Counted from the stretch's first letter, positions 1-64,000 are shown. The stretch: DNA of 64,000 nucleotides from Chitinophagaceae bacterium T5-Br10_B2g13 (GCA_001564065.1 LKNA01000002.1:1-64000); one strand, 5' to 3'. The notes: a model not told the origin generated them from the letters alone. Numbers and translations: made by a program.

Positions 1-542
1 GAAAGATTGACAGGTACCGCTGGGGATTGATTCCATTCTGGGCTAAGGAGATCAACTCCGGCTACTCAATGATTAACGCAAGAGCCGAGACGCTTGAGCA
101 GAAAAAATCTTATGCCCGCCCGTTCAAATCAAAACGGTGCGTAGTGCCGGCAAATGGATTTTATGAATGGAAGAAAGCCAATGGAGAAAAGATCCCGCAC
201 TATATCACTCAAAAGCGGTCTGAACTGATGAACTTTGCCGGATTGTACGAAGAGTGGAAACCGCAGAAAGAGGGTGAGTCAACCATCAGGAGCTTTACCA
301 TTATCACAACAGACGCCAACAAACCCGTTTCTGAACTTCACGACCGGATGCCGGCTATGTTGCTGGATAAAGAACTGGATATCTGGCTCGATCCCAATCA
401 TCAAGACACAAACTCGCTTAAAGATCTGCTTCGCCCTTGGCCAAATGATGACATCTCGTTTTACAGAGTTAGCCAGGAGGTTAACAACGCAAGAAATTCA
501 GGACCCCAGCTTACGGCGCCCTATCGGGATCTTTTTTCTTAA
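1..542 (+). CDS. SRAP family protein (HMCES/YedK-like), 5' end outside window
   Basis: SRAP proteins form a covalent thiazolidine link with abasic sites in single-stranded DNA through an N-terminal Cys2. The frame is open from base 3 and already reads RYRWGLIPFWAK, a hallmark of the family, so the true start and Cys2 lie upstream of the window. The other active-site elements are visible: the Asn of NARAET, the Glu of GFYEW and the His of LHDRMP. The C-terminus is intact and ends at TAA. The first internal ATG (base 27) is not the real start, because conserved sequence precedes it. Family assignment is firm; the role in abasic-site protection is inferred from the family. Confidence 0.9.
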   Translation, partial: KIDRYRWGLIPFWAKEINSGYSMINARAETLEQKKSYARPFKSKRCVVPANGFYEWKKANGEKIPHYITQKRSELMNFAGLYEEWKPQKEGESTIRSFTIITTDANKPVSELHDRMPAMLLDKELDIWLDPNHQDTNSLKDLLRPWPNDDISFYRVSQEVNNARNSGPQLTAPYRDLFS

Positions 543-621
543 TTAATCATCCAACTGCCTCCCATCACTTTACCGAATAAACCCACCCCACCGCCTCAAA
601 AAAAGAGTAAATCAAAGAATG

Positions 622-639
622 CACATATTGATATATGTG
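622..639. promoter_or_regulatory. palindrome upstream of small unknown gene
   Basis: Arms CACATAT and ATATGTG are separated by TGAT. The site ends 43 bp before the ATG at 683, a position suited to an operator or promoter-overlapping site. No cognate regulator is identifiable. Confidence 0.3.
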
Positions 640-682
640 TGATATATGTTTAAACTGTTTTCCCGTAATCAGAGGAAGCAGT

Positions 683-973
683 ATGAGCAAAGAAGAGAAA
701 TATCCGCCTATAAACGTACTTAATGTCATGAGGGGATTCCGCACTCCCGACCTGCCCCACGCGGTAACCCCCTACCGTTTTGAACTTCGGAACGGAGATA
801 AGCATCACATCAAAAAGATTCGACAGACACATCGGGAGAGAGTCGGCAAGGCATATCACTACCACTACGTTGTGGTAACAAAAGAGGAGAGGTATTTTCA
901 CCTTGTATTTGACAGTGGGACCATGATATGGCGCGTCGTACAGGAGGTAGACAGCGAGCTGTTTTTTGGGTGA
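683..973 (+). CDS. small hypothetical protein, 96 aa
   Basis: I do not recognise this family with confidence. The frame is open from 635, but the ATG at 683 is preceded by a good AGAGGAA ribosome binding site, so I start there. The product is basic and soluble, with no signal peptide or membrane segment. A central stretch reads KKIRQTHRERVGKAYHYHYVV, followed by strand-like sequence ending WRVVQEVD, which suggests a compact beta-rich fold with His- and Arg-rich surfaces. It stands alone between the SRAP gene and hflK. Function is unknown. Confidence 0.6.
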   Translation: MSKEEKYPPINVLNVMRGFRTPDLPHAVTPYRFELRNGDKHHIKKIRQTHRERVGKAYHYHYVVVTKEERYFHLVFDSGTMIWRVVQEVDSELFFG

Positions 974-1344
974 TTAAAACCACTATCCACTCCTAAATAC
1001 TAAACCTTCATCAAGTGTCTTTGATCTAGCAGGCCTAAACCTCCCCCTGAGAAGCTGAGGGCTTAATAGCATTAAAAAAGATCTACAGAATCGTGCTCAG
1101 GTTTTTGGGTGGCCATCGATTCAGAATGAGCGAAAACAGATCGTAACTTCCACTAAAATTATCCGTAGGTTAAAAGAGGTTTTTGGGTACTTATTATCAT
1201 CCTTTCTTTTTCCAGATCTGCTAAACATTGGCAAAAGTCCTGTCTTGTAAACAAGGGGGTTCTGTTCATTAAATGATGACCACATAAGGTCCCATCTATC
1301 CGGAATTGAATATCATATTCAACTAACAGTAAAAGCAACAAATT
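974..1344. other. intergenic region without recognised gene
   Basis: This 371-bp gap shows no convincing coding sequence: the one open frame on the minus strand (1159-1341) is short and lies over the hflK leader. An 11-base string, AGGTTTTTGGG, occurs twice (about 1100 and 1177). The only structured element is the palindrome at 1306-1322. Confidence 0.5.
1306..1322. promoter_or_regulatory. palindrome just upstream of hflK
   Basis: TTGAATA-TCA-TATTCAA is a perfect 7-bp inverted repeat ending 22 bp before the hflK ATG. It could be an operator or a leader hairpin. No supporting second copy was found. Confidence 0.3.
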
Positions 1345-2349
1345 ATGTCAGAAATTAAGAATCCACTCGAGGAGTTTGAAATTCCTCCACAAATTAAAGC
1401 CCTTTTGGGAAATATAAAGATTATTGTATTTGGAGTAGTTGCAGCAGTTCTGCTGTTCTCGTCCATTTACACAGTTGACCCTGAAGAGGTGGGCGTTGTA
1501 CAGCGATTTGGTGAATACACCCGTACAGCCGAACCCGGCCTAAACTTCAAAGCTCCATTTATTGAAAAGGTTCGTATTGTTCCCGTTGAGCGACAATTAA
1601 AACAGGAATTTGGATACCGTACAGTCTCCTCAGGAGTGCAGAGCCAGTATCAGAAAAGAGGCTATGAAGATGAATCTCTAATGCTTACGGGCGATCTAAA
1701 TTTAGGTGATGTGGAATGGGTGGTACAATACCGAATCTCCGATCCCTACAACTATCTCTTCAAAGTCCGCAATCCGGAAAAAACACTTCGTGATATGTCG
1801 GAAGCGGCAATGCGTCAGGTTGTGGGAAACCGAACGGTAAACGAAGTTCTTACAATCGGCCGGGCGTCGGTAGCTGCGCGGGTTCAGGAGATCCTTCAGG
1901 AACTGAATGTAGACTATGAAACGGGTGTCCGGATTGAACAGGTTGTTTTGCAGGATATCAATCCGCCGGATCCCGTAAAAAGATCTTTCAACGCTGTAAA
2001 TGAGGCTCAGCAACAGCGTGAAACATTGATCAACGAGGCTAGATCTGACTATAACCGTGTTATCCCGAGGGCCAGGGGTGAAGCCTTGCAAACCATTCAG
2101 CAGGCCGAAGGTTATTCAACCAACCGGATCAACACCGCTATGGGTGAAGTAGCCGCTTTTAATGAACTCCATCGTGAGTATCTGCTCGCACCCCAGGTAA
2201 CCAAACAGCGAATCTACTACGAAACAATACAGGATCTGCTGCCAAAAATCGGAAATAAGATAATTATGGATCAGGATGGTGGTAACGTATTCCCACTGCT
2301 ACAGATGCAGATGGATGGCGTTAAAATCTCAAACCCTGACAACCAATAG
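1345..2349 (+). CDS. hflK: HflK, SPFH/prohibitin-family regulator of FtsH
   Basis: HflK forms a membrane complex with HflC that cages the FtsH protease and tunes degradation of membrane proteins. The 334-residue protein has a short cytoplasmic N-terminus and one membrane segment at about residues 27-45. Next come the band-7 start (DPEEVGVVQRFGEY), the SPFH domain to about residue 220 and a charged coiled-coil region with AEGYSTNRI. It lacks the Gly/Pro-rich N-terminal tail of enterobacterial HflK. hflC follows directly, as is usual for the pair. Confidence 0.93.
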   Translation: MSEIKNPLEEFEIPPQIKALLGNIKIIVFGVVAAVLLFSSIYTVDPEEVGVVQRFGEYTRTAEPGLNFKAPFIEKVRIVPVERQLKQEFGYRTVSSGVQSQYQKRGYEDESLMLTGDLNLGDVEWVVQYRISDPYNYLFKVRNPEKTLRDMSEAAMRQVVGNRTVNEVLTIGRASVAARVQEILQELNVDYETGVRIEQVVLQDINPPDPVKRSFNAVNEAQQQRETLINEARSDYNRVIPRARGEALQTIQQAEGYSTNRINTAMGEVAAFNELHREYLLAPQVTKQRIYYETIQDLLPKIGNKIIMDQDGGNVFPLLQMQMDGVKISNPDNQ

Positions 2350-2358
2350 GTGAAGAAC

Positions 2359-3300
2359 ATGGATAAAAAATATATAGGTTTAATCGTTTTACTTGCCATT
2401 GCCGGAGTAGTCCTTTCAAATAGTTTTTACTCTATTGATGAGACTGAGCAGGTTATTATTACACAATTTGGTGCCCCTCAGGGTGAAGCTATAACGGAGG
2501 CCGGGCTGCAGATGAAAGTCCCTTTCATTCAGAAAGTGAATCGTTTCGATAAGCGGTTCCTGGAGTGGGATGGAGATCAAAACCAGGTTCCGACTAAAGA
2601 TAAAAAGTTCATTTTTGTGGACTCCTATGCCCGCTGGCAGATTACCGATCCTCTGCAATTTTTCCGCCGGCTGCGGGACGAACGCGGAGCGCAATCGCGG
2701 CTGGATGATATTCTGGATGGCGAAACAAGAAATGCTGTAGCATCGCACGATCTTGTGGAGCTGGTACGTACCTCAAACCGTGAACCCGATCTGGAGGCAG
2801 AAATCTTTGACATGATTGAAGATTCGCTTGAAACCATTCATGTAGGCCGTATTGCAATCCAGGATATTGTTCTGGAGCTGGCTAATGAGCGAAGTCAGGA
2901 TTTGGGTATTGAAATTCTTGATTTTCGTTTCAAACGGATCAACTACGTGGAGGACGTTCGAAGAACCGTTTACGACCGGATGGTAAGTGAACGGAATAAA
3001 ATTGCAGATCTTTTCCGGTCAGAGGGTCAGGGTGAAGCTTCCCGAATTGAAGGTGAAAAGGAACGGGAGCTGCTTGAAATACAGTCCGAAGCTTTTCGTC
3101 AGGCACGTGAAATTCGAGGGCGGGGTGATGCAGAGGCGGCATCGATCTATAACGAGGCCTTTAATCGAGACGCCTCTACACGTGAGCTCTATAACTTCGT
3201 AAAAGCGATGGAAGCTTACGAAAATGCATTTGATAAACAGACCTCCATTTTCCTGTCTACAGACAGTGAATTCTTTAAATACCTGAAATCGATTGATTAG
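2359..3300 (+). CDS. hflC: HflC, SPFH/prohibitin-family partner of HflK
   Basis: This is the second subunit of the HflKC complex. An in-frame GTG exists at 2350, directly after the hflK stop. The ATG at 2359 has a Shine-Dalgarno-like AGGTGA at a suitable distance and gives MDKKYIGLIVLL, so I prefer it (313 aa). One membrane segment spans about residues 5-22. The band-7 domain follows with the HflC hallmarks VPFIQKV and YARWQITDPLQFF. The C-terminal region is rich in Glu/Arg/Ala and likely helical (EGEKERELLEIQSEA). Translation is probably coupled to hflK. Confidence 0.93.
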   Translation: MDKKYIGLIVLLAIAGVVLSNSFYSIDETEQVIITQFGAPQGEAITEAGLQMKVPFIQKVNRFDKRFLEWDGDQNQVPTKDKKFIFVDSYARWQITDPLQFFRRLRDERGAQSRLDDILDGETRNAVASHDLVELVRTSNREPDLEAEIFDMIEDSLETIHVGRIAIQDIVLELANERSQDLGIEILDFRFKRINYVEDVRRTVYDRMVSERNKIADLFRSEGQGEASRIEGEKERELLEIQSEAFRQAREIRGRGDAEAASIYNEAFNRDASTRELYNFVKAMEAYENAFDKQTSIFLSTDSEFFKYLKSID

Positions 3301-3378
3301 TTAATACTGTAAAAGCAGCAAGCTGAAAACTTCTGCAAATTACCCTGCAGGCAACACTTGTAGGGATGTACAAATAAA

Positions 3379-3410
3379 AAAGGCTCGCAATTTTTCAATT
3401 ACGAGCCTTT
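3379..3410 (-). terminator. terminator of the truncated tRNA-Leu copy
   Basis: Read on the minus strand, AAAGGCTCG pairs with CGAGCCTTT around an AT-rich loop and is followed by a T-rich tract. It closely resembles the terminator of the intact tRNA at 3539-3564, so it was probably duplicated with the tRNA. Confidence 0.6.
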
Positions 3411-3445
3411 GTTATTGTGCCCCGGAATGGAGTCGAACCATCACG
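3402..3445. repeat. 44-bp exact direct repeat, copy 1
   Basis: Bases 3402-3445 are identical to 3556-3599. The repeat covers the 3' half of the T-arm, the acceptor strand and the start of the terminator of tRNA-Leu. The copies are 154 bp apart in the same orientation. Confidence 0.85.
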
Positions 3446-3479
3446 CCCCGAAAGCTTTCGGGGCACACGACCCTCAACC
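3418..3479 (-). pseudogene. truncated tRNA-Leu copy (3' half)
   Basis: The minus strand contains the anticodon-loop string TTGAGGG, a changed variable region and a perfect copy of the T-arm and acceptor 3' side ending CCGGGGCA. The D-arm and 5' acceptor strand are missing. The variable arm has been replaced by the palindrome CCCCGAAAGCTTTCGGGG. A tRNA cannot form from this. It is a decayed duplicate of tRNA-Leu(GAG) at 3572-3656. Confidence 0.75.
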
Positions 3480-3538
3480 AAAATCAGGACGATGCAAAAG
3501 AATCATCCATTTTTAGAGAAAATTATAAGGAAAACAAA

Positions 3539-3564
3539 AAAGGCCCGCTTAAAAGCGAGCCTTT
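3539..3564 (-). terminator. intrinsic terminator of tRNA-Leu
   Basis: On the minus strand AAAGGCTCGCTT pairs with AAGCGGGCCTTT, with one G-T pair and a 2-nt loop, then TTTGTTTT. It starts 7 bases past the end of the tRNA. Confidence 0.8.
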
Positions 3565-3599
3565 GTTATTGTGCCCCGGAATGGAGTCGAACCATCACG
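3556..3599. repeat. 44-bp exact direct repeat, copy 2
   Basis: This is the second copy of the repeat at 3402-3445, lying inside the 3' part and terminator of the intact tRNA-Leu. Confidence 0.85.
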
Positions 3600-3656
3600 G
3601 CCGTTAAGCCACACGCCCCTCAAGCGTGCGCGTCTACCAATTCCGCCACCGGGGCA
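3572..3656 (-). tRNA. tRNA-Leu(GAG)
   Basis: The acceptor strands GCCCCGG and CCGGGGC pair fully, with discriminator A. The D-arm reads GGCGGAATTGGTAGACG, typical of leucine tRNAs. The anticodon stem CACGC/GCGTG encloses loop TTGAGGG, giving anticodon GAG (reads CUC and CUU). A long class II variable arm follows, then a T-arm with GGTTCGACTCC. One extra base precedes the acceptor at 3656. CCA is not encoded. The upstream 17-bp string CGTTAAAGATTTGAAAT (3676-3692) recurs before the decayed copy at 3693-3792 and may be the promoter. Confidence 0.95.
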
Positions 3657-3675
3657 GAAACTGTTACTTACTAAA

Positions 3676-3692
3676 ATTTCAAATCTTTAACG
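3676..3692 (-). promoter_or_regulatory. putative tRNA-Leu promoter element, also a repeat
   Basis: The minus-strand string CGTTAAAGATTTGAAAT lies 20 bp upstream of tRNA-Leu. It occurs again exactly at 3812-3828, at a similar distance from the degenerate copy. Similarity continues as TAAG-N-AAC in both. Confidence 0.45.
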
Positions 3693-3792
3693 TGAACTGA
3701 GTCGAACCATCACACCCCTCAATTTCGAAAGCATTCAATACACCAATTCCGCCCTTGTCCAACGAAGCTTCAGCGTAGTTGGAAGCAAGGGC
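3693..3792 (-). pseudogene. degenerate tRNA-Leu copy with 5' hairpin insertion
   Basis: The minus strand keeps GGGCGGAATTGGT (D-arm), TTGAGGG (anticodon loop) and GTGATGGTTCGACTC (T-arm). The anticodon stem does not pair, the variable arm is largely gone and the 3' acceptor strand is lost. The 5' end is taken up by a 42-nt hairpin (3751-3792). This is a non-functional relative of the adjacent tRNA-Leu, with the same upstream string at 3812-3828. Confidence 0.65.
3751..3792. repeat. 42-nt hairpin inside the degenerate tRNA
   Basis: GCCCTTG and CAAGGGC form the base. TCCAAC/GTTGGA extends the stem across one mismatch, and GAAGCTTC-type sequence fills the loop. On the plus strand it is followed by AAAAAAG, on the minus strand by GGCGGAATTGG. 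Confidence 0.6.
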
Positions 3793-4018
3793 AAAAAAGT
3801 TTCTTATCAATATTTCAAATCTTTAACGAGTACCGAGCTTATCAATAAAACTGACTCAAATATTCCATTTGAACCAGAGCTTCTAAAGATAGGGGATTTT
3901 CAAACTAAATAGAAAGTGAGTTTTCTATTTTTCCTCTACTTTTTCTCCTAATACCTGTCGGGATGAATTGGTTTTTCGTAGTTTTGTGTTGATGAATCCG
4001 AAGTAACTATGTTTACTT

Positions 4019-4043
4019 GTGGCACGACTCAAAGGCGTGCCAC
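4019..4043. promoter_or_regulatory. inverted repeat upstream of polX
   Basis: GTGGCACG and CGTGCCAC form a perfect 8-bp stem with a 9-nt loop, ending 31 bp before the polX ATG. A second small inverted repeat, AAGTAA/TTACTT, directly precedes it (about 4001-4018). A leader hairpin or operator is possible; there is no T-tract, so it does not look like a terminator. Confidence 0.35.
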
Positions 4044-4074
4044 GAGTCTGTTTTAAAACAAAGCTAAAAAATCC

Positions 4075-5826
4075 ATGACCAACCAGGAAGTCGCCGAAAA
4101 ACTCCGAGAAATTTATAACCTGATGCAGCTCGCCGGGGAGAACCGGTTCCGCGCAATCGCATTTGATCGTGCCGCACAAACCATTGAGGGACTCAATGAC
4201 GAAATCTCCAATCATATTGAGAAAGGCAAACTCACCGACATTAAGGGAATCGGGAAATCGATAGCTGAAGATATCCGGGCGTATGCAGAAACCGGAACCA
4301 TGCCGGTGCTTGAGGATCTCAAAGAGCGTGTTCCAAAAGGATTAATCGAGTGGCTCAACATCTCCGGCCTTGGCCCCAAGAACGTTGTAAAAATTCATCA
4401 GAAACTGGGCATCACGGAGATCACCGAACTGAAAGAGGCGTGCCAGAGCGGAGCGGTTGCTAATCTTCCGGGCTTAGGTCAAAAATCTGCTGACAAAATC
4501 ATCAAATCAATTGAGTACCTGGAGAAGTTTGGAGAGCGAGCCCGTCTTGATCAGGCCCTCGAAATCGCTGAACCGGTCTTTGAGTTCGTTAAAAACCTGG
4601 AAGGCGTACAACAGTGCGAAATTGCGGGATCACTTCGGAGATCTCGAGAAACCATCGGCGACATCGACATATTGGTTGCCGCAAAACCCGAAGACGCTGA
4701 ATCCATTTTTGATCAATTCGTCAATCATGAATTAGTGGTGGAGATACTTGGGCGCGGAGACACAAAGAGTTCAGTCCGCACAGAAAACGGCCGACAGGTG
4801 GATCTCCGAATCGTCAAACCGAACGAGTTTCCTGCCGCCCTGATGTACTTTACCGGAAGCAAGGAGCATAACATTGTAATGCGTCAGCGGGCCCGCGAGC
4901 GCGGAATGGCCCTTAACGAGTATGGACTTTTCAAGCTCAATGATCAAAAGGAAACCGATTTTGATCAGCCTGTGAAAACCTCGTCTGAGGAGGAGATCTA
5001 TGAAAAGCTGGGGCTGAATTTTGTGCCGCCCGAACATCGTGAAGATCGCGGTGAGTTTGAGTTTTATGAGGAGCATAAGTCGATGGAGCTGGTCACCGAA
5101 TCCGACATCAAAGGTGTGGTTCACGCCCACAGTACCTGGAGTGATGGCAAATATACCATCAAGCAGATGGCCGAAGCTTGTATGGATCGTGGATACGAGT
5201 ATCTTGGCCTGACCGACCACTCCAAAACAGCAGCCTATGCGGGCGGATTGACCATCGATGAGGTGAAACAGCAGTGGGAAGAGATTGACCGGCTGAATGA
5301 AGAGTTTAAATCTGAAGGTAAAAACTTCAAGATTTTTAAAGGGATGGAGTCGGACATTTTAAGTGATGGATCTTTGGACTATCCCGATGAAATCCTCGCC
5401 AGATTCGATTTTGTGATCGCCAGTGTTCACAGCGGGCTCAGTATGTCGCTCGAGGATATGATGAACCGTTTCGAGAATGCCATCAAGAATCCCTATACAC
5501 GAATTGTGGGGCACCCAACCGGACGTCTGCTGCTAAAGCGTGAAGAGAGCAAACTGGACCTCAACCGCCTGATTGAGCTTGCTGCTGAACACAACACCGT
5601 TATCGAAATCAACGCCAGCCCATGGCGGCTCGATCTCGACTGGAGATACGGAAACAAGGCGGAAGAAGTTGGTTTGATGACCTCCATCAACCCGGATGCG
5701 CACTCTGTGGAGGGAATTGACGATATTCGCTACGGCGTAATGATTGCCCGAAAAGCGAAGTTTGAACCGGCCCGGGTGTTGAATACGAAATCTGTTGAGG
5801 AGTTTGAGAATTGGTGTGATGGATAG
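4075..5826 (+). CDS. polX: DNA polymerase/3'-5' exonuclease PolX
   Basis: Family X polymerases fill short gaps in base-excision and end-joining repair; bacterial PolX adds a PHP nuclease. Residues 1-90 form the 8-kDa-like domain. Helix-hairpin-helix repeats lie at about 50-150 (IKGIGKS, SGLGPKN, PGLGQKS). The nucleotidyltransferase centre has GSLRR, then D196 and D198 of GDIDIL and D243 of QVDLR. The PHP domain begins at about residue 345 with VVHAHSTWSDG and carries the later metal-ligand motifs LTDHS, ASVHS, GHPTG and NPDAHS. At 583 residues it is full length. No Shine-Dalgarno sequence is evident before the ATG. Confidence 0.95.
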   Translation: MTNQEVAEKLREIYNLMQLAGENRFRAIAFDRAAQTIEGLNDEISNHIEKGKLTDIKGIGKSIAEDIRAYAETGTMPVLEDLKERVPKGLIEWLNISGLGPKNVVKIHQKLGITEITELKEACQSGAVANLPGLGQKSADKIIKSIEYLEKFGERARLDQALEIAEPVFEFVKNLEGVQQCEIAGSLRRSRETIGDIDILVAAKPEDAESIFDQFVNHELVVEILGRGDTKSSVRTENGRQVDLRIVKPNEFPAALMYFTGSKEHNIVMRQRARERGMALNEYGLFKLNDQKETDFDQPVKTSSEEEIYEKLGLNFVPPEHREDRGEFEFYEEHKSMELVTESDIKGVVHAHSTWSDGKYTIKQMAEACMDRGYEYLGLTDHSKTAAYAGGLTIDEVKQQWEEIDRLNEEFKSEGKNFKIFKGMESDILSDGSLDYPDEILARFDFVIASVHSGLSMSLEDMMNRFENAIKNPYTRIVGHPTGRLLLKREESKLDLNRLIELAAEHNTVIEINASPWRLDLDWRYGNKAEEVGLMTSINPDAHSVEGIDDIRYGVMIARKAKFEPARVLNTKSVEEFENWCDG

Positions 5827-6187
5827 ATATGAGTCTTGAGTCCTAAGGACTCACCCTCTGTCTCCCTCTCTACGTGCAGAGAGGGAGGACTTTAAAACTG
5901 GACTTTCGAGTTTGTTTGCAGATTTGATGTTGTTTATTCAGGAAAGTGCTTCAATACTCCCCTCTCAACCTGACCCGAGAATTCGGGGAGAGGGAAGAAG
6001 TTCGAATGAAAACACAAAGCGCTGTTCAGTCGAGCAAGGGGTGTGTTGAAAACGTGACACCAGACGCTGCCAGAATCAGCCAACGCTGAATGCTGACAGG
6101 TCTGCACTCTCAAGACTCAATACCTGATACTTTCTACTCAATACTCTTATATTCCCCAAAACCTAAATCTCACTCTCTGCCAAACAC
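5827..6187. other. intergenic region with two GC hairpins and a repeat
   Basis: No gene is seen. A perfect 10-bp stem lies at 5862-5887 (CTCCCTCTCT/AGAGAGGGAG). A nested hairpin lies at 5959-5994, with outer arm CCCTCTC/GAGAGGG and inner CCCGA/TCGGG. The first copy of a 37-bp near-repeat lies at 6084-6120. The hairpins lack T-tracts and resemble dispersed intergenic palindromes. Confidence 0.6.
6084..6120 (+). repeat. 37-bp near-identical repeat, copy 1
   Basis: Bases 6084-6120 match 7367-7403 at 33 of 37 positions in the same orientation. The pair brackets the tryptophan dioxygenase gene. Confidence 0.6.
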
Positions 6188-6982
6188 ATGAGCGAATCTA
6201 AAAGCCTAACCTACACATCCTACCTGAAAGTAAAAGAGCTTCTTGAGCTGCAGCAGCCGGAGTCGAAACCGGAAGAGCATGACGAGATGCTCTTCATCAT
6301 CATCCATCAGGTGTACGAGCTTTGGTTTAAACAGATTATGCATGAGTTTGACAAACTTCGCGCGGACCTGGAATCCGGAAATACCTGGGGCGCCACCAAA
6401 ACGATACGGCGCGTGCTTACAATTTTGAAGACGATGGTCTCACAAATCGACATTCTGGAGACCATGACACCGCTCGAGTTCAACAGTTTCCGTGGCTTTT
6501 TGCAGAGCGCAAGTGGTTTTCAGTCGGTACAGTTTCGCGAGATGGAGATTGTATGCGGTATGAGATCAAAACACATCATCGATGTGCATAAGGATCAGCC
6601 CGAGCTTCAGCAGAATTTATTGGACCGGGAAAAGGAGTCGACGCTTTGGGAGAGCTTCTGCAAATATCTCCAAAAACGCGGTCATGACATTGAGACGCCA
6701 AAACGAGTCAATGAGCAAGGATTGGTCTTTGAGCCCTCTGAGCACAATCAAACCGAGCTGGTCAATATTATGAACAACGACCCCGAAGCGGCCATGCTTT
6801 GCGAACTGTTTATCGATTATGACGAGGGACTGATGGAGTGGCGCTATCGACATGTAAAAATGGTTGAGCGCACCATCGGTACCAAAAAAGGAACCGGAGG
6901 ATCAGATGGCGCAGGATACCTCCACAAAACATTGAACAACCCCATCTTCCCGGATCTATGGACGATACGATCGAAGTTTTAA
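6188..6982 (+). CDS. kynA: tryptophan 2,3-dioxygenase
   Basis: This heme enzyme opens the indole ring of L-tryptophan to N-formylkynurenine, the first step of the kynurenine route. The 264-residue protein shows the distal His40 (IIIHQVYELWFKQ), Arg102 in SFRGFLQSASGFQS (substrate carboxylate binding in homologues), the proximal heme ligand His222 in RYRHVKMVERTIG, and the mobile GTGGSDGAGYL loop. Length and spacing fit bacterial TDO. No kynureninase, formamidase or kynurenine monooxygenase gene lies nearby, so its pathway partners must be elsewhere. Intergenic repeats on both sides isolate it as a single transcription unit. Confidence 0.95.
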   Translation: MSESKSLTYTSYLKVKELLELQQPESKPEEHDEMLFIIIHQVYELWFKQIMHEFDKLRADLESGNTWGATKTIRRVLTILKTMVSQIDILETMTPLEFNSFRGFLQSASGFQSVQFREMEIVCGMRSKHIIDVHKDQPELQQNLLDREKESTLWESFCKYLQKRGHDIETPKRVNEQGLVFEPSEHNQTELVNIMNNDPEAAMLCELFIDYDEGLMEWRYRHVKMVERTIGTKKGTGGSDGAGYLHKTLNNPIFPDLWTIRSKF

Positions 6983-7423
6983 GTAGATTGGCTAGGGGCT
7001 AGATGAGAGACGCAAGAGGCTAATCCAACCTGACAACACCTGCCGGATTTGTCAGCGTTGGTTTGAAGAGCAGATCCCCCTTCGAAGGGGGGGATGGGGG
7101 ATGATCAAACCTGACAGTGAAACTGATTGCTCACATATAATTCCTATCAGCTTTGAAACCTGAGTTCGATTATTGAATGTAAAAGTCTCTCTTATTAAAG
7201 GGGGATGTTTATCAAAATGTGTAAAAATTCGATGGACACCCCTCTAAATCTCCCCTTGTTAGGGGAGACTTCTTTCTTTGGTTATTAAAAAATTATTAAT
7301 CGAACTGAGGTTTGAAGTTAATTTCAAAGCTACATCGACGTGACTTCAACACACCCCTTACTTGTTCGCTGAACGCTGACAGGTCAATACTCTCAAGACT
7401 CAAATATCACGTCTCACATCTAA
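6983..7423. other. intergenic region with GC hairpins and repeats
   Basis: No gene is seen. Perfect palindromes lie at 7076-7091 (CCCCCTTCGAAGGGGG) and 7249-7268 (TCTCCCCT-TGTT-AGGGGAGA). An AACCTGACA/TGTCAG hairpin with further TTGG pairing lies at about 7026-7062. The second 37-bp repeat copy is at 7367-7403. This type of CCCCTAAATC/GGGGAG sequence recurs at 9383-9420 and 9559-9580. Confidence 0.6.
7367..7403 (+). repeat. 37-bp near-identical repeat, copy 2
   Basis: This is the partner of 6084-6120, differing at four positions. It lies just before the convergent helicase stop. Confidence 0.6.
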
Positions 7424-9346
7424 TCACCCACCAATTCTTTTCAGCAGCTTCCCTAAAAATTTCCCACCATACACTCTCTCCACGTGATCCATATCAGCAA
7501 TCACAACGAGTTCCTTTCGGCTTCGGGAAAACGCCACATTCAACAGTCGCGGTACACTCAATCCGTTTTTCTCCTCGTCGAGCGGACGAACCGAGTAGTG
7601 TCGTTTGGTACCTCTCTGTTTCTCACCGCTCATCACCGTATCAAAAATAATGTAATCCTTTTCCCGTCCCTGGAAGGTGTGAATGGTTCCCACCTCCACG
7701 TTTCGAATACCGGCTTCATACAGTCGATTCCGAAGATCATAAACCGCACTTCGGAACGGCACAATCACACCGATATCCTCCATGAATATGCCGCGGCCGC
7801 CCATATTTTTCAGCAGTCGTTCAACAACCTCCTGGTGAACCATGTTGATCGGCTTGAATCCCCTCTCGCCGGATTTTTGTTCTAAAAACGGTCCGTACTT
7901 TGAGGTGTTGACCAGGTGAAAGGCACGATCAGAAAGATCCCCAAGCGATTGATCCTGAATCTTGCCTGTTTTTAGCCGGCCTTCGTAAAACACTGTACTG
8001 ATCACATCGGCAAGTGACTCTTCCAGGCGATACTGTGTGTCAAAAAATGCGGTAAACTCGGGATGTTCGTCATGCCATCGGAAAAGTGCTTCAGACGAGT
8101 CCGCTCCGGAAACGGTTGTAAAAATATCTTTCTCCAGAAATTCGCGGGATTTCCGGTCTGAGGTAAGGGCAATCGGGGGAAGCTGCATCGGGTCGCCCAC
8201 AACCACCATGTGCCACTTGGCATGAGCCGCGAGTACCATCATGTAGGGAAGGTTGGCCATCGAACTTTCATCCACAACTACAGCATCAAATTCGAGATCA
8301 TGAAACAAATCAGACGTACAGACCTTTGCGAGCGTTGTAGCAACAAGCTGTTTTTTCCAGAGCTCAGCGCGATCATTCACCTGACTTAGCTCTTCAAGCT
8401 TCGCCTCCAGCTCTTCCAGTCCGCCGGCATCCTTGATTTTCTGCTCAATCAGCTTCATTTCCAGTTCCTGATTGTTGGTCGGCTGCTTGCCGTTTCGCAA
8501 TCGTTTTTCGACAGACTGCAGTGCCTGTTTTCTGCGCTCCATCAAACCGATCCACTCACCGGCCTCCTCCTGCCGTTTTTGAATCGTCTTTTCAAGCTGA
8601 TTCGAAAAGAGAATCGGCTCCAGTTCATCAGCATCCAGTGCGGCCTCGCCAAATCGGGTAATTCTTTGCTGAGGAATCTTCAGCCCAATCTTTTGAACTG
8701 CATCTAATGCACTTAGCAATCCCACATCAACCGCGCGATTGGTATTGGATGCAAAGAGAACTTTTTTTCCGTTCTTCAGGTAGTTAGCGATGATATATCC
8801 GAGCGTTGCCGTTTTACCGGTTCCGGGCGGACCCCAGATAAACGTCGCCCTTCGGTTCATCGACATTCGGATGGCATCTTCCTGTGCTCCATTTCTCATG
8901 CCATCGTGATCCACCTCATCCGGACCGGGAATGGCTTGCCCGTTCGGTTCAAACAGATGCTCAAGCCGATCCAGATCGCTTTTCTTCCTGCCATCCAGCT
9001 TCACGATCTCTGAAAGCGTTCGCTTCAGGATAAAATCGTTCTCCCACTCTACGTGCAGTTCACTGATGGAATCGTCCACATCCTCCGGAAACTGCAGGGT
9101 CACCTCCTTGTCCTCGTAAGACACCGGATGAACGGTCCAGCTCTTCTCCCCGGCCATCGCCTTAATCTCCTCTGCAAACCGGATGGCCGGCTGATGAGAC
9201 TCAAACTTATAATTCACATTTTCTGAGGCGGTTACCTTATCTCTCTTGCCGTCAAACAGCACATCCGATGACGGTTTTTCCCGAACCGTTTCGATTTCAG
9301 ATTCGAGAGCGTTAATGGCTTGGTCGAGTAGTTTTTTTATGTCCAT
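7424..9346 (-). CDS. superfamily 1 AAA/DNA2-NAM7-type helicase
   Basis: This is a likely DNA or RNA helicase of the IGHMBP2/Upf1-like group. The 640-residue protein has an N-terminal region of about 150 residues that may be a small beta-barrel. Walker A follows (GPPGTGKT, 172-179), then a coiled insertion at about 240-330 rich in Glu/Lys/Gln. Walker B is VVVDESS, motif III is VVGDPMQLPP, and the C-terminal RecA domain has TQYRLEE, GTIHTFQGREKD and NVAFSRS. A TTG at 9358 is in frame; the ATG at 9346 is the more likely start. It appears monocistronic, and the exact substrate cannot be deduced. Confidence 0.88.
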   Translation of the reverse strand: MDIKKLLDQAINALESEIETVREKPSSDVLFDGKRDKVTASENVNYKFESHQPAIRFAEEIKAMAGEKSWTVHPVSYEDKEVTLQFPEDVDDSISELHVEWENDFILKRTLSEIVKLDGRKKSDLDRLEHLFEPNGQAIPGPDEVDHDGMRNGAQEDAIRMSMNRRATFIWGPPGTGKTATLGYIIANYLKNGKKVLFASNTNRAVDVGLLSALDAVQKIGLKIPQQRITRFGEAALDADELEPILFSNQLEKTIQKRQEEAGEWIGLMERRKQALQSVEKRLRNGKQPTNNQELEMKLIEQKIKDAGGLEELEAKLEELSQVNDRAELWKKQLVATTLAKVCTSDLFHDLEFDAVVVDESSMANLPYMMVLAAHAKWHMVVVGDPMQLPPIALTSDRKSREFLEKDIFTTVSGADSSEALFRWHDEHPEFTAFFDTQYRLEESLADVISTVFYEGRLKTGKIQDQSLGDLSDRAFHLVNTSKYGPFLEQKSGERGFKPINMVHQEVVERLLKNMGGRGIFMEDIGVIVPFRSAVYDLRNRLYEAGIRNVEVGTIHTFQGREKDYIIFDTVMSGEKQRGTKRHYSVRPLDEEKNGLSVPRLLNVAFSRSRKELVVIADMDHVERVYGGKFLGKLLKRIGG

Positions 9347-9783
9347 TTTTTGAGGCAAAACGCAAAAGTGAAAAGTGAAAAATCTCCCCTAATAAAGGCC
9401 CCGAATTGTCGGGGAGAGGGGTGTATTTAACATATTTACTCCAATTAAAGAGTATCTCTAAGTACCCACGAAAATCGGGCCGCAAGAGCCGCGGATGGTG
9501 ACTTTTTAAAACCAAATAGTAAAAATAATCACTCATTCAATTTAAACCACCCCTAAATCCCCTCCTTGAAAAAGGAGGGGACTTTTTACCCATCTACTAA
9601 TCGGATGATTAGTCAAACTCACAGGTTAATAATTTCGGTTTTATAAACTAATGGTTTTGAGAAGTACAGTCGAGCTTTATTTGCCACCAATATGATCTGC
9701 AATTTTTCACGTTTGGTAAACTCAGAAATCAAACCGAGCCACCCGTACCTTCCTTCTACCCTCTAGCATCTCGCCACCAAAAC
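9347..9783. other. intergenic region with hairpins
   Basis: No credible gene is seen. A GC hairpin with core CCCCGA/TCGGGG and outer CTCCCCT lies at 9383-9420. A 9-bp stem CCCCTCCTT/AAGGAGGGG lies at 9559-9580. A palindrome ACTAATC-GGAT-GATTAGT lies at 9596-9613. The minus-strand open frame at 9312-9536 runs through these repeats and looks spurious. Confidence 0.55.
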
Positions 9784-10677
9784 CTACTGATCCCACATCT
9801 CAGACCGTATCATCTGAGCACTTTTCTCTGAAATGATATACTCCAGCTTCACCCTCTTCATCTCGGAAACTTTCTGCTCCACCAGCCGCGCACTGGCGGG
9901 AGTATAGACAATCAGATCGGTATTTCGTACAAACAACGGAAGGGATTTTCCGTATGTTGCGCCGGCCACAAACGCACCCTCAAAGTTCATGAGCGCTTTC
10001 AGTTCATCGATGATTTTTGAGATGGACTCTTCCTCGGCTGTTACAAGTCCAATCGCTTCAATGCCCGAGCGGTCAACAATGGAGAGAAGCACATCTGCAT
10101 CGTAATGAAAAACCACCGGCAGCAGGCGGATCGTACTGCTGAGTGATCGGAATTCACTTACCAGGTGAATAGGAACGAACAGCGCATCGTATCGCACCAG
10201 TTCATCATAATCATCCGCAGAGAGGGGCACACTTTTCACGCCAATCTGATTTTTGATAGAGTCGGAAAGCAGCTTGGCAAGCTCTTTCGTCTCCCCAACC
10301 GTTGCAATACTTTGAATCCGATCCGGCCACTCCATATAGCTAATCTGCTCTTCAAATATTGCCTCGATCTCTTTTTCATCCAGCCCATAACCGATCAACT
10401 CCTCAAGCAGCCCCTGCATTTTTTCAGTCCCCATCTCTATTCGCTCGGTTTTATCGAGAGAGGTACTCTGGCGATTCACTACAAAGCCGCGACCCTGCTC
10501 AGGCGAAATCAATCCTTCATCGGCCAGCTGATGGTACGCTTTCCGGACGGTGTGAAAACTGGCTCCCAACTGACGGCCCAACTCCCGGGTCGAGGGAAGC
10601 AGCTCCCCCACCTGAAACTGCTTGGTGGCAATCATCAGTCGAATACGGTCGGAGATATGTTTGGCGGAGTGTTTCAT
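9784..10677 (-). CDS. GntR-family transcriptional regulator
   Basis: The N-terminal 70 residues are a GntR winged helix (LPSTRELGRQLGASFHTVRKAYHQL, then DEGLISPEQGRGFVV). The rest (about 225 residues) is not an obvious FCD, UTRA or aminotransferase domain. It reads as two alpha/beta lobes resembling a periplasmic-binding-like fold (LFVPIHLVSEF, IGLVTAEEES, LIVYTPASARLV). The effector is unknown. It is transcribed away from the helicase gap and follows the TonB receptor gene after a terminator, so it need not regulate that gene. Confidence 0.82.
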   Translation of the reverse strand: MKHSAKHISDRIRLMIATKQFQVGELLPSTRELGRQLGASFHTVRKAYHQLADEGLISPEQGRGFVVNRQSTSLDKTERIEMGTEKMQGLLEELIGYGLDEKEIEAIFEEQISYMEWPDRIQSIATVGETKELAKLLSDSIKNQIGVKSVPLSADDYDELVRYDALFVPIHLVSEFRSLSSTIRLLPVVFHYDADVLLSIVDRSGIEAIGLVTAEEESISKIIDELKALMNFEGAFVAGATYGKSLPLFVRNTDLIVYTPASARLVEQKVSEMKRVKLEYIISEKSAQMIRSEMWDQ

Positions 10678-10733
10678 CGAGTGTTAAGGTAGGGTATGTG
10701 ACAGAATCTCGCTAATCGAATCCATCAACAAAT

Positions 10734-10767
10734 AAAAAAGGACAGAGAAATATCCCTGCCCTTTTTC
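10734..10767 (-). terminator. intrinsic terminator after TonB receptor gene
   Basis: On the minus strand, AAAAAGGGCAG pairs with CTGTCCTTTTT with one mismatch, followed by a T-rich tract. It starts 22 bp past the receptor stop codon and separates that gene from the GntR regulator. Confidence 0.7.
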
Positions 10768-10789
10768 CTAACTAGTTGAAGCCTGTTAA

Positions 10790-13207
10790 TTAAAACCTCA
10801 GACCATCCAGTTTGTATGTCAGCGACAACCAAACCAGCCTTTCTCTAACGGGCGCTCCCAGTACAGGAATACGTTCGTTATTGAACACGTTTGAAGCACT
10901 AACCTTTGCTGATAAACCTGTATTTGGTATTTGATATCCTGCAGTCACATCGGTTACAAAACGGGAAGGCACCTCTCCATCAGGCAAAAGCAGTTCACTG
11001 TTCCAGTAGCCGGATCGGAATTCATACGCTGAATTCCATCTGCTGCTGATATTCAGGAATGAACCCTGCCCAAACAGATCACCAAAGGTAATACCTCCCT
11101 TAACCTTCGTTTCAGGAACGTTCAGAAGAAATTCATCTCCGCTTTCACTTTCAAAGTTAACTCTCTCAATCAGAGAAACACTGAATGATGCATTAATGGC
11201 ATCGGTGAAGTAGTAATTCAACCCGAAATCCAATCCTCTAACTTCAGCTTCACCAAAGTTGAAATAGGTAAGAAGTCCGGTAAAATCTGCCTGATCCAGC
11301 ATGATCTGGTTTCCATTCGCGTCATAAGGTATTTCTGTAAATCCATCTGCAACGGTGGTCAGAGGGCTGATAAAGTCGGTGTACCAAGAATAATATCCAA
11401 CTACATCAACAAACAGTTTATTACCAAAGACTCCCTTGTAACCCAATTCAAAGGTGTTTACCTCTTCGGGTACAAGCGCCCGGATATCCCGTATGGTTTC
11501 TCCTCCCGGATTTCTGATTTCAAATCCATCGATATTGCCCTCAGCAAGCAGATAGTAGCCCGGAACTGCGGCAGTTAAGTCAATCGGAATGTATGCGAAG
11601 CTCTCAATTACAGATGGACTCTTGAACGCCCGGTTGTATGTGGCACGTACATTGTGACCGCGCGCCACAGTATAAACTAAAGCAGCTTTAGGGCTGAACT
11701 GATCCTCGTAATTGCTGTGAGTGTCATACCGCCCCGCAACAACGGCTCGCATTTTGTCGTCCATAAAACGGTAGTCAAGCTGTAAATACCCTCCAAACTC
11801 TTCCATATCCAAATCACGGCCAACTGCATCTGCCAAGAAAGTTCCTTCCGAATTTGGGGTATAATTGCGGTACTGCAGACCTGTGACATACTCTACTCCG
11901 CCAATCACATTTCTATACTGAACTTCGGTATCCACAACCTGACCCTTATCGGTAAATCCAAATGCATCGCGCAGTGCTTCGTAGTTAATATCATCAAGAG
12001 AAGCACCGCCATCCACCTGAGCCTGAACAGCCGGAACAACCTGGTTTAACTGATAGGTATCGCCGGCATCATTCTCTGTTCGGCTAATCTGTGCATACCA
12101 GTTTGGATGACTAATCTGAAACTGCTGATAGTTCACCTGCCAGTCGCGGATGTGGTTTCTTCCGTTATTAGTTAACCCGAAATTGGTATTTTCTGACCAG
12201 CCGGCCGCTCCTTTAAGTTCCCAGTCTCCCAATCGATAATAGAGAGCACCATCCACTTTATCGGATGAAACGGAGTAGTCATCAATTACGTCCGCTTCAA
12301 ATACAGTGGAAGCCCCGTAAAAATGGGTATTATCTTCGCGGCGTGGTTCAAAGTCGTCAGCTCGCAGGTGCTGACCGGTTATTTTCCATCCAAAATTGTC
12401 GTTAACCGTTCCGGCAACTCTGTAAGTAGCATCAAACAGGCTTTGCTGGCCGCCACGCAGAGAAATGCCAACTCCAGATTCATCCCACGGATCTTTGGTA
12501 AGCACATTCACTACTCCGGTATGTGCATTCGGGCCATAGAGTGCCGAGGCCGGCCCCAATACCACCTCTATTCCCTTCAAATCCAGATCTGAGTTTGGCA
12601 GAAAGTTACCCTGTGGCAATCCGGTTCCGGGCAATTGAGCCATCCGCCCGTCAACCATCTGGAGTAACCTTGTATTAAAGTGACTCGCAAAACCGCGAGC
12701 TGAAATTCCCTGAGCGTTGATTCCCGCATCAACAAAATCCACACCCTTCAGATTTGCCAGCGCCTGATAAAATGTGCCGCCACCCGTCTGATCCAGATTC
12801 TCAGCTGTAACTGTTTCAATCGACATCGGCGCATCAAGCAGTTTCTCAGGCCTTCTTGAACCTGTTACTACCAGCTCTTCGCTGCGAAGTACCGTTTGCC
12901 TCAGTTCAACATCGACTCTTAATGTCTCACCGGCCCGAACCTCCACTGGCTGAGTGTATTCCTCAAATCCTAAAAATGTAACCCGAAGCGTGTAGCTTCC
13001 CGCGGGTACATTCGAAATTCTGTAATTTCCATCTGCATCGGAGGCTGTACCGTAACTGGTGCCTCTCAATACTAAATTCACACCTGCAAGCGCTTCCATA
13101 TCTTGAGCACCAAAAACCTGACCCTCAATATTTCCGGTGTTTTGCGCTTGTATGGTAGTACCTGCCGCTAGGCTCAAAAACAAAAGTAGTGTAACGATTC
13201 GGCTCAT
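10790..13207 (-). CDS. TonB-dependent outer-membrane receptor
   Basis: This protein imports a bulky or scarce ligand across the outer membrane using TonB energy. The 805-residue protein has a signal peptide (about 1-21, ending IQAQ). A CarboxypepD_reg-like beta-sandwich follows at about 26-110 (IEGQVFGAQDMEALAGVNLV, DADGNYRI). The plug spans about 120-235, with LVVTGSRRPEKLLDAPMSI and GPASALYGPNAHTGVVNVLT. The 22-strand barrel ends with the expected terminal Phe. No SusD partner is present. A palindrome, TTTGAAA-AG-TTTCAAA, lies 64 bp upstream of the ATG and is shared with the neighbouring operon and regulator. This ties the receptor to that regulon. The substrate is unknown. Confidence 0.9.
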   Translation of the reverse strand: MSRIVTLLLFLSLAAGTTIQAQNTGNIEGQVFGAQDMEALAGVNLVLRGTSYGTASDADGNYRISNVPAGSYTLRVTFLGFEEYTQPVEVRAGETLRVDVELRQTVLRSEELVVTGSRRPEKLLDAPMSIETVTAENLDQTGGGTFYQALANLKGVDFVDAGINAQGISARGFASHFNTRLLQMVDGRMAQLPGTGLPQGNFLPNSDLDLKGIEVVLGPASALYGPNAHTGVVNVLTKDPWDESGVGISLRGGQQSLFDATYRVAGTVNDNFGWKITGQHLRADDFEPRREDNTHFYGASTVFEADVIDDYSVSSDKVDGALYYRLGDWELKGAAGWSENTNFGLTNNGRNHIRDWQVNYQQFQISHPNWYAQISRTENDAGDTYQLNQVVPAVQAQVDGGASLDDINYEALRDAFGFTDKGQVVDTEVQYRNVIGGVEYVTGLQYRNYTPNSEGTFLADAVGRDLDMEEFGGYLQLDYRFMDDKMRAVVAGRYDTHSNYEDQFSPKAALVYTVARGHNVRATYNRAFKSPSVIESFAYIPIDLTAAVPGYYLLAEGNIDGFEIRNPGGETIRDIRALVPEEVNTFELGYKGVFGNKLFVDVVGYYSWYTDFISPLTTVADGFTEIPYDANGNQIMLDQADFTGLLTYFNFGEAEVRGLDFGLNYYFTDAINASFSVSLIERVNFESESGDEFLLNVPETKVKGGITFGDLFGQGSFLNISSRWNSAYEFRSGYWNSELLLPDGEVPSRFVTDVTAGYQIPNTGLSAKVSASNVFNNERIPVLGAPVRERLVWLSLTYKLDGLRF

Positions 13208-13270
13208 AATGATCCCGATTTAACTTGGTTATTGTTTAACTGCACATTTTTAAAAATTTGACCTATTTAT

Positions 13271-13290
13271 CGTTTGAAAAGTTTCAAACG
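13271..13290. promoter_or_regulatory. putative GbsR-type operator O1
   Basis: CGTTTGAAA-AG-TTTCAAACG has perfect 9-bp arms and a 2-nt spacer, and lies 64 bp upstream of the TonB receptor start. Its core TTTGAAA-N2-TTTCAAA recurs at 20261-20276 and 20842-20857. On the transcribed strand it is preceded by TAACG, so it may overlap a promoter box. Confidence 0.65.
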
Positions 13291-13333
13291 TTAGTAATAA
13301 TATATTCGCCCGGCATCAGTTTGTCAAAAAAAA

Positions 13334-14398
13334 TCATTTCACCTTAAATAAAAATTGCTTTACTGTGCTATATACGTGTCCCGGGTTTTCAAGAAAAGGA
13401 GAGTGGCCCACGCCTTTCACCACTTCCGACTCCACTTCGCCGCCATATTTCTCGAGAGCATAGTTGATCTGATCAATCATCGGCTGTGGCGGGTACAGGT
13501 TTTCACCCGGCCATTCATCCCGATATCCGATCTTACCCTGATACCCCGGATCAGACAGCGATTGATTGGAAATGATTTGATCCTCATCTCCATGAAGCCA
13601 AAGGATAGGGGGCTTATACTCTGACAAGCTTAAATCAGAAACCACATCCCGGTTATATTTTGGAGATAGTGCGTTTACAGGTCCAAATTTTCCGGGAGCA
13701 ACATATGGCCAGTACTTCGAATCCGTATAATCTCCCGGGTATTGCTCCCCGCCACAGTGCATCTGAAGCATGGATTGAAGGATTACCTCTTCCCGATCCG
13801 ATGTGAAGTTCTCCTTCCAGAATAGTCGATTCATTACAGCACGCGGAGAAAACATCGGATCGGCTGTATCTTTCAATCCTTTCTTCAAATTTTTTGCAAA
13901 CTCTTTGTTAACCACTCCCGCACCGGAACCTGAGTAGTCCGGGTTGTTTGGTTTGCCATCTCTGCCGTGAATTCCTCCAAAACCAAATGGAGGACCCGGT
14001 GCAATCAGCACCACAGACTTTATCAACTCTTTCAGATTGGGAATTGCGCTCCAGCAGATCCATCCGCCCAGTGAGTGGCCAATTAAATCTGCCTGAGAAA
14101 TATTCATTCGCTGAACGAAAGCTTTGAGATCATCCACCCAGTCCATCGCTCCCCTCAAGGCGTTGATTTTTTCAGACTGATCCGTCAATCCATACCCTCT
14201 CAAATCGGGTGCGAGGCAGAAGAAACTTTCACTGAAAGCCAGCATCATCTCTTCCCAGATCACAGATGAACATGCATTGCCGTGAAGAAAAATAATTGCC
14301 CGGTTTTCCGGACTCCCTGCGGTCAGATAGTGAGTTCTGAGTCGATCTGTATCAACATATTGCGACTTTATTCCATCTAAATGTTCGATTTGGTTCAC
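13334..14398 (-). CDS. cytoplasmic alpha/beta hydrolase
   Basis: The 354-residue protein has an alpha/beta hydrolase fold with the oxyanion loop FLHGNACSS. The nucleophile elbow is GHSLGG (Ser109), an acidic residue lies in LHGDEDQI, and the catalytic base is His332 in GVGHSPF. A long cap region (about 135-250) with many Gly/Pro/Tyr residues separates the core halves. There is no signal peptide, so it acts in the cytoplasm. Its start overlaps the end of the acyl ligase gene by 4 bp, so the two are translationally coupled. It may hydrolyse an ester, thioester or lactone made or used by the ligase; this is inference from context. Confidence 0.85.
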   Translation of the reverse strand: MNQIEHLDGIKSQYVDTDRLRTHYLTAGSPENRAIIFLHGNACSSVIWEEMMLAFSESFFCLAPDLRGYGLTDQSEKINALRGAMDWVDDLKAFVQRMNISQADLIGHSLGGWICWSAIPNLKELIKSVVLIAPGPPFGFGGIHGRDGKPNNPDYSGSGAGVVNKEFAKNLKKGLKDTADPMFSPRAVMNRLFWKENFTSDREEVILQSMLQMHCGGEQYPGDYTDSKYWPYVAPGKFGPVNALSPKYNRDVVSDLSLSEYKPPILWLHGDEDQIISNQSLSDPGYQGKIGYRDEWPGENLYPPQPMIDQINYALEKYGGEVESEVVKGVGHSPFLENPGHVYSTVKQFLFKVK

Positions 14399-15918
14399 TT
14401 CGCCCCGGATTTATGCTGATGGAATAACTCAACCAATGATTTCTTCTGAATTTTATTGGAATGGCCCAGCGGCAGTTCATCCATAAAGATTACGTGGCCC
14501 GGACATTGGAACCCTGCCAGGTACTCTCTGCAATACCCGATCAACTCATCAGGCTCCATGGAATTATTCTCTTTAAGCACAACAAAAGCGCACCCTGTCT
14601 CTCCCCACTTTTCATCCGGGACTCCAACCACAGCAACCTGCGAAACCTTCGGATGCTCATATATCACATTCTCCACCTGAACGGGATATACATTTTCGCC
14701 TCCGCTTATGTACATCTCTTTTTTGCGGCCTACAATGTAGAAGTATCCCTCTTCATCCTTTCTGAACAGATCACCGGTTTTTACCCAGCCCTCTTCCAGC
14801 GTCTCATTTGTAGCCTCCGGGTTATTCCAGTACCCGCTAAACAAGTGCGGCCCTTTCATCCAAAGCTCACCAACTTCGCCCTGCCCCACTTCTCTCCCAT
14901 CCTCCATCAGCTTTACATCGATATGAAAATTTGGAAATCCTACCGAGCCCTCTTTACGAATAGCGTCTTCACTCGGAAGAGAGTAACAGTTCGGTCCGGC
15001 TTCTGTTAGTCCATATCCCTGACGAATCGGAATATTTACGTCCTGATATTTTTTGATGACCGGAATCGGGCAGGCTTCCCCGCCACAAATAGAATATCTG
15101 ACGGACGAAAAATCGGTTTGATCAAAAACGTTTTCATCCATCATCATCTTTAGCATGGTGGGTATACCGAACAGAATAGTGACCTTCTCCTGCTCAATCA
15201 GTTTTAGTGACTCAACGGGATCGAACTCGGGCTGCAGAACCACTTTCCCGCCATGATGCATCAACGGTGTAAAGAGAACATGCCATCCTCCCGTGTGGTA
15301 GAACGGTGTATTCACAATCGAGCAGTCAGCCGACGTGAGCTTCAGACTCACCTCCGTATTAATGGAGTTCCAGTGTATCTGCTTCCAGGAGATCATAGCG
15401 CCTTTAGACTTGCCTGTGGTTCCCGATGTATACAGAATCATTGCCGTTTCATTCTCATCAGCACTATGGATATTTGGTGCCGGTTGATTCTCTTCCACAA
15501 TACGTTTTACGGAGTTTTCATCACCATCCAAAGATAAAATCTCTTTAACGGCTTCTTTGGTTTTCAGTGCCTGTGCCATATCCGCATACTCCCGGGAAAA
15601 AATCAAAAGGGAAGGTGTACAGTCATCAATCAAATCCTTTATGGCAGGTTCAGGCAGTCGGAAATTATAGGGAACCAAAATCAAACCAAGCTTACCGCAG
15701 GCAAAATAGAGATCGATCATCTCCATGCAGTTTTTTGAGATCACCCCGAGTCGATCACCGGCTTTTAAATTAAATCGGTTTTGTAGTATGTAGGCTAAAT
15801 TATTGGCTCTTCGGTTCAGGTCGCCGTAGGTAAACCTCCGGTCATGTTGCACGTCTACAATCGCTTCCTTGTCCGGAGTATATCGTTCTCTTTTTGTAAG
15901 CCAGTCATTGTAATGCAT
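14395..15918 (-). CDS. AMP-forming acyl-CoA synthetase (ANL superfamily)
   Basis: ANL ligases activate a carboxylate as acyl-AMP and transfer it, usually to CoA. At 507 residues it has the P-loop YTSGTTGKSKG (163-173), the A5 motif QGYGLTEAGP, WVKTGDL and the hinge region GRKKEMYISGGENVYPVQVE. The C-terminal lysine motif is LGHSNKIQKKSL, where the usual Gly before the lysine is Asn. The sequence resembles medium- or long-chain and aryl acyl-CoA ligases, and the acid cannot be specified. It lies 6 bp downstream of the symporter gene in the same operon, which suggests that it activates the imported acid. Confidence 0.9.
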   Translation of the reverse strand: MHYNDWLTKRERYTPDKEAIVDVQHDRRFTYGDLNRRANNLAYILQNRFNLKAGDRLGVISKNCMEMIDLYFACGKLGLILVPYNFRLPEPAIKDLIDDCTPSLLIFSREYADMAQALKTKEAVKEILSLDGDENSVKRIVEENQPAPNIHSADENETAMILYTSGTTGKSKGAMISWKQIHWNSINTEVSLKLTSADCSIVNTPFYHTGGWHVLFTPLMHHGGKVVLQPEFDPVESLKLIEQEKVTILFGIPTMLKMMMDENVFDQTDFSSVRYSICGGEACPIPVIKKYQDVNIPIRQGYGLTEAGPNCYSLPSEDAIRKEGSVGFPNFHIDVKLMEDGREVGQGEVGELWMKGPHLFSGYWNNPEATNETLEEGWVKTGDLFRKDEEGYFYIVGRKKEMYISGGENVYPVQVENVIYEHPKVSQVAVVGVPDEKWGETGCAFVVLKENNSMEPDELIGYCREYLAGFQCPGHVIFMDELPLGHSNKIQKKSLVELFHQHKSGAK

Positions 15919-15924
15919 ATCAAC

Positions 15925-17472
15925 CTACCCTGTTTGTTTTGACAATTCTTTACCTCTCAGCTCAATGCGCCCGTTTTTCATGCGATATACGGCAAACCCA
16001 ATAGCTACCCCGGTCAGAATGGCCACGGCAGCAGCTACGCCGGGATTTTCGCCCGTGGCTTTTGAAAAGGGAACCGGAAGCATGGCATAATACATCGTAA
16101 AGTGTACAATCACTGCAGAAACCGATGCCAGAATTGCCGACAGCTTAGGTACATTTTTGAAAAACATACCAAGCAGAATGGGAGTAAAGGCAGCGGAGAA
16201 GTACGCGTACACTCCGTTCTGAGCAAAAATCCCCACACTTAGTTTAGGTTCCACTATTTGTCCCCACGACAGATAAACCGTAATCACGGCCATGGCAGCA
16301 ATCACAATCCGATTCCATATCAGCTGAGGAGGCAAACCGAACAGATCTTTTTTAAAAATTTTATTACCGGCAAGAGGTCTTAATATATCATTGGTTATTG
16401 ATGTTGATAGTGACTGGATCAAACTTTCCAGCGTGGATATTCCGGCCGAAATTAGCCCCATAACCACAATAAGGGCTACAATAACAGGAAACTCACTCAC
16501 TACATAAGCAGATACGATATTATCCATCGGCAACGGCTCACCGGCAATCATTAAATCAGGAAATCGAATTCTGGCAAACAGACCGGCAATCACAACTAAA
16601 AAGAAGAGAAACTGAGCAGCACATCCCACCAGCAGATATCTGTTAACATCTTCATCCCTCTTTAGCAGAAGTGACTTGGTTAAAATATGTGGCTGACAGA
16701 TAATTGCAATGCCTACCACAATCTGTGCAAAAATAATCTCAAAGTAGTCCCGGAACAGAAAGCTGTCGTCGTTCGTGGTTTGCGTCAATTTTGGATCGAT
16801 CGCATTGAGTTTATCAATAAACCCATGAACTCCCTCGCGGAAGTGGTCATAACCCGATCCCAGCAGGATAAATGCAACAATCACCATCAGCAGAGCCTGA
16901 ACGGTGTTGGTGTAAACCATCGAATTCGCTCCGCCGAACATCATATAACCGAAGATGAATATCACAATTCCCAAAAGTGTGTAAAACTCGGGGATGTTCA
17001 GTGTACTGGAGAGCACCTTCGTTAATCCAACGCAGATCAGCACAATGAACGTGATCAGCAGAAGAGAAAGAAAACCGAAAAATATTCCATACCCCTCACT
17101 CTTGTACATCGTCTTCATCCACTCTGCCATACTGAGGGCTTTTGTTGTCTTTCCGTGGCGCCGGAAACCTTTTGTGAGCAATACCAAAGAGACCAGGGCG
17201 GCAAGCGGCAACGCAAATGCCATGGAAATCACCCCGCTGAATCCATACAGAGCCACAAAACCGGGGTTGATAATAAACGTAGCCGCACTGGTAATGGATG
17301 CAGCCAGAGATAAGCCAACGGCTGCCGGAGAAAAAAGCACATTCCCTAAAGCGTAATCTTTTATATCCTTGGTTTTACCGGCACCACGTATCACAAAATA
17401 GAGAATGGTGATTACATACACTGCAATCAAAATCCACCCTCCGGTTACCATCTGTTGAGATGCCAGTTCCAT
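15925..17472 (-). CDS. sodium:solute symporter (SSS family)
   Basis: The 515-residue inner-membrane protein has about 13 hydrophobic segments in the SSS pattern. The first helix is followed by DYALGNVLFSPAAVGLSLAA, and a conserved Ser/Ala/Thr-rich second helix reads SITSAATFIINPG. Later segments include GGANSMVYTNTVQ and SAGISTLESLIQSLS. SSS members take up sugars, amino acids, carboxylates or vitamins with Na+. Its place between a KAS III-like gene and an acyl ligase suggests a carboxylic acid substrate, but this is inference. The gene has ordinary length and no disruption. Confidence 0.9.
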   Translation of the reverse strand: MELASQQMVTGGWILIAVYVITILYFVIRGAGKTKDIKDYALGNVLFSPAAVGLSLAASITSAATFIINPGFVALYGFSGVISMAFALPLAALVSLVLLTKGFRRHGKTTKALSMAEWMKTMYKSEGYGIFFGFLSLLLITFIVLICVGLTKVLSSTLNIPEFYTLLGIVIFIFGYMMFGGANSMVYTNTVQALLMVIVAFILLGSGYDHFREGVHGFIDKLNAIDPKLTQTTNDDSFLFRDYFEIIFAQIVVGIAIICQPHILTKSLLLKRDEDVNRYLLVGCAAQFLFFLVVIAGLFARIRFPDLMIAGEPLPMDNIVSAYVVSEFPVIVALIVVMGLISAGISTLESLIQSLSTSITNDILRPLAGNKIFKKDLFGLPPQLIWNRIVIAAMAVITVYLSWGQIVEPKLSVGIFAQNGVYAYFSAAFTPILLGMFFKNVPKLSAILASVSAVIVHFTMYYAMLPVPFSKATGENPGVAAAVAILTGVAIGFAVYRMKNGRIELRGKELSKQTG

Positions 17473-17510
17473 AAATATTAATTTTCTGTTTCTGTATTCA
17501 TCTTACATTT

Positions 17511-18503
17511 CTAAAACCTGTAGGCGCATGCTGCAAAATGCAATCCACCGCCCGATCCTATAAATACGGCTAAATCACCCTTTTCAACAGAACCTTTTCG
17601 GTACTCCCGGTCAAACACCATAGGTATAGCAGCCGAACCGGTGTATCCAAATTTTTCCATGATGGTTGGAGCCGTTTCTCTGGGAAGATTCAGGATATCC
17701 ATCGTTTCCCAAATCTGGTTAATGTTGATCTGGGTGATAAAAACGTGTTTTACATCAGCTACATCTTCCCCGGCTCGTTCGCAAACGGTTCGGATCATAT
17801 CGCTCCACATTTTTGGATTCAGCTCTTTCGGGAATTTCTCCACAAATTGTAGACACTGCATCTTTTCAGCAACCTTCTCTTCAGTCACCGGATCTGCCGC
17901 TGCACCGGTATAAATTCCCATGTGTCCGTGATACTCTCCTTTCGTTCTCAAATCAGATGATAAAAATCCAACACCGGCTTCTTCAGTTGGTTCGAGTATA
18001 ACAGCACCGGCACCGTCCGCAAAAAGTGTAACCGTCTTCTTGTCATCCAGATTTAAAAAGCGGCTCATTCCATAGGCTCCCATCACCATCACTTTTTGAT
18101 ACCGTTCTTCTGCAACCATCATGCTGTTAGCCAGTGTAAAAGCCGTGGGAAATCCTGCACACGCCGTGTTGGTGTCTAATGAAGTGGCATTTTTTAAACC
18201 CATTTTGTACTGCACAACCGATGCTGTTGACGGCGAAATAAAGTCCGGAGTATCAGTAGCTATGATGAGCAAGTCAATATCCTCAGGATTTAAACCGGCC
18301 ATTTCTAAAGCATTATTACCCGCCTTCACGCATAAGTCGCTGGTCGTTTCTCCCTCTTCCATCCATCGTCGTTCATGGATGGTCAAATTTTCTCTCAGCC
18401 AGGTATCCACATCTTCCCCAAGCCGTTCATTAAACCATTCGTTTTTCAATATCCTGGCGGGAGCATAAGATCCCGAGGCGATAATTTTTGCTCGTCTGCT
18501 CAA
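17511..18503 (-). CDS. KAS III-like (thiolase-fold) protein with altered triad
   Basis: The 330-residue protein is clearly related to FabH: thiolase-fold halves, nucleophile Cys115 in DTNTACAGFP, FADGAGAVIL and a C-terminal GSGGGLHFAACAYRF. Comparison with E. coli FabH needs no gap between the His and Asn motifs. The catalytic His of PHQAN corresponds to Thr257 (ITQIN) and the Asn of HGNTSAAS to Tyr287 (FGYTGSAA), with the same 30-residue spacing. Decarboxylative condensation as in FabH is therefore doubtful; acyl transfer, thioester hydrolysis or another Claisen-type reaction is possible. It overlaps the FabG-like gene by 4 bp and lies 38 bp before the symporter gene. Confidence 0.85.
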   Translation of the reverse strand: MSRRAKIIASGSYAPARILKNEWFNERLGEDVDTWLRENLTIHERRWMEEGETTSDLCVKAGNNALEMAGLNPEDIDLLIIATDTPDFISPSTASVVQYKMGLKNATSLDTNTACAGFPTAFTLANSMMVAEERYQKVMVMGAYGMSRFLNLDDKKTVTLFADGAGAVILEPTEEAGVGFLSSDLRTKGEYHGHMGIYTGAAADPVTEEKVAEKMQCLQFVEKFPKELNPKMWSDMIRTVCERAGEDVADVKHVFITQININQIWETMDILNLPRETAPTIMEKFGYTGSAAIPMVFDREYRKGSVEKGDLAVFIGSGGGLHFAACAYRF

Positions 18504-19243
18504 AATATCAGCCCTCCATCCACATTAAGTACAGTTCCTGTGATAAACGCTGCTTTATCTGAGGCAAGAAAGAGATACGCCTCTGCAATATCCTCAGGCT
18601 CTCCCAATCTGCCCAGGGGAGTTTTCTCCTTTAAAGAATCCAGAACTTTTTCAGGAACCGTATCCACCATGCTCGTATTGATAAATCCCGGAGCGACTGC
18701 ATTAACACGAACCCCTTTTCTTCCAAGCTCTTTGGCCCATGTTTTCGTCATTCCTATCACTCCAGACTTTGAGGCGACATAATTGGATTGGCCAAAATTA
18801 CCGTTATGTGCCACAACAGAGCTGGCATTCAAAATAACCCCGCTACCTTGTTCCGCCATCAGCTTAGCTGCTGCTCTCCCGCAGTAATACACACCGCTCA
18901 AATTCACATCAATGACAGCCTGCCACTGATCTTTTTCCATCTTCAAAAGTGTCCCGTCTTTCGTAATCCCGGCATTGTTGACCAGAACATCAATTTTCCC
19001 GTGGCGATCTATCAATCCGCTCATTGCCTTTTCCACTTGATTCACATCGGCAACATTTACTTTTTGGAATGAGACGGAGAACCCCTCCTCTTCCCAGATT
19101 TTGATCTGATTTTTGGCAGCATCTTCATTAAAATCCCATATCTCTACAGTAGCACCTTCCTGTAAAAATTTATCTGCCGTTGTTTTTCCAATACCGGCAG
19201 CTCCGCCGGTTATCAGTACTGTTTTGTTTTTAAATTGAGACAT
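18500..19243 (-). CDS. FabG-like short-chain dehydrogenase/reductase
   Basis: This 247-residue classical SDR has a nucleotide-binding TGGAAGIGK, NNAG, a catalytic Ser at 141-142, Tyr155 and Lys159 (YVASK), Asn114, and a C-terminal NVDGG. The NAGITKDGTLLKM stretch resembles 3-oxoacyl-ACP reductases. It probably reduces a 3-keto or oxidises a 3-hydroxy acyl intermediate with NAD(P). It is translationally coupled to the KAS III-like gene and 8 bp downstream of the secreted hydrolase. It is not the extended-SDR type found in OleD. Confidence 0.87.
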   Translation of the reverse strand: MSQFKNKTVLITGGAAGIGKTTADKFLQEGATVEIWDFNEDAAKNQIKIWEEEGFSVSFQKVNVADVNQVEKAMSGLIDRHGKIDVLVNNAGITKDGTLLKMEKDQWQAVIDVNLSGVYYCGRAAAKLMAEQGSGVILNASSVVAHNGNFGQSNYVASKSGVIGMTKTWAKELGRKGVRVNAVAPGFINTSMVDTVPEKVLDSLKEKTPLGRLGEPEDIAEAYLFLASDKAAFITGTVLNVDGGLIF

Positions 19244-19251
19244 TCTTCTGT

Positions 19252-20199
19252 TTAGTTTAGATTTAAAAAAATTCTGACTGCTTGGTTGAATTCCTCCGAT
19301 TTTTCGAAATGCACAAAATGCCCCGCATCCTCAATCATGATCAGCTCCCCATTTTGCAATTCCGCTGTACCCGCCTCAGCTACAGATTGTGTGGTTAAAT
19401 CCGGGTTTAGATATGGATTCGGTATCAATCCGTCTTGGAAGCCATAAACCACCAATACTGGCACATCTATATCCGACAACCTATCGAAAACAGGTTCATC
19501 CAGCATGGCAAAAATCGATTCCGCCTGAGCCCTGGAGTAATTTTCAAAATCCGGATCATCCCTCATCTTCAGTCGGTCTTCAATCATAAAAGAGGCTTCC
19601 TCAGGAAACTGGTGGAATGTGTTCATCGCATTCATTCGAATCGCGTCTTCCCCTGTATTCATGATCGACTCTTTATTTACGGTCATCTGAAAAACTTGCC
19701 GGTGTTGATCGCTAAACTGCTCGAAACCGGCAGGGGCCGACAGAATCAACCCCTCTATTTTATCCTGATATTCCAAAGTGATGTATAATGCAATTTGTCC
19801 ACCCATGGAATGCCCTGTTAAATAGGCCTTATCAACCGAAAGCGCTTCCAGCAACTGGACAACTGTTTCAGCAAAAAAGGGAATATTATATTGCTCTGCA
19901 GTTTTAGATGATTTGCCATATCCGGGCAGGTCGAGGGCTATGATTCGAAAATCCTCTTTCAGTCCTGAAATGTTTTTCTGCCAGGCCGGCAAATAGCTTC
20001 CAAGTCCGTGAATCATCAGGATCACTTGATCTGCATCCCCTTCATCCACGTAAGCTACCGTTTCTCCATTTGGCAGGGTTTGATGGTGAACATCAAACGG
20101 ATAATCTAACCAGTCGAAGGAGGATTGTGCGGAAAGGCATCCCGGGAGCAGAGCCCATAAAAAAAATAAGTAAACCGCTTTTTGAATCATGACTTTCAA
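19252..20199 (-). CDS. exported alpha/beta hydrolase, first gene of the acyl operon
   Basis: The 315-residue protein begins with a hydrophobic export signal followed by LLPGCLSAQ. Cys21 fits a lipobox, although cleavage after SAQ is also possible. The core has MIHGLGSY, the nucleophile elbow GHSMGG (Ser131), an acid in VVYGFQDG and the base His in DAGHFVHFE. Export places it in the periplasm or outer membrane, suggesting that it cuts an ester or related bond in a ligand brought in by the TonB receptor. A putative operator lies 62 bp upstream. It leads a six-gene operon running to 13334. Confidence 0.87.
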   Translation of the reverse strand: MKVMIQKAVYLFFLWALLPGCLSAQSSFDWLDYPFDVHHQTLPNGETVAYVDEGDADQVILMIHGLGSYLPAWQKNISGLKEDFRIIALDLPGYGKSSKTAEQYNIPFFAETVVQLLEALSVDKAYLTGHSMGGQIALYITLEYQDKIEGLILSAPAGFEQFSDQHRQVFQMTVNKESIMNTGEDAIRMNAMNTFHQFPEEASFMIEDRLKMRDDPDFENYSRAQAESIFAMLDEPVFDRLSDIDVPVLVVYGFQDGLIPNPYLNPDLTTQSVAEAGTAELQNGELIMIEDAGHFVHFEKSEEFNQAVRIFLNLN

Positions 20200-20260
20200 A
20201 TTTTAAGTGAAATGCGGAGTGAGACTTTTTCTCCGCGAATCTACTTTATGTTATTAAAAA

Positions 20261-20276
20261 TTTGAAAAGTTTCAAA
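20261..20276. promoter_or_regulatory. putative GbsR-type operator O2
   Basis: TTTGAAA-AG-TTTCAAA is a perfect 7-bp palindrome 62 bp upstream of the exported hydrolase start, the same distance as O1 from the receptor gene. On the transcribed strand TAACT precedes it. Confidence 0.65.
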
Positions 20277-20332
20277 AGTTATTGATCCACAACGTGGTTT
20301 TTTGGATCAGTGGTCAGTTTAACAGAAAGGAT

Positions 20333-20818
20333 TTAATTTCTTAATTCAGCCAGTTTACTTTTCCAGGCTTTCAGAAACTGTTCATTATGTTCGTCCATCA
20401 GCTCATAAAATGACTGCATCTCTATCATTCTCTTGTAAGCATACTGCTCATCTTCGCCATTCATATCTTTGGCTATGTCGGCATATTTTTTTGCGATTTG
20501 AATATTGCGGCTCATTTTTGCCTTCTGGTTTTGAAAGGCCTGACCAAATATATCCTCCGATGCTTTGTAGTAATCTTTTCTGTCTCCGGGAACCCAAACG
20601 CTTTCAATCAGATTCCTCTCCTTCAACCTGCGGCATATTTGAGAAATGGGTCCCTTACTCATCTCCAGTTTTTCAGTGATATCATCCAGCGATTGCGGAT
20701 CTTTCGAAATAATTAGCAGTGCAATGATGCGTCCCATCAGCGGATTCAGGCCAAAATTACTGTAGGCTTCTGCAAAGTCGGTGATGATACTGTTTTTAAG
20801 CTCCGGATGATTATCCAT
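20333..20818 (-). CDS. GbsR/MarR-type transcriptional regulator
   Basis: The winged-helix core (GRIIALLIISKDPQSLDDI, MSKGPISQICRRLKERNLIE, VPGDRKDYYKA) matches the GbsR branch of MarR-like proteins, followed by a helical dimerisation region. An upstream frame reaches 20896. I choose the ATG at 20818 (161 aa), because the extra 26 residues would be encoded across the palindrome at 20842-20857, and the shorter form has the usual family length. With that start the palindrome is 24 bp upstream, as expected for autoregulation. It faces the same way as the acyl operon, separated by about 130 bp. GbsR of Bacillus senses choline; the ligand here is unknown. Confidence 0.85.
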   Translation of the reverse strand: MDNHPELKNSIITDFAEAYSNFGLNPLMGRIIALLIISKDPQSLDDITEKLEMSKGPISQICRRLKERNLIESVWVPGDRKDYYKASEDIFGQAFQNQKAKMSRNIQIAKKYADIAKDMNGEDEQYAYKRMIEMQSFYELMDEHNEQFLKAWKSKLAELRN

Positions 20819-20841
20819 GAAAGATGATGTCAGTTGAATAG

Positions 20842-20857
20842 TTTGAAATATTTCAAA
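20842..20857. promoter_or_regulatory. putative GbsR-type operator O3 (autoregulatory)
   Basis: TTTGAAA-TA-TTTCAAA, a perfect palindrome with the same arms as O1 and O2, lies 24 bp before the preferred start of the regulator gene. Confidence 0.6.
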
Positions 20858-20903
20858 TGTAAAAGTAGGTATTTTGAGATTTATTAACCATCTCAATGAT
20901 TTC

Positions 20904-23585
20904 TTAATTGTCCTGCTTCACCAATCGCTTCAATTCGCTCAGCATCAGCATCGCTTCGATGGGCGTCATGCGATTGGGATCGGCAGCGTCGAGTTTATTT
21001 AACAGCGTCTCCACATTGGGGTCCATTTGTGAGCCGAATAGTGTCATCTGAGGCAATTCCGCCTGTTTCTCCACCTCTTTCGTCACTTTTTTTGCCGCCT
21101 CTTTTTTCTTCGCCGATTGAGCCATCGCACCGTTACCGTCATGACTCACATCCAGCGTGTGACTCTCCAGGTTTGATAAAATCTCTTTCGCTCGGTTTAT
21201 CACCACATCCGGCAACCCGGCCATGTTGGCCACCTGTATTCCGTAACTGTGATCGGCACCGCCGCGTACCAGTTTTCGCAGAAAAATTACCTTTCCGTCG
21301 TGCTCTTTCACTTGCACATTAAAATTCTTGATTCGCTCGTAGCGATCCTCAAGCTCGTTCAATTCGTGATAGTGTGTAGCAAAAAGTGTTTTGGCAGCCA
21401 CCTCCGGTTTGTTGTGCAGATACTCTGATAGCGACCACGCGATACTCAGCCCGTCAAACGTACTGGTTCCGCGGCCAACCTCATCCAGCAGAATCAGAGA
21501 TTTTGGCGTGGCATTGTTTAGGATATTGGCAGCTTCATTCATCTCTACGAGGAACGTACTCTCTCCGGCGGCCAGGTTATCGGAGGCACCAACTCTGGTA
21601 AAGATTTTATCTACGAGCCCGATTTTTGCTTTATCGGCCGGAACAAAACAGCCGATCTGTGCCATCAGTACCAATAGTCCGGTCTGACGCAAAATGATAC
21701 TCTTACCGGCCATATTCGGCCCGGTGATCATCAGAATCTGAAACTCACTGTTATCCAGATAGATGTCATTCGGGATAAACGGTTCACCCGCATCCAGTGT
21801 CTTTTCAACGACCGGGTGACGGCCTTTTTTTACGTCAATCAAATCCTCTTCATTGATGTCCGGTTTTACATAGTTATTCCGGAAGGCCACCTCTGCAAAG
21901 CTCTGGATGCAGTCTAGTTCCGCGATGGCCGTGGCAATCTGCTGCACATCCTCGGCATATTCAGCTATGTAAAGTCTCAGCTCTTCAAACAGCTCCCCCT
22001 CAAGCGTTTTGCTCTTATCCTCAGCTGAGAGTACCTTTTCCTCTACCTCTTTCAGTTCGGGCGTAATGTAGCGCTCGGAGTTCACCAGCGTTTGCTTGCG
22101 GATAAAATGTTCGGGCACTTTATCCTTGTGGGTATTGGTGACCTCAATGTAGTAGCCAAACACCTTATTGTAGCCGATCTTCAGAGATGGAATCCCCGCC
22201 TCTTTTGCCAGCTTATTTTTAATATCGGCGATATACTTCTTTCCGTTACGGGCAATCTCCCGCAGTTCATCCAGATCTTCACTGAACCCTTCATCAAACA
22301 TTCCACCGTCTCGAATACTTGCCGGCGGATCTTCCACCAGCGCATCACTTATTCTTTCCTGAACATCAATTAACAGTTTCAGACGACTGTTGATCGACTT
22401 AATCAAACTGCTTTCACATTGGCCGATAATTCGTTTGATCGCTGTAATCTGTGCCAGTGAAAGCTGAAGTTGTTTCAGATCCCGCGCGTTGGTTCTTCCC
22501 ACACTGATCCGGCTTATGAGTCTTTCTAAATCCCCAACCTGCTCCAGTTCATCCCGAAGCTCCTCCCTCAATGAGTGGTTGTCCACCAGCTCATCCACTG
22601 CTTCGAGACGGTTCTCAATCGTCTCCACCTTTTTCAGGGGACGCATAATCCACTTTCTCAGAAGTCTTCCGCCCATCGCTGTTGAAGTGGCATCCAGAAT
22701 GGAAACCAGTGTCCCATCGGTTCCTCCCTCCTGCATGCTGGAAGTCAGTTCAAGGTTTCTTTTCGTAGCGCCATCTAGCGACATATAATCGCTATTCTCG
22801 TATGCGTAAAGTCGCTTCAGGTGCCCCAAAGATGACTTCTGTGTCTCCTGCATATAGTGAAGCAGTGATCCCGCAGCTGTGTGGGCAATCTCCAGATCCT
22901 CTACCCCAAAACCTTTCAGGGAGTGCGTTTTAAAATGCTCTGTCAGAATTTTATAGCCATAATCTCCCTCATACACCCAGTCTTCGATAAAGGTGATGTT
23001 TTTGGTTTTTAGAATTTCAGGCACACTGTTCTTGAGCTTTTTCTGAAGCAGTATTTCTGAGGGCTGCAGCGATTGAATCAAACTGTCCAGTTCCGTCTTC
23101 CCTACCTGACTCAAACCAAACTCTCCGGTCGAGATATCTGAAAAAGCGACACCGGCTGTTCCGCCTGCCCAGAAAATGGATACGATATAGTTGTTCCGCT
23201 TGTGATCGAGCAGCTTCTCTGACATGGTTACACCGGGAGTAGTAATCTCCGTCACTTCCCGGTTTACAATCTTTTTGCCCGCTTTTTTGGCCGTTTCAGG
23301 ATCTTCGGTCTGCTCACAAATTGCCACTCGAAACCCCCGTTTTACCAGTTTTGGCAGATAGGAATCGAGAGCATGGTATGGAAATCCGGCAAGCGGTGTT
23401 TGATCTCCTCCGTTGTTTCTCTTAGTCAGGGTAATACCAAGCTCCTTACTGATCAGCACGGCATCGTCGGCAAAAGTCTCATAGAAATCCCCTACCCGAA
23501 ATAGTAGTATTGTGCCTGGATGTTTCTCCTTAATTTCAAAATATTGACGCATCAGCGGCGTCTGTTTCTTCTTTTTCTTACCCAT
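20904..23585 (-). CDS. mutS: DNA mismatch repair protein MutS
   Basis: MutS recognises mismatches and small loops and starts methyl-independent or strand-directed repair with MutL. The 893-residue protein has the N-terminal mismatch-reading F-x-E motif (F34-Y-E36 in VGDFYETF), the connector and lever domains, and the ATPase with GPNMAGKSIILRQ. The ATPase also has DEVGRGTSTFDG and TLFATHYHEL. A basic N-terminus MGKKKKKQ precedes the domain. A Lys/Ala/Glu-rich linker and a C-terminal segment complete the full-length form. The end lies 8 bp before the nearest possible upstream frame of the regulator, but the promoters are probably separate. Confidence 0.97.
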   Translation of the reverse strand: MGKKKKKQTPLMRQYFEIKEKHPGTILLFRVGDFYETFADDAVLISKELGITLTKRNNGGDQTPLAGFPYHALDSYLPKLVKRGFRVAICEQTEDPETAKKAGKKIVNREVTEITTPGVTMSEKLLDHKRNNYIVSIFWAGGTAGVAFSDISTGEFGLSQVGKTELDSLIQSLQPSEILLQKKLKNSVPEILKTKNITFIEDWVYEGDYGYKILTEHFKTHSLKGFGVEDLEIAHTAAGSLLHYMQETQKSSLGHLKRLYAYENSDYMSLDGATKRNLELTSSMQEGGTDGTLVSILDATSTAMGGRLLRKWIMRPLKKVETIENRLEAVDELVDNHSLREELRDELEQVGDLERLISRISVGRTNARDLKQLQLSLAQITAIKRIIGQCESSLIKSINSRLKLLIDVQERISDALVEDPPASIRDGGMFDEGFSEDLDELREIARNGKKYIADIKNKLAKEAGIPSLKIGYNKVFGYYIEVTNTHKDKVPEHFIRKQTLVNSERYITPELKEVEEKVLSAEDKSKTLEGELFEELRLYIAEYAEDVQQIATAIAELDCIQSFAEVAFRNNYVKPDINEEDLIDVKKGRHPVVEKTLDAGEPFIPNDIYLDNSEFQILMITGPNMAGKSIILRQTGLLVLMAQIGCFVPADKAKIGLVDKIFTRVGASDNLAAGESTFLVEMNEAANILNNATPKSLILLDEVGRGTSTFDGLSIAWSLSEYLHNKPEVAAKTLFATHYHELNELEDRYERIKNFNVQVKEHDGKVIFLRKLVRGGADHSYGIQVANMAGLPDVVINRAKEILSNLESHTLDVSHDGNGAMAQSAKKKEAAKKVTKEVEKQAELPQMTLFGSQMDPNVETLLNKLDAADPNRMTPIEAMLMLSELKRLVKQDN

Positions 23586-23751
23586 GAATTCCGTTTACAT
23601 GCATCGATTCGATTTGCAGATCTGAAAGGTATTGAATTTTCCTCTTTTTTTAAGATCTCTCGCTTCTCAATTTTTCTTCCCCCTATACCTAATAGCGATG
23701 ATTCATTCTATAGATTGGCATTAAGCTTAATTAGAACTATTTTTCTTTTAT

Positions 23752-24672
23752 ATGCACGTGTTGGACAGACATAAATTTCGGGCTTTTTGGAAAAGGGTTT
23801 GGGAGCTGATCACAAAGAAGCATCTTTTTTACAATGCTTCCGCGATCACTTTCAACCTGATTATTTGTTCCATTCCGTTCACTCTTATTCTTATTTCAAT
23901 AATCGGTTTCGTTCTCTCTATAGATGCAGCCTTTGAAGAAGTGATCAGGTATGGACGGGAGCTACTTCCAAATCTCAGTTATCAAGGGCAATCGGGGGAT
24001 GTAGTTGGCAGTGCCATTACTCTGGAGACAATCATAGAACCACTGGTTAATGCCCGTACAATTTTTGGTGTGGCCGGTATCGCCATACTTATGATTTTTG
24101 CACAAGGACTGTTTCATACCATGAAACATGCTCTGTTTGAAATCTTTGATGTAGAAGACCGAAAACATCCCGTTATGGAATTGATCCATAACTTTTTTGC
24201 TTTTGGTGTGATTGGCGGAGTATTTCTCTTTTTCAGTATTGCAATTTCTATTATATCACTCTTCTCATTTAATGAGATTGCCATACCCTATACAGAAATT
24301 GTCATAGAGCTCGGCTGGATGGCTGATTTATTGACCAATGTAATTCCGGTCATTTTTATGATTCTTCTTTTCTATGCCATTTTCCGCTACATAAGTGAAC
24401 GCCGGATGCGCCCCAAAGTAGCCCTGTTATCAGCTATCACTTACACTATCCTTTTCGAAGCGGCGAAATATGGAATCAGTTTCTACCTTGAGTATGCTCT
24501 CACGGCTTACCGATACTTCTATCAGGGATATACCGTTCTGATCATCATTATTTTTTGGGTATTCTATTCCGCCGTACTATTTGTAGTCACCTCCATCCTG
24601 GCCCGATCTTATCAGGAAATTTATCTTAAAGACTCAGTAACTGATAGAAATCCATACACCGATATCTCCTGA
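23752..24672 (+). CDS. YihY/BrkB-family inner-membrane protein
   Basis: The 306-residue protein has six predicted membrane helices and the family's conserved N-terminal part (NASAITFNLIICSIPFTLIL). The central repeats (GVAGIAILMIFAQGLFHTMKHALFEIF) and the late YTILFEAAKYGISFYL plus SAVLFVVTSILARSYQE also fit. The family was once annotated as ribonuclease BN by mistake; its molecular role is unknown. It overlaps the glycosylase gene downstream by one base (TGATG), so the two are probably co-translated. Confidence 0.85.
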   Translation: MHVLDRHKFRAFWKRVWELITKKHLFYNASAITFNLIICSIPFTLILISIIGFVLSIDAAFEEVIRYGRELLPNLSYQGQSGDVVGSAITLETIIEPLVNARTIFGVAGIAILMIFAQGLFHTMKHALFEIFDVEDRKHPVMELIHNFFAFGVIGGVFLFFSIAISIISLFSFNEIAIPYTEIVIELGWMADLLTNVIPVIFMILLFYAIFRYISERRMRPKVALLSAITYTILFEAAKYGISFYLEYALTAYRYFYQGYTVLIIIIFWVFYSAVLFVVTSILARSYQEIYLKDSVTDRNPYTDIS

Positions 24673-25283
24673 TGTATTCTGAAGAGAACGTTTTGCCGCT
24701 CAGCTTTTATGCAAATCCAGATGTTGTAGATGTTGCACAAAAACTTCTTGGAAAAGTTCTGTGCGCTCAAATAGACGGTGTTTTTACATCGGGTATCATT
24801 TCCGAAACCGAAGCGTATTGCGGACGAAACGACAAAGCGTGCCATGCCAACAATGGCAAACGCACCGAGCGGACCGAAGTGATGTTTGGAAAACCCGGTC
24901 ACGCCTATATCTATCTCTGCTACGGCATTCATCACCTGTTCAATGTGGTTACGAATCAAAAAGGTTTAGCCGATGCGGTTTTGATCCGAAGTGTGATTCC
25001 TGCAGATGGACTTGACCGGATCAAAAAAAGGCGAGAGATTAAAAATCACACCGATTTGACTAACGGGCCGGGGAAGCTTACCCAGGCACTTGGCATAACC
25101 ACTTCTCTTAACAAAACCGACCTCAGAAAACCTCCCGTTTGGATCGAAGAACGTGGAATAGAAGTTTCAGAACCAAATATCATTCCTTCTAAAAGAGTTG
25201 GCGTAGAGTATGCCGGAGATCACGCCGAACGGTTGTGGCGATTCGAAATTTCGAAAAAACTTCGTAAGACCTTATCCCGATAG
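24672..25283 (+). CDS. 3-methyladenine DNA glycosylase (AAG/MPG family)
   Basis: This enzyme excises alkylated and deaminated purines such as 3-methyladenine and hypoxanthine. The 203-residue protein carries the family signatures: AQKLLGKVLC, the catalytic Glu in ETEAYCGRNDKACHA, GHAYIYLCYGIHHLFNVV, VLIRSVIP and NGPGKLTQALGI. The length is typical for bacterial AAG. Its ATG overlaps the stop of the YihY-like gene. A bulged hairpin TTGGCAGCG/CGCTGTCCAA (about 25301-25325) lies just after the stop, but lacks a T-tract. Confidence 0.93.
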   Translation: MYSEENVLPLSFYANPDVVDVAQKLLGKVLCAQIDGVFTSGIISETEAYCGRNDKACHANNGKRTERTEVMFGKPGHAYIYLCYGIHHLFNVVTNQKGLADAVLIRSVIPADGLDRIKKRREIKNHTDLTNGPGKLTQALGITTSLNKTDLRKPPVWIEERGIEVSEPNIIPSKRVGVEYAGDHAERLWRFEISKKLRKTLSR

Positions 25284-25357
25284 ATCGTCTTTAATAAAGA
25301 TTGGCAGCGATGAAACGCTGTCCAATAGAAAGTGATTACCCAAAGTGTAGAACGGCT

Positions 25358-25385
25358 CAAATTAATTCAATGCTGAATTAATTTG
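25358..25385. promoter_or_regulatory. perfect 12-bp inverted repeat upstream of yceI
   Basis: CAAATTAATTCA-ATGC-TGAATTAATTTG is a perfect inverted repeat ending 54 bp before the YceI-family start. Its AT-rich, fully symmetric form resembles a MarR- or TetR-type operator more than a terminator, since no T-tract follows. Confidence 0.5.
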
Positions 25386-25439
25386 CCAAAACTATTTAGT
25401 TTAACATTAAACAATAAATAATCAATCAAAAAAAGAATC

Positions 25440-26045
25440 ATGTTTAAAAAATCAATTTCCTTAATTATTGCAGCCGCACTTTTTACAGCATTCGCTGCAT
25501 TTACAACAATCGACAGAGATGCCACAAGCTGGCAAGTAGACAAAGCGCACAGCACCATTAAGTTCACAATTACCCACTTCTTTACTCCGGTAACCGGAAC
25601 ATTTGATGATGTGGACGCAACAATAAATTTTGACCCTGAAAATCTGGCCGAAAGTAACATCGATGTAACTGTACCAATTGAAAGCGTAAACACACGAAAT
25701 GAGAGAAGAGACAACCATCTTCGCTCAGAAGACTTCTTCAATACTGCCGAATGGCCTAACATGAGATTTGTGAGTAACACAATAGAGCAAACCGGAAACA
25801 ATCAGTTTGTTGCTCGTGGCGAATTGACTATCCGAGACGTTACCCGTGAATTCGATCTGCCTTTCGAACTGAAGGGAGTCATGGAACATCCAATGCGTGA
25901 AAATACAAGAGTTGCCGGAATTGTTGCCAATGGCGAACTGATGCGTAACGATTTTGGTGTTGGTGTAGGTGACTGGGCCGCAACAGCTGTAGTTGGCAAT
26001 AAAGTTAATATCGAACTCCAGCTTGAGTTGACCAACTCTTACTAA
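25440..26045 (+). CDS. YceI-family lipocalin-like protein, exported
   Basis: YceI proteins are periplasmic beta-barrels that bind long isoprenoid or fatty molecules. The 201-residue protein has a signal peptide (about 1-21, with AAFTAFAAFTT) and the family pattern. That pattern includes WQVDKAHSTIKFTITHFFTPV, the GTFDD motif, RNERRDNHLRSEDFFN and the late FGVGVGDWAA. It is transcribed alone, with a perfect inverted repeat upstream and a strong terminator downstream. Confidence 0.92.
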   Translation: MFKKSISLIIAAALFTAFAAFTTIDRDATSWQVDKAHSTIKFTITHFFTPVTGTFDDVDATINFDPENLAESNIDVTVPIESVNTRNERRDNHLRSEDFFNTAEWPNMRFVSNTIEQTGNNQFVARGELTIRDVTREFDLPFELKGVMEHPMRENTRVAGIVANGELMRNDFGVGVGDWAATAVVGNKVNIELQLELTNSY

Positions 26046-26070
26046 ACCGGTTCAATTTACGAGCTTTATC

Positions 26071-26096
26071 AACCCCGGCATGTCCGGGGTTTTTTA
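26071..26096 (+). terminator. intrinsic terminator after yceI
   Basis: AACCCCGG and CCGGGGTT form an 8-bp stem with a 5-nt loop, followed by a T-run. It lies 26 bp past the YceI stop. Confidence 0.88.
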
Positions 26097-26182
26097 TTTT
26101 TGAGGAAATCTGATTTCTACCTCACACTTTTGCTTTTCAACTGTTATATTTAACCCGTTGAATCAAAAGGCTACCTTTATAC

Positions 26183-26746
26183 ATGAAAAAGAAGACATTT
26201 TATATTATTACCGGTTTCATCGTGTTCGCAGCACTTTCCCGTCTGCTGCCTCATGCTTACAACTTCACTCCCCTGGGTGCAATTGCACTTTTTGGAGCTG
26301 CATACTTCAAGGATAAAAAGTGGGCATTTATTGTTCCAATTTCCGCTTTCTGGATCAGTGACTTGCTCTTGAATAATCTTATGTATTCAGCCTATTATGA
26401 AGGATTTGCATGGTTTACCGGAGGATTTCTTTACATATACGGCAGTATAGCAATGATCGCCATTTTGGGCTATTACCTGTTGAAAAAAATAACTTTTAGC
26501 AGAGTTATCGGTGGCGCACTCGGAGCGTCTATTATCTTTTTCGTTGTCAGCAACTTTGGCGTATGGATTTCAAGCCCTCTTTATCCACTTACTGCCGAAG
26601 GGTTGATTGCATGCTACACAGCAGCCATTCCATTTTTCCATAACACTCTAGGCGGAAATTTGGTATACAGTGCTGTCCTTTTTGGTGGCTACGAGTGGCT
26701 TAAAGCTCAATACCCATCCCTTCAACCGGTTGAATCTCAAGTTTAA
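26183..26746 (+). CDS. DUF6580-type small integral membrane protein
   Basis: The 187-residue protein has five or six hydrophobic helices and resembles a family of uncharacterised membrane proteins with an ECF-type S-component look. The conserved-looking parts are PHAYNFTPLGAIALFGAAYF near the N-terminus and NTLGGNLVYSAVLFGGYEWL near the C-terminus. No cobalamin riboswitch or transport partner is visible nearby. Function is unknown; a vitamin or precursor transporter is only a suggestion. The SDR gene downstream starts 12 bp after its stop. Confidence 0.6.
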   Translation: MKKKTFYIITGFIVFAALSRLLPHAYNFTPLGAIALFGAAYFKDKKWAFIVPISAFWISDLLLNNLMYSAYYEGFAWFTGGFLYIYGSIAMIAILGYYLLKKITFSRVIGGALGASIIFFVVSNFGVWISSPLYPLTAEGLIACYTAAIPFFHNTLGGNLVYSAVLFGGYEWLKAQYPSLQPVESQV

Positions 26747-26757
26747 TTCTCAGTTGA

Positions 26758-27483
26758 GTGAGTAAAAGAATGATAATCATCGGTGCCACATCCGGCATTG
26801 GTGAAGAACTTGCCAGGCAGGCTATCCATAATGGATATATGGTGGGTGGTACAGGCAGAAGAACCAATCGCCTTCAAGATCTCCAGGAAGAACTGGGAGA
26901 TTCATTTTTTTATGCCAAAATGGATGTCTCTCTATTTGATGAGGCTAAATCAATACTGCAATCACTTATCGATGAAATGGGTGGAATGGACATCATTGTT
27001 CTGAATGCCGGCATTTCCAATCATCCGGCCGCTTCCATTACGGCAATGGAACAGAAAGTCATCGATGTGAATGTGAGCGGCTTTGTACAGCTTTTTGGGG
27101 AAGCCTTTCAATATTTCCGAAAACAGGGTCATGGGCAAATCGTAGGCATATCGTCTATTGCCGGACTTTTCGGTTCTTCACGAGCTGCTCCATACAGCGC
27201 TTCTAAAGCATTCATTTCCACTTATATGCAGGCGTACCGCCAGCGATGCAACAGAATCAAAGAGGATATTACCGTAACCGATATTGTTGCCGGATTTATA
27301 AAAAGCGAGATGACGGAGGGGAAAAAAGGCCTTTTTTGGGTCGCAGAGACAGAAAAAGCCGTCAATCAGATATTAACCTCTATTGAAAAGAAAAAAACGG
27401 TTGCTTACATAACACGCCGGTGGCGTTTGATTGCCTGGCTTATTCATCTTATCCCTGATCGGGTCATTGATCGACTTTGGTAA
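26758..27483 (+). CDS. short-chain dehydrogenase/reductase
   Basis: This classical SDR of 241 residues has the cofactor motif GATSGIGEEL, a GRR stretch after the second strand, the VLNAGIS motif, a catalytic Ser in GISSIAG, and Tyr and Lys in YSASKAF. The C-terminal 30 residues (RRWRLIAWLIHLIPDRVIDRLW) are hydrophobic and basic, suggesting peripheral membrane attachment. I use the GTG start at 26758; an ATG four codons later would also preserve the fold. The substrate is unknown. It probably shares a transcript with the membrane protein upstream. Confidence 0.85.
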   Translation: MSKRMIIIGATSGIGEELARQAIHNGYMVGGTGRRTNRLQDLQEELGDSFFYAKMDVSLFDEAKSILQSLIDEMGGMDIIVLNAGISNHPAASITAMEQKVIDVNVSGFVQLFGEAFQYFRKQGHGQIVGISSIAGLFGSSRAAPYSASKAFISTYMQAYRQRCNRIKEDITVTDIVAGFIKSEMTEGKKGLFWVAETEKAVNQILTSIEKKKTVAYITRRWRLIAWLIHLIPDRVIDRLW

Positions 27484-27495
27484 CCCTAAACTGAT

Positions 27496-27585
27496 TTACA
27501 GTAAAAGGTAAAGTAGAAATAGGATGAATGGGAGTGTAAACACCCAGTCTGAAGAACGATATTTTGTTGTTTCTCTCACTTCCAT
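27496..27585 (-). CDS. possible 29-residue membrane peptide
   Basis: An ATG-to-TAA frame on the minus strand lies in a gap otherwise free of genes. It encodes a charged 13-residue head (MEVRETTKYRSSD) followed by a 16-residue hydrophobic tail of Leu, Phe, Ile and Tyr. That is the layout of small single-pass membrane peptides. No Shine-Dalgarno sequence is seen. It lies 75 bp downstream of comM on the same strand. Chance cannot be excluded at this length. Confidence 0.3.
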   Translation of the reverse strand: MEVRETTKYRSSDWVFTLPFILFLLYLLL

Positions 27586-27660
27586 AATTTTTCTTATTGT
27601 AATCGAAAATAACTGATTTTGTTTCACGATCTGGTTAAAACCTCCTAACCGCTGATTAAA

Positions 27661-29202
27661 TCATCCTAACCATCCCTCCCTGTCAAGACTTCTATACTGA
27701 ATGGCCTCACCAATATGGTTGGATTGAATTGACTCCGACCTATCCAGATCCGCTATAGTCCTGGATACTTTTAGAATCCTATCGTACGCCCTGGCCGAAA
27801 GACCCAGTGTATTCATCGCTTTCTTAAGCATTCCCTCACCTGCATCATCTATCCGGCAAATTTTTCGAGCCATTTTTGTATTCATTTGAGCATTACAGTA
27901 AACCCCTTCTATTCCCATAAAGCGTCGGCTCTGAATTTCTCTCGCATCTATTACACGTTTCCGAATACTGGCGGAGTTCTCTCCCTTAGCTTTTGCAGAG
28001 AGTTCATCAAAACTCACTTTTTCTACATCCACATGCAGATCAATTCTGTCCAGCATCGGTCCGCTTATTTTATTCAGATATCGTTGCATCTGAACATGAG
28101 TTGCACCATTTGCATCGTCAGGGTCGTACCAATCGCCAGTCGGAGAAGGATTCATTGAAGCTACCAGCATAATTCTGCTGGGATAGTTCACGCTCATTCG
28201 CGCCCGTGAGATACTCACATTTCCATCTTCCAGTGGTTGCCTCATCACCTCGAGCGCGCTTCGTTTAAACTCAGGAAGTTCATCAAGAAAAAGTACTCCA
28301 TTATGAGCCATTGAGATTTCACCCGGCATAGGAATGCTCCCGCCGCCGACCAGCGCTACATCTGAAACAGTATGGTGCGGGCTCCGAAACGGACGATGCG
28401 TCACAAGTGACTTCCCACTCTCCAGAATACCGGCTACAGAATGAATTTTAGTTGTCTCCAAGGCTTCATCCAGCGTAAGAGGAGGCAGGATGGTAGGAAG
28501 ACGCCTGGCCATCATCGTTTTCCCCGAACCCGGCGGACCGACCATAATGACATTATGCCCGCCTGCAGCCGCTACCTCCAGTGCACGTTTCACATTCTCC
28601 TGACCTCTCACATCTTCAAAATCGAGAACATCAGCCTTTCCATTGGTGCTAAACAAACTCTTCGGATTAATCCTAAGGGGAGTTTTACTGTTTTCATTCT
28701 CAAACCATTTCATCACTTCTCTTAGATCCGAAAAAGGCAACACTTTAATTCCGTCCACAACAGCCGCCTCGGGTCCATTATCTTTGGGCAGTATGATATA
28801 TTCCAATCCCCTGTCTCTTGCTTCTACGGCCATTGGGAGTACGCCTTTTACCGGCCGAAGCTTTCCATCCAGAGCCAGCTCGCCTAAAATGAGAGATTTT
28901 TCCAGTTTATCTATCTGAATCTGTTCCGATACGGCGAGCAGACTAACTGCGATGGGGAGGTCAAAGGCACTCCCCTCTTTAGGCAGATCGGCAGGTGCAA
29001 GGTTTACGGTAATTCGACCTCGCGGGAAAAAAGCATCGGCGTTTTTCAGTGCAGCATCGATCCTGTCTTTAGACTCACTTACCGCACGATCGGGCAAACC
29101 CACTAAAAAATATTTCGGCAGTCCGCCGCTTCGATTCACCTCTACTTCAATCAAACGGGCATCCACTCCTATGGTTGAGGCGCAATAAACTCTTGATAGC
29201 AT
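27661..29202 (-). CDS. comM: YifB/ComM-family Mg chelatase-like AAA+ ATPase
   Basis: ComM is a hexameric branch-migration helicase that aids integration of transformed DNA. The 513-residue protein has the N-terminal ChlI-like domain (LIEVEVNRSGGLPKYFLVGLPD, VNLAPADLPKEGSAFDL). The ATPase has GPPGSGKTMMARR, the VLFLDELPEF Walker B and the arginine-finger region LDRIDLHV. The C-terminal Mg chelatase helical domain has LSARAYDRILKVSRTIADL. No other competence gene lies in the window. Confidence 0.93.
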   Translation of the reverse strand: MLSRVYCASTIGVDARLIEVEVNRSGGLPKYFLVGLPDRAVSESKDRIDAALKNADAFFPRGRITVNLAPADLPKEGSAFDLPIAVSLLAVSEQIQIDKLEKSLILGELALDGKLRPVKGVLPMAVEARDRGLEYIILPKDNGPEAAVVDGIKVLPFSDLREVMKWFENENSKTPLRINPKSLFSTNGKADVLDFEDVRGQENVKRALEVAAAGGHNVIMVGPPGSGKTMMARRLPTILPPLTLDEALETTKIHSVAGILESGKSLVTHRPFRSPHHTVSDVALVGGGSIPMPGEISMAHNGVLFLDELPEFKRSALEVMRQPLEDGNVSISRARMSVNYPSRIMLVASMNPSPTGDWYDPDDANGATHVQMQRYLNKISGPMLDRIDLHVDVEKVSFDELSAKAKGENSASIRKRVIDAREIQSRRFMGIEGVYCNAQMNTKMARKICRIDDAGEGMLKKAMNTLGLSARAYDRILKVSRTIADLDRSESIQSNHIGEAIQYRSLDREGWLG

Positions 29203-29293
29203 ATTTCTGAATCTTTTTGTTTCTCTTTCTCGTAGTATGAAACAGGAATCAGAACTTCCTTACAGTTTTAATGCTTAGTAATGGAAAATTATC

Positions 29294-29671
29294 ATGGAAA
29301 AAACAGAAAAAACTATCCTTGAGGAGATTCAGGGAACCGTTCAGGAGATTATTTCACAAATCAAGGAGCTTGTCCGAAAGGGTGACGCTAAGCGAGTTAT
29401 CGTAAAAAACAAAAAAGGTAATGTTTTGCTCGAAAGCAGATTAACACTGGGTGTTGCTGGTGCCGTTGTACTTGCCATTTATGCCCCTCTGTTTACAGCT
29501 ATTTCAACACTTTTACTTTACGTAAGTGACGTAAGGGTCTTTGTGGAGCGAGACGCAGACGACTCATCCGACGAGTATGAGGTTGACGCTGAAGTGATTG
29601 AAATTGAAGATGAAGATGAAGATGATCAACAAGAGAAAGGCAAAACCGACAAAACAGTAGGAAAGGATTAA
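29294..29671 (+). CDS. DUF4342-type small protein with membrane segment
   Basis: The 125-residue protein has a charged helical N-terminus, then VIVKNKKGNVLLESRLTLGV, as in the DUF4342 domain found next to ubiquitin-associated-like sequences. A hydrophobic stretch follows at about residues 56-78, and the C-terminal tail is very acidic with Asp/Glu runs. No catalytic motif is evident. It is alone between comM and trxB, which run on the other strand. Function is unknown. Confidence 0.65.
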   Translation: MEKTEKTILEEIQGTVQEIISQIKELVRKGDAKRVIVKNKKGNVLLESRLTLGVAGAVVLAIYAPLFTAISTLLLYVSDVRVFVERDADDSSDEYEVDAEVIEIEDEDEDDQQEKGKTDKTVGKD

Positions 29672-29675
29672 AAAA

Positions 29676-29708
29676 AATCGGCAAGCATCGTTTAGACACT
29701 TGCCGATT
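29676..29708 (-). terminator. intrinsic terminator of trxB
   Basis: On the minus strand AATCGGCAAG pairs with CTTGCCGATT around a 13-nt loop and is followed by TTTTTT. It lies 24 bp past the trxB stop and also overlaps the end of the convergent DUF4342 gene's trailer. Confidence 0.85.
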
Positions 29709-29732
29709 CAGAATATTCTATATCACGGATGA

Positions 29733-30713
29733 TTATTTCCAGTGTTTCTGTGCAATTACCTCTTCACTGTCCAGCTCGTCAGCCAGGAAACGCTCAGCAT
29801 CCAGTGCTGCGCGGCAGCCGGTACCTGCGGCCGTAACTGCTTGCCGATAGATGGGATCCATCGCATCGCCACTTGCAAAAATTCCGGGCAGGTCCGTTTC
29901 TGTAGACTGTCCTTTGGTTTCAATGTATCCAACATCATCCATAGTCAGTACACCATTGAACAGATCGGTGTTTGGTTTATGGCCGATTGCAATAAATACT
30001 CCTGTCACATCATCCAGAGTGGTTTCCTCACCACTTACTCTATTCTTGACCTTTACGCCATCAACAACCTGATCTCCCAGAACTTCCTGAAGCTCAGAAT
30101 TCCAGATAAACTCAATTTTATCATTTTTAAACGCACGCTTCTGCATCGCTTTTGATGCGCGAAGTTCATCACGTCGGTGAATTACAGAAACCTTGCTTGC
30201 AAACTTGGTCAGGAATAGTGCCTCTTCCATTGCTGTATCTCCACCACCAACAATTACTACGTGCTGATCGCGGAAAAATGCACCATCGCAGGTTGCACAG
30301 GCGCTTACGCCTTTCCCTCGCAGCCGCTGTTCGCTAGGCAGATCCAGCCACTTAGCCGATGCACCGGTTGCGATAATAATTGATTTCGCAAAAATCTCGG
30401 TCTCTTCATCTACTGTAAGTCTATACGGTCGCTCATCGAATTCAATATCGGTTACATAACCGTACCGGCAGTCTGCGCCAAACCGGGTTGCCTGCTGACG
30501 AAAATCTTCCATCATTTTAGGCCCCATTACTCCCTCAGGATAACCCGGGTAGTTATCCACTTCTGTAGTTTGTGTTAACTGTCCGCCCGGTTCGGGACCT
30601 TCGAATACAATCGGATTTAGATCAGCACGTGCTGCGTAAATAGCTGCGGTCAAACCGGCCGGACCACTCCCGACAATTACTACGTCAAATGTTTTACCTT
30701 GAATATCTTCCAT
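29733..30713 (-). CDS. trxB: thioredoxin-disulfide reductase
   Basis: This FAD enzyme reduces thioredoxin with NADPH. At 326 residues it has the FAD fold GSGPAGLTAAIYAARADL and the active disulfide C139-A-T-C142 (SACATCDGAFF). It also has the NADPH motif GGGDTAMEEALFL with HRRDELRASK, and the final GIFASGDAMDP. All key positions are present. Thioredoxin itself is encoded at 54708-55034. A strong terminator follows. Confidence 0.96.
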   Translation of the reverse strand: MEDIQGKTFDVVIVGSGPAGLTAAIYAARADLNPIVFEGPEPGGQLTQTTEVDNYPGYPEGVMGPKMMEDFRQQATRFGADCRYGYVTDIEFDERPYRLTVDEETEIFAKSIIIATGASAKWLDLPSEQRLRGKGVSACATCDGAFFRDQHVVIVGGGDTAMEEALFLTKFASKVSVIHRRDELRASKAMQKRAFKNDKIEFIWNSELQEVLGDQVVDGVKVKNRVSGEETTLDDVTGVFIAIGHKPNTDLFNGVLTMDDVGYIETKGQSTETDLPGIFASGDAMDPIYRQAVTAAGTGCRAALDAERFLADELDSEEVIAQKHWK

Positions 30714-30872
30714 TGTTATAATTTGATTTTATTTTCTTTCCACTAAATGTAACAAATATTGAACTCATTTTCGGTCAATCTTGTCTATCAGACGTATAGT
30801 CAGGGCCAGATATTACATCAACCTTATCTAGACTTCAAAAATTAACTGTTTGAAAAAAACTTGATCCATCAG

Positions 30873-30902
30873 TTGTAAATTGATGAAAAATAACTATGTT
30901 TA
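30873..30902 (+). promoter_or_regulatory. putative Bacteroidota-type promoter of the pnt operon
   Basis: A TTG box (30873-30875) is followed after 19 bp by TATGTTTA (30895-30902), seven of eight matches to the TAnnTTTG consensus with -33/-7 spacing as known for Bacteroidota. It lies 26 bp upstream of the pntAA start. Confidence 0.45.
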
Positions 30903-30928
30903 TACAAACTAATCTAATATGACGTGCT

Positions 30929-32050
30929 ATGAATGTAGGTGTTTGCAAAGAAACAGAGGCTCTTGAAAAGCGTGTCGCGCTCACACCTGAGGGTTGTGAA
31001 AAGCTGATCAGTATGGGCTTGAAAGTAAGTATTGAATCCAATGCCGGGCTCAATTCCAGCTACTCTGATAAGCTCTATAAAAATGCCAGAGCTGAAATTA
31101 ATAAAAGAGAGCAAATCCTGTCCGAAGCGGATATCATTCTAGCAGTACAGGCTCCTGCCGCAGATGATGTTAAAAAAATGAAGAAGGGTGCAATTATAAC
31201 CGCCTTTCTATGGCCCCTGCAAAATGAAGATTATGTAGAACTGCTTAAAAATGCCGGCATAACAGGGATTGCAATGGATACCATTCCCAGAATCAGCCGG
31301 GCTCAATCCATGGATGCACTTTCGTCTATGAGTAATATAGCAGGCTACAAAGCCGCACTGCTCGGAGCGAATCACCTGGACAGGTATCTGCCTATGATGA
31401 TGACAGCTGCAGGCACGATTCCTCCCGCTAAGGTTTTGGTTTTAGGCGCCGGTGTTGCCGGCCTGCAGGCTATTGCTACAGCCAAGCGGCTCGGCGCTGT
31501 TGTAGAAGCTTTTGACATTCGCCCGGCAGTAAAAGAACAGGTGGAAAGTCTGGGAGCAAAGTTTGTAGAAGTACCGCTCGAGGAGGCCGCTGAAACAAAG
31601 GGAGGTTATGCCAAGGAGTTATCAGATAGAAATAAAGAGAAACAGAGAGAAGTGATCCATGAGCATGTAAGAAAGTCAGACATCGTTATAACCACTGCTC
31701 TAATTCCCGGTAAGCCTGCCCCAACTCTTATCACCAAAAAGATGGTTGATGATATGTCGGCCGGATCTGTAGTAATAGACATCGCTGCCGAACAGGGAGG
31801 AAATTGCGAAGTAACCGAACCCGGAAAAGTGATCAGACATAACGAAGTAGTTGTAGACGGGCCACTGAACTTACCGAGCACACTGGCTTATCACGCCAGC
31901 AAACTCTATTCAAAAAATATTCTCTCACTGCTTGGACTTCTGATTAAGGATGGAAAACCCGATTTAAATTTTGAAGATGAAATTATCGCGAATGCCACTG
32001 TTACACACCAAGGCGAAATCATCTCTCCATTCGTGAAAGATAACAGTTAA
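30929..32050 (+). CDS. pntAA: NAD(P) transhydrogenase subunit alpha, NAD-binding part
   Basis: This is domain I of the proton-translocating transhydrogenase, which binds NAD(H) and passes hydride to NADP in subunit beta. The 373-residue protein begins MNVGVCKETEALEKRVALTPE as in the alanine dehydrogenase/PntA family. It has VLGAGVAGLQAIATAKRLGA and AFDIRPAVKEQVESLGAKFV. It is soluble: the membrane part is a separate gene 23 bp downstream, as in other three-gene forms. Confidence 0.94.
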   Translation: MNVGVCKETEALEKRVALTPEGCEKLISMGLKVSIESNAGLNSSYSDKLYKNARAEINKREQILSEADIILAVQAPAADDVKKMKKGAIITAFLWPLQNEDYVELLKNAGITGIAMDTIPRISRAQSMDALSSMSNIAGYKAALLGANHLDRYLPMMMTAAGTIPPAKVLVLGAGVAGLQAIATAKRLGAVVEAFDIRPAVKEQVESLGAKFVEVPLEEAAETKGGYAKELSDRNKEKQREVIHEHVRKSDIVITTALIPGKPAPTLITKKMVDDMSAGSVVIDIAAEQGGNCEVTEPGKVIRHNEVVVDGPLNLPSTLAYHASKLYSKNILSLLGLLIKDGKPDLNFEDEIIANATVTHQGEIISPFVKDNS

Positions 32051-32073
32051 CCGGCAACGAAAAGCAATCAACT

Positions 32074-32364
32074 ATGGAAGCCTTTATTTTCAACTTGTTC
32101 ATCTTTGTTTTGGCCTCATTTGTCGGCTTTGAACTGATATCTAAAGTTCCTCCAACTCTGCACACTCCGCTCATGTCCGGGGCCAACGCCATCTCCGGAA
32201 TAACCCTGATTGGCGCCCTGATTATTGCCGGCGGGCCCGACTCGGTTTACGCTCAATGGATCGGGTTCGCAGCCATCATTTTCGCAACTATAAATGTTGT
32301 AGGCGGATTTCTGGTAACCGATCGAATGCTGGAGATGTTTAAGAAAAAGGAGGTTGAAAAATGA
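32074..32364 (+). CDS. pntAB: NAD(P) transhydrogenase subunit alpha, membrane part
   Basis: The 96-residue protein has three or four membrane helices forming part of the proton channel. The family sequence VPPTLHTPLMSGANAISGIT is intact. It lies between pntAA and pntB and overlaps pntB by 4 bp, which suggests translational coupling. Confidence 0.94.
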   Translation: MEAFIFNLFIFVLASFVGFELISKVPPTLHTPLMSGANAISGITLIGALIIAGGPDSVYAQWIGFAAIIFATINVVGGFLVTDRMLEMFKKKEVEK

Positions 32365-33776
32365 GCCAGTTTCTGCCTGATGCCTTACAGTCCTATCTTC
32401 CTAATCTGATTCAGATTTTCTACCTCATAGCCACCGGTTTTTTTATAGTTGGGATAAAGCGTTTAAGCTCACCGGCCACAGCCCGTTCCGGTAATCAGCT
32501 CGCTTCACTCGGTATGTTGATTGGTGTTGTGGTAACACTTTTTGACCGCGAAATCATCGCCTTTGAGTTTATCATTGCCGGTGTAGTTATTGGAGCCCTG
32601 ATAGGTCTGTTTGCAGCAAAAAAAGTACAAATGACTGCCATGCCCGAGATGGTTGCCATTTTTAACGGTTTTGGCGGTGGTGCATCTGCGCTGGTTGCCT
32701 GGGGTGAATTTACCCGCCTTAATCCCTCAGTTTTTGACACCCAAAGCCTTGCTACAACAGGGCTCAGTATTTTAATTGGTTCCATTACATTTACAGGCAG
32801 CTTTATCGCTTTCGGAAAACTGAAAGGTTTCATTGGCGGAGGAAGAATTGCGCTGCCCGGTCAGAATATCATCAACTTGGTGCTGACAGTTGTAGCATTA
32901 GGACTTGTAGGATGGTTTACAATTGATCCTGAGTACCAGCTCGTTTTCTGGTCTCTGTTTGGGTTGGCACTGCTCATCGGTGTTTTAACCGTTTTACCAA
33001 TTGGCGGTGCAGACATGCCCGTTGTGATTTCACTTCTTAACTCTTATTCAGGTATTGCAGCATCCATGGCCGGATTTGTTTTGGGTAATAACCTGCTCAT
33101 CATTAGTGGCGCACTTGTGGGGGCTGCCGGATTGATCCTTACCAATATCATGTGCAAAGCCATGAACCGTACACTGATAAATGTTCTATTCGGTGCATTT
33201 GGCGGTGTAGCGGGCCCTGATGATGCAGACAGCGGTGACAAATCCTATCAGCAAACATTTGCTGATGATGTGGCAATTCAGTGCGCTTATGCTTCAAAAG
33301 TGGTAATTGCTCCGGGTTACGGACTTGCCGTTGCCCAGGCACAGCACACACTCAAAGAGGTTGCCAATCTGCTGGAAGAGAGAGGTGTTACCGTGAAGTA
33401 CGGTATCCACCCCGTAGCAGGACGTATGCCCGGCCACATGAACGTTCTATTGGCTGAAGCGGACGTGCCTTACGATCAACTCTACGATATGGAAGAGATC
33501 AATCCGGAGTTTAAATCAACGGATGTGGTTTTGATTATCGGGGCGAATGATGTGGTCAATCCCGCTGCAAAAACATCCCCCGGCAGCCCGATCTACGGCA
33601 TGCCGATACTCAACGTGGATGAAGCCAAGCGAACCATTGTCTTTAAAAGAAGTATGAGCCCGGGTTATGCCGGCATCGACAACGACCTCTTTTATAGCGA
33701 CAAAAACCAGATGTTTTTTGGGGATGCTAAAAAATCACTTCAGGAATTAGCCTCTAGTCTGAAAGAGCTCGATTAA
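32361..33776 (+). CDS. pntB: NAD(P) transhydrogenase subunit beta
   Basis: The 471-residue protein has about nine membrane helices (to residue 280), including the charged and Gly-rich segments of the proton path. The cytoplasmic NADP-binding domain III follows, with VVIAPGYGLAVAQAQHTLKEV, HPVAGRMPGHMNVLLAEADV, IGANDVVNPAA and KRSMSPGYAGIDN. It completes a three-gene pnt operon that makes NADPH using the proton gradient. Confidence 0.95.
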   Translation: MSQFLPDALQSYLPNLIQIFYLIATGFFIVGIKRLSSPATARSGNQLASLGMLIGVVVTLFDREIIAFEFIIAGVVIGALIGLFAAKKVQMTAMPEMVAIFNGFGGGASALVAWGEFTRLNPSVFDTQSLATTGLSILIGSITFTGSFIAFGKLKGFIGGGRIALPGQNIINLVLTVVALGLVGWFTIDPEYQLVFWSLFGLALLIGVLTVLPIGGADMPVVISLLNSYSGIAASMAGFVLGNNLLIISGALVGAAGLILTNIMCKAMNRTLINVLFGAFGGVAGPDDADSGDKSYQQTFADDVAIQCAYASKVVIAPGYGLAVAQAQHTLKEVANLLEERGVTVKYGIHPVAGRMPGHMNVLLAEADVPYDQLYDMEEINPEFKSTDVVLIIGANDVVNPAAKTSPGSPIYGMPILNVDEAKRTIVFKRSMSPGYAGIDNDLFYSDKNQMFFGDAKKSLQELASSLKELD

Positions 33777-33782
33777 AAAAAG

Positions 33783-33811
33783 AAAGCCCGAAAATATAAT
33801 TCCCGGGCTTT
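33783..33811 (-). terminator. intrinsic terminator between convergent genes
   Basis: AAAGCCCG and CGGGCTTT form an 8-bp stem. The T-tract (TTTCTTTTTTT) lies on the minus-strand side, so it mainly serves the sugar dehydrogenase gene, but it may also act on pntB. Confidence 0.8.
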
Positions 33812-33831
33812 AAACTTCATTTTAAAAAATA

Positions 33832-35058
33832 CTAGTTCTCTACCGGGATGATACGATTCAGAGTACCATTCGATTCGTTGGTGAAGTAGATGTAGCCATC
33901 CGGCGCCTCATGTACGTCACGGATTCGCCCAATTCCTTCCAAAATTCTCTCTTCATGGACATAATCTACGCCATCGATCACAATCCGTGATATCAGCTGA
34001 TAGGAGAGCGCACCGTTTAACACATCTCCCTGCCAGCCCGGATACTTATCACTTGTCACGAAAGTCATACCGGATGGAGCTATAGATGGAGTCCAGTGCA
34101 TTACAGGCTGCTCCATTCCCTCTTTTTCGGTGTGAGGCGTAATTTCTGTTCCGTTGTAATTAATCCCATACGTAATTTCAGGCCAGCCATAGTTTGCGCC
34201 GGGTTTGTTATGGTAGTTCAGCTCATCACCTCCGCGCGGCCCGTGCAGGTTTGTCCAGATAACACCGGTTTCAGGATGAGTTGCCATTCCCTGGATATTT
34301 CTCAAACCATACGCATAGATCTCATCAAGGCCGTCTTGCCCAACAAATGGGTTATCTGATGGTATTGAACCGTCGTCATGCAACCTGAAGAGATTTCCAT
34401 TTGAGTTGGTTACGTCTTGTGCCGTATCCATTTGCCCGCGATCTCCAATTGAAAAGTATAGATAACCGTCGTGATCAAAAGCAATACGACTGCCAAAATG
34501 GTGTCTGGAGTTTGTAAAAGGGGTCCCTTCATAAATCTCTTCCTGATCAACCAGTGAATTAGATTCGGCATCGAAGCGCGCTCTCATAATAGCTGTCTGA
34601 GCACCACCGCTTCCGGGCTTGGAGTAGCTGATATATATCCATCCATTCTCGTCATAATTGGGATGGAGCTCGATATCAAGCAGACCGCCCTGACCCTGAG
34701 CTCTAACTTCGGGCACGCCACCTACCGATTCATCAACAAGCCGGCCATCTCTGACTAGTCTTAGGTTACCATTTCTCTGGGTAATGAGTACATGCCCATC
34801 CGGCAAGAACGCCATCCCCCACGCTACACCAAGGTTTTCAGCCACGGTCTGAACGTAAAAATTCAACTCTTCTGTTTCATAAACATCACCCGGAGTATCA
34901 GGCAACGCAAAGTAACCGGTTGATTCCGCACCGTTTTCTGTATCTGTTTCGGATCCATTATTCGCCTCTGTTTCAAGGGCTTCGGCACAACCTGCGTTCA
35001 ACAGTATGAACAAGGCTGTTAATATTGCAGCCAATTTTACTGGTTTATAAACTGTCAT
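33832..35058 (-). CDS. PQQ-type glucose/sorbosone dehydrogenase-like lipoprotein
   Basis: The 408-residue protein has an export signal ending ILLNAGC, a lipobox with Cys, then a Glu/Thr/Asn-rich linker and a six-bladed propeller. Conserved features are WGMAFLPDGHVLITQRNGNL, GQGGLLDIELHPNY, SRHHFGSRIAFDHDGYLYFS, GLRNIQGMATHPETG and GANYGWPEI. These fit soluble aldose dehydrogenases that use PQQ and calcium. Whether it binds PQQ and oxidises sugars is family inference; no PQQ biosynthesis gene is in the window. The LEA-like lipoprotein gene lies upstream (45 bp gap). Confidence 0.9.
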   Translation of the reverse strand: MTVYKPVKLAAILTALFILLNAGCAEALETEANNGSETDTENGAESTGYFALPDTPGDVYETEELNFYVQTVAENLGVAWGMAFLPDGHVLITQRNGNLRLVRDGRLVDESVGGVPEVRAQGQGGLLDIELHPNYDENGWIYISYSKPGSGGAQTAIMRARFDAESNSLVDQEEIYEGTPFTNSRHHFGSRIAFDHDGYLYFSIGDRGQMDTAQDVTNSNGNLFRLHDDGSIPSDNPFVGQDGLDEIYAYGLRNIQGMATHPETGVIWTNLHGPRGGDELNYHNKPGANYGWPEITYGINYNGTEITPHTEKEGMEQPVMHWTPSIAPSGMTFVTSDKYPGWQGDVLNGALSYQLISRIVIDGVDYVHEERILEGIGRIRDVHEAPDGYIYFTNESNGTLNRIIPVEN

Positions 35059-35103
35059 TGGATAGTGGTTTTAGGTTGTAAGGTATTGTGAGTTAGAAAC
35101 GTA

Positions 35104-35952
35104 TTAGTCGAGTGTATAAACTCCTGAAAGATCAAACGGAAAAGACTGCCCATCCCGGAAACCGTCCAGCTCGGCAGAAATATCGGCTGAACCTTTCAGA
35201 TCGTAGTTAAAGGTGGATTCACCTCTCATAATATCCATTAAAGCCGATCCCATCTGAGATGAATTCAGGCGAACCGGAATGGTGATGGTTCTACGCTCTG
35301 CGCCTGCAACTCTGATCGTTTCACCTAGAGTTGTATCGAGCCATTCGCGTCCGTTTACAGTCAATTCATAGGCAGCATTAGCAATTGAGATTGCAAATGG
35401 GTTAGGATTTTGAACATTAAATGATATTTCCACTTCGGCTCCGCTAAGAGAGATATCCTTTACGTTAAAATCGCCCATTGTAATTCTCGGAACTTTAGGA
35501 ATTGGAATATTTCCCGAAGTTCGTACAGGAACTTTCCGGCTTCCTAAAACCGGCACATCAAAATCCACTTCTGTTGAGAGCGCATACGATAGACTGTCCT
35601 GCCTCAACACAGAACTGAATGATTCATAAACTTCTGAAAAGTTAAGAGAAACAGGAACCTGAATTATCTGAGTAGATTCCCTGCCAATTGAGAGTCTCTC
35701 TTCCTGTAATCCGGTTATAAACGAACGTTCATTTATAAAAAACTCGTAGCTATACTGCTCAGCCGACACTCCAAACCGGTTAGGGTTATTTACTTCAAAA
35801 TCAAAAAGAAGAGTTACGCCGTCGAATGTTATTTGGTCGATCGACATGTTCTGGAAAGAGACATTCGGTTCGCGAACATCAGCTGCATCGCGAAGCGTGC
35901 TGCAACTTAACATCATTAATGAAACGGCTAGCAATATGATTACTCTTTTCAT
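35104..35952 (-). CDS. LEA14-type lipoprotein with two WHy domains
   Basis: The 282-residue protein has a signal ending LMMLSCST (lipobox Cys), so it is a lipoprotein. Two similar beta-sandwich halves follow. The first has VTLLFDFEVNNPNRFGVSAE and YSYEFFIN, the second VEISFNVQNPNPFAISIAN and YELTVNG, both typical of the WHy/LEA14 family. The function of the bacterial members is not settled; stress or envelope protection is often suggested. It may be co-transcribed with the sugar dehydrogenase. Confidence 0.85.
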   Translation of the reverse strand: MKRVIILLAVSLMMLSCSTLRDAADVREPNVSFQNMSIDQITFDGVTLLFDFEVNNPNRFGVSAEQYSYEFFINERSFITGLQEERLSIGRESTQIIQVPVSLNFSEVYESFSSVLRQDSLSYALSTEVDFDVPVLGSRKVPVRTSGNIPIPKVPRITMGDFNVKDISLSGAEVEISFNVQNPNPFAISIANAAYELTVNGREWLDTTLGETIRVAGAERRTITIPVRLNSSQMGSALMDIMRGESTFNYDLKGSADISAELDGFRDGQSFPFDLSGVYTLD

Positions 35953-35995
35953 ACTCGTAAAATATATTTTGTAGTAGATGTTTTTAGTTTATTAA

Positions 35996-36673
35996 TCAGA
36001 ATTTCCCGGTCAATTCCGTCAACTGCCGGCGAAATTTTGGTGCACCGCCATTCGCGGGATGACGTACTCCAATGTAATCAATTCCCAGTTCAGACAAACT
36101 CTGTTCACATTTTCGTCCAACAGCAACAATTTTTGGCTCATTAAATAGACCAATAAACGCAGTTAAATGTTTCAGGCCGGCCTCCATTTCTCCTGCCAGG
36201 GGTGTGCGATTGCTCAACAATCCTTTTTCAGGGTTATATGGGTGCCATGGTACCGCATTCCATAAAACCACTTCATAGGGATCAATTCCCAAATCCGTTA
36301 ATGCTCCCCACATTATGGTCGCAGTCGGCTCGCTCATTCCCTTTTCAATAAGATCGGGCCTGCTTGTTCTATTGGGACGTACTTCCTGGAAAACGTGATC
36401 AGGCTTCACTCCGTATTTCTCTTTCTGATATCCCAGTAAAATTCGCTCTGAGGTCATCGCTATTCCGGTAAAATGCCCGCCCTGGTAGCCGAGTGCTTCA
36501 GCAATAAACAGATACTTAGCTGAATCCCGCCTCTCCACAAGATACGTCTCCAGCTGTTTTCTGCGGATATCCGGGGCATCCGGTGTTACATCGTGTTTCT
36601 TATCCTGGTGGAACCATGGATTAAAAAGACCGCGCGGCGTTCGTTTCAAAGATTGAACAAACTTCGAGATCAT
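35996..36673 (-). CDS. uracil-DNA glycosylase family protein
   Basis: The 225-residue protein resembles the uracil-DNA glycosylase superfamily, with LFIAEALGYQGGHFTGIAMTSER near the N-terminus, VVLWNAVPWHPYNP in the middle and GVRHPANGG near the end. The His of RHPANGG occupies the usual catalytic His position. An upstream frame starts at 36766, but it would overlap the recQ end. The ATG at 36673 leaves a 25-bp gap to recQ and is more likely. The exact subfamily and base specificity are uncertain. Confidence 0.75.
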   Translation of the reverse strand: MISKFVQSLKRTPRGLFNPWFHQDKKHDVTPDAPDIRRKQLETYLVERRDSAKYLFIAEALGYQGGHFTGIAMTSERILLGYQKEKYGVKPDHVFQEVRPNRTSRPDLIEKGMSEPTATIMWGALTDLGIDPYEVVLWNAVPWHPYNPEKGLLSNRTPLAGEMEAGLKHLTAFIGLFNEPKIVAVGRKCEQSLSELGIDYIGVRHPANGGAPKFRRQLTELTGKF

Positions 36674-36698
36674 ATAAAAGTATGCTAATTTTGATAAT

Positions 36699-38885
36699 TT
36701 ACGATTTAGACGATCCGTTCTCTGCCAGGTATGCCAGCTGCAGCACCCGAAGTTCACCGTAATCAACCGTTTTATCGAGATCTTCGTAAACGGGTTTTAG
36801 AATATCAGCTCCCACTTTATCCATCGACTCGTAAACCTCATCTATTTTACGCTGAGACAGAGAAGATGCTTCTAATATCCCTTCGGGTTCAATTTTATTT
36901 CCTTCATCGAGATATTTTTTAAGGTTACTTAAGATCGTTACCTCCTTTACACCAAACTGTTCTGCAAGGTGTTCGATAGACTTACCCTGATTAAACTCCT
37001 CACCTACCAGCTCATGTTTTTTCTTTTCGGTGGTCTTTTTAACCTTCTTCTTTATCGCTTTTGTTTTCTCCTGAACATCATTGTTTTGAGTAAACTCCTT
37101 GATGATGGGTAAAAACTCATCGCCATATTTCTTCAGTTTTATCGAACCCACTCCGTAGATGGCCATTAACGATTCGTCATCCTGCGGATAATAAAATGAC
37201 ATCTCCATCAGTGTGGTATCCGGGAAAATGGCGTATGGCGGTATCTCTTGTTCATCTGCAAGTTCCTTCCGTTTTTTCCGGAGTTTTTCAAACAGGTCTG
37301 CATTGTGTTTGTTCTCAACATCGGTGCTTGTCCGCGATGGCTTATCCTCATCAGAAGTTGCCTGCGTTCTGTCCAGTATCCCTTCAACACGTTTGTCTCC
37401 CTTCAATACAGCTGAAGAAGCAGATGTTAATTTAAGGCTTCCGTGATCGGGATCTTTTTTCAAAAGGTCTTTTCTTAGAAGCAGCCTCGAAAGCTGAATC
37501 CATTGGTTCTTTGTCCACTCCTGTCCAATACCATACGTAGATAGTTTATCATGGCCATTTTCCAGAATTTTTTTCTGTTTCGATCCACGTAAAATATCAG
37601 CTATGTAGTAGGCTCCGTAAGTCTCTTCGGTGCGAACAATACAGCTCATATACTTTTGAGCCTGTTCGGTGTAATCCTGCATATTATCTTTATACTTCAG
37701 GCAGTTGTCGCACATTCCACACTCCTTGTGCGGATACTCCTCACCAAAATACTCCAGCAACGGCTTTCTGCGGCAATCATCATACTCCATAAAGTGCAGC
37801 AGTGCGTCGAGATGTTTTTCAGCAACTTTTTTCTCTTCACCTTCCTTCTGATTGATGAAGTATTGAATCTTCTGCTTATCCGAATAGCTGTAGAGAAGCA
37901 TACAGTCTGCCTGAAGGCCATCACGGCCGGCACGGCCAATCTGCTGGTAGTACGACTCAATATTCTGCGGCATATCGTGGTGAATAACAAATCTCACGTC
38001 CGGTTTATTAATTCCCATCCCGAAAGCAATAGTTGCCACGATAATCTGTGCATTATCACGAATAAACGCCTCCTGATTCCTGGTGCGTTGCGCCTCAGAC
38101 AGGCCCGCATGATATGGCAACACTGAATGCCCTTCATGTTTCAGGTCACTGTAAAGCTCATTCACCTGCCGGCGTGAAAAACAGTAGATAATTCCGGACT
38201 GCTTGGGACGGGTGTAGAGAAAATCGAGAATCTGTTCCAATGGCTCCTGTTTATCCACAACCTGGAGCAGTAAATTTTTACGGTCAAAACTGGCTACATA
38301 TGTTTCTGTTTTGTTCATTTCCAATGTAGTGCGGATATCTTCGCGCACTCTGGGTGTAGCCGTTGCCGTTAGTGCCAGGCATACCGCGCCTGGAAAATCT
38401 TTTCTTACTTCGGCCAGCTGACGATATTCAGGCCTGAAGTCGTGGCCCCATTCAGAAATACAGTGCGCCTCATCTATCGTAAAACAGTCAACAGTCAGTT
38501 GGTCCAACAGTTTACGAGTATTCTCCATCATCAGCGTTTCGGGAGCCAGGTAAAGCAGTTTAGCCTCGCCATTTTTTAACTTCTGCACATTAGCAGCATA
38601 CTGCTCCGGTGTGAGGGTACTGTTTAGAAAAAGTGCCGGAACCCCAAACTCATCCAGTTGCTCCACCTGGTCTTTCATCAGTGAAATGAGTGGGGAAATC
38701 ACGATTGTCAACCCATCGAAAAGAATTGCGGGTATCTGGTAGCAGAGTGATTTTCCGCCCCCGGTCGGCATAATGACCAGTGTATCTTTTTTATTGAGAA
38801 CGTTGGAAATTACATCTTCCTGAAGCGGCCTGAATTCATCATATCCAAACGTCTGTTTCAGAACCTGCTTCGCTTGCTTAATCAT
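36699..38885 (-). CDS. recQ: ATP-dependent DNA helicase RecQ
   Basis: RecQ unwinds DNA 3' to 5' in recombination and repair. The 728-residue protein has Walker A TGGGKS (41-46), the DEAH box in TIDEAHCISEWGHDFRPEYR and GIIYCFSRRQVNEL. The last helicase motif is QQIGRAGRDG. The RecQ-specific zinc region has Cys in DDCRRKPLLEYF and ECGMCDNCLKY. Winged-helix (RQC) and HRDC domains and a Lys-rich linker with a second helix-turn-helix-like end follow. It probably shares a transcript with the uracil glycosylase gene. Confidence 0.95.
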   Translation of the reverse strand: MIKQAKQVLKQTFGYDEFRPLQEDVISNVLNKKDTLVIMPTGGGKSLCYQIPAILFDGLTIVISPLISLMKDQVEQLDEFGVPALFLNSTLTPEQYAANVQKLKNGEAKLLYLAPETLMMENTRKLLDQLTVDCFTIDEAHCISEWGHDFRPEYRQLAEVRKDFPGAVCLALTATATPRVREDIRTTLEMNKTETYVASFDRKNLLLQVVDKQEPLEQILDFLYTRPKQSGIIYCFSRRQVNELYSDLKHEGHSVLPYHAGLSEAQRTRNQEAFIRDNAQIIVATIAFGMGINKPDVRFVIHHDMPQNIESYYQQIGRAGRDGLQADCMLLYSYSDKQKIQYFINQKEGEEKKVAEKHLDALLHFMEYDDCRRKPLLEYFGEEYPHKECGMCDNCLKYKDNMQDYTEQAQKYMSCIVRTEETYGAYYIADILRGSKQKKILENGHDKLSTYGIGQEWTKNQWIQLSRLLLRKDLLKKDPDHGSLKLTSASSAVLKGDKRVEGILDRTQATSDEDKPSRTSTDVENKHNADLFEKLRKKRKELADEQEIPPYAIFPDTTLMEMSFYYPQDDESLMAIYGVGSIKLKKYGDEFLPIIKEFTQNNDVQEKTKAIKKKVKKTTEKKKHELVGEEFNQGKSIEHLAEQFGVKEVTILSNLKKYLDEGNKIEPEGILEASSLSQRKIDEVYESMDKVGADILKPVYEDLDKTVDYGELRVLQLAYLAENGSSKS

Positions 38886-39032
38886 ATCTGTGGTTTTATT
38901 AATGCTAAATTCTAACTCTCGCCTGAATCAAATATAAGATACCGGATAGTTCACTCCCTTACATACCTAGATTTTAAAAAACCTAAATCAGTCTACAGAA
39001 GTGCTAACACTGAGGTGAACCTTATTGTTTCA

Positions 39033-40376
39033 TTATTTTTGCCGTGGAATAAGATAAAACTGCTCCATTCTGCCGTCGATGTAGTAGGTCTCTTCACCAT
39101 CAAAAATGGCATCCTCTTCCAGCATAATACGAATAGACCGGTTCCACTCCGGAATAAAAACTTCGGCATTCAGTTCAATGGAGTGTGCCGTGTTTGGATA
39201 GAGCGGGTAGTCTCCTTTACCGGGCACGCCACCCTGCTGATCCCATAACCCGATGGTAGGTCCTGCTCCGTGTCCATGATATCCCAGAGGATGAGTATAT
39301 ATCGTGGCATTGATATTTTCTGATTCAGCTTTTCTCAATGCTGCTGCTAAGATTTCATTTCCGGTTCGCCCGGTTCGGAACTCTCCGGTTAGCAGATCCT
39401 GTAACCGGTTTCCAATCCTCAGTGCATCCTGAAGACCTTGCGGAGCTTCTGTTTCACCCTGCCGAAGAACATACGCATGGCGTTGAGTGTCTGTTGTGAG
39501 GCCCAGATACTCTATTCCAAAGTCCATATGCAAAAGATCTCCCGGTAAGATCACATCGGAATCGGCACGCCCTGAAAAATCCCCGTCATGCTCACCCGAT
39601 TCACTTCGCTGAACGGAAACAGACGGGTGAAACCAGGTTGTCAAATTCAGATCCCGGATTCTTTCCCTGTACCACCACTGAAGATCTTCTGTAGTTGTAA
39701 TTCCCGGAGTAATCACCCTTTCAGAGAGTCCTTCTGCGATTATGTTATGGGCAATACGGTTAATCTGCCGGTATACAATCTTCTCCTCCTCCGTTCTCGT
39801 TTCCAGCCAGCCGATTGATAAATTTTCAGCTGAAACAATTCTATCTTGTAACTCATCAGATAGGCTGTTTTTCAAATGATTAAAATCGGTATAGCTGATC
39901 CCGTCTGCCAGTGCAAAATGCTCTGAGAAGTTTACCCCGATCTTTTGCGGATTGCGCTCTGCAACAACCTCACCAAATCGTTTCCACTGATCCGGCTCCT
40001 CATCCGGAAACCACTGGGTTTCAAAAAAACCGATGTCATAACGGGCCACAGCAAGACGCTCGACCGGGTCCCCATTGCCGGGATCAAAAAACATAAGAAT
40101 TGTGGTACGGCGGGATGATTGCCACGTAGCAGGAAGCATGGTGAGCAGTACAGGATCTTCGTTATACTCACGAGCTACGAGCACCCACATATCAATTCCT
40201 TCTCTTCTCATCAGCTCCGGCACTAAATGATCTAGGCGGTACTCTGCCCAGCGATCCATCACCCCTGCCCTGTCCCTCATATTTAAGATATCCGGTGTCA
40301 TATCATTTACCGGCTGAGCAACAGAAATACCGCATATAAGTGTTGAAAAAACAACAAATAGTATAAATTTTTTCAT
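39033..40376 (-). CDS. exported M24-family aminopeptidase (Xaa-Pro peptidase-like)
   Basis: The 447-residue protein has a signal peptide (about 1-20, SVAQ). The N-terminal creatinase-like domain is followed by the pita-bread metalloprotease. The metal ligands are visible: Asp in LLHMDFGIEYLGLTTDTQ (two Asp), His in HPLGYHGHGAG, Glu in HSIELNAE and Glu in IMLEEDAIFDGEE. It should release N-terminal residues before proline from peptides in the periplasm. It is a single gene with no close partner. Confidence 0.88.
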   Translation of the reverse strand: MKKFILFVVFSTLICGISVAQPVNDMTPDILNMRDRAGVMDRWAEYRLDHLVPELMRREGIDMWVLVAREYNEDPVLLTMLPATWQSSRRTTILMFFDPGNGDPVERLAVARYDIGFFETQWFPDEEPDQWKRFGEVVAERNPQKIGVNFSEHFALADGISYTDFNHLKNSLSDELQDRIVSAENLSIGWLETRTEEEKIVYRQINRIAHNIIAEGLSERVITPGITTTEDLQWWYRERIRDLNLTTWFHPSVSVQRSESGEHDGDFSGRADSDVILPGDLLHMDFGIEYLGLTTDTQRHAYVLRQGETEAPQGLQDALRIGNRLQDLLTGEFRTGRTGNEILAAALRKAESENINATIYTHPLGYHGHGAGPTIGLWDQQGGVPGKGDYPLYPNTAHSIELNAEVFIPEWNRSIRIMLEEDAIFDGEETYYIDGRMEQFYLIPRQK

Positions 40377-40431
40377 AATAGGTATGTGAATAATTGGTCA
40401 GTTTTTACCTAAGATTTACAAAAATTCCTGT

Positions 40432-40439
40432 TATCTTTA
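40432..40439 (+). promoter_or_regulatory. possible -7 box of ilvE
   Basis: TATCTTTA matches TAnnTTTG at seven of eight positions and lies 30 bp upstream of the ilvE start, similar to the pnt promoter. No clear -33 TTG is present, so the call is weak. Confidence 0.3.
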
Positions 40440-40469
40440 GTAGGATTTAATGTAAACGAATAAACCATT

Positions 40470-41540
40470 ATGAAAATAAGCATTACCGAAACAGATCAAA
40501 GTAGAATTTCCGATGTTGATTTCGATAATCTGCAGTTTGGACGTGTATTTTCTGATCACATGCTTGAGATGGTTTATAAAGATGGAAGCTGGCAAAAGGC
40601 TGAAATAAAACCGTATGGGCCGGTTCAGTTTACTCCTTCTATGCAGGCATTGCACTATGGCCAGGCGATATTTGAAGGAATGAAAGCTTATCATGTTGAC
40701 GATGAAACGATTCACCTGTTCCGACCAAAAGACCACCATCAACGCCTGAACAACTCAGCGCGTCGCCTCTGCATGCCGGAGCTGGATGAAGAAGTATTTA
40801 TTAAGGGCCTTGAAAAGTTAATTGCACTCGATCATAAATGGGTGCCCAAAGAGAGGAGTCATGCACTTTATGTTCGCCCGTTTATGTTTGCCTCGGAAGA
40901 GTATCTTGCAGCAAAATCATCCAAAGAGTATCGATTCTATGTAATAACAAGTCCGGTAGCTGCATATTACAGTGAAGGATTTAATCCGGTTAAACTCACC
41001 ACCTCAGAAAAATTTGTCCGTGCCGTACGGGGAGGAACCGGAGAAGCCAAAGCTGCAGGCAACTACGCTGCAAGTTTCCTGCCGGCACAAAAAGCGCAAA
41101 GCAAAGGGTTTACTCAGGTTATCTGGCTCGACGCCATCGAAAACCGTTATATCGAGGAGGTTGGAACCATGAATATCTTTTTTAAGATAAAAGACAAGCT
41201 GGTTACTCCGGAGCTTACCGGATCTGTCCTCCCCGGTATTACACGCCGTTCTGTTATTGCCATCGCCAAAGAGTGGGGTATGAAAGTTGAAGAACGCAAA
41301 GTAGCTATTGATGAAATTTTGGAAAGCTACGAATCCGGGAATCTTGAAGAGGTGTTCGGATCCGGAACTGCAGCTGTTATATCCCCTGTTGGATTGATAC
41401 ACCACGGAGGGGAAACGATACAGCTGGATCAGCAGAAAATCGGACCATTTGCTAAGAAGATGTACGATACCATAACAGGTATTCAGTATGGAAAAATCGA
41501 TGATCCATTTGGCTGGACCCATCCAATCTCCCTCGACTAA
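40470..41540 (+). CDS. ilvE: branched-chain amino acid aminotransferase
   Basis: This class IV PLP enzyme interconverts valine, leucine and isoleucine with their keto acids. The 356-residue protein has the class II BCAT form. Motifs are LHYGQAIFEGMKAY, YVRPFMFASEEYLA, the PLP-binding Lys194 in GEAKAAGNYA, IEEVGTMNIFF and EVFGSGTAAVISPVG. It lies divergently from the M24 peptidase with 93 bp between, and convergently to the nucleotidase gene. No other branched-chain biosynthesis gene is nearby. Confidence 0.95.
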   Translation: MKISITETDQSRISDVDFDNLQFGRVFSDHMLEMVYKDGSWQKAEIKPYGPVQFTPSMQALHYGQAIFEGMKAYHVDDETIHLFRPKDHHQRLNNSARRLCMPELDEEVFIKGLEKLIALDHKWVPKERSHALYVRPFMFASEEYLAAKSSKEYRFYVITSPVAAYYSEGFNPVKLTTSEKFVRAVRGGTGEAKAAGNYAASFLPAQKAQSKGFTQVIWLDAIENRYIEEVGTMNIFFKIKDKLVTPELTGSVLPGITRRSVIAIAKEWGMKVEERKVAIDEILESYESGNLEEVFGSGTAAVISPVGLIHHGGETIQLDQQKIGPFAKKMYDTITGIQYGKIDDPFGWTHPISLD

Positions 41541-41545
41541 AAAAT

Positions 41546-42481
41546 CTACATGTAATCGGTCTTCTCGCCGATTACATAGAATCGATCGGAAGTTGTAACT
41601 TTTTGATCCGGGCTATTGAAATCCAGATCTATACGCCCCAGACGAACCCCGCCATGACCCATCTGTGTAATTTGAGTGGTTTTTCCTTCCGGATTCACAA
41701 CGCCCACCGGATAATCAAGAAATGTGTGTGTATGTGCACCAATAATTAAATCAATCCCGCCTGCCTTTTCAGCCAGTGTTAGATCATCCATACGGCCATT
41801 ACTGTACTGAAAACCTAAGTGACTTAGACAGATGATAAAATCACACTTGTGATAATCCCGAAGACTGTTGGTCATCCCTTTCGCCCATGCAATCGGATCC
41901 CGGTGTTTCACATCGCCATATAGGTCGGGCGAAACTACGCCATCAAGCTCTATTCCAAGACCAAAAATTCCGATTCGAAATCCATCGATTTCGCGCACAA
42001 TAAGCCGCCTCAGAAATGAATTCATTGGCGTACCGCTCGCATCGTAGTTTGCCGCTAATATTGGAAAATCCGCTTTTTTAGCTGCTTCAGCAAATCCATC
42101 AGGCCCTCTGTCAAACTCATGATTTCCAACCGCCATTGCGTCATATCCCATCTCACTCATCAGCTTCAGATCCACCTCTCCGCCATAGACATCGAACCAT
42201 GGGGTACCTTGAAACACATCACCTGCATCGAGAAGAAGTACATTCTTACTCTCAGAACGAATTTTCTTCACTAGTGATGCCCGACGAGCAATTCCGCCGA
42301 GTCCCGCAAATTCCACGGCATTATCTGGAAACGGATCCAGCCGCGCGTGGGTATCGTTTGTGTAGAGAATTGTGATATCGGAAGGCGCCGGGCTTAAAAG
42401 TTTTGCGCCAACACCAAAAGGCGTGATGGCCCCCGCCGCCAGAAAGGCACTCCTTTTTAAAAACTCTTTTCTGCTAATCAC
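41546..42481 (-). CDS. 5'-nucleotidase catalytic (metallophosphatase) protein
   Basis: The 311-residue protein carries the metallophosphatase half of a UshA/5'-nucleotidase: ILYTNDTHARLD (D43, H45), LLDAGDVFQGTPWF, AVGNHEFDRGPDG and LIIGAHTHT. An N-terminal SRKEFLKRS-AFLAAGA is Tat-like but has RK instead of RR. The C-terminal nucleotide-binding domain is encoded by the adjoining gene upstream, with a 4-bp overlap. Both are exported, so they probably act as a pair that dephosphorylates nucleotides in the periplasm. Confidence 0.88.
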   Translation of the reverse strand: MISRKEFLKRSAFLAAGAITPFGVGAKLLSPAPSDITILYTNDTHARLDPFPDNAVEFAGLGGIARRASLVKKIRSESKNVLLLDAGDVFQGTPWFDVYGGEVDLKLMSEMGYDAMAVGNHEFDRGPDGFAEAAKKADFPILAANYDASGTPMNSFLRRLIVREIDGFRIGIFGLGIELDGVVSPDLYGDVKHRDPIAWAKGMTNSLRDYHKCDFIICLSHLGFQYSNGRMDDLTLAEKAGGIDLIIGAHTHTFLDYPVGVVNPEGKTTQITQMGHGGVRLGRIDLDFNSPDQKVTTSDRFYVIGEKTDYM

Positions 42482-43212
42482 GACCGAATCCTCCCGTCTC
42501 TATTCGGAAAAATATCGCGACGGCTTTTAAAATAATCGATATAAAGATCTCTCACGTTTACATCATAAAGGTCTATCCGATCGCTGTAGTCCCAAAGTGC
42601 CGGAAATCGGTCTCCTCCATTTGCTGCCCAGCTACTGGTTGCCACTAAATATGTTTCGTTGGGATCAAGCGTCTGGGAGTTAACCAGAACACCTCTTGCT
42701 TCCCCATTATCAATACGGAAACGCATGCCGCTAACGGGTGCACCTCCCAACTCCGCAATCTGGCCGGCCAGCTCTAATACTTTGCCCCCTCTCAGTTTTA
42801 AAACCACCAGATGATTTTCATAAGGCATAAACTCCATTACATCGCGAATGGTTAGGTCGCCGGGGGTTAAATATAAGCCGAATGATGAATCACCAATCAC
42901 ACTCAGATTTACAAATCTCCTTAATTCACTTCCAGCCCGATATCGCAGTGCATCGGCAACTAAATTACCCAGAGGTCCTTCCGGTTTATCAAACCTTAGT
43001 GTGTCGTGGACAGTGGCAATCTTTTCCCCCAAAACTGTATGAAGTGAATCGCGATAGCTATCCAATAACATGGTAATACGTGGATCGGGATCCGGATATT
43101 GAAAGGATCTTTCATCAGAAACAGGTGAGCGTTCTTCCGTTTCAGCCAGGGAGGAGCAACCGGCAAACAAACCGAATATAAGAGCAGTAAATAGTAACTT
43201 TCGCATTAACAT
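42478..43212 (-). CDS. 5'-nucleotidase C-terminal domain lipoprotein
   Basis: The 244-residue protein has a signal ending LFAGCSS (lipobox Cys) and the 5_nucleotid_C domain: GPLGNLVADALRY, LTPGDLTIRDVMEFMPYENHLVVLKLRG and GMRFRIDNGEA. It lacks the catalytic metallophosphatase domain, which is in the next gene. The ATG two codons downstream (43206) is equally plausible as start. Each protein has its own export signal, so this is a genuine split rather than a frameshift. Confidence 0.85.
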   Translation of the reverse strand: MLMRKLLFTALIFGLFAGCSSLAETEERSPVSDERSFQYPDPDPRITMLLDSYRDSLHTVLGEKIATVHDTLRFDKPEGPLGNLVADALRYRAGSELRRFVNLSVIGDSSFGLYLTPGDLTIRDVMEFMPYENHLVVLKLRGGKVLELAGQIAELGGAPVSGMRFRIDNGEARGVLVNSQTLDPNETYLVATSSWAANGGDRFPALWDYSDRIDLYDVNVRDLYIDYFKSRRDIFPNRDGRIRS

Positions 43213-43223
43213 TCAGATTCGTC

Positions 43224-43979
43224 CTATCTCCTCTGTCTGAACATGTTCATTATTAAATCACTAAAACCAAGAAGCTTTACGTTAGGAGAAAGCTCGGTAA
43301 GCGACCGGTCAAAATCGCGATTGTTAACGGATAGAGCCTCTGCAGCAAAAACTCTTTGATTACCATTAAACCCTTCAATCAACAATGGGAAACTATTTGG
43401 ATTCATAATCAACTCAACAGGCAAATCTTCTTCAAGCTGTTTCCTTCCGGTTGTGTGCCACGCCTCATTAAGCAGCCCCCATCTAACTTTAATCTGATCC
43501 GTCAGCCAAACCGAAACATGGCGATCGGCAGAGTCCTCTTTCAAAACAAATTCCTTAACTGTATAGCCGTGTAGCTGTTGAGTCCGCCCGGTTTCTTCGA
43601 CTCTGTTATCCCAGTCGAAACTCTGTTTTTGGTCATTTTCTGACTTACCGGAAACACGGTTCATCAAATCAACAAGCCTGTCGATATCGTACTTGGCAAT
43701 TTTGAACGCCTCATTATCTCCGGTGTTAAACACAAAATCCTGCTCATCATTTCTAACCAGAATGCCATTGGTACTCAAACCTGACATCACATCCAGAGAA
43801 CTGCTCGACCCAATAAAAATACGCTCAGACGTGAACACCAAGTTGAGATCGGTCTGTTCGGTGACTCCACTGTCTACGTTAATGATACGGTATTGAACCT
43901 GCCCTTCAAACTGAGCAGATACAGGCTGGGCAATAAGAAGTGCTAACAGCAGTAAAAATGGGGTTAATGTCTTTTTCAT
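43224..43979 (-). CDS. exported DUF4412-type protein
   Basis: The 251-residue protein has a signal peptide (about 1-22, PVSAQ) and starts its mature part FEGQVQYRI, as in DUF4412 proteins of Bacteroidota. The remainder is strand-rich (LDVMSGLSTNGILVRNDEQDF, GYTVKEFVLKEDSADRHVSVWLTD). No catalytic motif is seen. It lies 11 bp before the nucleotidase C-terminal gene in the same direction, so the three genes look like an operon. Its role is unknown; envelope or lipid binding is only a guess. Confidence 0.65.
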   Translation of the reverse strand: MKKTLTPFLLLLALLIAQPVSAQFEGQVQYRIINVDSGVTEQTDLNLVFTSERIFIGSSSSLDVMSGLSTNGILVRNDEQDFVFNTGDNEAFKIAKYDIDRLVDLMNRVSGKSENDQKQSFDWDNRVEETGRTQQLHGYTVKEFVLKEDSADRHVSVWLTDQIKVRWGLLNEAWHTTGRKQLEEDLPVELIMNPNSFPLLIEGFNGNQRVFAAEALSVNNRDFDRSLTELSPNVKLLGFSDLIMNMFRQRR

Positions 43980-44034
43980 ATCTGGGATTACATTATGCGG
44001 TTACCTGTATAAACGGTGTTACATAAGGTTTGTT

Positions 44035-45171
44035 TCAGCCGGCCAGCTCAGCAGGCTCGTTCATCTCAACATTCACTTTATGGATCCAGCCACCGGCAAC
44101 CACATCATCACCTTCGTAGCAAACAATGGCCTGTCCCGGTGTAATCGCTTCGCGTCCGGCGGGGAAATGAACTTCAATTTCATCTTCCGATAGTTGCTTG
44201 ATCGTTCCCATTGCACCGTCGTCATTGTAGCGAATTTTACCGGTAATCTCCATCTTGCCGTTCGGGATCTTGTCGTACTTAACCAGATTCAGCTCTTTGG
44301 CACGGCAAGTGGTAGTGATCAAGTCCTCTTTTTCGCCTACGGTGATTACGTTCTTCTCTGCATCGATGTGAGTTACATACACAGGTTTGCCGAGTGAAAG
44401 GTCGAGTCCTCGTCGCTGACCGATGGTGTAAAACGGAAAGCCTTTATGCTTCCCGACAATATTTCCTTTTTGATCTACAAACACACCACCGCTTACCCTC
44501 TCCTCGAGGTCATCTACTTTATCTTTCAGGAACCGGTGGTAATTATTATCCGGTATGAAGCAGATTTCGTACGAGTCGGGTTTAGTAGCCACGTTCAACA
44601 GACCGTAATCTTCGGCCATCTGGCGAATTTCTGTCTTGTGATATTTTCCAAGCGGAAAAATAGTTCGCTCCAGGTGTTTCTGCTCTACTCCCCAAAGTGC
44701 GTATGATTGATCTTTGTTGTGATCTTTCCCTTTCGAGATCACATATCGTCCATTCTCCTCTCTCACATTCGCGTAGTGCCCGGTAGCAATATAGTCGCAC
44801 CCCAGGTTGTCGGCCCGACGCAGCAGCGCGGCCCATTTGATATGCGTGTTGCACAAAACACACGGATTAGGGGTACGTCCGCTGGTATAGTCTTCCACAA
44901 AACGGTCGATCACCCAATCGCCAAATTCATCCCGGATATCTACGATAAAGTGTTTAAATCCATACTTCACTGCTATATGACGCGCGTCGTTCATCGACTC
45001 AACCGTACAGCATCCCGTCTCTTTCCCGTCATTACCGCCGCTTCGGTGGTAATCCCAGGTTTTCATTGTAATTCCGATCACATCGTATCCCTGCTCTTTG
45101 AGCATCACTGCGGCCACGGAAGAATCCACTCCACCGCTCATCGCAACAAGAACACGTCCTTTGGTACTCAT
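44035..45171 (-). CDS. mnmA: tRNA-uridine 2-sulfurtransferase MnmA
   Basis: MnmA adds sulfur to U34 of tRNAs for Lys, Glu and Gln. The 378-residue protein has the PP-loop SGGVDS (12-17), the catalytic Cys104 in TPNPCVLCN and Cys204 in SYEICFIPDNNY. It also has the GHYA motif and the C-terminal beta-barrel with PGQAIVCYEGDDVVAGGWI. Length and motifs are normal. It may start the transcript that continues into the DUF4412 and nucleotidase genes (55-bp gap). Confidence 0.96.
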   Translation of the reverse strand: MSTKGRVLVAMSGGVDSSVAAVMLKEQGYDVIGITMKTWDYHRSGGNDGKETGCCTVESMNDARHIAVKYGFKHFIVDIRDEFGDWVIDRFVEDYTSGRTPNPCVLCNTHIKWAALLRRADNLGCDYIATGHYANVREENGRYVISKGKDHNKDQSYALWGVEQKHLERTIFPLGKYHKTEIRQMAEDYGLLNVATKPDSYEICFIPDNNYHRFLKDKVDDLEERVSGGVFVDQKGNIVGKHKGFPFYTIGQRRGLDLSLGKPVYVTHIDAEKNVITVGEKEDLITTTCRAKELNLVKYDKIPNGKMEITGKIRYNDDGAMGTIKQLSEDEIEVHFPAGREAITPGQAIVCYEGDDVVAGGWIHKVNVEMNEPAELAG

Positions 45172-45296
45172 AAATGTCGATTTGATTTTTTATTAGACTA
45201 GCTAAAATACGGATTTTCTGTGTAAATCGTATGAAGTCAATCAACGAACCGAATCTTCAGATCTTATTTAAACTGAGAAGATCAGCAAGATTTCAC

Positions 45297-45794
45297 TTAC
45301 ATGTACAGATAGGGTTTCCAGTGCTCCTGTACACCACCCATTAGATTCTGGAAAAATGTGATATGGATGGGCCGATACGGCTTGGCTTTGAGCGGCATCT
45401 TCGCTTCGTCCGGGGTTCGGTCGCCCTTTTTTACGTTACACTTGTTGCAGGCGGTAACCAGGTTTTCCCAGGTATCTTTTCCTCCTCTGCTTTTTGGCAT
45501 AACGTGATCCAATGTAAGATCGGATTTCACCCCGCAGTATTGGCAGATGTGGCGGTCCCGCTTCATAATATTTTTACGTGTGAGGACAATTCTGGAATAG
45601 GGAATGCGAATGTAGTATCGAAGCCGAATGACAGACGGATAAGAAAACTCCTGATCTACCGTACGAATAACCTTTTCAGGATCTTCGTGAAGCATTTCCG
45701 CTTTGTCGAGAAATAGCAGTTTTACAGATCGCTGTACGGAACAGACGCTTAACGGCTGATAATCCTGATTAAGAACTAGTACATTGGAGTTCAT
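45297..45794 (-). CDS. HNH endonuclease
   Basis: The 165-residue protein has an N-terminal segment (VLVLNQDYQPLSVCSVQRSVKLLFLDKAEML) typical of chromosomal HNH family proteins in many bacteria. The HNH fold follows, with two zinc-binding Cys pairs (CQYC, CNKC) and the catalytic HNH residues (LDHVMPKSRGGKDTWENLV). It is probably a stand-alone housekeeping nuclease; the target is unknown. The neighbours give no restriction-modification context. Confidence 0.88.
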   Translation of the reverse strand: MNSNVLVLNQDYQPLSVCSVQRSVKLLFLDKAEMLHEDPEKVIRTVDQEFSYPSVIRLRYYIRIPYSRIVLTRKNIMKRDRHICQYCGVKSDLTLDHVMPKSRGGKDTWENLVTACNKCNVKKGDRTPDEAKMPLKAKPYRPIHITFFQNLMGGVQEHWKPYLYM

Positions 45795-45880
45795 CGGTCT
45801 GAAACTTTACAAGTCTGTAAATAACTCATTTAACAAGGCTTTTTAACGCCTATTCAGTATGAATTATTTTAATGTAAAAT

Positions 45881-47032
45881 TCAACCGAAAATAAAGTTAA
45901 CAAGTTCATCCCATATCATTGGGTTTATAGCAATGGCAAGAATTATTGAAATGATAAGTCCAATCATCGCATAGCTGGCATCTTTAAAAATCAATTTCAT
46001 GGATAGCCAGATCGGCCTTCCCTTACCTTTGGAGTCAGTTAAACTCATGGCAATCTCACGGCCGGCCAGCAGGCCGATGAACACCCATGTTGTACTCATT
46101 GGAACTGTGCTCACACCCTTAAAATACCAGAGTACTATGGCATAAACACCATCAATTACGGTGGCAGATCGTACATCCGTCACATCCGATTTTTCTGTTA
46201 CGATTTCCTGAATTTTATCACCACGTAAATAGAAAAGTACTCCCAAACCGAGAAAGATAAACCCTACAAAAACAAAAAATGCATTTACTGAAAGTGAGCG
46301 TGGTAAATAAACGGCTATATTGGCGGCATCCTGCATCAACCATACAGCCCATAAAGCCCCACTGATAACCCACTGAACAGGTCTCCATACAGGGTGAGGC
46401 TCCCCCTTAAACCATTTTAAGAGCTGCCGGTTCAGAATCAGCCAAATGATGATTGCTACAGCAAATGCTACAAAATATCCGGACAGACTTTTTTGCAGAA
46501 CCTGTGTAATTCCCTCCGGCTCAGTTGCAAAAGCACTGAGTAGTAGAAACGTTGTTGATACCGGCATTTTAAGCCGTGTAATAATCAGCAGAAACAGAGG
46601 AGCAGCAACCTGCAGAAAAAAGAAGCTTTGGGGCGCCTGATCAAACCCTTTTGAGGTAAGTCTTTGATAGGTCACATCCCCATCGTAAGTAAACCAGCTG
46701 TAACTTACTGTTACAATAAATATCCCACCGATAAACAGCCACAGAACCCACCACTTCTTGTCGGCGTTAGAAGCGAGAAATGTCCCGATCGTCTGAATAC
46801 TATCGTTGGCAATAGCAGAATAAGCCGCAAAGAAGAATCCAACCCACATGGCGATATGGGGTGTCTCGTAGGTAGCCCCGGCGATAAAAAAGAAAATGCC
46901 CAGAAGAATTAAAAAACGCCTCTCACTTTTTATAAGATCCATCAACCCGGTAGGTATCAAGCTTTCGAGGTAGCTTATCATCACCTGACCGTTCGATTTT
47001 TTTGACTTCTTTTTCTTCTTCTTGTTTGACAT
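45881..47032 (-). CDS. PiT-like phosphate/anion transporter protein
   Basis: The 383-residue membrane protein has about ten helices. Two internally similar motifs match the phosphate transporter (PiT) repeat: AIANDSIQTIGTFLASN early and the pair PVSTTFLLLSAFA / PMSTTWVFIGLLAGREIA later. The usual GANDVAN signature is altered to AIANDSIQ. I choose the ATG at 47032, which starts with a Lys-rich MSNKKKKKKSKK; an upstream ATG at 47068 is also possible. Substrate and direction are unproven; low similarity to classical PitA is a caution. Confidence 0.65.
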   Translation of the reverse strand: MSNKKKKKKSKKSNGQVMISYLESLIPTGLMDLIKSERRFLILLGIFFFIAGATYETPHIAMWVGFFFAAYSAIANDSIQTIGTFLASNADKKWWVLWLFIGGIFIVTVSYSWFTYDGDVTYQRLTSKGFDQAPQSFFFLQVAAPLFLLIITRLKMPVSTTFLLLSAFATEPEGITQVLQKSLSGYFVAFAVAIIIWLILNRQLLKWFKGEPHPVWRPVQWVISGALWAVWLMQDAANIAVYLPRSLSVNAFFVFVGFIFLGLGVLFYLRGDKIQEIVTEKSDVTDVRSATVIDGVYAIVLWYFKGVSTVPMSTTWVFIGLLAGREIAMSLTDSKGKGRPIWLSMKLIFKDASYAMIGLIISIILAIAINPMIWDELVNFIFG

Positions 47033-47151
47033 TAATAACGGCAGATTAAATATTTTCCATAGTTTCAATAACCTACCAAGCCAATATTAAGAGAATATTA
47101 CCCCGTCCAAAATCTTTCCAAAAAAAGAGTTTCTACTTGAAGAAAAAGCCG

Positions 47152-47159
47152 TATTTTTG
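47152..47159 (+). promoter_or_regulatory. possible -7 box of glutamate dehydrogenase gene
   Basis: TATTTTTG matches the Bacteroidota TAnnTTTG box exactly and lies 66 bp upstream of the start. The -33 region has only TTTC at about 19 bp, so the call is tentative. Confidence 0.35.
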
Positions 47160-47225
47160 ATTCTACATACCATATACAGATGTGGCTATAATAATTGAAT
47201 CAAGTTCTACCATAACTACGAATAT

Positions 47226-48533
47226 ATGTCATCAAAAAAAGATAGCTCCAACTCTAACTTCTACAAAGAACCCGGCCCCAAACTAAGTGCAGAGTCTCCA
47301 TTTGAGTCGATGATGGAGCGCTTCCGTTTTGCCGCTGAAATCCTGAAACTGGACGAAGGGATGTTCCAGTACCTCGCAAGTCCGGTTAAGCAGATTATTG
47401 TATCCATTCCGGTTGTGATGGATAACGGTAATATTGAGGTTTTTGAAGGGTATAGGGTAATTCACGATAACGTATTAGGCCCATCTAAAGGCGGCCTGCG
47501 TTTTGCGCCGGATGTTAACCTGGAAGAAGTGAAAGCCCTTGCTTCTTGGATGACGTGGAAATGCGCAGTTGTAAATGTCCCGTTTGGTGGCGCAAAAGGG
47601 GGTGTTCGATGCAATCCTAAAGAGCTTTCAATGACTGAGCTTGAGCGGCTGACCCGCCGATATACAGCTGCAATGCTGGAAGTTTTTGGACCAAATAAAG
47701 ACATACCCGCTCCCGACATGAATACCAATGAGCAGGTGATGGCTTGGATCATGGATACTTATAGCATGAACGCACAGCGAACCGAAACGGCTGTTGTAAC
47801 AGGAAAACCCATTATTCTAGGGGGGTCTCAGGGCAGAAAAGAAGCTACAGGACGCGGAGTAGTTACCGTTACGTTAGCTGCATTGAACAAAATGGGTATC
47901 ATGCCTAATAAGACGAAAGTTGTTGTTCAGGGCTTTGGAAATGTGGGCTCCGTATCCGCTCAGTTAATGTACGAGCAGGGCGCAAAAATTATTGCTGTAA
48001 GTGATATATCAGGTGGTTACTATAATGAAAACGGGCTTGATATCCCTAAAATGATCACCTATGTGAAGAACAACAACAACTCTTTGGAGGGTTTTAAAGA
48101 AGCAGAAAAGATTTCGAATGAACAACTCCTGGAATTAGAATGTGACGTATTAATTCCGGCTGCTAAAGAAGATCAAATCAACCGGACGAATGCTCATAAA
48201 ATCAGGGCAAAAATTATTGCTGAAGGCGCCAACGGACCTGTAACAGCCAACGCTGATTCTATTTTAGAACAAAATGGAGTTATGGTAATTCCGGACATTC
48301 TGGCTAACGCAGGCGGAGTAACCGTTTCGTACTTCGAATGGGTCCAGGACAGACAGGGCTATTTCTGGACAGAAGAGCGGGTAAACCGTCGCCTGAACCG
48401 AATGATGAGAAACGCTTTCGACAATCTTTACCAGGTTAGCGAAGAGTACAGCATTACTTTACGACAAGCAGCCTACGTATATGCAATCAATCGAGTGGCT
48501 ACTACTTTAAAACTGCGCGGCATTTACGCTTAA
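47226..48533 (+). CDS. glutamate dehydrogenase (Glu/Leu/Phe/Val family)
   Basis: This enzyme deaminates glutamate to 2-oxoglutarate or the reverse with NAD(P)H. The 435-residue protein has GPSKGGLRF (Lys88), Lys112 in TWKCAVV, catalytic Lys124 in PFGGAKGGVRCNP, the dinucleotide motif VQGFGNVGS and the late EGANGPVT and LANAGGVTVSYFEW. Length and motifs fit NAD-type GDH. The anti-sigma-like ATPase gene begins 22 bp downstream on the same strand. Confidence 0.93.
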   Translation: MSSKKDSSNSNFYKEPGPKLSAESPFESMMERFRFAAEILKLDEGMFQYLASPVKQIIVSIPVVMDNGNIEVFEGYRVIHDNVLGPSKGGLRFAPDVNLEEVKALASWMTWKCAVVNVPFGGAKGGVRCNPKELSMTELERLTRRYTAAMLEVFGPNKDIPAPDMNTNEQVMAWIMDTYSMNAQRTETAVVTGKPIILGGSQGRKEATGRGVVTVTLAALNKMGIMPNKTKVVVQGFGNVGSVSAQLMYEQGAKIIAVSDISGGYYNENGLDIPKMITYVKNNNNSLEGFKEAEKISNEQLLELECDVLIPAAKEDQINRTNAHKIRAKIIAEGANGPVTANADSILEQNGVMVIPDILANAGGVTVSYFEWVQDRQGYFWTEERVNRRLNRMMRNAFDNLYQVSEEYSITLRQAAYVYAINRVATTLKLRGIYA

Positions 48534-48555
48534 TCTATCACACTAATTCGGTCAG

Positions 48556-48972
48556 ATGGCTGATTACACATTCCGGACCTTGCTCAAATCGACTCACGAA
48601 GAGGCCGCTAAGGTTCCGGATTTCGTTTCTGATATTCAGGTTGAAGCTTCTCTGACCGAAGAGGAAACCTCAACGTTCATGCTTCTCTTAAGTGAAGCTG
48701 TGGATAACGCCATTGAACACGGAAATCAATACGAACCGGACAAGAGCGTAACCGTTGAGATAGAGATTACTGATCAAGAAATAACAACCCGGGTAACCGA
48801 TGAGGGTGAGGGTTTTGATACTGAGAAATCTGTTCCTAAAAACCCCTTGGATCAGGAAAACCTTCTCAATGTTGGTGGACGGGGGATTTTTATTATTCAG
48901 GAGCTCTCCGACTCGATGGAGTTTTTAAATAGCGGATCCACACTTCAGTTTACCATCAAGCGTGATAAGTGA
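48556..48972 (+). CDS. RsbW/SpoIIAB-like ATP-binding protein
   Basis: The 138-residue protein is a stand-alone GHKL ATPase domain. The N box is EAVDNAIEHGN, the G1 box DEGEGFD and the G2 region GGRGIFIIQELSD. Such proteins phosphorylate an STAS-domain anti-anti-sigma factor and bind a sigma factor. No partner gene lies nearby. It follows the GDH gene with a short gap and may be co-transcribed. The regulated sigma factor cannot be deduced. Confidence 0.85.
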   Translation: MADYTFRTLLKSTHEEAAKVPDFVSDIQVEASLTEEETSTFMLLLSEAVDNAIEHGNQYEPDKSVTVEIEITDQEITTRVTDEGEGFDTEKSVPKNPLDQENLLNVGGRGIFIIQELSDSMEFLNSGSTLQFTIKRDK

Positions 48973-48978
48973 ACCTTT

Positions 48979-50313
48979 CTACATGGTTACAAACATCTGT
49001 TCCAGCTCGCCCGTTAGCTGAAGCAGTTCTGTTTCTGCCACTTTTGCTTCAAACTTGGCGCTAATTAATCGGTTTTCTGCAGCCATAAATGTCCGCTGGG
49101 CTTCTCTAAATTCCAGAGAGCTGATTGATCCAAGCCTGAAGCGCTCCAGAGCGATATCAAGAGTCTCTTCCGCATTAGCCAGATTCTCCTCTTCAAGGTC
49201 AACCAGCTCCAGACTATTTAGGTAGGTTCTGTATATGGCTTCAAAATCTGACTCAAGCCGCAATTTCTGAGATTCCAGATTCAGTTCTGCATTCTTTTTC
49301 CTGATCTGTGCATTTTGTACCCGGCGATTAATATTAAATCCGTTGAATATATTCACACGAGCCGTAATTCCAACAGAAAATCCGGTTGTTTCATTAAACT
49401 GGAAGAAACCGCCGTCGTTTTCGCTTCTATTAAAACTATAGCCTGAGGTAAGAGATATTTGCGGATAACGTTCACCCTGAATTTCCCGAACTTCCAACTT
49501 TGACACCTCACGTTCAAACCGGGCAATTGCCAATTCAGCATTCTCATCCATCAGCTTGTTAAAAAGCTCTTCTTCCGGTAAAAACCGATTCACCACTATT
49601 TCAGACACAACTGAAAAATCTGTATTTGGACTACGGGATAGCTGTTCATTCAAATTAATCTTTGCCTCATTCAGCAGGTTTCTTTCCCGGATGTAAGCGG
49701 CCCGGTCGGCATTGAGATCGGATCGTGCCTGAAGTAAATCGTATTCGGAACCGGACCCTAAATCTACTTTTGTCTCTTCAATTTCGATTCTCTCAAGAGA
49801 TACTTCAATATTATTTTCCAGAACTTTCATCTGTTCACTGATCCGAATAATATTAAAATAAGAGAGAGCAATTCGGCTTACCAGAAGTTCCATATCAAAA
49901 CGCAGCTGCTCATCACTGATCTCCTTCAGTTTGCCCAGCCTGTCGTACCTGGCAAAAGAAGTCAGACCGTCAAAAAGTGTCCAGTTCAGATTGATAGCAG
50001 CGTTTGTAGTTGTACTTCGGGCACCTTCATTCGTACTTCCGGTACCGTCGGCCGATCTGAATTCACTGTCTTCAATTCTCTCTGTTCTTCCGGCTGTTAA
50101 ATCAACAGTAGGAAGAAATCCTGCATTACCAAGAGTAAGGTTATTGTCTGCCTCTTCCTGAAGGTTACGGCTGATCTGAAGTCCGTAGTTATTTTCCAGG
50201 CCAATTTGCACAGCCTCCTCAAGTGTTAACACTCCCTGGGCGGATGAGGGATTAACAAATAGAATGAATGACAATAGAAATACAATTAACAATAAATGAA
50301 TTCGGGTCATCAT
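48979..50313 (-). CDS. TolC-family outer-membrane efflux channel
   Basis: The 444-residue protein has a signal peptide (about 1-26, SSAQ) and two OEP repeats with long coiled-coil helices (EEADNNLTLGNAGFLPTVDLTAG, ERFRLGSISSLEFREAQRTF). It is the last gene of the adaptor-pump-channel operon and overlaps the pump gene by one base. It forms the outer-membrane duct for the RND pump. Confidence 0.93.
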   Translation of the reverse strand: MMTRIHLLLIVFLLSFILFVNPSSAQGVLTLEEAVQIGLENNYGLQISRNLQEEADNNLTLGNAGFLPTVDLTAGRTERIEDSEFRSADGTGSTNEGARSTTTNAAINLNWTLFDGLTSFARYDRLGKLKEISDEQLRFDMELLVSRIALSYFNIIRISEQMKVLENNIEVSLERIEIEETKVDLGSGSEYDLLQARSDLNADRAAYIRERNLLNEAKINLNEQLSRSPNTDFSVVSEIVVNRFLPEEELFNKLMDENAELAIARFEREVSKLEVREIQGERYPQISLTSGYSFNRSENDGGFFQFNETTGFSVGITARVNIFNGFNINRRVQNAQIRKKNAELNLESQKLRLESDFEAIYRTYLNSLELVDLEEENLANAEETLDIALERFRLGSISSLEFREAQRTFMAAENRLISAKFEAKVAETELLQLTGELEQMFVTM

Positions 50314-53300
50314 TAAACGCTGGCTGTTTCTAATTTTTCGGCTTCTTTTGCTCGCTCCTGAATTTCTTTAGCTTTCATCTTTTCAGATGCAAAGTAGGAG
50401 TAGATGGCCGGAATGATATAAAGTGTGAGAAAACTACCGATTAACAGTCCCCCGATTACGGCAATACCCATAGATGATCTGCTCTCTGATCCGGCCCCAA
50501 TCGCCAATGCAATCGGTAAAATTCCAAGAATGGTTGAAATCGACGTCATTAAAATTGGGCGGAATCGTACAGAAGCAGCGTCCATAATTGCATCCATAAT
50601 AGACATCCCCTGCTCCTGGCGCTGATTCGCAAATTCCACAATCAATATTCCATTCTTTGCTATCAATCCGATAAGCATAATGGCTCCAATTTGGCTAAAA
50701 ATGTTGAGCGTCTGATCAAAGTACCACAGGGAAACAAGAGTCCCCATAATTGCAAGCGGTACGGTAAATAGAATAATAAACGGATCACGGAAACTCTCGA
50801 ACTGAGCCGCCAGTACCAGGTAGATCAGAACCAGTGCCAGAACAAATATAAACAATAGGCTTGCAGCACTTTCCGAAAAATCCCTTGAAGGGCCCGTCAA
50901 GTCTGTTATAACTGATTCCGGAAGTACGCGCGCAGCGATCGCGTCCATTGCATCAATTCCATCGCCAATGGTATAACCGGGGGCAAGCTGTGCAGATATA
51001 GTTGCTGAATTAAATCGGTTAAAGCGGTAAAGCTGTGGCGGACTGCTTCTCTCCGATACGGTTACCAGATTATCGAGTTGGAGCAGATTGCCATCCTGCC
51101 CTCTCACATAGATCGTTTTAAGGTCGATCGGCTCATTTCTGTATTGACGATCCATCTGGCCTATCACCCAGTACTGCTTACCGTCCATGATAAAAAATCC
51201 AAACCTGCTTCCTGAAAGAGAAAGCTGAAGTGTTTCTGCAATATCGCGAACGGATACTCCTAATGATCTGGCGCGGTTTCTGTCTATTTCTACCTGCAGT
51301 TCAGGACGGTTAAACTTCAGATCCACTTCCGCAAAAACAAACGCCGGATCCTGATTGGCCTCCTGTAAAAACTCAGGGATCACCTCTTCAAGCTGCTCTA
51401 AAGTTTGTGCCTGCAGAACATACTGTACCGGTAAACCACCTCTTCTGTTACCGATAGATTGTGGCTGAGAAACAAATGTCTGTGCTCCGGTGAGTTCTGA
51501 CATCAAGCCTGTCAGCTGGTCGGCTATCTCTTGCTGTGAACGATCCCTGTCTGAAGCGTCGCCTATGTTCAAAAATGAAAAAGCCGAATTGATCGAACCG
51601 GCAGCGCCAAACCCCGGCGAAGTAACCGTGTTCATCGCCACAACTTCAGGTACATTTTCCTGCACCGTAGAAATCATCTGATCTACATATGCATCCATAT
51701 ACTCAAATGATGCCCCCTCCGGTGCGGTGGCAAACATTCGTATCTGCCCGCGATCCTCTCTTGGGGCAAGCTCCTCCGGAATAATAGAGTAGAGCCCCCC
51801 AATAGCTACCGCTGCAAGCGCAAGTATTACAAATGCCATCCAGCGTCGCTTCATAAACGTTTCCAGCGAGCTCCTGTAAAGATCATTCACTTTTTTGAAG
51901 AATGGCTCCGTCATTTGATAGAAACGGTTCTTCTCCGCACCATTTTTCAAAATCTTTGTTGCCAGCATCGGTGTAAGCGTTAACGCTACAAAAGAGGATA
52001 TAATAACCGCTCCAGCAATCACCACTCCAAACTCTCTGAATAAGCGGCCGGTTGTACCTCCCAAAAAGAGAATTGGCATAAAGACCGAAACGAGAGCCAG
52101 GGATGTAGCCACAACTGCAAAGAAAATCTCCTTCGATCCGAGTATACCGGCCTCTATGGTGGGCAGTCCTTTCTCCATTTTAGCGTAGATATTCTCCAAA
52201 ACCACAATCGCATCGTCCACTACCAACCCGATGGCCAGTACAATTGCCAGCATGGTTAGTACATTAATTGAAAAGCCTGCGATATACATAATGAAAAAGG
52301 CCCCAATCAAGGCAATAGGTATTACAATAATCGGGATAAACGTTGTTCTGATATCTCGCAAAAAGAGAAATATGACAAGAATAACCAGGCTCAAAGCAAG
52401 AAAAACGGTCTGCTGTACCTCATTAATCGAATCCTGGATATACTCTGTTGTATCAAAACCGACAGCGATATTAATATCTTCCGGAAGATCTCTCTCAATA
52501 CGTTCAACCCTTACAAAAAACTCTTCCGCTATAGAGAGCTGATTAGATCCGGGTTGTGGAATAGCAACCACTCCCACCATCGGGACACCGTTTCTTTTCA
52601 GGACAGTGCGTTCATTTTGCGCACCAAGCTCCGCGTAACCGATATCCTGAAACCTGATTTTACGACCATCCTGTTCACGGATAATTAAATTATTAAACTC
52701 TTCAGGTGTTGAGAGCCGCCCCATCGTACGAACGGTTAACTCTGTTGTATTTCCTTCAATTCTACCAGAGGGCAGCTCAACATTCTCACGGGTCAGTGCC
52801 TGCTGTACATCGAGTGGGGTTACACTGTAAGCGGCCAGTTTCAGTGGGTCCATCCATAGGCGCATTGCGTACTGACGGGAACCCCAGATACGAATCTCAC
52901 TAACTCCGGGAATCGTTTGCAGCTGCTCTTTAAAGATGTTTTCAGCAATGGATGTGAGCTCCAATAAATTACGCCGGTCACTGTTTACATTCAAAAACAC
53001 AATAGGGGACGCGTCAGCATCAGCCTTTCGTACGGTTGGAGGCTCTGCATCGGGTGGTAAGTTTCGCTGGGCTCTTGATACACGGTCGCGCACATCATTT
53101 GCAGCAGCTTCCATATCGATCTCCAGGTCAAACTCTACAGTGATGGTACTCTGTCCCTGGCGGCTTGTTGATGTAAGCGTCCGAATACCGGCAATACCGT
53201 TCACAGACTCCTCTAGCGGTTCCGTAATTTGAGACTCAATTACATCGGCGTTTGCCCCAACATAACTTGTGGAAACCGTAACTATTGGAGGATCAACAGA

Positions 53301-53414
53301 TGGATATTCCCGCACCCCCAGATAAAAGAAGGATATCACGCCGAACAGCACAATCACTATCGACATGACCGAGGCTAATACCGGACGACGTATACTAAGT
53401 GACGAGATACTCAT
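50313..53414 (-). CDS. RND-family efflux pump (AcrB/MexB type)
   Basis: The 1033-residue pump has 12 membrane helices and two large periplasmic loops. The proton-relay Asp pair lies in the fourth helix (GLVVDDAIVVLENI). Other motifs are ADADASPIVFLNVNS, ATSLALVSVFMPILFLGG, EELAPREDRGQIRMFATAPEG and GLIAKNGILIVEFANQRQEQG. The C-terminal tail is Lys/Glu-rich. It is full length and translationally coupled to its adaptor (4-bp overlap) and channel genes. Substrates are probably hydrophobic or amphiphilic drugs; no specificity is visible. Confidence 0.95.
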   Translation of the reverse strand: MSISSLSIRRPVLASVMSIVIVLFGVISFFYLGVREYPSVDPPIVTVSTSYVGANADVIESQITEPLEESVNGIAGIRTLTSTSRQGQSTITVEFDLEIDMEAAANDVRDRVSRAQRNLPPDAEPPTVRKADADASPIVFLNVNSDRRNLLELTSIAENIFKEQLQTIPGVSEIRIWGSRQYAMRLWMDPLKLAAYSVTPLDVQQALTRENVELPSGRIEGNTTELTVRTMGRLSTPEEFNNLIIREQDGRKIRFQDIGYAELGAQNERTVLKRNGVPMVGVVAIPQPGSNQLSIAEEFFVRVERIERDLPEDINIAVGFDTTEYIQDSINEVQQTVFLALSLVILVIFLFLRDIRTTFIPIIVIPIALIGAFFIMYIAGFSINVLTMLAIVLAIGLVVDDAIVVLENIYAKMEKGLPTIEAGILGSKEIFFAVVATSLALVSVFMPILFLGGTTGRLFREFGVVIAGAVIISSFVALTLTPMLATKILKNGAEKNRFYQMTEPFFKKVNDLYRSSLETFMKRRWMAFVILALAAVAIGGLYSIIPEELAPREDRGQIRMFATAPEGASFEYMDAYVDQMISTVQENVPEVVAMNTVTSPGFGAAGSINSAFSFLNIGDASDRDRSQQEIADQLTGLMSELTGAQTFVSQPQSIGNRRGGLPVQYVLQAQTLEQLEEVIPEFLQEANQDPAFVFAEVDLKFNRPELQVEIDRNRARSLGVSVRDIAETLQLSLSGSRFGFFIMDGKQYWVIGQMDRQYRNEPIDLKTIYVRGQDGNLLQLDNLVTVSERSSPPQLYRFNRFNSATISAQLAPGYTIGDGIDAMDAIAARVLPESVITDLTGPSRDFSESAASLLFIFVLALVLIYLVLAAQFESFRDPFIILFTVPLAIMGTLVSLWYFDQTLNIFSQIGAIMLIGLIAKNGILIVEFANQRQEQGMSIMDAIMDAASVRFRPILMTSISTILGILPIALAIGAGSESRSSMGIAVIGGLLIGSFLTLYIIPAIYSYFASEKMKAKEIQERAKEAEKLETASV

Positions 53415-54499
53415 AGCTCAGAACTTTTATTCAATTTGACAATATTCACTTCAGTGCCGGGATTCACCTGCAGCAGTCCTGTAGTCAATACTGTATCGCC
53501 TACAGCTACGCCATCCAGTATCTGAACTTTATCACTGGTTCTAATGCCCGTTTGCACTCTCTCCTGCTCAATTACGCCGTTACGAACCACAAATACTTTC
53601 TGTGAGTTAAGCTCGGGTATCACCGACATGGTCGGTACCATGATGGCGTCGTCAATCTCATCCAGAATGAGTACAATATTGGCAAATGCACCGGGATAAA
53701 GAATCTGATCTTCATTTTCACTCAGTGCCCTGATCTGGAGAGTTCTTGTTTGAGTGTCAATTCGGGGTTCAATGGCATAAACATCTCCAACAAATGTAGA
53801 ATCGATTCCCTGTACGTTGTAGTTAATTTTATCACCAATATTTACACGAGAGATATATCTTTCAGGAACAGAAAAATCTATTTTAACCGGGTCAATTTCC
53901 TGAAGTGAAGCTATTCTGATGTTGGGACTGATGTAGCTCCCCTCACTTACATACTTAAGACCTATCCGGCCTGAAAATGGAGCTCTGATCTCTGTTTTTT
54001 CAATTTGAGCGTCAATCAGATTCAGCTCGGCCCGAAGCACATTTACTTCGTTCAGTGTTGCATCATAATCATCCTGACTGATACCGCCCCTTTCCAGCAA
54101 TCTCTTCTGCCTTTCTTCTCTCTGCTCTGCAAGATTGAGCCGAAAGTTAGCCCGCTGTTTCTGAGCCTGCAGTTCACTATCGTTGATTTTTAGCAGAAGA
54201 TCACCGCGCTCTACCTCCCGGCCCTCTTCAAAGTAAATACCGGTAATAATCCCGGATGATTCAGAGCTCAGCTCAACAACTTCATTGGCCTGAACAGTAC
54301 CGCTTGAAAATATTCTGTCTTCGATTGTTTCAGTGACAATTTCAACGGCCTCCACCTGTAATGGCCCGCCACCTCTTTGCCCACCCTGTGCCTGAGCATC
54401 ATTTGCCTGAAACATCGGCTTAACTTTAGGATATGCCAAAGCCGCAAACACAGCAATCAAAACTCCATAAAAAACAATACGATTTGTAACTTTACTCAT
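53411..54499 (-). CDS. RND periplasmic adaptor (membrane fusion protein)
   Basis: The 362-residue adaptor has one N-terminal membrane segment, the lipoyl half VELSSESSGIITGIYFEEGREVERGDLLLKI, a coiled coil with ANFRLNLAEQREERQKRLLERG, and the second lipoyl half IRAPFSGRIGLKYVSEGSYI. A beta-barrel and membrane-proximal domain follow. It starts the operon. A perfect TAAATTTG box (minus strand) lies 40 bp upstream. Confidence 0.93.
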   Translation of the reverse strand: MSKVTNRIVFYGVLIAVFAALAYPKVKPMFQANDAQAQGGQRGGGPLQVEAVEIVTETIEDRIFSSGTVQANEVVELSSESSGIITGIYFEEGREVERGDLLLKINDSELQAQKQRANFRLNLAEQREERQKRLLERGGISQDDYDATLNEVNVLRAELNLIDAQIEKTEIRAPFSGRIGLKYVSEGSYISPNIRIASLQEIDPVKIDFSVPERYISRVNIGDKINYNVQGIDSTFVGDVYAIEPRIDTQTRTLQIRALSENEDQILYPGAFANIVLILDEIDDAIMVPTMSVIPELNSQKVFVVRNGVIEQERVQTGIRTSDKVQILDGVAVGDTVLTTGLLQVNPGTEVNIVKLNKSSEL

Positions 54500-54535
54500 G
54501 TCGAGACTTATAATTATTTATATAAATTCTGTAAC

Positions 54536-54562
54536 GGACAAATTTAACGTATAGTTCTGTCC
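54536..54562 (-). promoter_or_regulatory. putative promoter and inverted repeat of the RND operon
   Basis: On the minus strand TAAATTTG (54539-54546) matches the TAnnTTTG box exactly, 39 bp before the adaptor start. GGACA and TGTCC repeats 17 bp apart bracket it, an arrangement suited to a repressor site. No adjacent regulator gene is present. Confidence 0.4.
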
Positions 54563-54654
54563 AATTAATCTGTTTTATGTAAAAACTTGTAGATCAACAA
54601 GTAAACAAACACATGCCCTTGCAAACAGTTTGCTATAAATTATAAAAATAAAAA

Positions 54655-54683
54655 AGGCGATCCGATTTAAAATCAGACCGCCT
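54655..54683 (-). terminator. intrinsic terminator of trxA
   Basis: On the minus strand AGGCGGTCTGATTT pairs with AAATCGGATCGCCT, with two G-T pairs, and is followed by TTTTTT. It lies 25 bp past the trxA stop. Confidence 0.85.
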
Positions 54684-54707
54684 CTTTTCCTCTGTCAAAC
54701 AAAAGGT

Positions 54708-55034
54708 TTACGCGATTTGTGCGTCCAGATGCTTTTTAATTTGGTTTTTAGGTACTGCTCCGATAATCTGATCCACAACTTCACCATCTTTAAAGATCAA
54801 CAGTGTTGGAATACTTCGGATGCCGTACTTAACGGAAACTTCGGAGTTATGGTCAACATTAACCTTTCCGATTTTTACTTTTCCTTCATACTCTCCCGCA
54901 AGCTCTTCAACTACCGGCCCTACCATTCGGCAAGGACCACACCATTCAGCCCAAAAATCTACTAATACTGGCTCTGATGCATTTTCTACTTCATCGGAGA
55001 AGTTGTCGTCTGTGAATTCAATTGGTTTACTCAT
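54708..55034 (-). CDS. trxA: thioredoxin
   Basis: This small disulfide reductase of 108 residues has the active site W31-C32-G33-P34-C35 in FWAEWCGPCRM. The buried Asp lies in VLVDFWAE, and the cis-Pro in SIPTLLIFK. It is reduced by TrxB (29733-30713) and feeds reducing power to reductases and repair enzymes. It is monocistronic with its own terminator. Confidence 0.97.
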   Translation of the reverse strand: MSKPIEFTDDNFSDEVENASEPVLVDFWAEWCGPCRMVGPVVEELAGEYEGKVKIGKVNVDHNSEVSVKYGIRSIPTLLIFKDGEVVDQIIGAVPKNQIKKHLDAQIA

Positions 55035-55135
55035 ATTGTTTTTCCTTTTTTATTATTTGTTAAATATCTCAATTGTCTCGTAAATGTGCATATATCAAAT
55101 CACTATCAATCCTATTGCCAAAACTTATAAAAACA

Positions 55136-58100
55136 TCAGGCTCCGTTGGTGCTATTTCTGATCAACTGAACAGATTTTTTGTCCAGAATACTCCTTAACC
55201 CGGATAATAGTTCATTGTTCGGCTCAACTACATATTTTCTGACGTTCATATTAAGAGGCCGCTTTGCCTGCTTACTTTGAACCTTCAGTTTAATCGGGGT
55301 TTCACCCCTGTGAATACTAAAGAGCGTTGCCATTTCGGTTAAATCATTTTCAGAAATTTCCGCTGTTTTCAGAATTATATTCAGCTGAAGCTGTGCCTGA
55401 AACTTCTCGCGTAAATTTTCAACACGCTCCATCGAGGAAGCCATAATTTTTGGAGGCTCGTCTCTTTTGGAGAGATTCCCTTCCAGCATCAGAACTGTAT
55501 CGGGAGCAATTAATCCCTGATGCCGGTCGTACACTTCACTAAAAATCAACACCTCGGCACTGCCTTCCAAATCTTCGATCTGTGCAAAAGCCATTGGCCG
55601 GCCTTTTTTATCGCTAATTCTTTTCACTGACGTGATGATACCGATCACTCTTACTTTTTCCCGATCTCCCAGTTTTGAGAGCTCCTCCACATTGAGCGAG
55701 TGCGATGCAAAAAGTTTCACATCCTCCTTAAACTTATCCAGCGGGTGACCGCTCAAATAAAACCCAATCAGTTCCCGCTCCTTATTGAGACGTTCAATAT
55801 TGGTCCATGGCGGACACTCCCTCAAATTCGGCTCTCCGCCCATACCTCCGCTGCCGGATGCTTCTCCAAACAAGCTCACCTGGTTGAGACGCTCTTCCTC
55901 TTGCTTTCTGGAGGCGTAATTAATTACGTCGTCGATACTGGCCATGAGCTGCGCCCGATTTTGATGGAGTGTATCAAATGCGCCGGCCTGGGCAAGACTT
56001 TCGATCGTTTTCCTGTTACAGACACGGGTATCTAAACGGGATGAAAAATCAAACATGGAGGAGAACTTTCCTTTTTTATCCCGTTCATCCACCAGGGCTT
56101 CAATAGCGTTGGAGCCCACACCTTTGATTGCCAAAAGTCCATATTGAACTCTTCCGTCTTTTGCCACAAATTTACCCTCAGCAGAATTTACGTTCGGAGC
56201 ATCCACAGGTATACCAATTCGCTGACACTCCTCAATAAAGAAGCTCACTTTCTTAATATCGTTCATATTATGGCTCAGCACTGCAGCCATGTACTCAGCG
56301 GTGTAGTTCGCCTTGAAGTACATGGTATGATAGGCCACAACCGAGTAAGCTGCGGAGTGCGACTTGTTAAATCCGTAACCGGCAAACATCGCCATCTTAT
56401 CGAAAACCTCTTTCGCGGTCTTCTTGTCGCACCCCTTCTCAACGGCCTGCTTCACAAACTTCTCTTCCTCAGGTGGAAGCAGTTCGGGCTTTTTCTTACC
56501 CATGATCCGGCGGAGTACGTCCGCTTCACCGAGTGAGTAACCCCCCATTCGCTGCGCCACCATCATGATCTGCTCCTGGTAGATCATAATACCATAGGTC
56601 GGCTCCAGAATATCAATCAGATCTTCATGATCGTACTCCACATCCTCTTCGCCATGCTTCCGCTTAATGTAGTCCGGAATAAACTGCATCGGGCCCGGAC
56701 GATAGAGCGCGTTCATGGCAATCAGGTCATCAACCTTGGTCGGTTTAAGCTGTTTGAGGTATTTACGCATACCGTCCGACTCAAACTGAAAAATCCCGAC
56801 AGTTGCCCCTTTTTTGAACATCTCGAAGGTTTTCTCATCATCCAGAGGGATATCATCCAGATTGTACTCCTTACCGTGATTCTCCTTCACAAAGCCAATT
56901 GCTGTTTTCAGAATGGAGAGCGTCTTCAGGCCCAGAAAGTCCATCTTCAGCATTCCGGCATCTTCAATCACTTTACCGTCAAACTGCGTCACATAGAGTT
57001 CGGCATCCTTAGCTGTTCCGATCGGGATGTAGTTGGTCAATTTGTCTGGGGCTATAATCACACCGGCAGCATGAATCCCGGTATTCCGAACGGATCCCTC
57101 GAGCGTCTCCGCCATCTGCAGAGTACGTCCTTCCAGTGAATCGGACTCTTTCAGATCCTTAAGTTCTCTCACTTCTTTGAACGCATCTTCCAGGGAAATC
57201 CCAATCGTTTCTGGAACCAGTTTTGCAATACGGTCCGCATCAGAAAGCGGGAGGTCGAGCACACGTGCCACATCACGAACCGATGAACGCGCTGCCATCG
57301 TACCAAATGTGATAATGTGCGCCACCTGATCCTTTCCATATTTTTCGACAACATAATCGATTACGCGCTGGCGGCCATCATCATCAAAATCGATATCGAT
57401 ATCAGGCATCGATACACGTTCCGGATTCAGAAAACGCTCAAAAAGCAGATCGTACTTAAGCGGATCGATATTGGTAATTCCTGTGCAGTAGGCGACCACC
57501 GAGCCCGCCGCAGAACCACGACCCGGCCCTACATAAACGCCCATCTCTTTCGCCTCGATGATAAAATCCTGTACAATCAGGAAGTACCCGGCAAATCCCA
57601 TCTCTTTGATGATGTTGAGCTCGTGATCAATTCGCTCGGTAACCTCATCGGTAAGCTCACCATAATGCTTTTTAGCGCCCTCAATCGTTAAGTGGCGCAG
57701 ATAATCATCTTCTGTCTCAAATCCTTCGGGAAGAGTAAAGTTCGGAAGAATCACATCCCGCTCGAGTTTGATCTCCTCAATCTTATCTACCACTTCCTGT
57801 GTGTTGGAGATCGCCTCCGGCACATCCGCAAAAAGAGCCTTCATCTCCTCCTGCGTCTTGAAATAGAACTCATCATTCGGAAATCCGAAACGTTTCTCAC
57901 GCCCTTTCCCGATCGGTGTAGAAATCGACTCGTTATTGTCAATACAGAGAAGAGCGTCATGGGCTTTCGCGTCCTCCTTCTCCATATAGAATGTGTTGTT
58001 GGTGGCGATCACCTTGATGCCGTACTTCTCGGCAAACTTCAGCAGCACGCTGTTTACACGCTCCTCTTCCTCCAGTCCGTGGCGCATTAGCTCAATGTAG

Positions 58101-59359
58101 AGATCGTCACCAAACAGGTCGTGCCACCATTTTAGAGCTTCTTCCGCAACCTCTTCGCCGCGGTTCAATATCAGGTCGGGGACCTCGCCCAACAGACCGC
58201 CGGTTGTGGCGATCACTCCCTCGCGATACTTCTCCACCAGTTCACGGTCAATCCGCGGAAATTTATAGTAGTAACCCTCAACAAAACCAAGAGAGCACAT
58301 TTCCGCCAAATTCCGATATCCCTGCATGTTTTTGGCCAGGAAAATCTGCTGGTATCGCTTGTCTTTATGGTCGCGTGTAAATTTTTTCTGGTGCCGATCT
58401 TCCACAAAGTAAGCTTCCAGACCAATAATCGGCTTGATGCCTTCTGCAAATGCAGCTTTGGTGAAATGAAACGTGCCGTACATATTTCCCAGATCAGTCA
58501 GAGCAACGGCCGGCATACCGTCTTCCTTCGCTTTTTTCACGAGATCTTTCACACCCGATGCGGCCTGGAGTACTGAAAATTTGGAGTGATTATGCAGATG
58601 AGAAAATGGTGAGTCCACTTTCTCTCCGGCAGCCTCTTTTGGCAGATCGATGGTCGAACCCGTATCATCTTCCTCTCCGGTTACGCCCCGGCTGCGGAGT
58701 TCCTCCACCTTGGGCATGTAGTGTGACTCATCAATCTTTTGAGCCGGATTTTCGGGAGTTTTGGCCGGGTCCTGCGGATGATTCGGCCTGATCACACCAA
58801 TACGAACCAACTCCAGGAATGCACGTGCTGTTGCATCCACATCGGCAGCCGCGTTATGTGCCTCTTCGAACCCAATTTCAAATAACTTGTCGTGGAGCTC
58901 TGCCAGTGTCGGCCATTTGTAGCGCCCGCGACCGCCGGGAATGGCACAATACTCGGTCGCCTCATCCTTGGTATCGATCGGTACCCGTTTGGTGAGCGGA
59001 TTTTCCCGCTCCATCCGAAGGTACTCCGACCCCATGATGTTGAGGTCGAACTCCAGGTTGTGGCCGATCACGAAGGTGCACTTCTCCAGATCCCGGCTGA
59101 AAATATCCATCACCTCAGTGAGCGGAATTCCCTCATCGTGGGCTCGCTCTGTTGAGATCCCGTGGACCTTTTCTGAATTAAACGGTATGGTAAATCCATC
59201 CGGTTTTACGATGTAGTCTCCCGAGGAGATCAACTTTCCGGTTACATCGTGTACCTGCCAGGCAAGCTGCACACAGCGCGGCCAGTTATCAAAGTCAGTC
59301 AGCGGAGCTGAGTAGTTCTGGGGAAGGCCGGTGGTTTCGGTATCAAAAATCAGATACAT
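55136..59359 (-). CDS. dnaE: DNA polymerase III alpha fused to a DnaQ-like exonuclease
   Basis: The 1407-residue replicative polymerase starts with a DEDDh 3'-5' exonuclease domain (D6, E8 in IFDTETTG, D105 in GHNLEFDLNIM, H168 and D173 in HNAAADVD). A linker at about 195-245 is followed by the PHP domain (HLHNH at 254-258). The polymerase core with catalytic Asp in MPDIDIDFDDDGR lies at about 650. The beta-clamp motif QVSLF lies near 1160, then the OB domain and C-terminus. Ordinary DnaE has no N-terminal exonuclease. PolC also has one, but inside its PHP domain. The fused domain probably supplies proofreading in cis. No separate dnaQ lies in the window. Confidence 0.93.
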   Translation of the reverse strand: MYLIFDTETTGLPQNYSAPLTDFDNWPRCVQLAWQVHDVTGKLISSGDYIVKPDGFTIPFNSEKVHGISTERAHDEGIPLTEVMDIFSRDLEKCTFVIGHNLEFDLNIMGSEYLRMERENPLTKRVPIDTKDEATEYCAIPGGRGRYKWPTLAELHDKLFEIGFEEAHNAAADVDATARAFLELVRIGVIRPNHPQDPAKTPENPAQKIDESHYMPKVEELRSRGVTGEEDDTGSTIDLPKEAAGEKVDSPFSHLHNHSKFSVLQAASGVKDLVKKAKEDGMPAVALTDLGNMYGTFHFTKAAFAEGIKPIIGLEAYFVEDRHQKKFTRDHKDKRYQQIFLAKNMQGYRNLAEMCSLGFVEGYYYKFPRIDRELVEKYREGVIATTGGLLGEVPDLILNRGEEVAEEALKWWHDLFGDDLYIELMRHGLEEEERVNSVLLKFAEKYGIKVIATNNTFYMEKEDAKAHDALLCIDNNESISTPIGKGREKRFGFPNDEFYFKTQEEMKALFADVPEAISNTQEVVDKIEEIKLERDVILPNFTLPEGFETEDDYLRHLTIEGAKKHYGELTDEVTERIDHELNIIKEMGFAGYFLIVQDFIIEAKEMGVYVGPGRGSAAGSVVAYCTGITNIDPLKYDLLFERFLNPERVSMPDIDIDFDDDGRQRVIDYVVEKYGKDQVAHIITFGTMAARSSVRDVARVLDLPLSDADRIAKLVPETIGISLEDAFKEVRELKDLKESDSLEGRTLQMAETLEGSVRNTGIHAAGVIIAPDKLTNYIPIGTAKDAELYVTQFDGKVIEDAGMLKMDFLGLKTLSILKTAIGFVKENHGKEYNLDDIPLDDEKTFEMFKKGATVGIFQFESDGMRKYLKQLKPTKVDDLIAMNALYRPGPMQFIPDYIKRKHGEEDVEYDHEDLIDILEPTYGIMIYQEQIMMVAQRMGGYSLGEADVLRRIMGKKKPELLPPEEEKFVKQAVEKGCDKKTAKEVFDKMAMFAGYGFNKSHSAAYSVVAYHTMYFKANYTAEYMAAVLSHNMNDIKKVSFFIEECQRIGIPVDAPNVNSAEGKFVAKDGRVQYGLLAIKGVGSNAIEALVDERDKKGKFSSMFDFSSRLDTRVCNRKTIESLAQAGAFDTLHQNRAQLMASIDDVINYASRKQEEERLNQVSLFGEASGSGGMGGEPNLRECPPWTNIERLNKERELIGFYLSGHPLDKFKEDVKLFASHSLNVEELSKLGDREKVRVIGIITSVKRISDKKGRPMAFAQIEDLEGSAEVLIFSEVYDRHQGLIAPDTVLMLEGNLSKRDEPPKIMASSMERVENLREKFQAQLQLNIILKTAEISENDLTEMATLFSIHRGETPIKLKVQSKQAKRPLNMNVRKYVVEPNNELLSGLRSILDKKSVQLIRNSTNGA

Positions 59360-59435
59360 AAATGGGGATCTCTGTCAGTCGGGTTATTGCAAAATTCTTA
59401 TTGCAGAATATACTAACCGAATGGCGAAGTTTGAA

Positions 59436-60272
59436 TTAGAACCCTTCAGAATTTCCATCATTATCGAGCTGCTCAAGAAACTCCTGCCAGCTCCGTTTAA
59501 TCGTGTTGTTTGATGTAAAAAAGAGATCATTATGTCCACCCCGTAGTGGAACAAATGTTTTGGGTTCTTGTGCTGCATCATACAGTTCTTCACCATGATG
59601 AAACCCAACAATTTCATCATCTCGGCTGTGTAAAATCAGTACAGGGGTGCTCTCTAATGAGCTTAGATAGTTGATAGTCGAAAAGTGATATCGAACCAGA
59701 AACGTGGGCACAATCGGGTAAATATCAGAGGCCATCGTTTTTACATCTTTAAACGCGGAGTCTAAAACCAGACCAGCAACATCATACTTTGACGCACCGA
59801 AGGCAGAGACCGCACCGCCGAGCGAACGGCCGTAAAGTATAATCTGATTTTCCCGGTATCCTTTACTCTCTGTCAAATACTCAATTACGGATTCGATATC
59901 TTTTTGCAGTCCTTTTTCAGATGGACGCCCCTCACTTTTTCCATATCCACGATAGTCATACATCAAAACGGATACACCCAAATCCAGAAGCATCTCCGCG
60001 ATCTCTATCCTTCCGCTAATGTTCCCCGCATTGCCGTGCGATAACACAACAACTTTGTCGGAATTTTCTTTATTGAAATACCACCCATGAATCTGTTTGC
60101 CATCTTTCGTTTCCGCCCAAACATCTTCAGCCTCCAGCCCCATCGACTGCAGCGTTCTGAAAAAATCTCTTTCCGGCAAAAAAAGCATCTGCCCCTGAAA
60201 CAGAAACAGAATTACTATCAAAAAAAGATACATGCCGGCCAGGGCGATTAAAATTTTAAACAACATGTTCAT
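59436..60272 (-). CDS. membrane-anchored alpha/beta hydrolase
   Basis: The 278-residue protein has an N-terminal membrane helix (about 5-27) and a hydrolase core of the BEM46/FrsA-like type. Motifs are VVLSHGNAGNISGR, YDYRGYGKSEGRPS, GRSLGGAVS (nucleophile Ser), HSRDDEIVGFHHGEEL (acid and following strand) and the His in LRGGHNDLF. Its substrate is unknown. The start lies 2 bp after the thpR stop, so they form an operon with the acylphosphatase gene. Confidence 0.87.
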   Translation of the reverse strand: MNMLFKILIALAGMYLFLIVILFLFQGQMLFLPERDFFRTLQSMGLEAEDVWAETKDGKQIHGWYFNKENSDKVVVLSHGNAGNISGRIEIAEMLLDLGVSVLMYDYRGYGKSEGRPSEKGLQKDIESVIEYLTESKGYRENQIILYGRSLGGAVSAFGASKYDVAGLVLDSAFKDVKTMASDIYPIVPTFLVRYHFSTINYLSSLESTPVLILHSRDDEIVGFHHGEELYDAAQEPKTFVPLRGGHNDLFFTSNNTIKRSWQEFLEQLDNDGNSEGF

Positions 60273-60274
60273 AG

Positions 60275-60817
60275 TTACCCATTCTTTTTCAGTTGATAGT
60301 TTGCTAATGGTATATGCTCCAGCCCATCAATTCCCTGCCGGCTCTCCATTAGTTGAAATGATTTTATTCGGCACTCAATAACTTTGTCAATTTCAGGTAT
60401 CAGACTCTGAGCTATTTCTCTCTTTACTCCACTTTTTACCCGCGCCAATGTAACATGAGGAGTAAACGAGTGTTCACTTTCACTTTTTATGATTTCAGAC
60501 ACATGCATATCTGCAAGGCTTTGAAGTGCCATCAGCGTTGATGACTTTTCTGCTCCGAACCATATAACACGTACCTTCCCTTGTTCCGGGAAGAAACCGA
60601 TCTCCCGCAGCCTCAGGGTAAATTCAGGAATTTCAATTTTGGCTAATTTACTCTCAATCTGCTCTATTGCTGCAGCATCGGTATCTCCGATATATCTCAG
60701 TGTGATGTGCATATGACTGCATTTTGATTTTCTCCACACTCTGTTCTCAGGCACTATTTCATCCAGCTGTTTCTGAATATCTGAAGGCAGCGTTATGGAA
60801 ACAAAATATCTGCTCAT
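60275..60817 (-). CDS. thpR: RNA 2',3'-cyclic phosphodiesterase
   Basis: ThpR (historically 2'-5' RNA ligase) opens 2',3'-cyclic phosphates on RNA ends. The 180-residue protein has the two H-x-T-x motifs of the 2H superfamily: HMHITLRYIGD and FTPHVTLARV. Length and fold fit the family. It lies between the acylphosphatase (3 bp upstream) and the membrane hydrolase (2 bp downstream). Confidence 0.92.
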   Translation of the reverse strand: MSRYFVSITLPSDIQKQLDEIVPENRVWRKSKCSHMHITLRYIGDTDAAAIEQIESKLAKIEIPEFTLRLREIGFFPEQGKVRVIWFGAEKSSTLMALQSLADMHVSEIIKSESEHSFTPHVTLARVKSGVKREIAQSLIPEIDKVIECRIKSFQLMESRQGIDGLEHIPLANYQLKKNG

Positions 60818-60820
60818 CAG

Positions 60821-61123
60821 TTAGCGCACCACGCGAAACGTTTCTTCCATGTTATCCGGATTTTCTGTTTCCTCAACGATATTTACGCGATCTACGCGAG
60901 CAGGCATGGGACCGTTTTTTAACTTTTCAAGCATTCTTTCAAGCTTCTCTTCCGATCCCTGCAATAGTGCTTCAACATCTCCATTATTTAAGTTCCGAAC
61001 CCAGCCTTTCAATCCAAGATCCTCTGCATTTGTCCTTGTAAAATGGCGAAAGCCCACACCCTGAACTCTGCCGGAGATCATCAATTTCATTTCTTTGAAA
61101 TTCATATCTTTATCAGTTACCAT
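60821..61123 (-). CDS. acyP: acylphosphatase
   Basis: This enzyme hydrolyses acyl phosphates such as acetyl phosphate and carbamoyl phosphate. The catalytic Arg is in GRVQGVGFRHF and the Asn in GWVRNLNNGDVEALLQG; both are present. The frame allows starts at 61123 (100 aa) and 61105 (94 aa). The latter gives MNFKEMKLMISGRV and is nearer to the usual 90-95 residues. It leads a three-gene operon with thpR and a hydrolase. Confidence 0.93.
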   Translation of the reverse strand: MVTDKDMNFKEMKLMISGRVQGVGFRHFTRTNAEDLGLKGWVRNLNNGDVEALLQGSEEKLERMLEKLKNGPMPARVDRVNIVEETENPDNMEETFRVVR

Positions 61124-61222
61124 AATCTGTTTGGTTGGTAATGATCATCTTTTATTTGATCTTATAACAATATAACCGCATTAGATTATCCATCTGTTTT
61201 ATACCCGAAAGATTCTAAATCC

Positions 61223-62155
61223 ATGACGTTAACACAACTCTCTTACATTATTGCTGTAGATAAATATCGACATTTTGCTACAGCTGCGGAAAAAAGCTAT
61301 GTCACACAACCCACCTTGAGCATGCAGATTCATAAGCTTGAGGATGAGCTGGGTGTAACAATATTTGATCGCTCTAAATCACCCGTTATTCCTACAGAAA
61401 TAGGAGAGAAAATCATAGCTCAGGCAAAAACCATACTTAAAGAGTCGAAACAGATATCAGATATTGCCAACTTTAAAGAAGATGATCTCCAGGGCAAGTT
61501 TAAGGTTGGAATCATTCCAACCATTGCGCCCTACCTTGTGCCGCTTTTCATTCGGTCGTTCGTTAAAAAATATCCCAATGTTGATCTGGTATTTGAGGAA
61601 CTGATCACAAGTGAAGTTCTGGACAAAATTGGAAATGATCAGCTCGACGCCGGCATCATCGCAACCCCGGCCGATCAGAGTTTCATCTACACCGAGGATC
61701 TTTACGTTGAGCCGTTCGTTGGATATTTGTCACACAGTCATCCTCTGATTGAAAAGGAGAAGCTAACTGTCGAGGATTTAGACCGTTCCAACATCTGGCT
61801 TTTAAGTGAAGGCCACTGTTTTCGGGATCAGACCGTACAGCTTTGCCAGGAAATAAAAGACCACAAAGACCCATCCATTGAGTTTAAAAGCGGCAACCTT
61901 GAAACCCTGAAACGTCTTGTGGAACAGAATTTTGGAATGACGCTCCTTCCGTGGACGGCAATTAACGAACATAAGAATAGCTGCTCAAACGCTATTATAA
62001 AAGAGTTCGAAGCGCCGATTCCTTCCCGAAAAGTTCGCTTAATTTACGGTCGGAAGCATCTGAAAAAATCCATTATAAAAGCGTTTAAAGAGTCCGTCTG
62101 CAACTCTATTCCTTCCGAACTCAAAAATAGCGGTGAGCGCGTTCTCATCGAGTAA
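61223..62155 (+). CDS. oxyR: OxyR, LysR-family peroxide sensor
   Basis: OxyR activates catalase, peroxiredoxin and related genes when H2O2 forms a disulfide between two Cys. The 310-residue protein has the LysR winged helix (SYIIAVDKYRHFATAAEKSYVTQPTLS) and the sensing loop SEGHCFRDQTVQLC. In this sequence C199 and C208 fall at the same numbers as in E. coli OxyR. It lies divergently from the acylphosphatase gene with about 99 bp between. Neither katG nor ahpC is in the window. Confidence 0.95.
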   Translation: MTLTQLSYIIAVDKYRHFATAAEKSYVTQPTLSMQIHKLEDELGVTIFDRSKSPVIPTEIGEKIIAQAKTILKESKQISDIANFKEDDLQGKFKVGIIPTIAPYLVPLFIRSFVKKYPNVDLVFEELITSEVLDKIGNDQLDAGIIATPADQSFIYTEDLYVEPFVGYLSHSHPLIEKEKLTVEDLDRSNIWLLSEGHCFRDQTVQLCQEIKDHKDPSIEFKSGNLETLKRLVEQNFGMTLLPWTAINEHKNSCSNAIIKEFEAPIPSRKVRLIYGRKHLKKSIIKAFKESVCNSIPSELKNSGERVLIE

Positions 62156-62207
62156 TTCTATTCTGAGTTCCTATCAAACAAATTTACAATCAGGTTAAAT
62201 CGTTACA

Positions 62208-62645
62208 ATGGAACACTTCTCTACACAGTGGTTTCTGGCTTTTTACGTATCTCTAGGCGCCTTGCTGTTGAGTTACGGCATTTTCTTACTCTTCAAAACG
62301 GATCATATGAAGGAGTATTTACTCTCTGCAGCTGAGGAAGACACGCCACCGGCCTCATGGAAAAAAATCCTGAAATACCTTCTGCTTTTTACTCTGCCCG
62401 GGCTTTTCCTCTCTTTTATTCCATTCTCCTGGATTGAGCTTCTGTTTTCGCTCTGGGCACTTCTCATTATTTTTGTTGCCGGACAGCTTATTTTAGTTTG
62501 GCAACATACCTCGCAGGCAATTCTCTCCAATAAAGATAACCTGAAGAGAAAAATTCGTTTTGTGGCATTTAATATGATGTCGATCGGGATTGTACTGTTT
62601 TTATTGACCTATGTACTTCTTGAACGATCCGGCACCTTTTCATGA
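62208..62645 (+). CDS. small four-helix membrane protein, unknown
   Basis: The 145-residue protein has four hydrophobic segments at about 10-28, 53-72, 78-98 and 120-140, with a short acidic loop (AAEEDTPPAS). I do not recognise it. It follows oxyR (52 bp) and overlaps the MBL-fold nuclease gene by 4 bp (ATGA), so it is probably co-translated with that gene. Confidence 0.55.
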   Translation: MEHFSTQWFLAFYVSLGALLLSYGIFLLFKTDHMKEYLLSAAEEDTPPASWKKILKYLLLFTLPGLFLSFIPFSWIELLFSLWALLIIFVAGQLILVWQHTSQAILSNKDNLKRKIRFVAFNMMSIGIVLFLLTYVLLERSGTFS

Positions 62646-63625
62646 TTATCAAAAAGACAGGATATCACGGTCTCTTTTTTCCTGAAATCGGGGTTTCGCT
62701 CGACGGTTACCACCCTGAGGCAGCATACGCTTTTGTCAGCCATGCGCATGCCGACCACATGCCTCGCAACAAAAATACCAGAGCCTACGCCACTTCTGCC
62801 ACACTTGACCTGATGGAGCTTAGAGGATTTACGGGAGAAAAGAATACCCTGAAATTTCTTGAACCGTTTGAGGCGGACCGATTCCGCGCCACACTTTATC
62901 CGGCAGGTCACATCCTTGGTTCTGCCATGATCTACCTCGAAACCGATCAGGGTAGCATTTTATACACAGGCGACTATAAAACACCTCCATCCCCCGCCAC
63001 TGAAGGATTTGACGCCCCGGACCATGCAGACTTGCTTATAACTGAAGCCACATTCGGCCTTCCCATTTACCGCTGGAAACCGCTTGATGAACTTAGAGAA
63101 GAGATTCAGCACTTTGCAGTTTCGTCACTCGAGGATGGATACACGCCCATTTTTCTGGGATATAATCTGGGAAAAGCACAGGAGATCATGCACATGCTCG
63201 CTCCCTTAAATCATCCGGTAATGATACACGGAGCAGGATTTAAACTGTGTGATGTTTACGAAAAACACGGTATTAATCTGGGAAACTATTCAACCTATGT
63301 ACGTGAGGAGTGCGAGGGGAAAATTCTGGTCACTCCTTCATCAGCACTCTCAAAAGGATTTGCCTCAAATATTTCAAAAACTCGGGTGGCGTACTGTTCT
63401 GGGTGGGCTTCCAATGAGTCCAGGCGAACACAGCTCACAGCGGATAAACTCATTCCGCTTTCTGATCATCTCGACTTTTTTGAATTGATCAGGTTCTGCA
63501 AAGAACTCTCGCCCGGGAAAGTCTATATAACTCACACACCTAATCCGGATGTTGTTCAACACTATCTGGATCAGGAGGGATTAGTAAGTTCTTTTCTTCA
63601 CCTGGAGTATGAAGCTGAGGATTAG
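62642..63625 (+). CDS. metallo-beta-lactamase-fold nuclease, ligase-associated type
   Basis: The 327-residue protein has the MBL zinc motif H34-A-H36-A-D38-H39 (VSHAHADHM), then AGHILGSAMIYLET, LYTGDYK, and LITEATFGLPIYRW. The last is characteristic of the putative exonucleases found with ATP-dependent DNA ligases (TIGR04122 type). The late HLDFFELI and ITHTPNPD fit the beta-CASP region. The ligase and helicase that usually accompany it are not in the window. It is convergent with the sensor kinase gene, and the stops overlap by 4 bp. Confidence 0.85.
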   Translation: MIIKKTGYHGLFFPEIGVSLDGYHPEAAYAFVSHAHADHMPRNKNTRAYATSATLDLMELRGFTGEKNTLKFLEPFEADRFRATLYPAGHILGSAMIYLETDQGSILYTGDYKTPPSPATEGFDAPDHADLLITEATFGLPIYRWKPLDELREEIQHFAVSSLEDGYTPIFLGYNLGKAQEIMHMLAPLNHPVMIHGAGFKLCDVYEKHGINLGNYSTYVREECEGKILVTPSSALSKGFASNISKTRVAYCSGWASNESRRTQLTADKLIPLSDHLDFFELIRFCKELSPGKVYITHTPNPDVVQHYLDQEGLVSSFLHLEYEAED

Positions 63626-64000
63626 TTACTGCTCGTTTGACCTGTAGTTACCCACTGCTCTGTACCGGAATGACCGTTACTTGTCTCTATTTTTTCATCA
63701 AACTGTTCTGCTAAAGGCAGAGTGAAATAGAATGTGGTTCCCACCTGGTATTCACTTTTAAACCACAAATCTCCACCATGCTCCTCCACATACTCTTTAC
63801 TCAAATTCAGCCCCAATCCGCTGCCTTTTTCGTTCTTGGTGCCACGAGTTGTAAAGTGTTCATTTCCAAAAAGTTTCGACTGATCTTCCGCCTTAATCCC
63901 CATTCCCTCATCAATAATTTGCACTTCAGCATACCGCCCATTTCTGCTTCCGCTAACCGTAATTTCGTCATTTTCTTTGCTGAATTTTATCGCATTGGCT
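63622..64000 (-). CDS. sensor histidine kinase, C-terminal ATPase part
   Basis: Only the last 126 residues are in the window; the gene begins beyond base 64000. The N box (ANAIKFS), the G1 region (DEGMGI), the F box (LFGNEHFTTRG) and the G2 box (GSGLGLNLSKEYVEEHGG) are all present, as is the final FTLPL. A Ser/Thr/Gly-rich tail of about 30 residues follows. It is a typical hybrid-free histidine kinase end; the sensory part is unseen. Confidence 0.88.
   Translation of the reverse strand, partial: ANAIKFSKENDEITVSGSRNGRYAEVQIIDEGMGIKAEDQSKLFGNEHFTTRGTKNEKGSGLGLNLSKEYVEEHGGDLWFKSEYQVGTTFYFTLPLAEQFDEKIETSNGHSGTEQWVTTGQTSSN

Follow-up and report, generated by a model that had tools for sequence, protein, structure and literature searches.

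The window, by which we mean the whole 64-kb stretch of DNA analysed here, carries a run of minus-strand genes that encode, in order, a GbsR/MarR-type regulator, an alpha/beta hydrolase, a FabG-like short-chain dehydrogenase, a KASIII-like protein, a symporter, a CoA ligase, a second alpha/beta hydrolase and a TonB-dependent receptor. One predicted operator separates the regulator from the first hydrolase, a second separates the last operon gene from the receptor (Table 1), and the first hydrolase is conserved in relatives. An earlier reading of this DNA (hereafter the sequence-only reading) had described the receptor promoter as unlinked, which is wrong: the receptor gene directly follows the operon and shares its strand, with its start (13207) lying 126 bp from the end of the last operon gene (13334), and it is therefore linked, with a promoter of its own. 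A GntR-type regulator gene (9784-10677, minus strand) was observed directly downstream of the receptor, and a 64% identical counterpart occupies the equivalent place in another genome (G199, L171). No Rfam elements were found in the region.

Table 1. Coordinates of genes, promoter boxes and predicted operators at the locus, numbered from the first letter of the window.
Feature	Position	Strand	Remarks
TonB-dependent receptor, 805 aa	10790..13207	-	Pfam Plug and TonB_dep_Rec
TonB receptor operator (predicted)	13271..13290	.	CGTTTGAAAAGTTTCAAACG
Receptor promoter -10 box TATATT	13299..13304	-	Operator core starts 10 bp downstream, about start site
Receptor promoter -35 box TTGACA	13322..13327	-	17 bp before -10; TTGACA-N17-TATATT also in L066
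Second alpha/beta hydrolase, last operon gene	13334..14398	-	Pfam Abhydrolase_1
AMP-forming acyl-CoA ligase	14395..15918	-	Pfam AMP-binding
Sodium:solute symporter family transporter	15925..17472	-	Pfam SSF
KASIII-like protein	17511..18503	-	Pfam ACP_syn_III; alignment of 63 orthologs
FabG-like short-chain dehydrogenase	18500..19243	-	NCBIfam FabG NF004198, 300 bits, cut-off 296
Alpha/beta hydrolase, lipobox-like signal, probable lipoprotein	19252..20190	-	Pfam Abhydrolase_1; TTG start 20199 possible
Operon operator (predicted)	20261..20276	.	TTTGAAAAGTTTCAAA
GbsR/MarR-type regulator, 161 aa	20333..20818	-	Pfam MarR_2, HTH_27
Regulator-gene operator (predicted)	20842..20857	.	TTTGAAATATTTCAAA, 24 bp upstream of ATG 20818

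That the regulator is of the GbsR type, as the sequence-only reading had proposed, is supported by profile, sequence and fold. Among solved structures it comes closest, on profile (E = 1e-18) as well as on fold (Foldseek, E = 3e-10), to Mj223 of Methanocaldococcus jannaschii (PDB 1KU9), which serves as the family's structural reference (PMC6207618). The AlphaFold2 model of the regulator (mean pLDDT 94) and the profile agree with the family fold, a winged helix-turn-helix with long dimerisation helices as in Mj223, and at the sequence level the locus also has the A/T-rich inverted repeat close to target promoters that is a family feature. However, the regulator scores only 60.9 bits against the NCBIfam CudC model, below the cut-off of 218, and its neighbours are hydrolases, FabG, KASIII, a sodium:solute symporter, a CoA ligase and a TonB receptor instead of the choline oxidation or Opu transporter genes expected of the choline (CudC) subgroup. 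Because the CudC cut-off is missed and the neighbours are not osmolyte genes, we place the regulator in the GbsR family and outside its choline (osmostress) subgroup.

A close comparison within the family is provided by GbsR of Bacillus subtilis, which acts on gbsAB-opuB, and by OpcR: shared with the system proposed for the window are the GbsR/MarR fold, an A/T-rich inverted-repeat operator, autoregulation, and a small regulon beside the regulator's own gene that combines an uptake system with enzymes (PMC7396694). The half-sites of B. subtilis GbsR are spaced by 4 bp, whereas those of the window operators are spaced by 2 bp, and its targets serve choline oxidation and ABC-type osmolyte import as opposed to an acyl pathway. 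CydE of Alishewanella is likewise a GbsR-family repressor adjoining its target operon, but it governs cytochrome bd oxidase and its inducer is reported to be sulfate (PMC6207618).

Palindromes in the window and the host genome

A pattern scan of the window placed exact copies of the core TTTGAAA-N2-TTTCAAA at 13273-13288, 20261-20276 and 20842-20857, in agreement with the three identical-core palindromes of the sequence-only reading. The core arms of the first site are lengthened to 9 bp (CGTTTGAAA-AG-TTTCAAACG). The spacings that had been given, 64, 62 and 24 bp, are correct for starts at 13207 (ATG), 20199 (TTG) and 20818 (ATG); the gap ahead of the first operon gene becomes 70 bp if that gene starts at ATG 20190, and start 20818 of the regulator is backed by an alignment of 16 orthologs. 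The claim that the window holds no other copy was borne out, with zero core matches beyond the three sites when as many as two mismatches are allowed. Three exact cores were observed in 64 kb against 0.003 expected under a first-order Markov model. With two mismatches tolerated, shuffled controls of the core average 1.15 window matches, and the evidential weight therefore lies in the three exact copies. Could these nevertheless be chance A/T-rich palindromes in intergenic gaps? The motif is A/T rich, and 7 of 100 shuffles attain three window matches at two mismatches, but in the face of three exact copies against an expectation of 0.003, and of the phylum-wide recurrence described below, we consider the chance explanation exceedingly improbable.

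The host genome (G000; 4.3 Mb in 258 contigs, 97.6% complete) was also scanned by pattern with one mismatch allowed, as the sequence-only reading had suggested, and the palindrome is not scattered across it. Four exact cores occur where the first-order Markov model expects 0.2 for the whole genome, namely the three window sites and a single further copy (C183:46214) which falls within the dihydrofolate reductase gene (folA); the many unrelated positions that had been named as evidence against a regulon were not found. Allowing one mismatch adds five places, four of them within reading frames, and we regard these as background because a reversed-pattern control reaches the same whole-genome total as the core at up to one mismatch (9 vs 9). 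The fifth place (C203:16961) is intergenic but forms part of a separate inverted repeat, CCCATT..AATGGG, that is also present in a genus mate without the regulator. Distal regulon members in the host were rejected on this basis, the fourth exact site being in folA and the intergenic one-mismatch site belonging to another repeat. The 20-bp motif matched 12 genome places at up to three mismatches vs 4 for its control, and at 0–2 mismatches it gave no clear additional target in the host genome. The CCCATT..AATGGG repeat itself (L020:4950-4985; G000:C203:16950-16985) lies between divergent genes, is kept in G023 and is possibly the site of another regulator.

Conservation of regulator and sites across Bacteroidota

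Among 58 other genomes of an order-level sample, 13 carry an ortholog of the regulator (47–65% identity); none of the 27 genus mates does. Regulator and KASIII orthologs co-occur in an identical set of 14 out of 59 order-level genomes, that is, the host and the 13 relatives. Where the locus is on a contig, the core (0–1 mismatch) stands ahead of the first operon gene, the regulator or the receptor, and all three sites are found in equivalent places in Balneolaceae bacterium CSSed162cmB_41R1 (L066), Fodinibius halophilus (L067) and G033. The counterpart of the regulator-gene site recurs in L066, L067, L050 and many loci across the phylum, and a site is retained ahead of receptor orthologs in L066, L067, L050 and L087. 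At E < 1e-60, a receptor ortholog was detected in only 2 of these 13 genomes. That of G033 is at the locus with a site ahead of the gene; that of G037, 56% identical, is on a different contig from the operon and has an exact site upstream, and the operon contig of this genome ends in an apparent tRNA gene and has zero overlap with the receptor contig.

Outside the locus the palindrome is scarce. Nine exact cores in total, a background level, occur among the 46 order-level genomes that lack a regulator ortholog, while in regulator-bearing relatives most exact cores are at the orthologous locus and few are elsewhere. The extra one-mismatch sites of the 13 relatives are mostly within genes or beside unrelated genes, although three of them fall at the start of one single conserved gene. 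Because exact cores are rare away from the locus and one-mismatch sites are mostly genic or beside unrelated genes, the regulon appears to be local. We also note an exact intergenic core (L098:4568-4583; G035:C60:20567) ahead of a TetR-type gene and away from the operon, which may be due to chance or may mark an extra target.

At the level of the phylum, a KASIII ortholog (E < 1e-80) was found in 56 of 395 evenly sampled Bacteroidota genomes, representing 37 genera, and the regulator is usually beside the operon KASIII. We examined 63 orthologous loci, 56 with a regulator ortholog in the fetched stretch and 7 without, absence being judged within that stretch (one of the seven, G042, has a regulator on another contig). 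The sequence-only reading had named the retention of genes without sites in relatives as evidence against it, but the core (up to one mismatch) is carried by 48 of the 56 loci with a local regulator vs 0 of the 7 without (Fisher p = 1e-5, a value that overstates independence as the loci are related by descent and L067 and L172 are one genome). The sites usually lie 13–130 bp ahead of the first operon gene or close to where the regulator gene starts. Exact cores number 42 sites in 32 loci, whereas each of 12 shuffled palindromes matched to the core in composition hit 0–2 loci and never exactly. Regulators at loci that kept the palindrome diverge to 33–80% identity, and orthologs in the phylum go down to about 33% or less. 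Since both the palindrome and the gene set recur across Bacteroidota, we take the pairing of regulator and site to be old and real.

Eight loci are exceptions. L180 has a perfect palindrome with 9-bp arms (CGTTTGGAATTTTCCAAACG), those of family f39 have a degenerate site with one half kept (CGTTTTATATTTTTCAAACG and similar), and at L196 and L201, where the regulator is present, no site was found at the locus. The presumed recognition helix reads SKGLIS in L196 vs the usual SKGPIS and is unchanged in L201.

The flanks of 75 core-selected sites, which were not used in site selection, add symmetric information (TAACGTTTGAAA-NN-TTTCAAACGTTA) and extend the full operator to about 26 bp with 12-bp arms, TAACGTTTGAAANNTTTCAAACGTTA. 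The 9-bp arms that the sequence-only reading gave for 13271-13290 agree with this longer form, but its 16-bp core is not the whole operator. Promoter-box-like stretches within the core (TTTG and TTGAAA) raise the question of whether the palindromes belong to some other transcription factor or are simply typical of promoters in A/T-rich Bacteroidota DNA. This would be very unlikely given that the sites track the presence of the regulator at the locus, stay at background level elsewhere and in regulator-less genomes, and are missing from the host's two GbsR paralogs, which are at unrelated loci without a core match.

Operator position and mode of regulation

Because the TTGACA-N17-TATATT promoter lies directly upstream of it, in the window as well as in L066, the receptor operator would occupy about +1 to +20. 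Such a placement resembles the roadblock geometry of B. subtilis GbsR, which autoregulates and also acts as a roadblock downstream of the start site, and the operon operator, which overlaps a possible -35 box on the minus strand (TTGAAA-N16-TAACAT, likewise in L066), resembles the arrangement of OpcR, which covers -35 (PMC7396694). The promoters of the regulator gene and of the operon in several relatives are weak matches to the sigma-70 consensus. All four studied members of the GbsR family are repressors (PMC6207618). Repression with autoregulation is most likely the mode because of this operator/promoter geometry and the precedent of the family.

We infer that the regulator binds DNA at the three palindromes, and our main reading, to which we assign a probability of roughly 0.87, is that it is an autoregulated local repressor which occludes three promoters and is released by an imported carboxylic acid or its CoA ester. 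The regulator gene lies between two of the three predicted operators, and the dimer would set one helix on each half-site of TAACGTTTGAAANNTTTCAAACGTTA. RNA polymerase would be stopped at the start site of the receptor promoter or immediately beyond it, and over the -35 region of the operon promoter. The repressor would thereby keep expression low for three units: its own gene, the operon that runs from the first hydrolase through FabG, KASIII, symporter and CoA ligase to the second hydrolase, and the TonB receptor next to it. The lipoprotein hydrolase would probably free a carboxylic acid from an ester, with entry via receptor and symporter, and the repressor would then be released either by this acid or by the CoA ester that the ligase forms from it. 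The effector is probably this imported acid or CoA ester, a guess made by analogy with the MarR-type CouR, for which a CoA ester is the releasing ligand (PMC4737184). MarR repressors of acid catabolism, CouR among them, share the logic of a local repressor, a CoA-dependent acid-degradation operon and release by a CoA ester (PMC4737184), but CouR is of another MarR branch, outside the GbsR family, and controls other genes, so that the resemblance is one of logic only.

The same sites and regulator might instead serve activation, or self-repression plus activation of the operon. The MarR superfamily includes activators besides repressors (PMC6207618), and the operon sites of several relatives lie where promoter boxes are poor. 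However, the receptor site is downstream of near-consensus -35 and -10 boxes, which fits blocking and not activation, and the family precedent of four repressors also makes an activator unlikely. For the repressor, the layout given by the sequence-only reading (regulator, operon, receptor and the regulator itself) holds up with the conserved sites and co-occurrence, apart from the supposed lack of linkage of the receptor.

The KASIII-like enzyme and the gene set

The active site of the KASIII-like protein was compared over 63 orthologs, with residues numbered against an E. coli FabH reference sequence in which C112, H244 and N274 checked out. The Cys is present in 63 of 63 orthologs, the His position is Thr in 62 and Ser in 1, and the Asn position is Tyr in all 63, so the Cys-His-Asn triad of canonical KASIII (FabH) is absent from the operon enzyme. 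The host genome's own FabH (L013) retains the normal HQAN and GNT motifs. Since essentially all orthologs have Thr in place of the His and Tyr in place of the Asn, the operon protein probably does not act as a normal condensing enzyme.

The gene set plausibly resembles one that imports a carboxylic acid and degrades it by a CoA-dependent route. Some lineages have a MaoC-type hydratase among the locus genes. In other lineages the window's TonB receptor is absent and the operon includes a barrel protein of about 520 aa (L058:16725-18341 and equivalents) which has no Pfam or NCBIfam match. A low-confidence model of this protein (pLDDT only 66) predicts an outer-membrane beta-barrel, with AlgE/Occ channels nearest in Foldseek. 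In many relatives the barrel gene is adjoined by that of a small lipoprotein-like protein whose family is unassigned (L056:6911-7429, L052:4295-4798, L154:5619-6563). At L196:6819-8042 an aromatic acid/H+ symport-type MFS transporter stands in place of the sodium symporter, a hint at the substrate class.

Three substrate classes are possible. A PHA or hydroxyacid is suggested by the second hydrolase, whose best NCBIfam model is an intracellular PHA depolymerase at a score far below cut-off; an aromatic acid by the CoA ligase, whose best PDB matches are a fatty-acyl-CoA synthase and a feruloyl-CoA synthetase, together with the L196 MFS transporter; and small acids may be indicated by the modelled AlgE/Occ-like barrel of other lineages. 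A broader reading, which we hold tentatively and at somewhat less than even odds, is that of a Bacteroidota-wide regulon for a previously undescribed route of acid utilisation, in which the KASIII-fold Cys-Thr-Tyr enzyme would not condense but would do another job, for example retro-Claisen cleavage or acyl transfer, and in which this branch of GbsR would sense an acyl compound and not choline.

As a kind of system, the local autoregulated MarR/GbsR repressor is well known. A prior description of this regulon, operator or gene set was not found in open-licence papers, and an earlier description elsewhere is possible. In a survey of 179 GbsR-type proteins, the Bacteroidetes subgroup could be assigned neither a process nor a consistent genomic neighbourhood (PMC6207618); the locus described here supplies such a neighbourhood. 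The conserved regulator and its predicted 26-bp operator give members of this subgroup a defined regulon and a candidate binding site. The regulon also unites genes that were found in 56 of the 395 Bacteroidota genomes sampled, among them one for a KASIII-like enzyme without two of the three catalytic residues.
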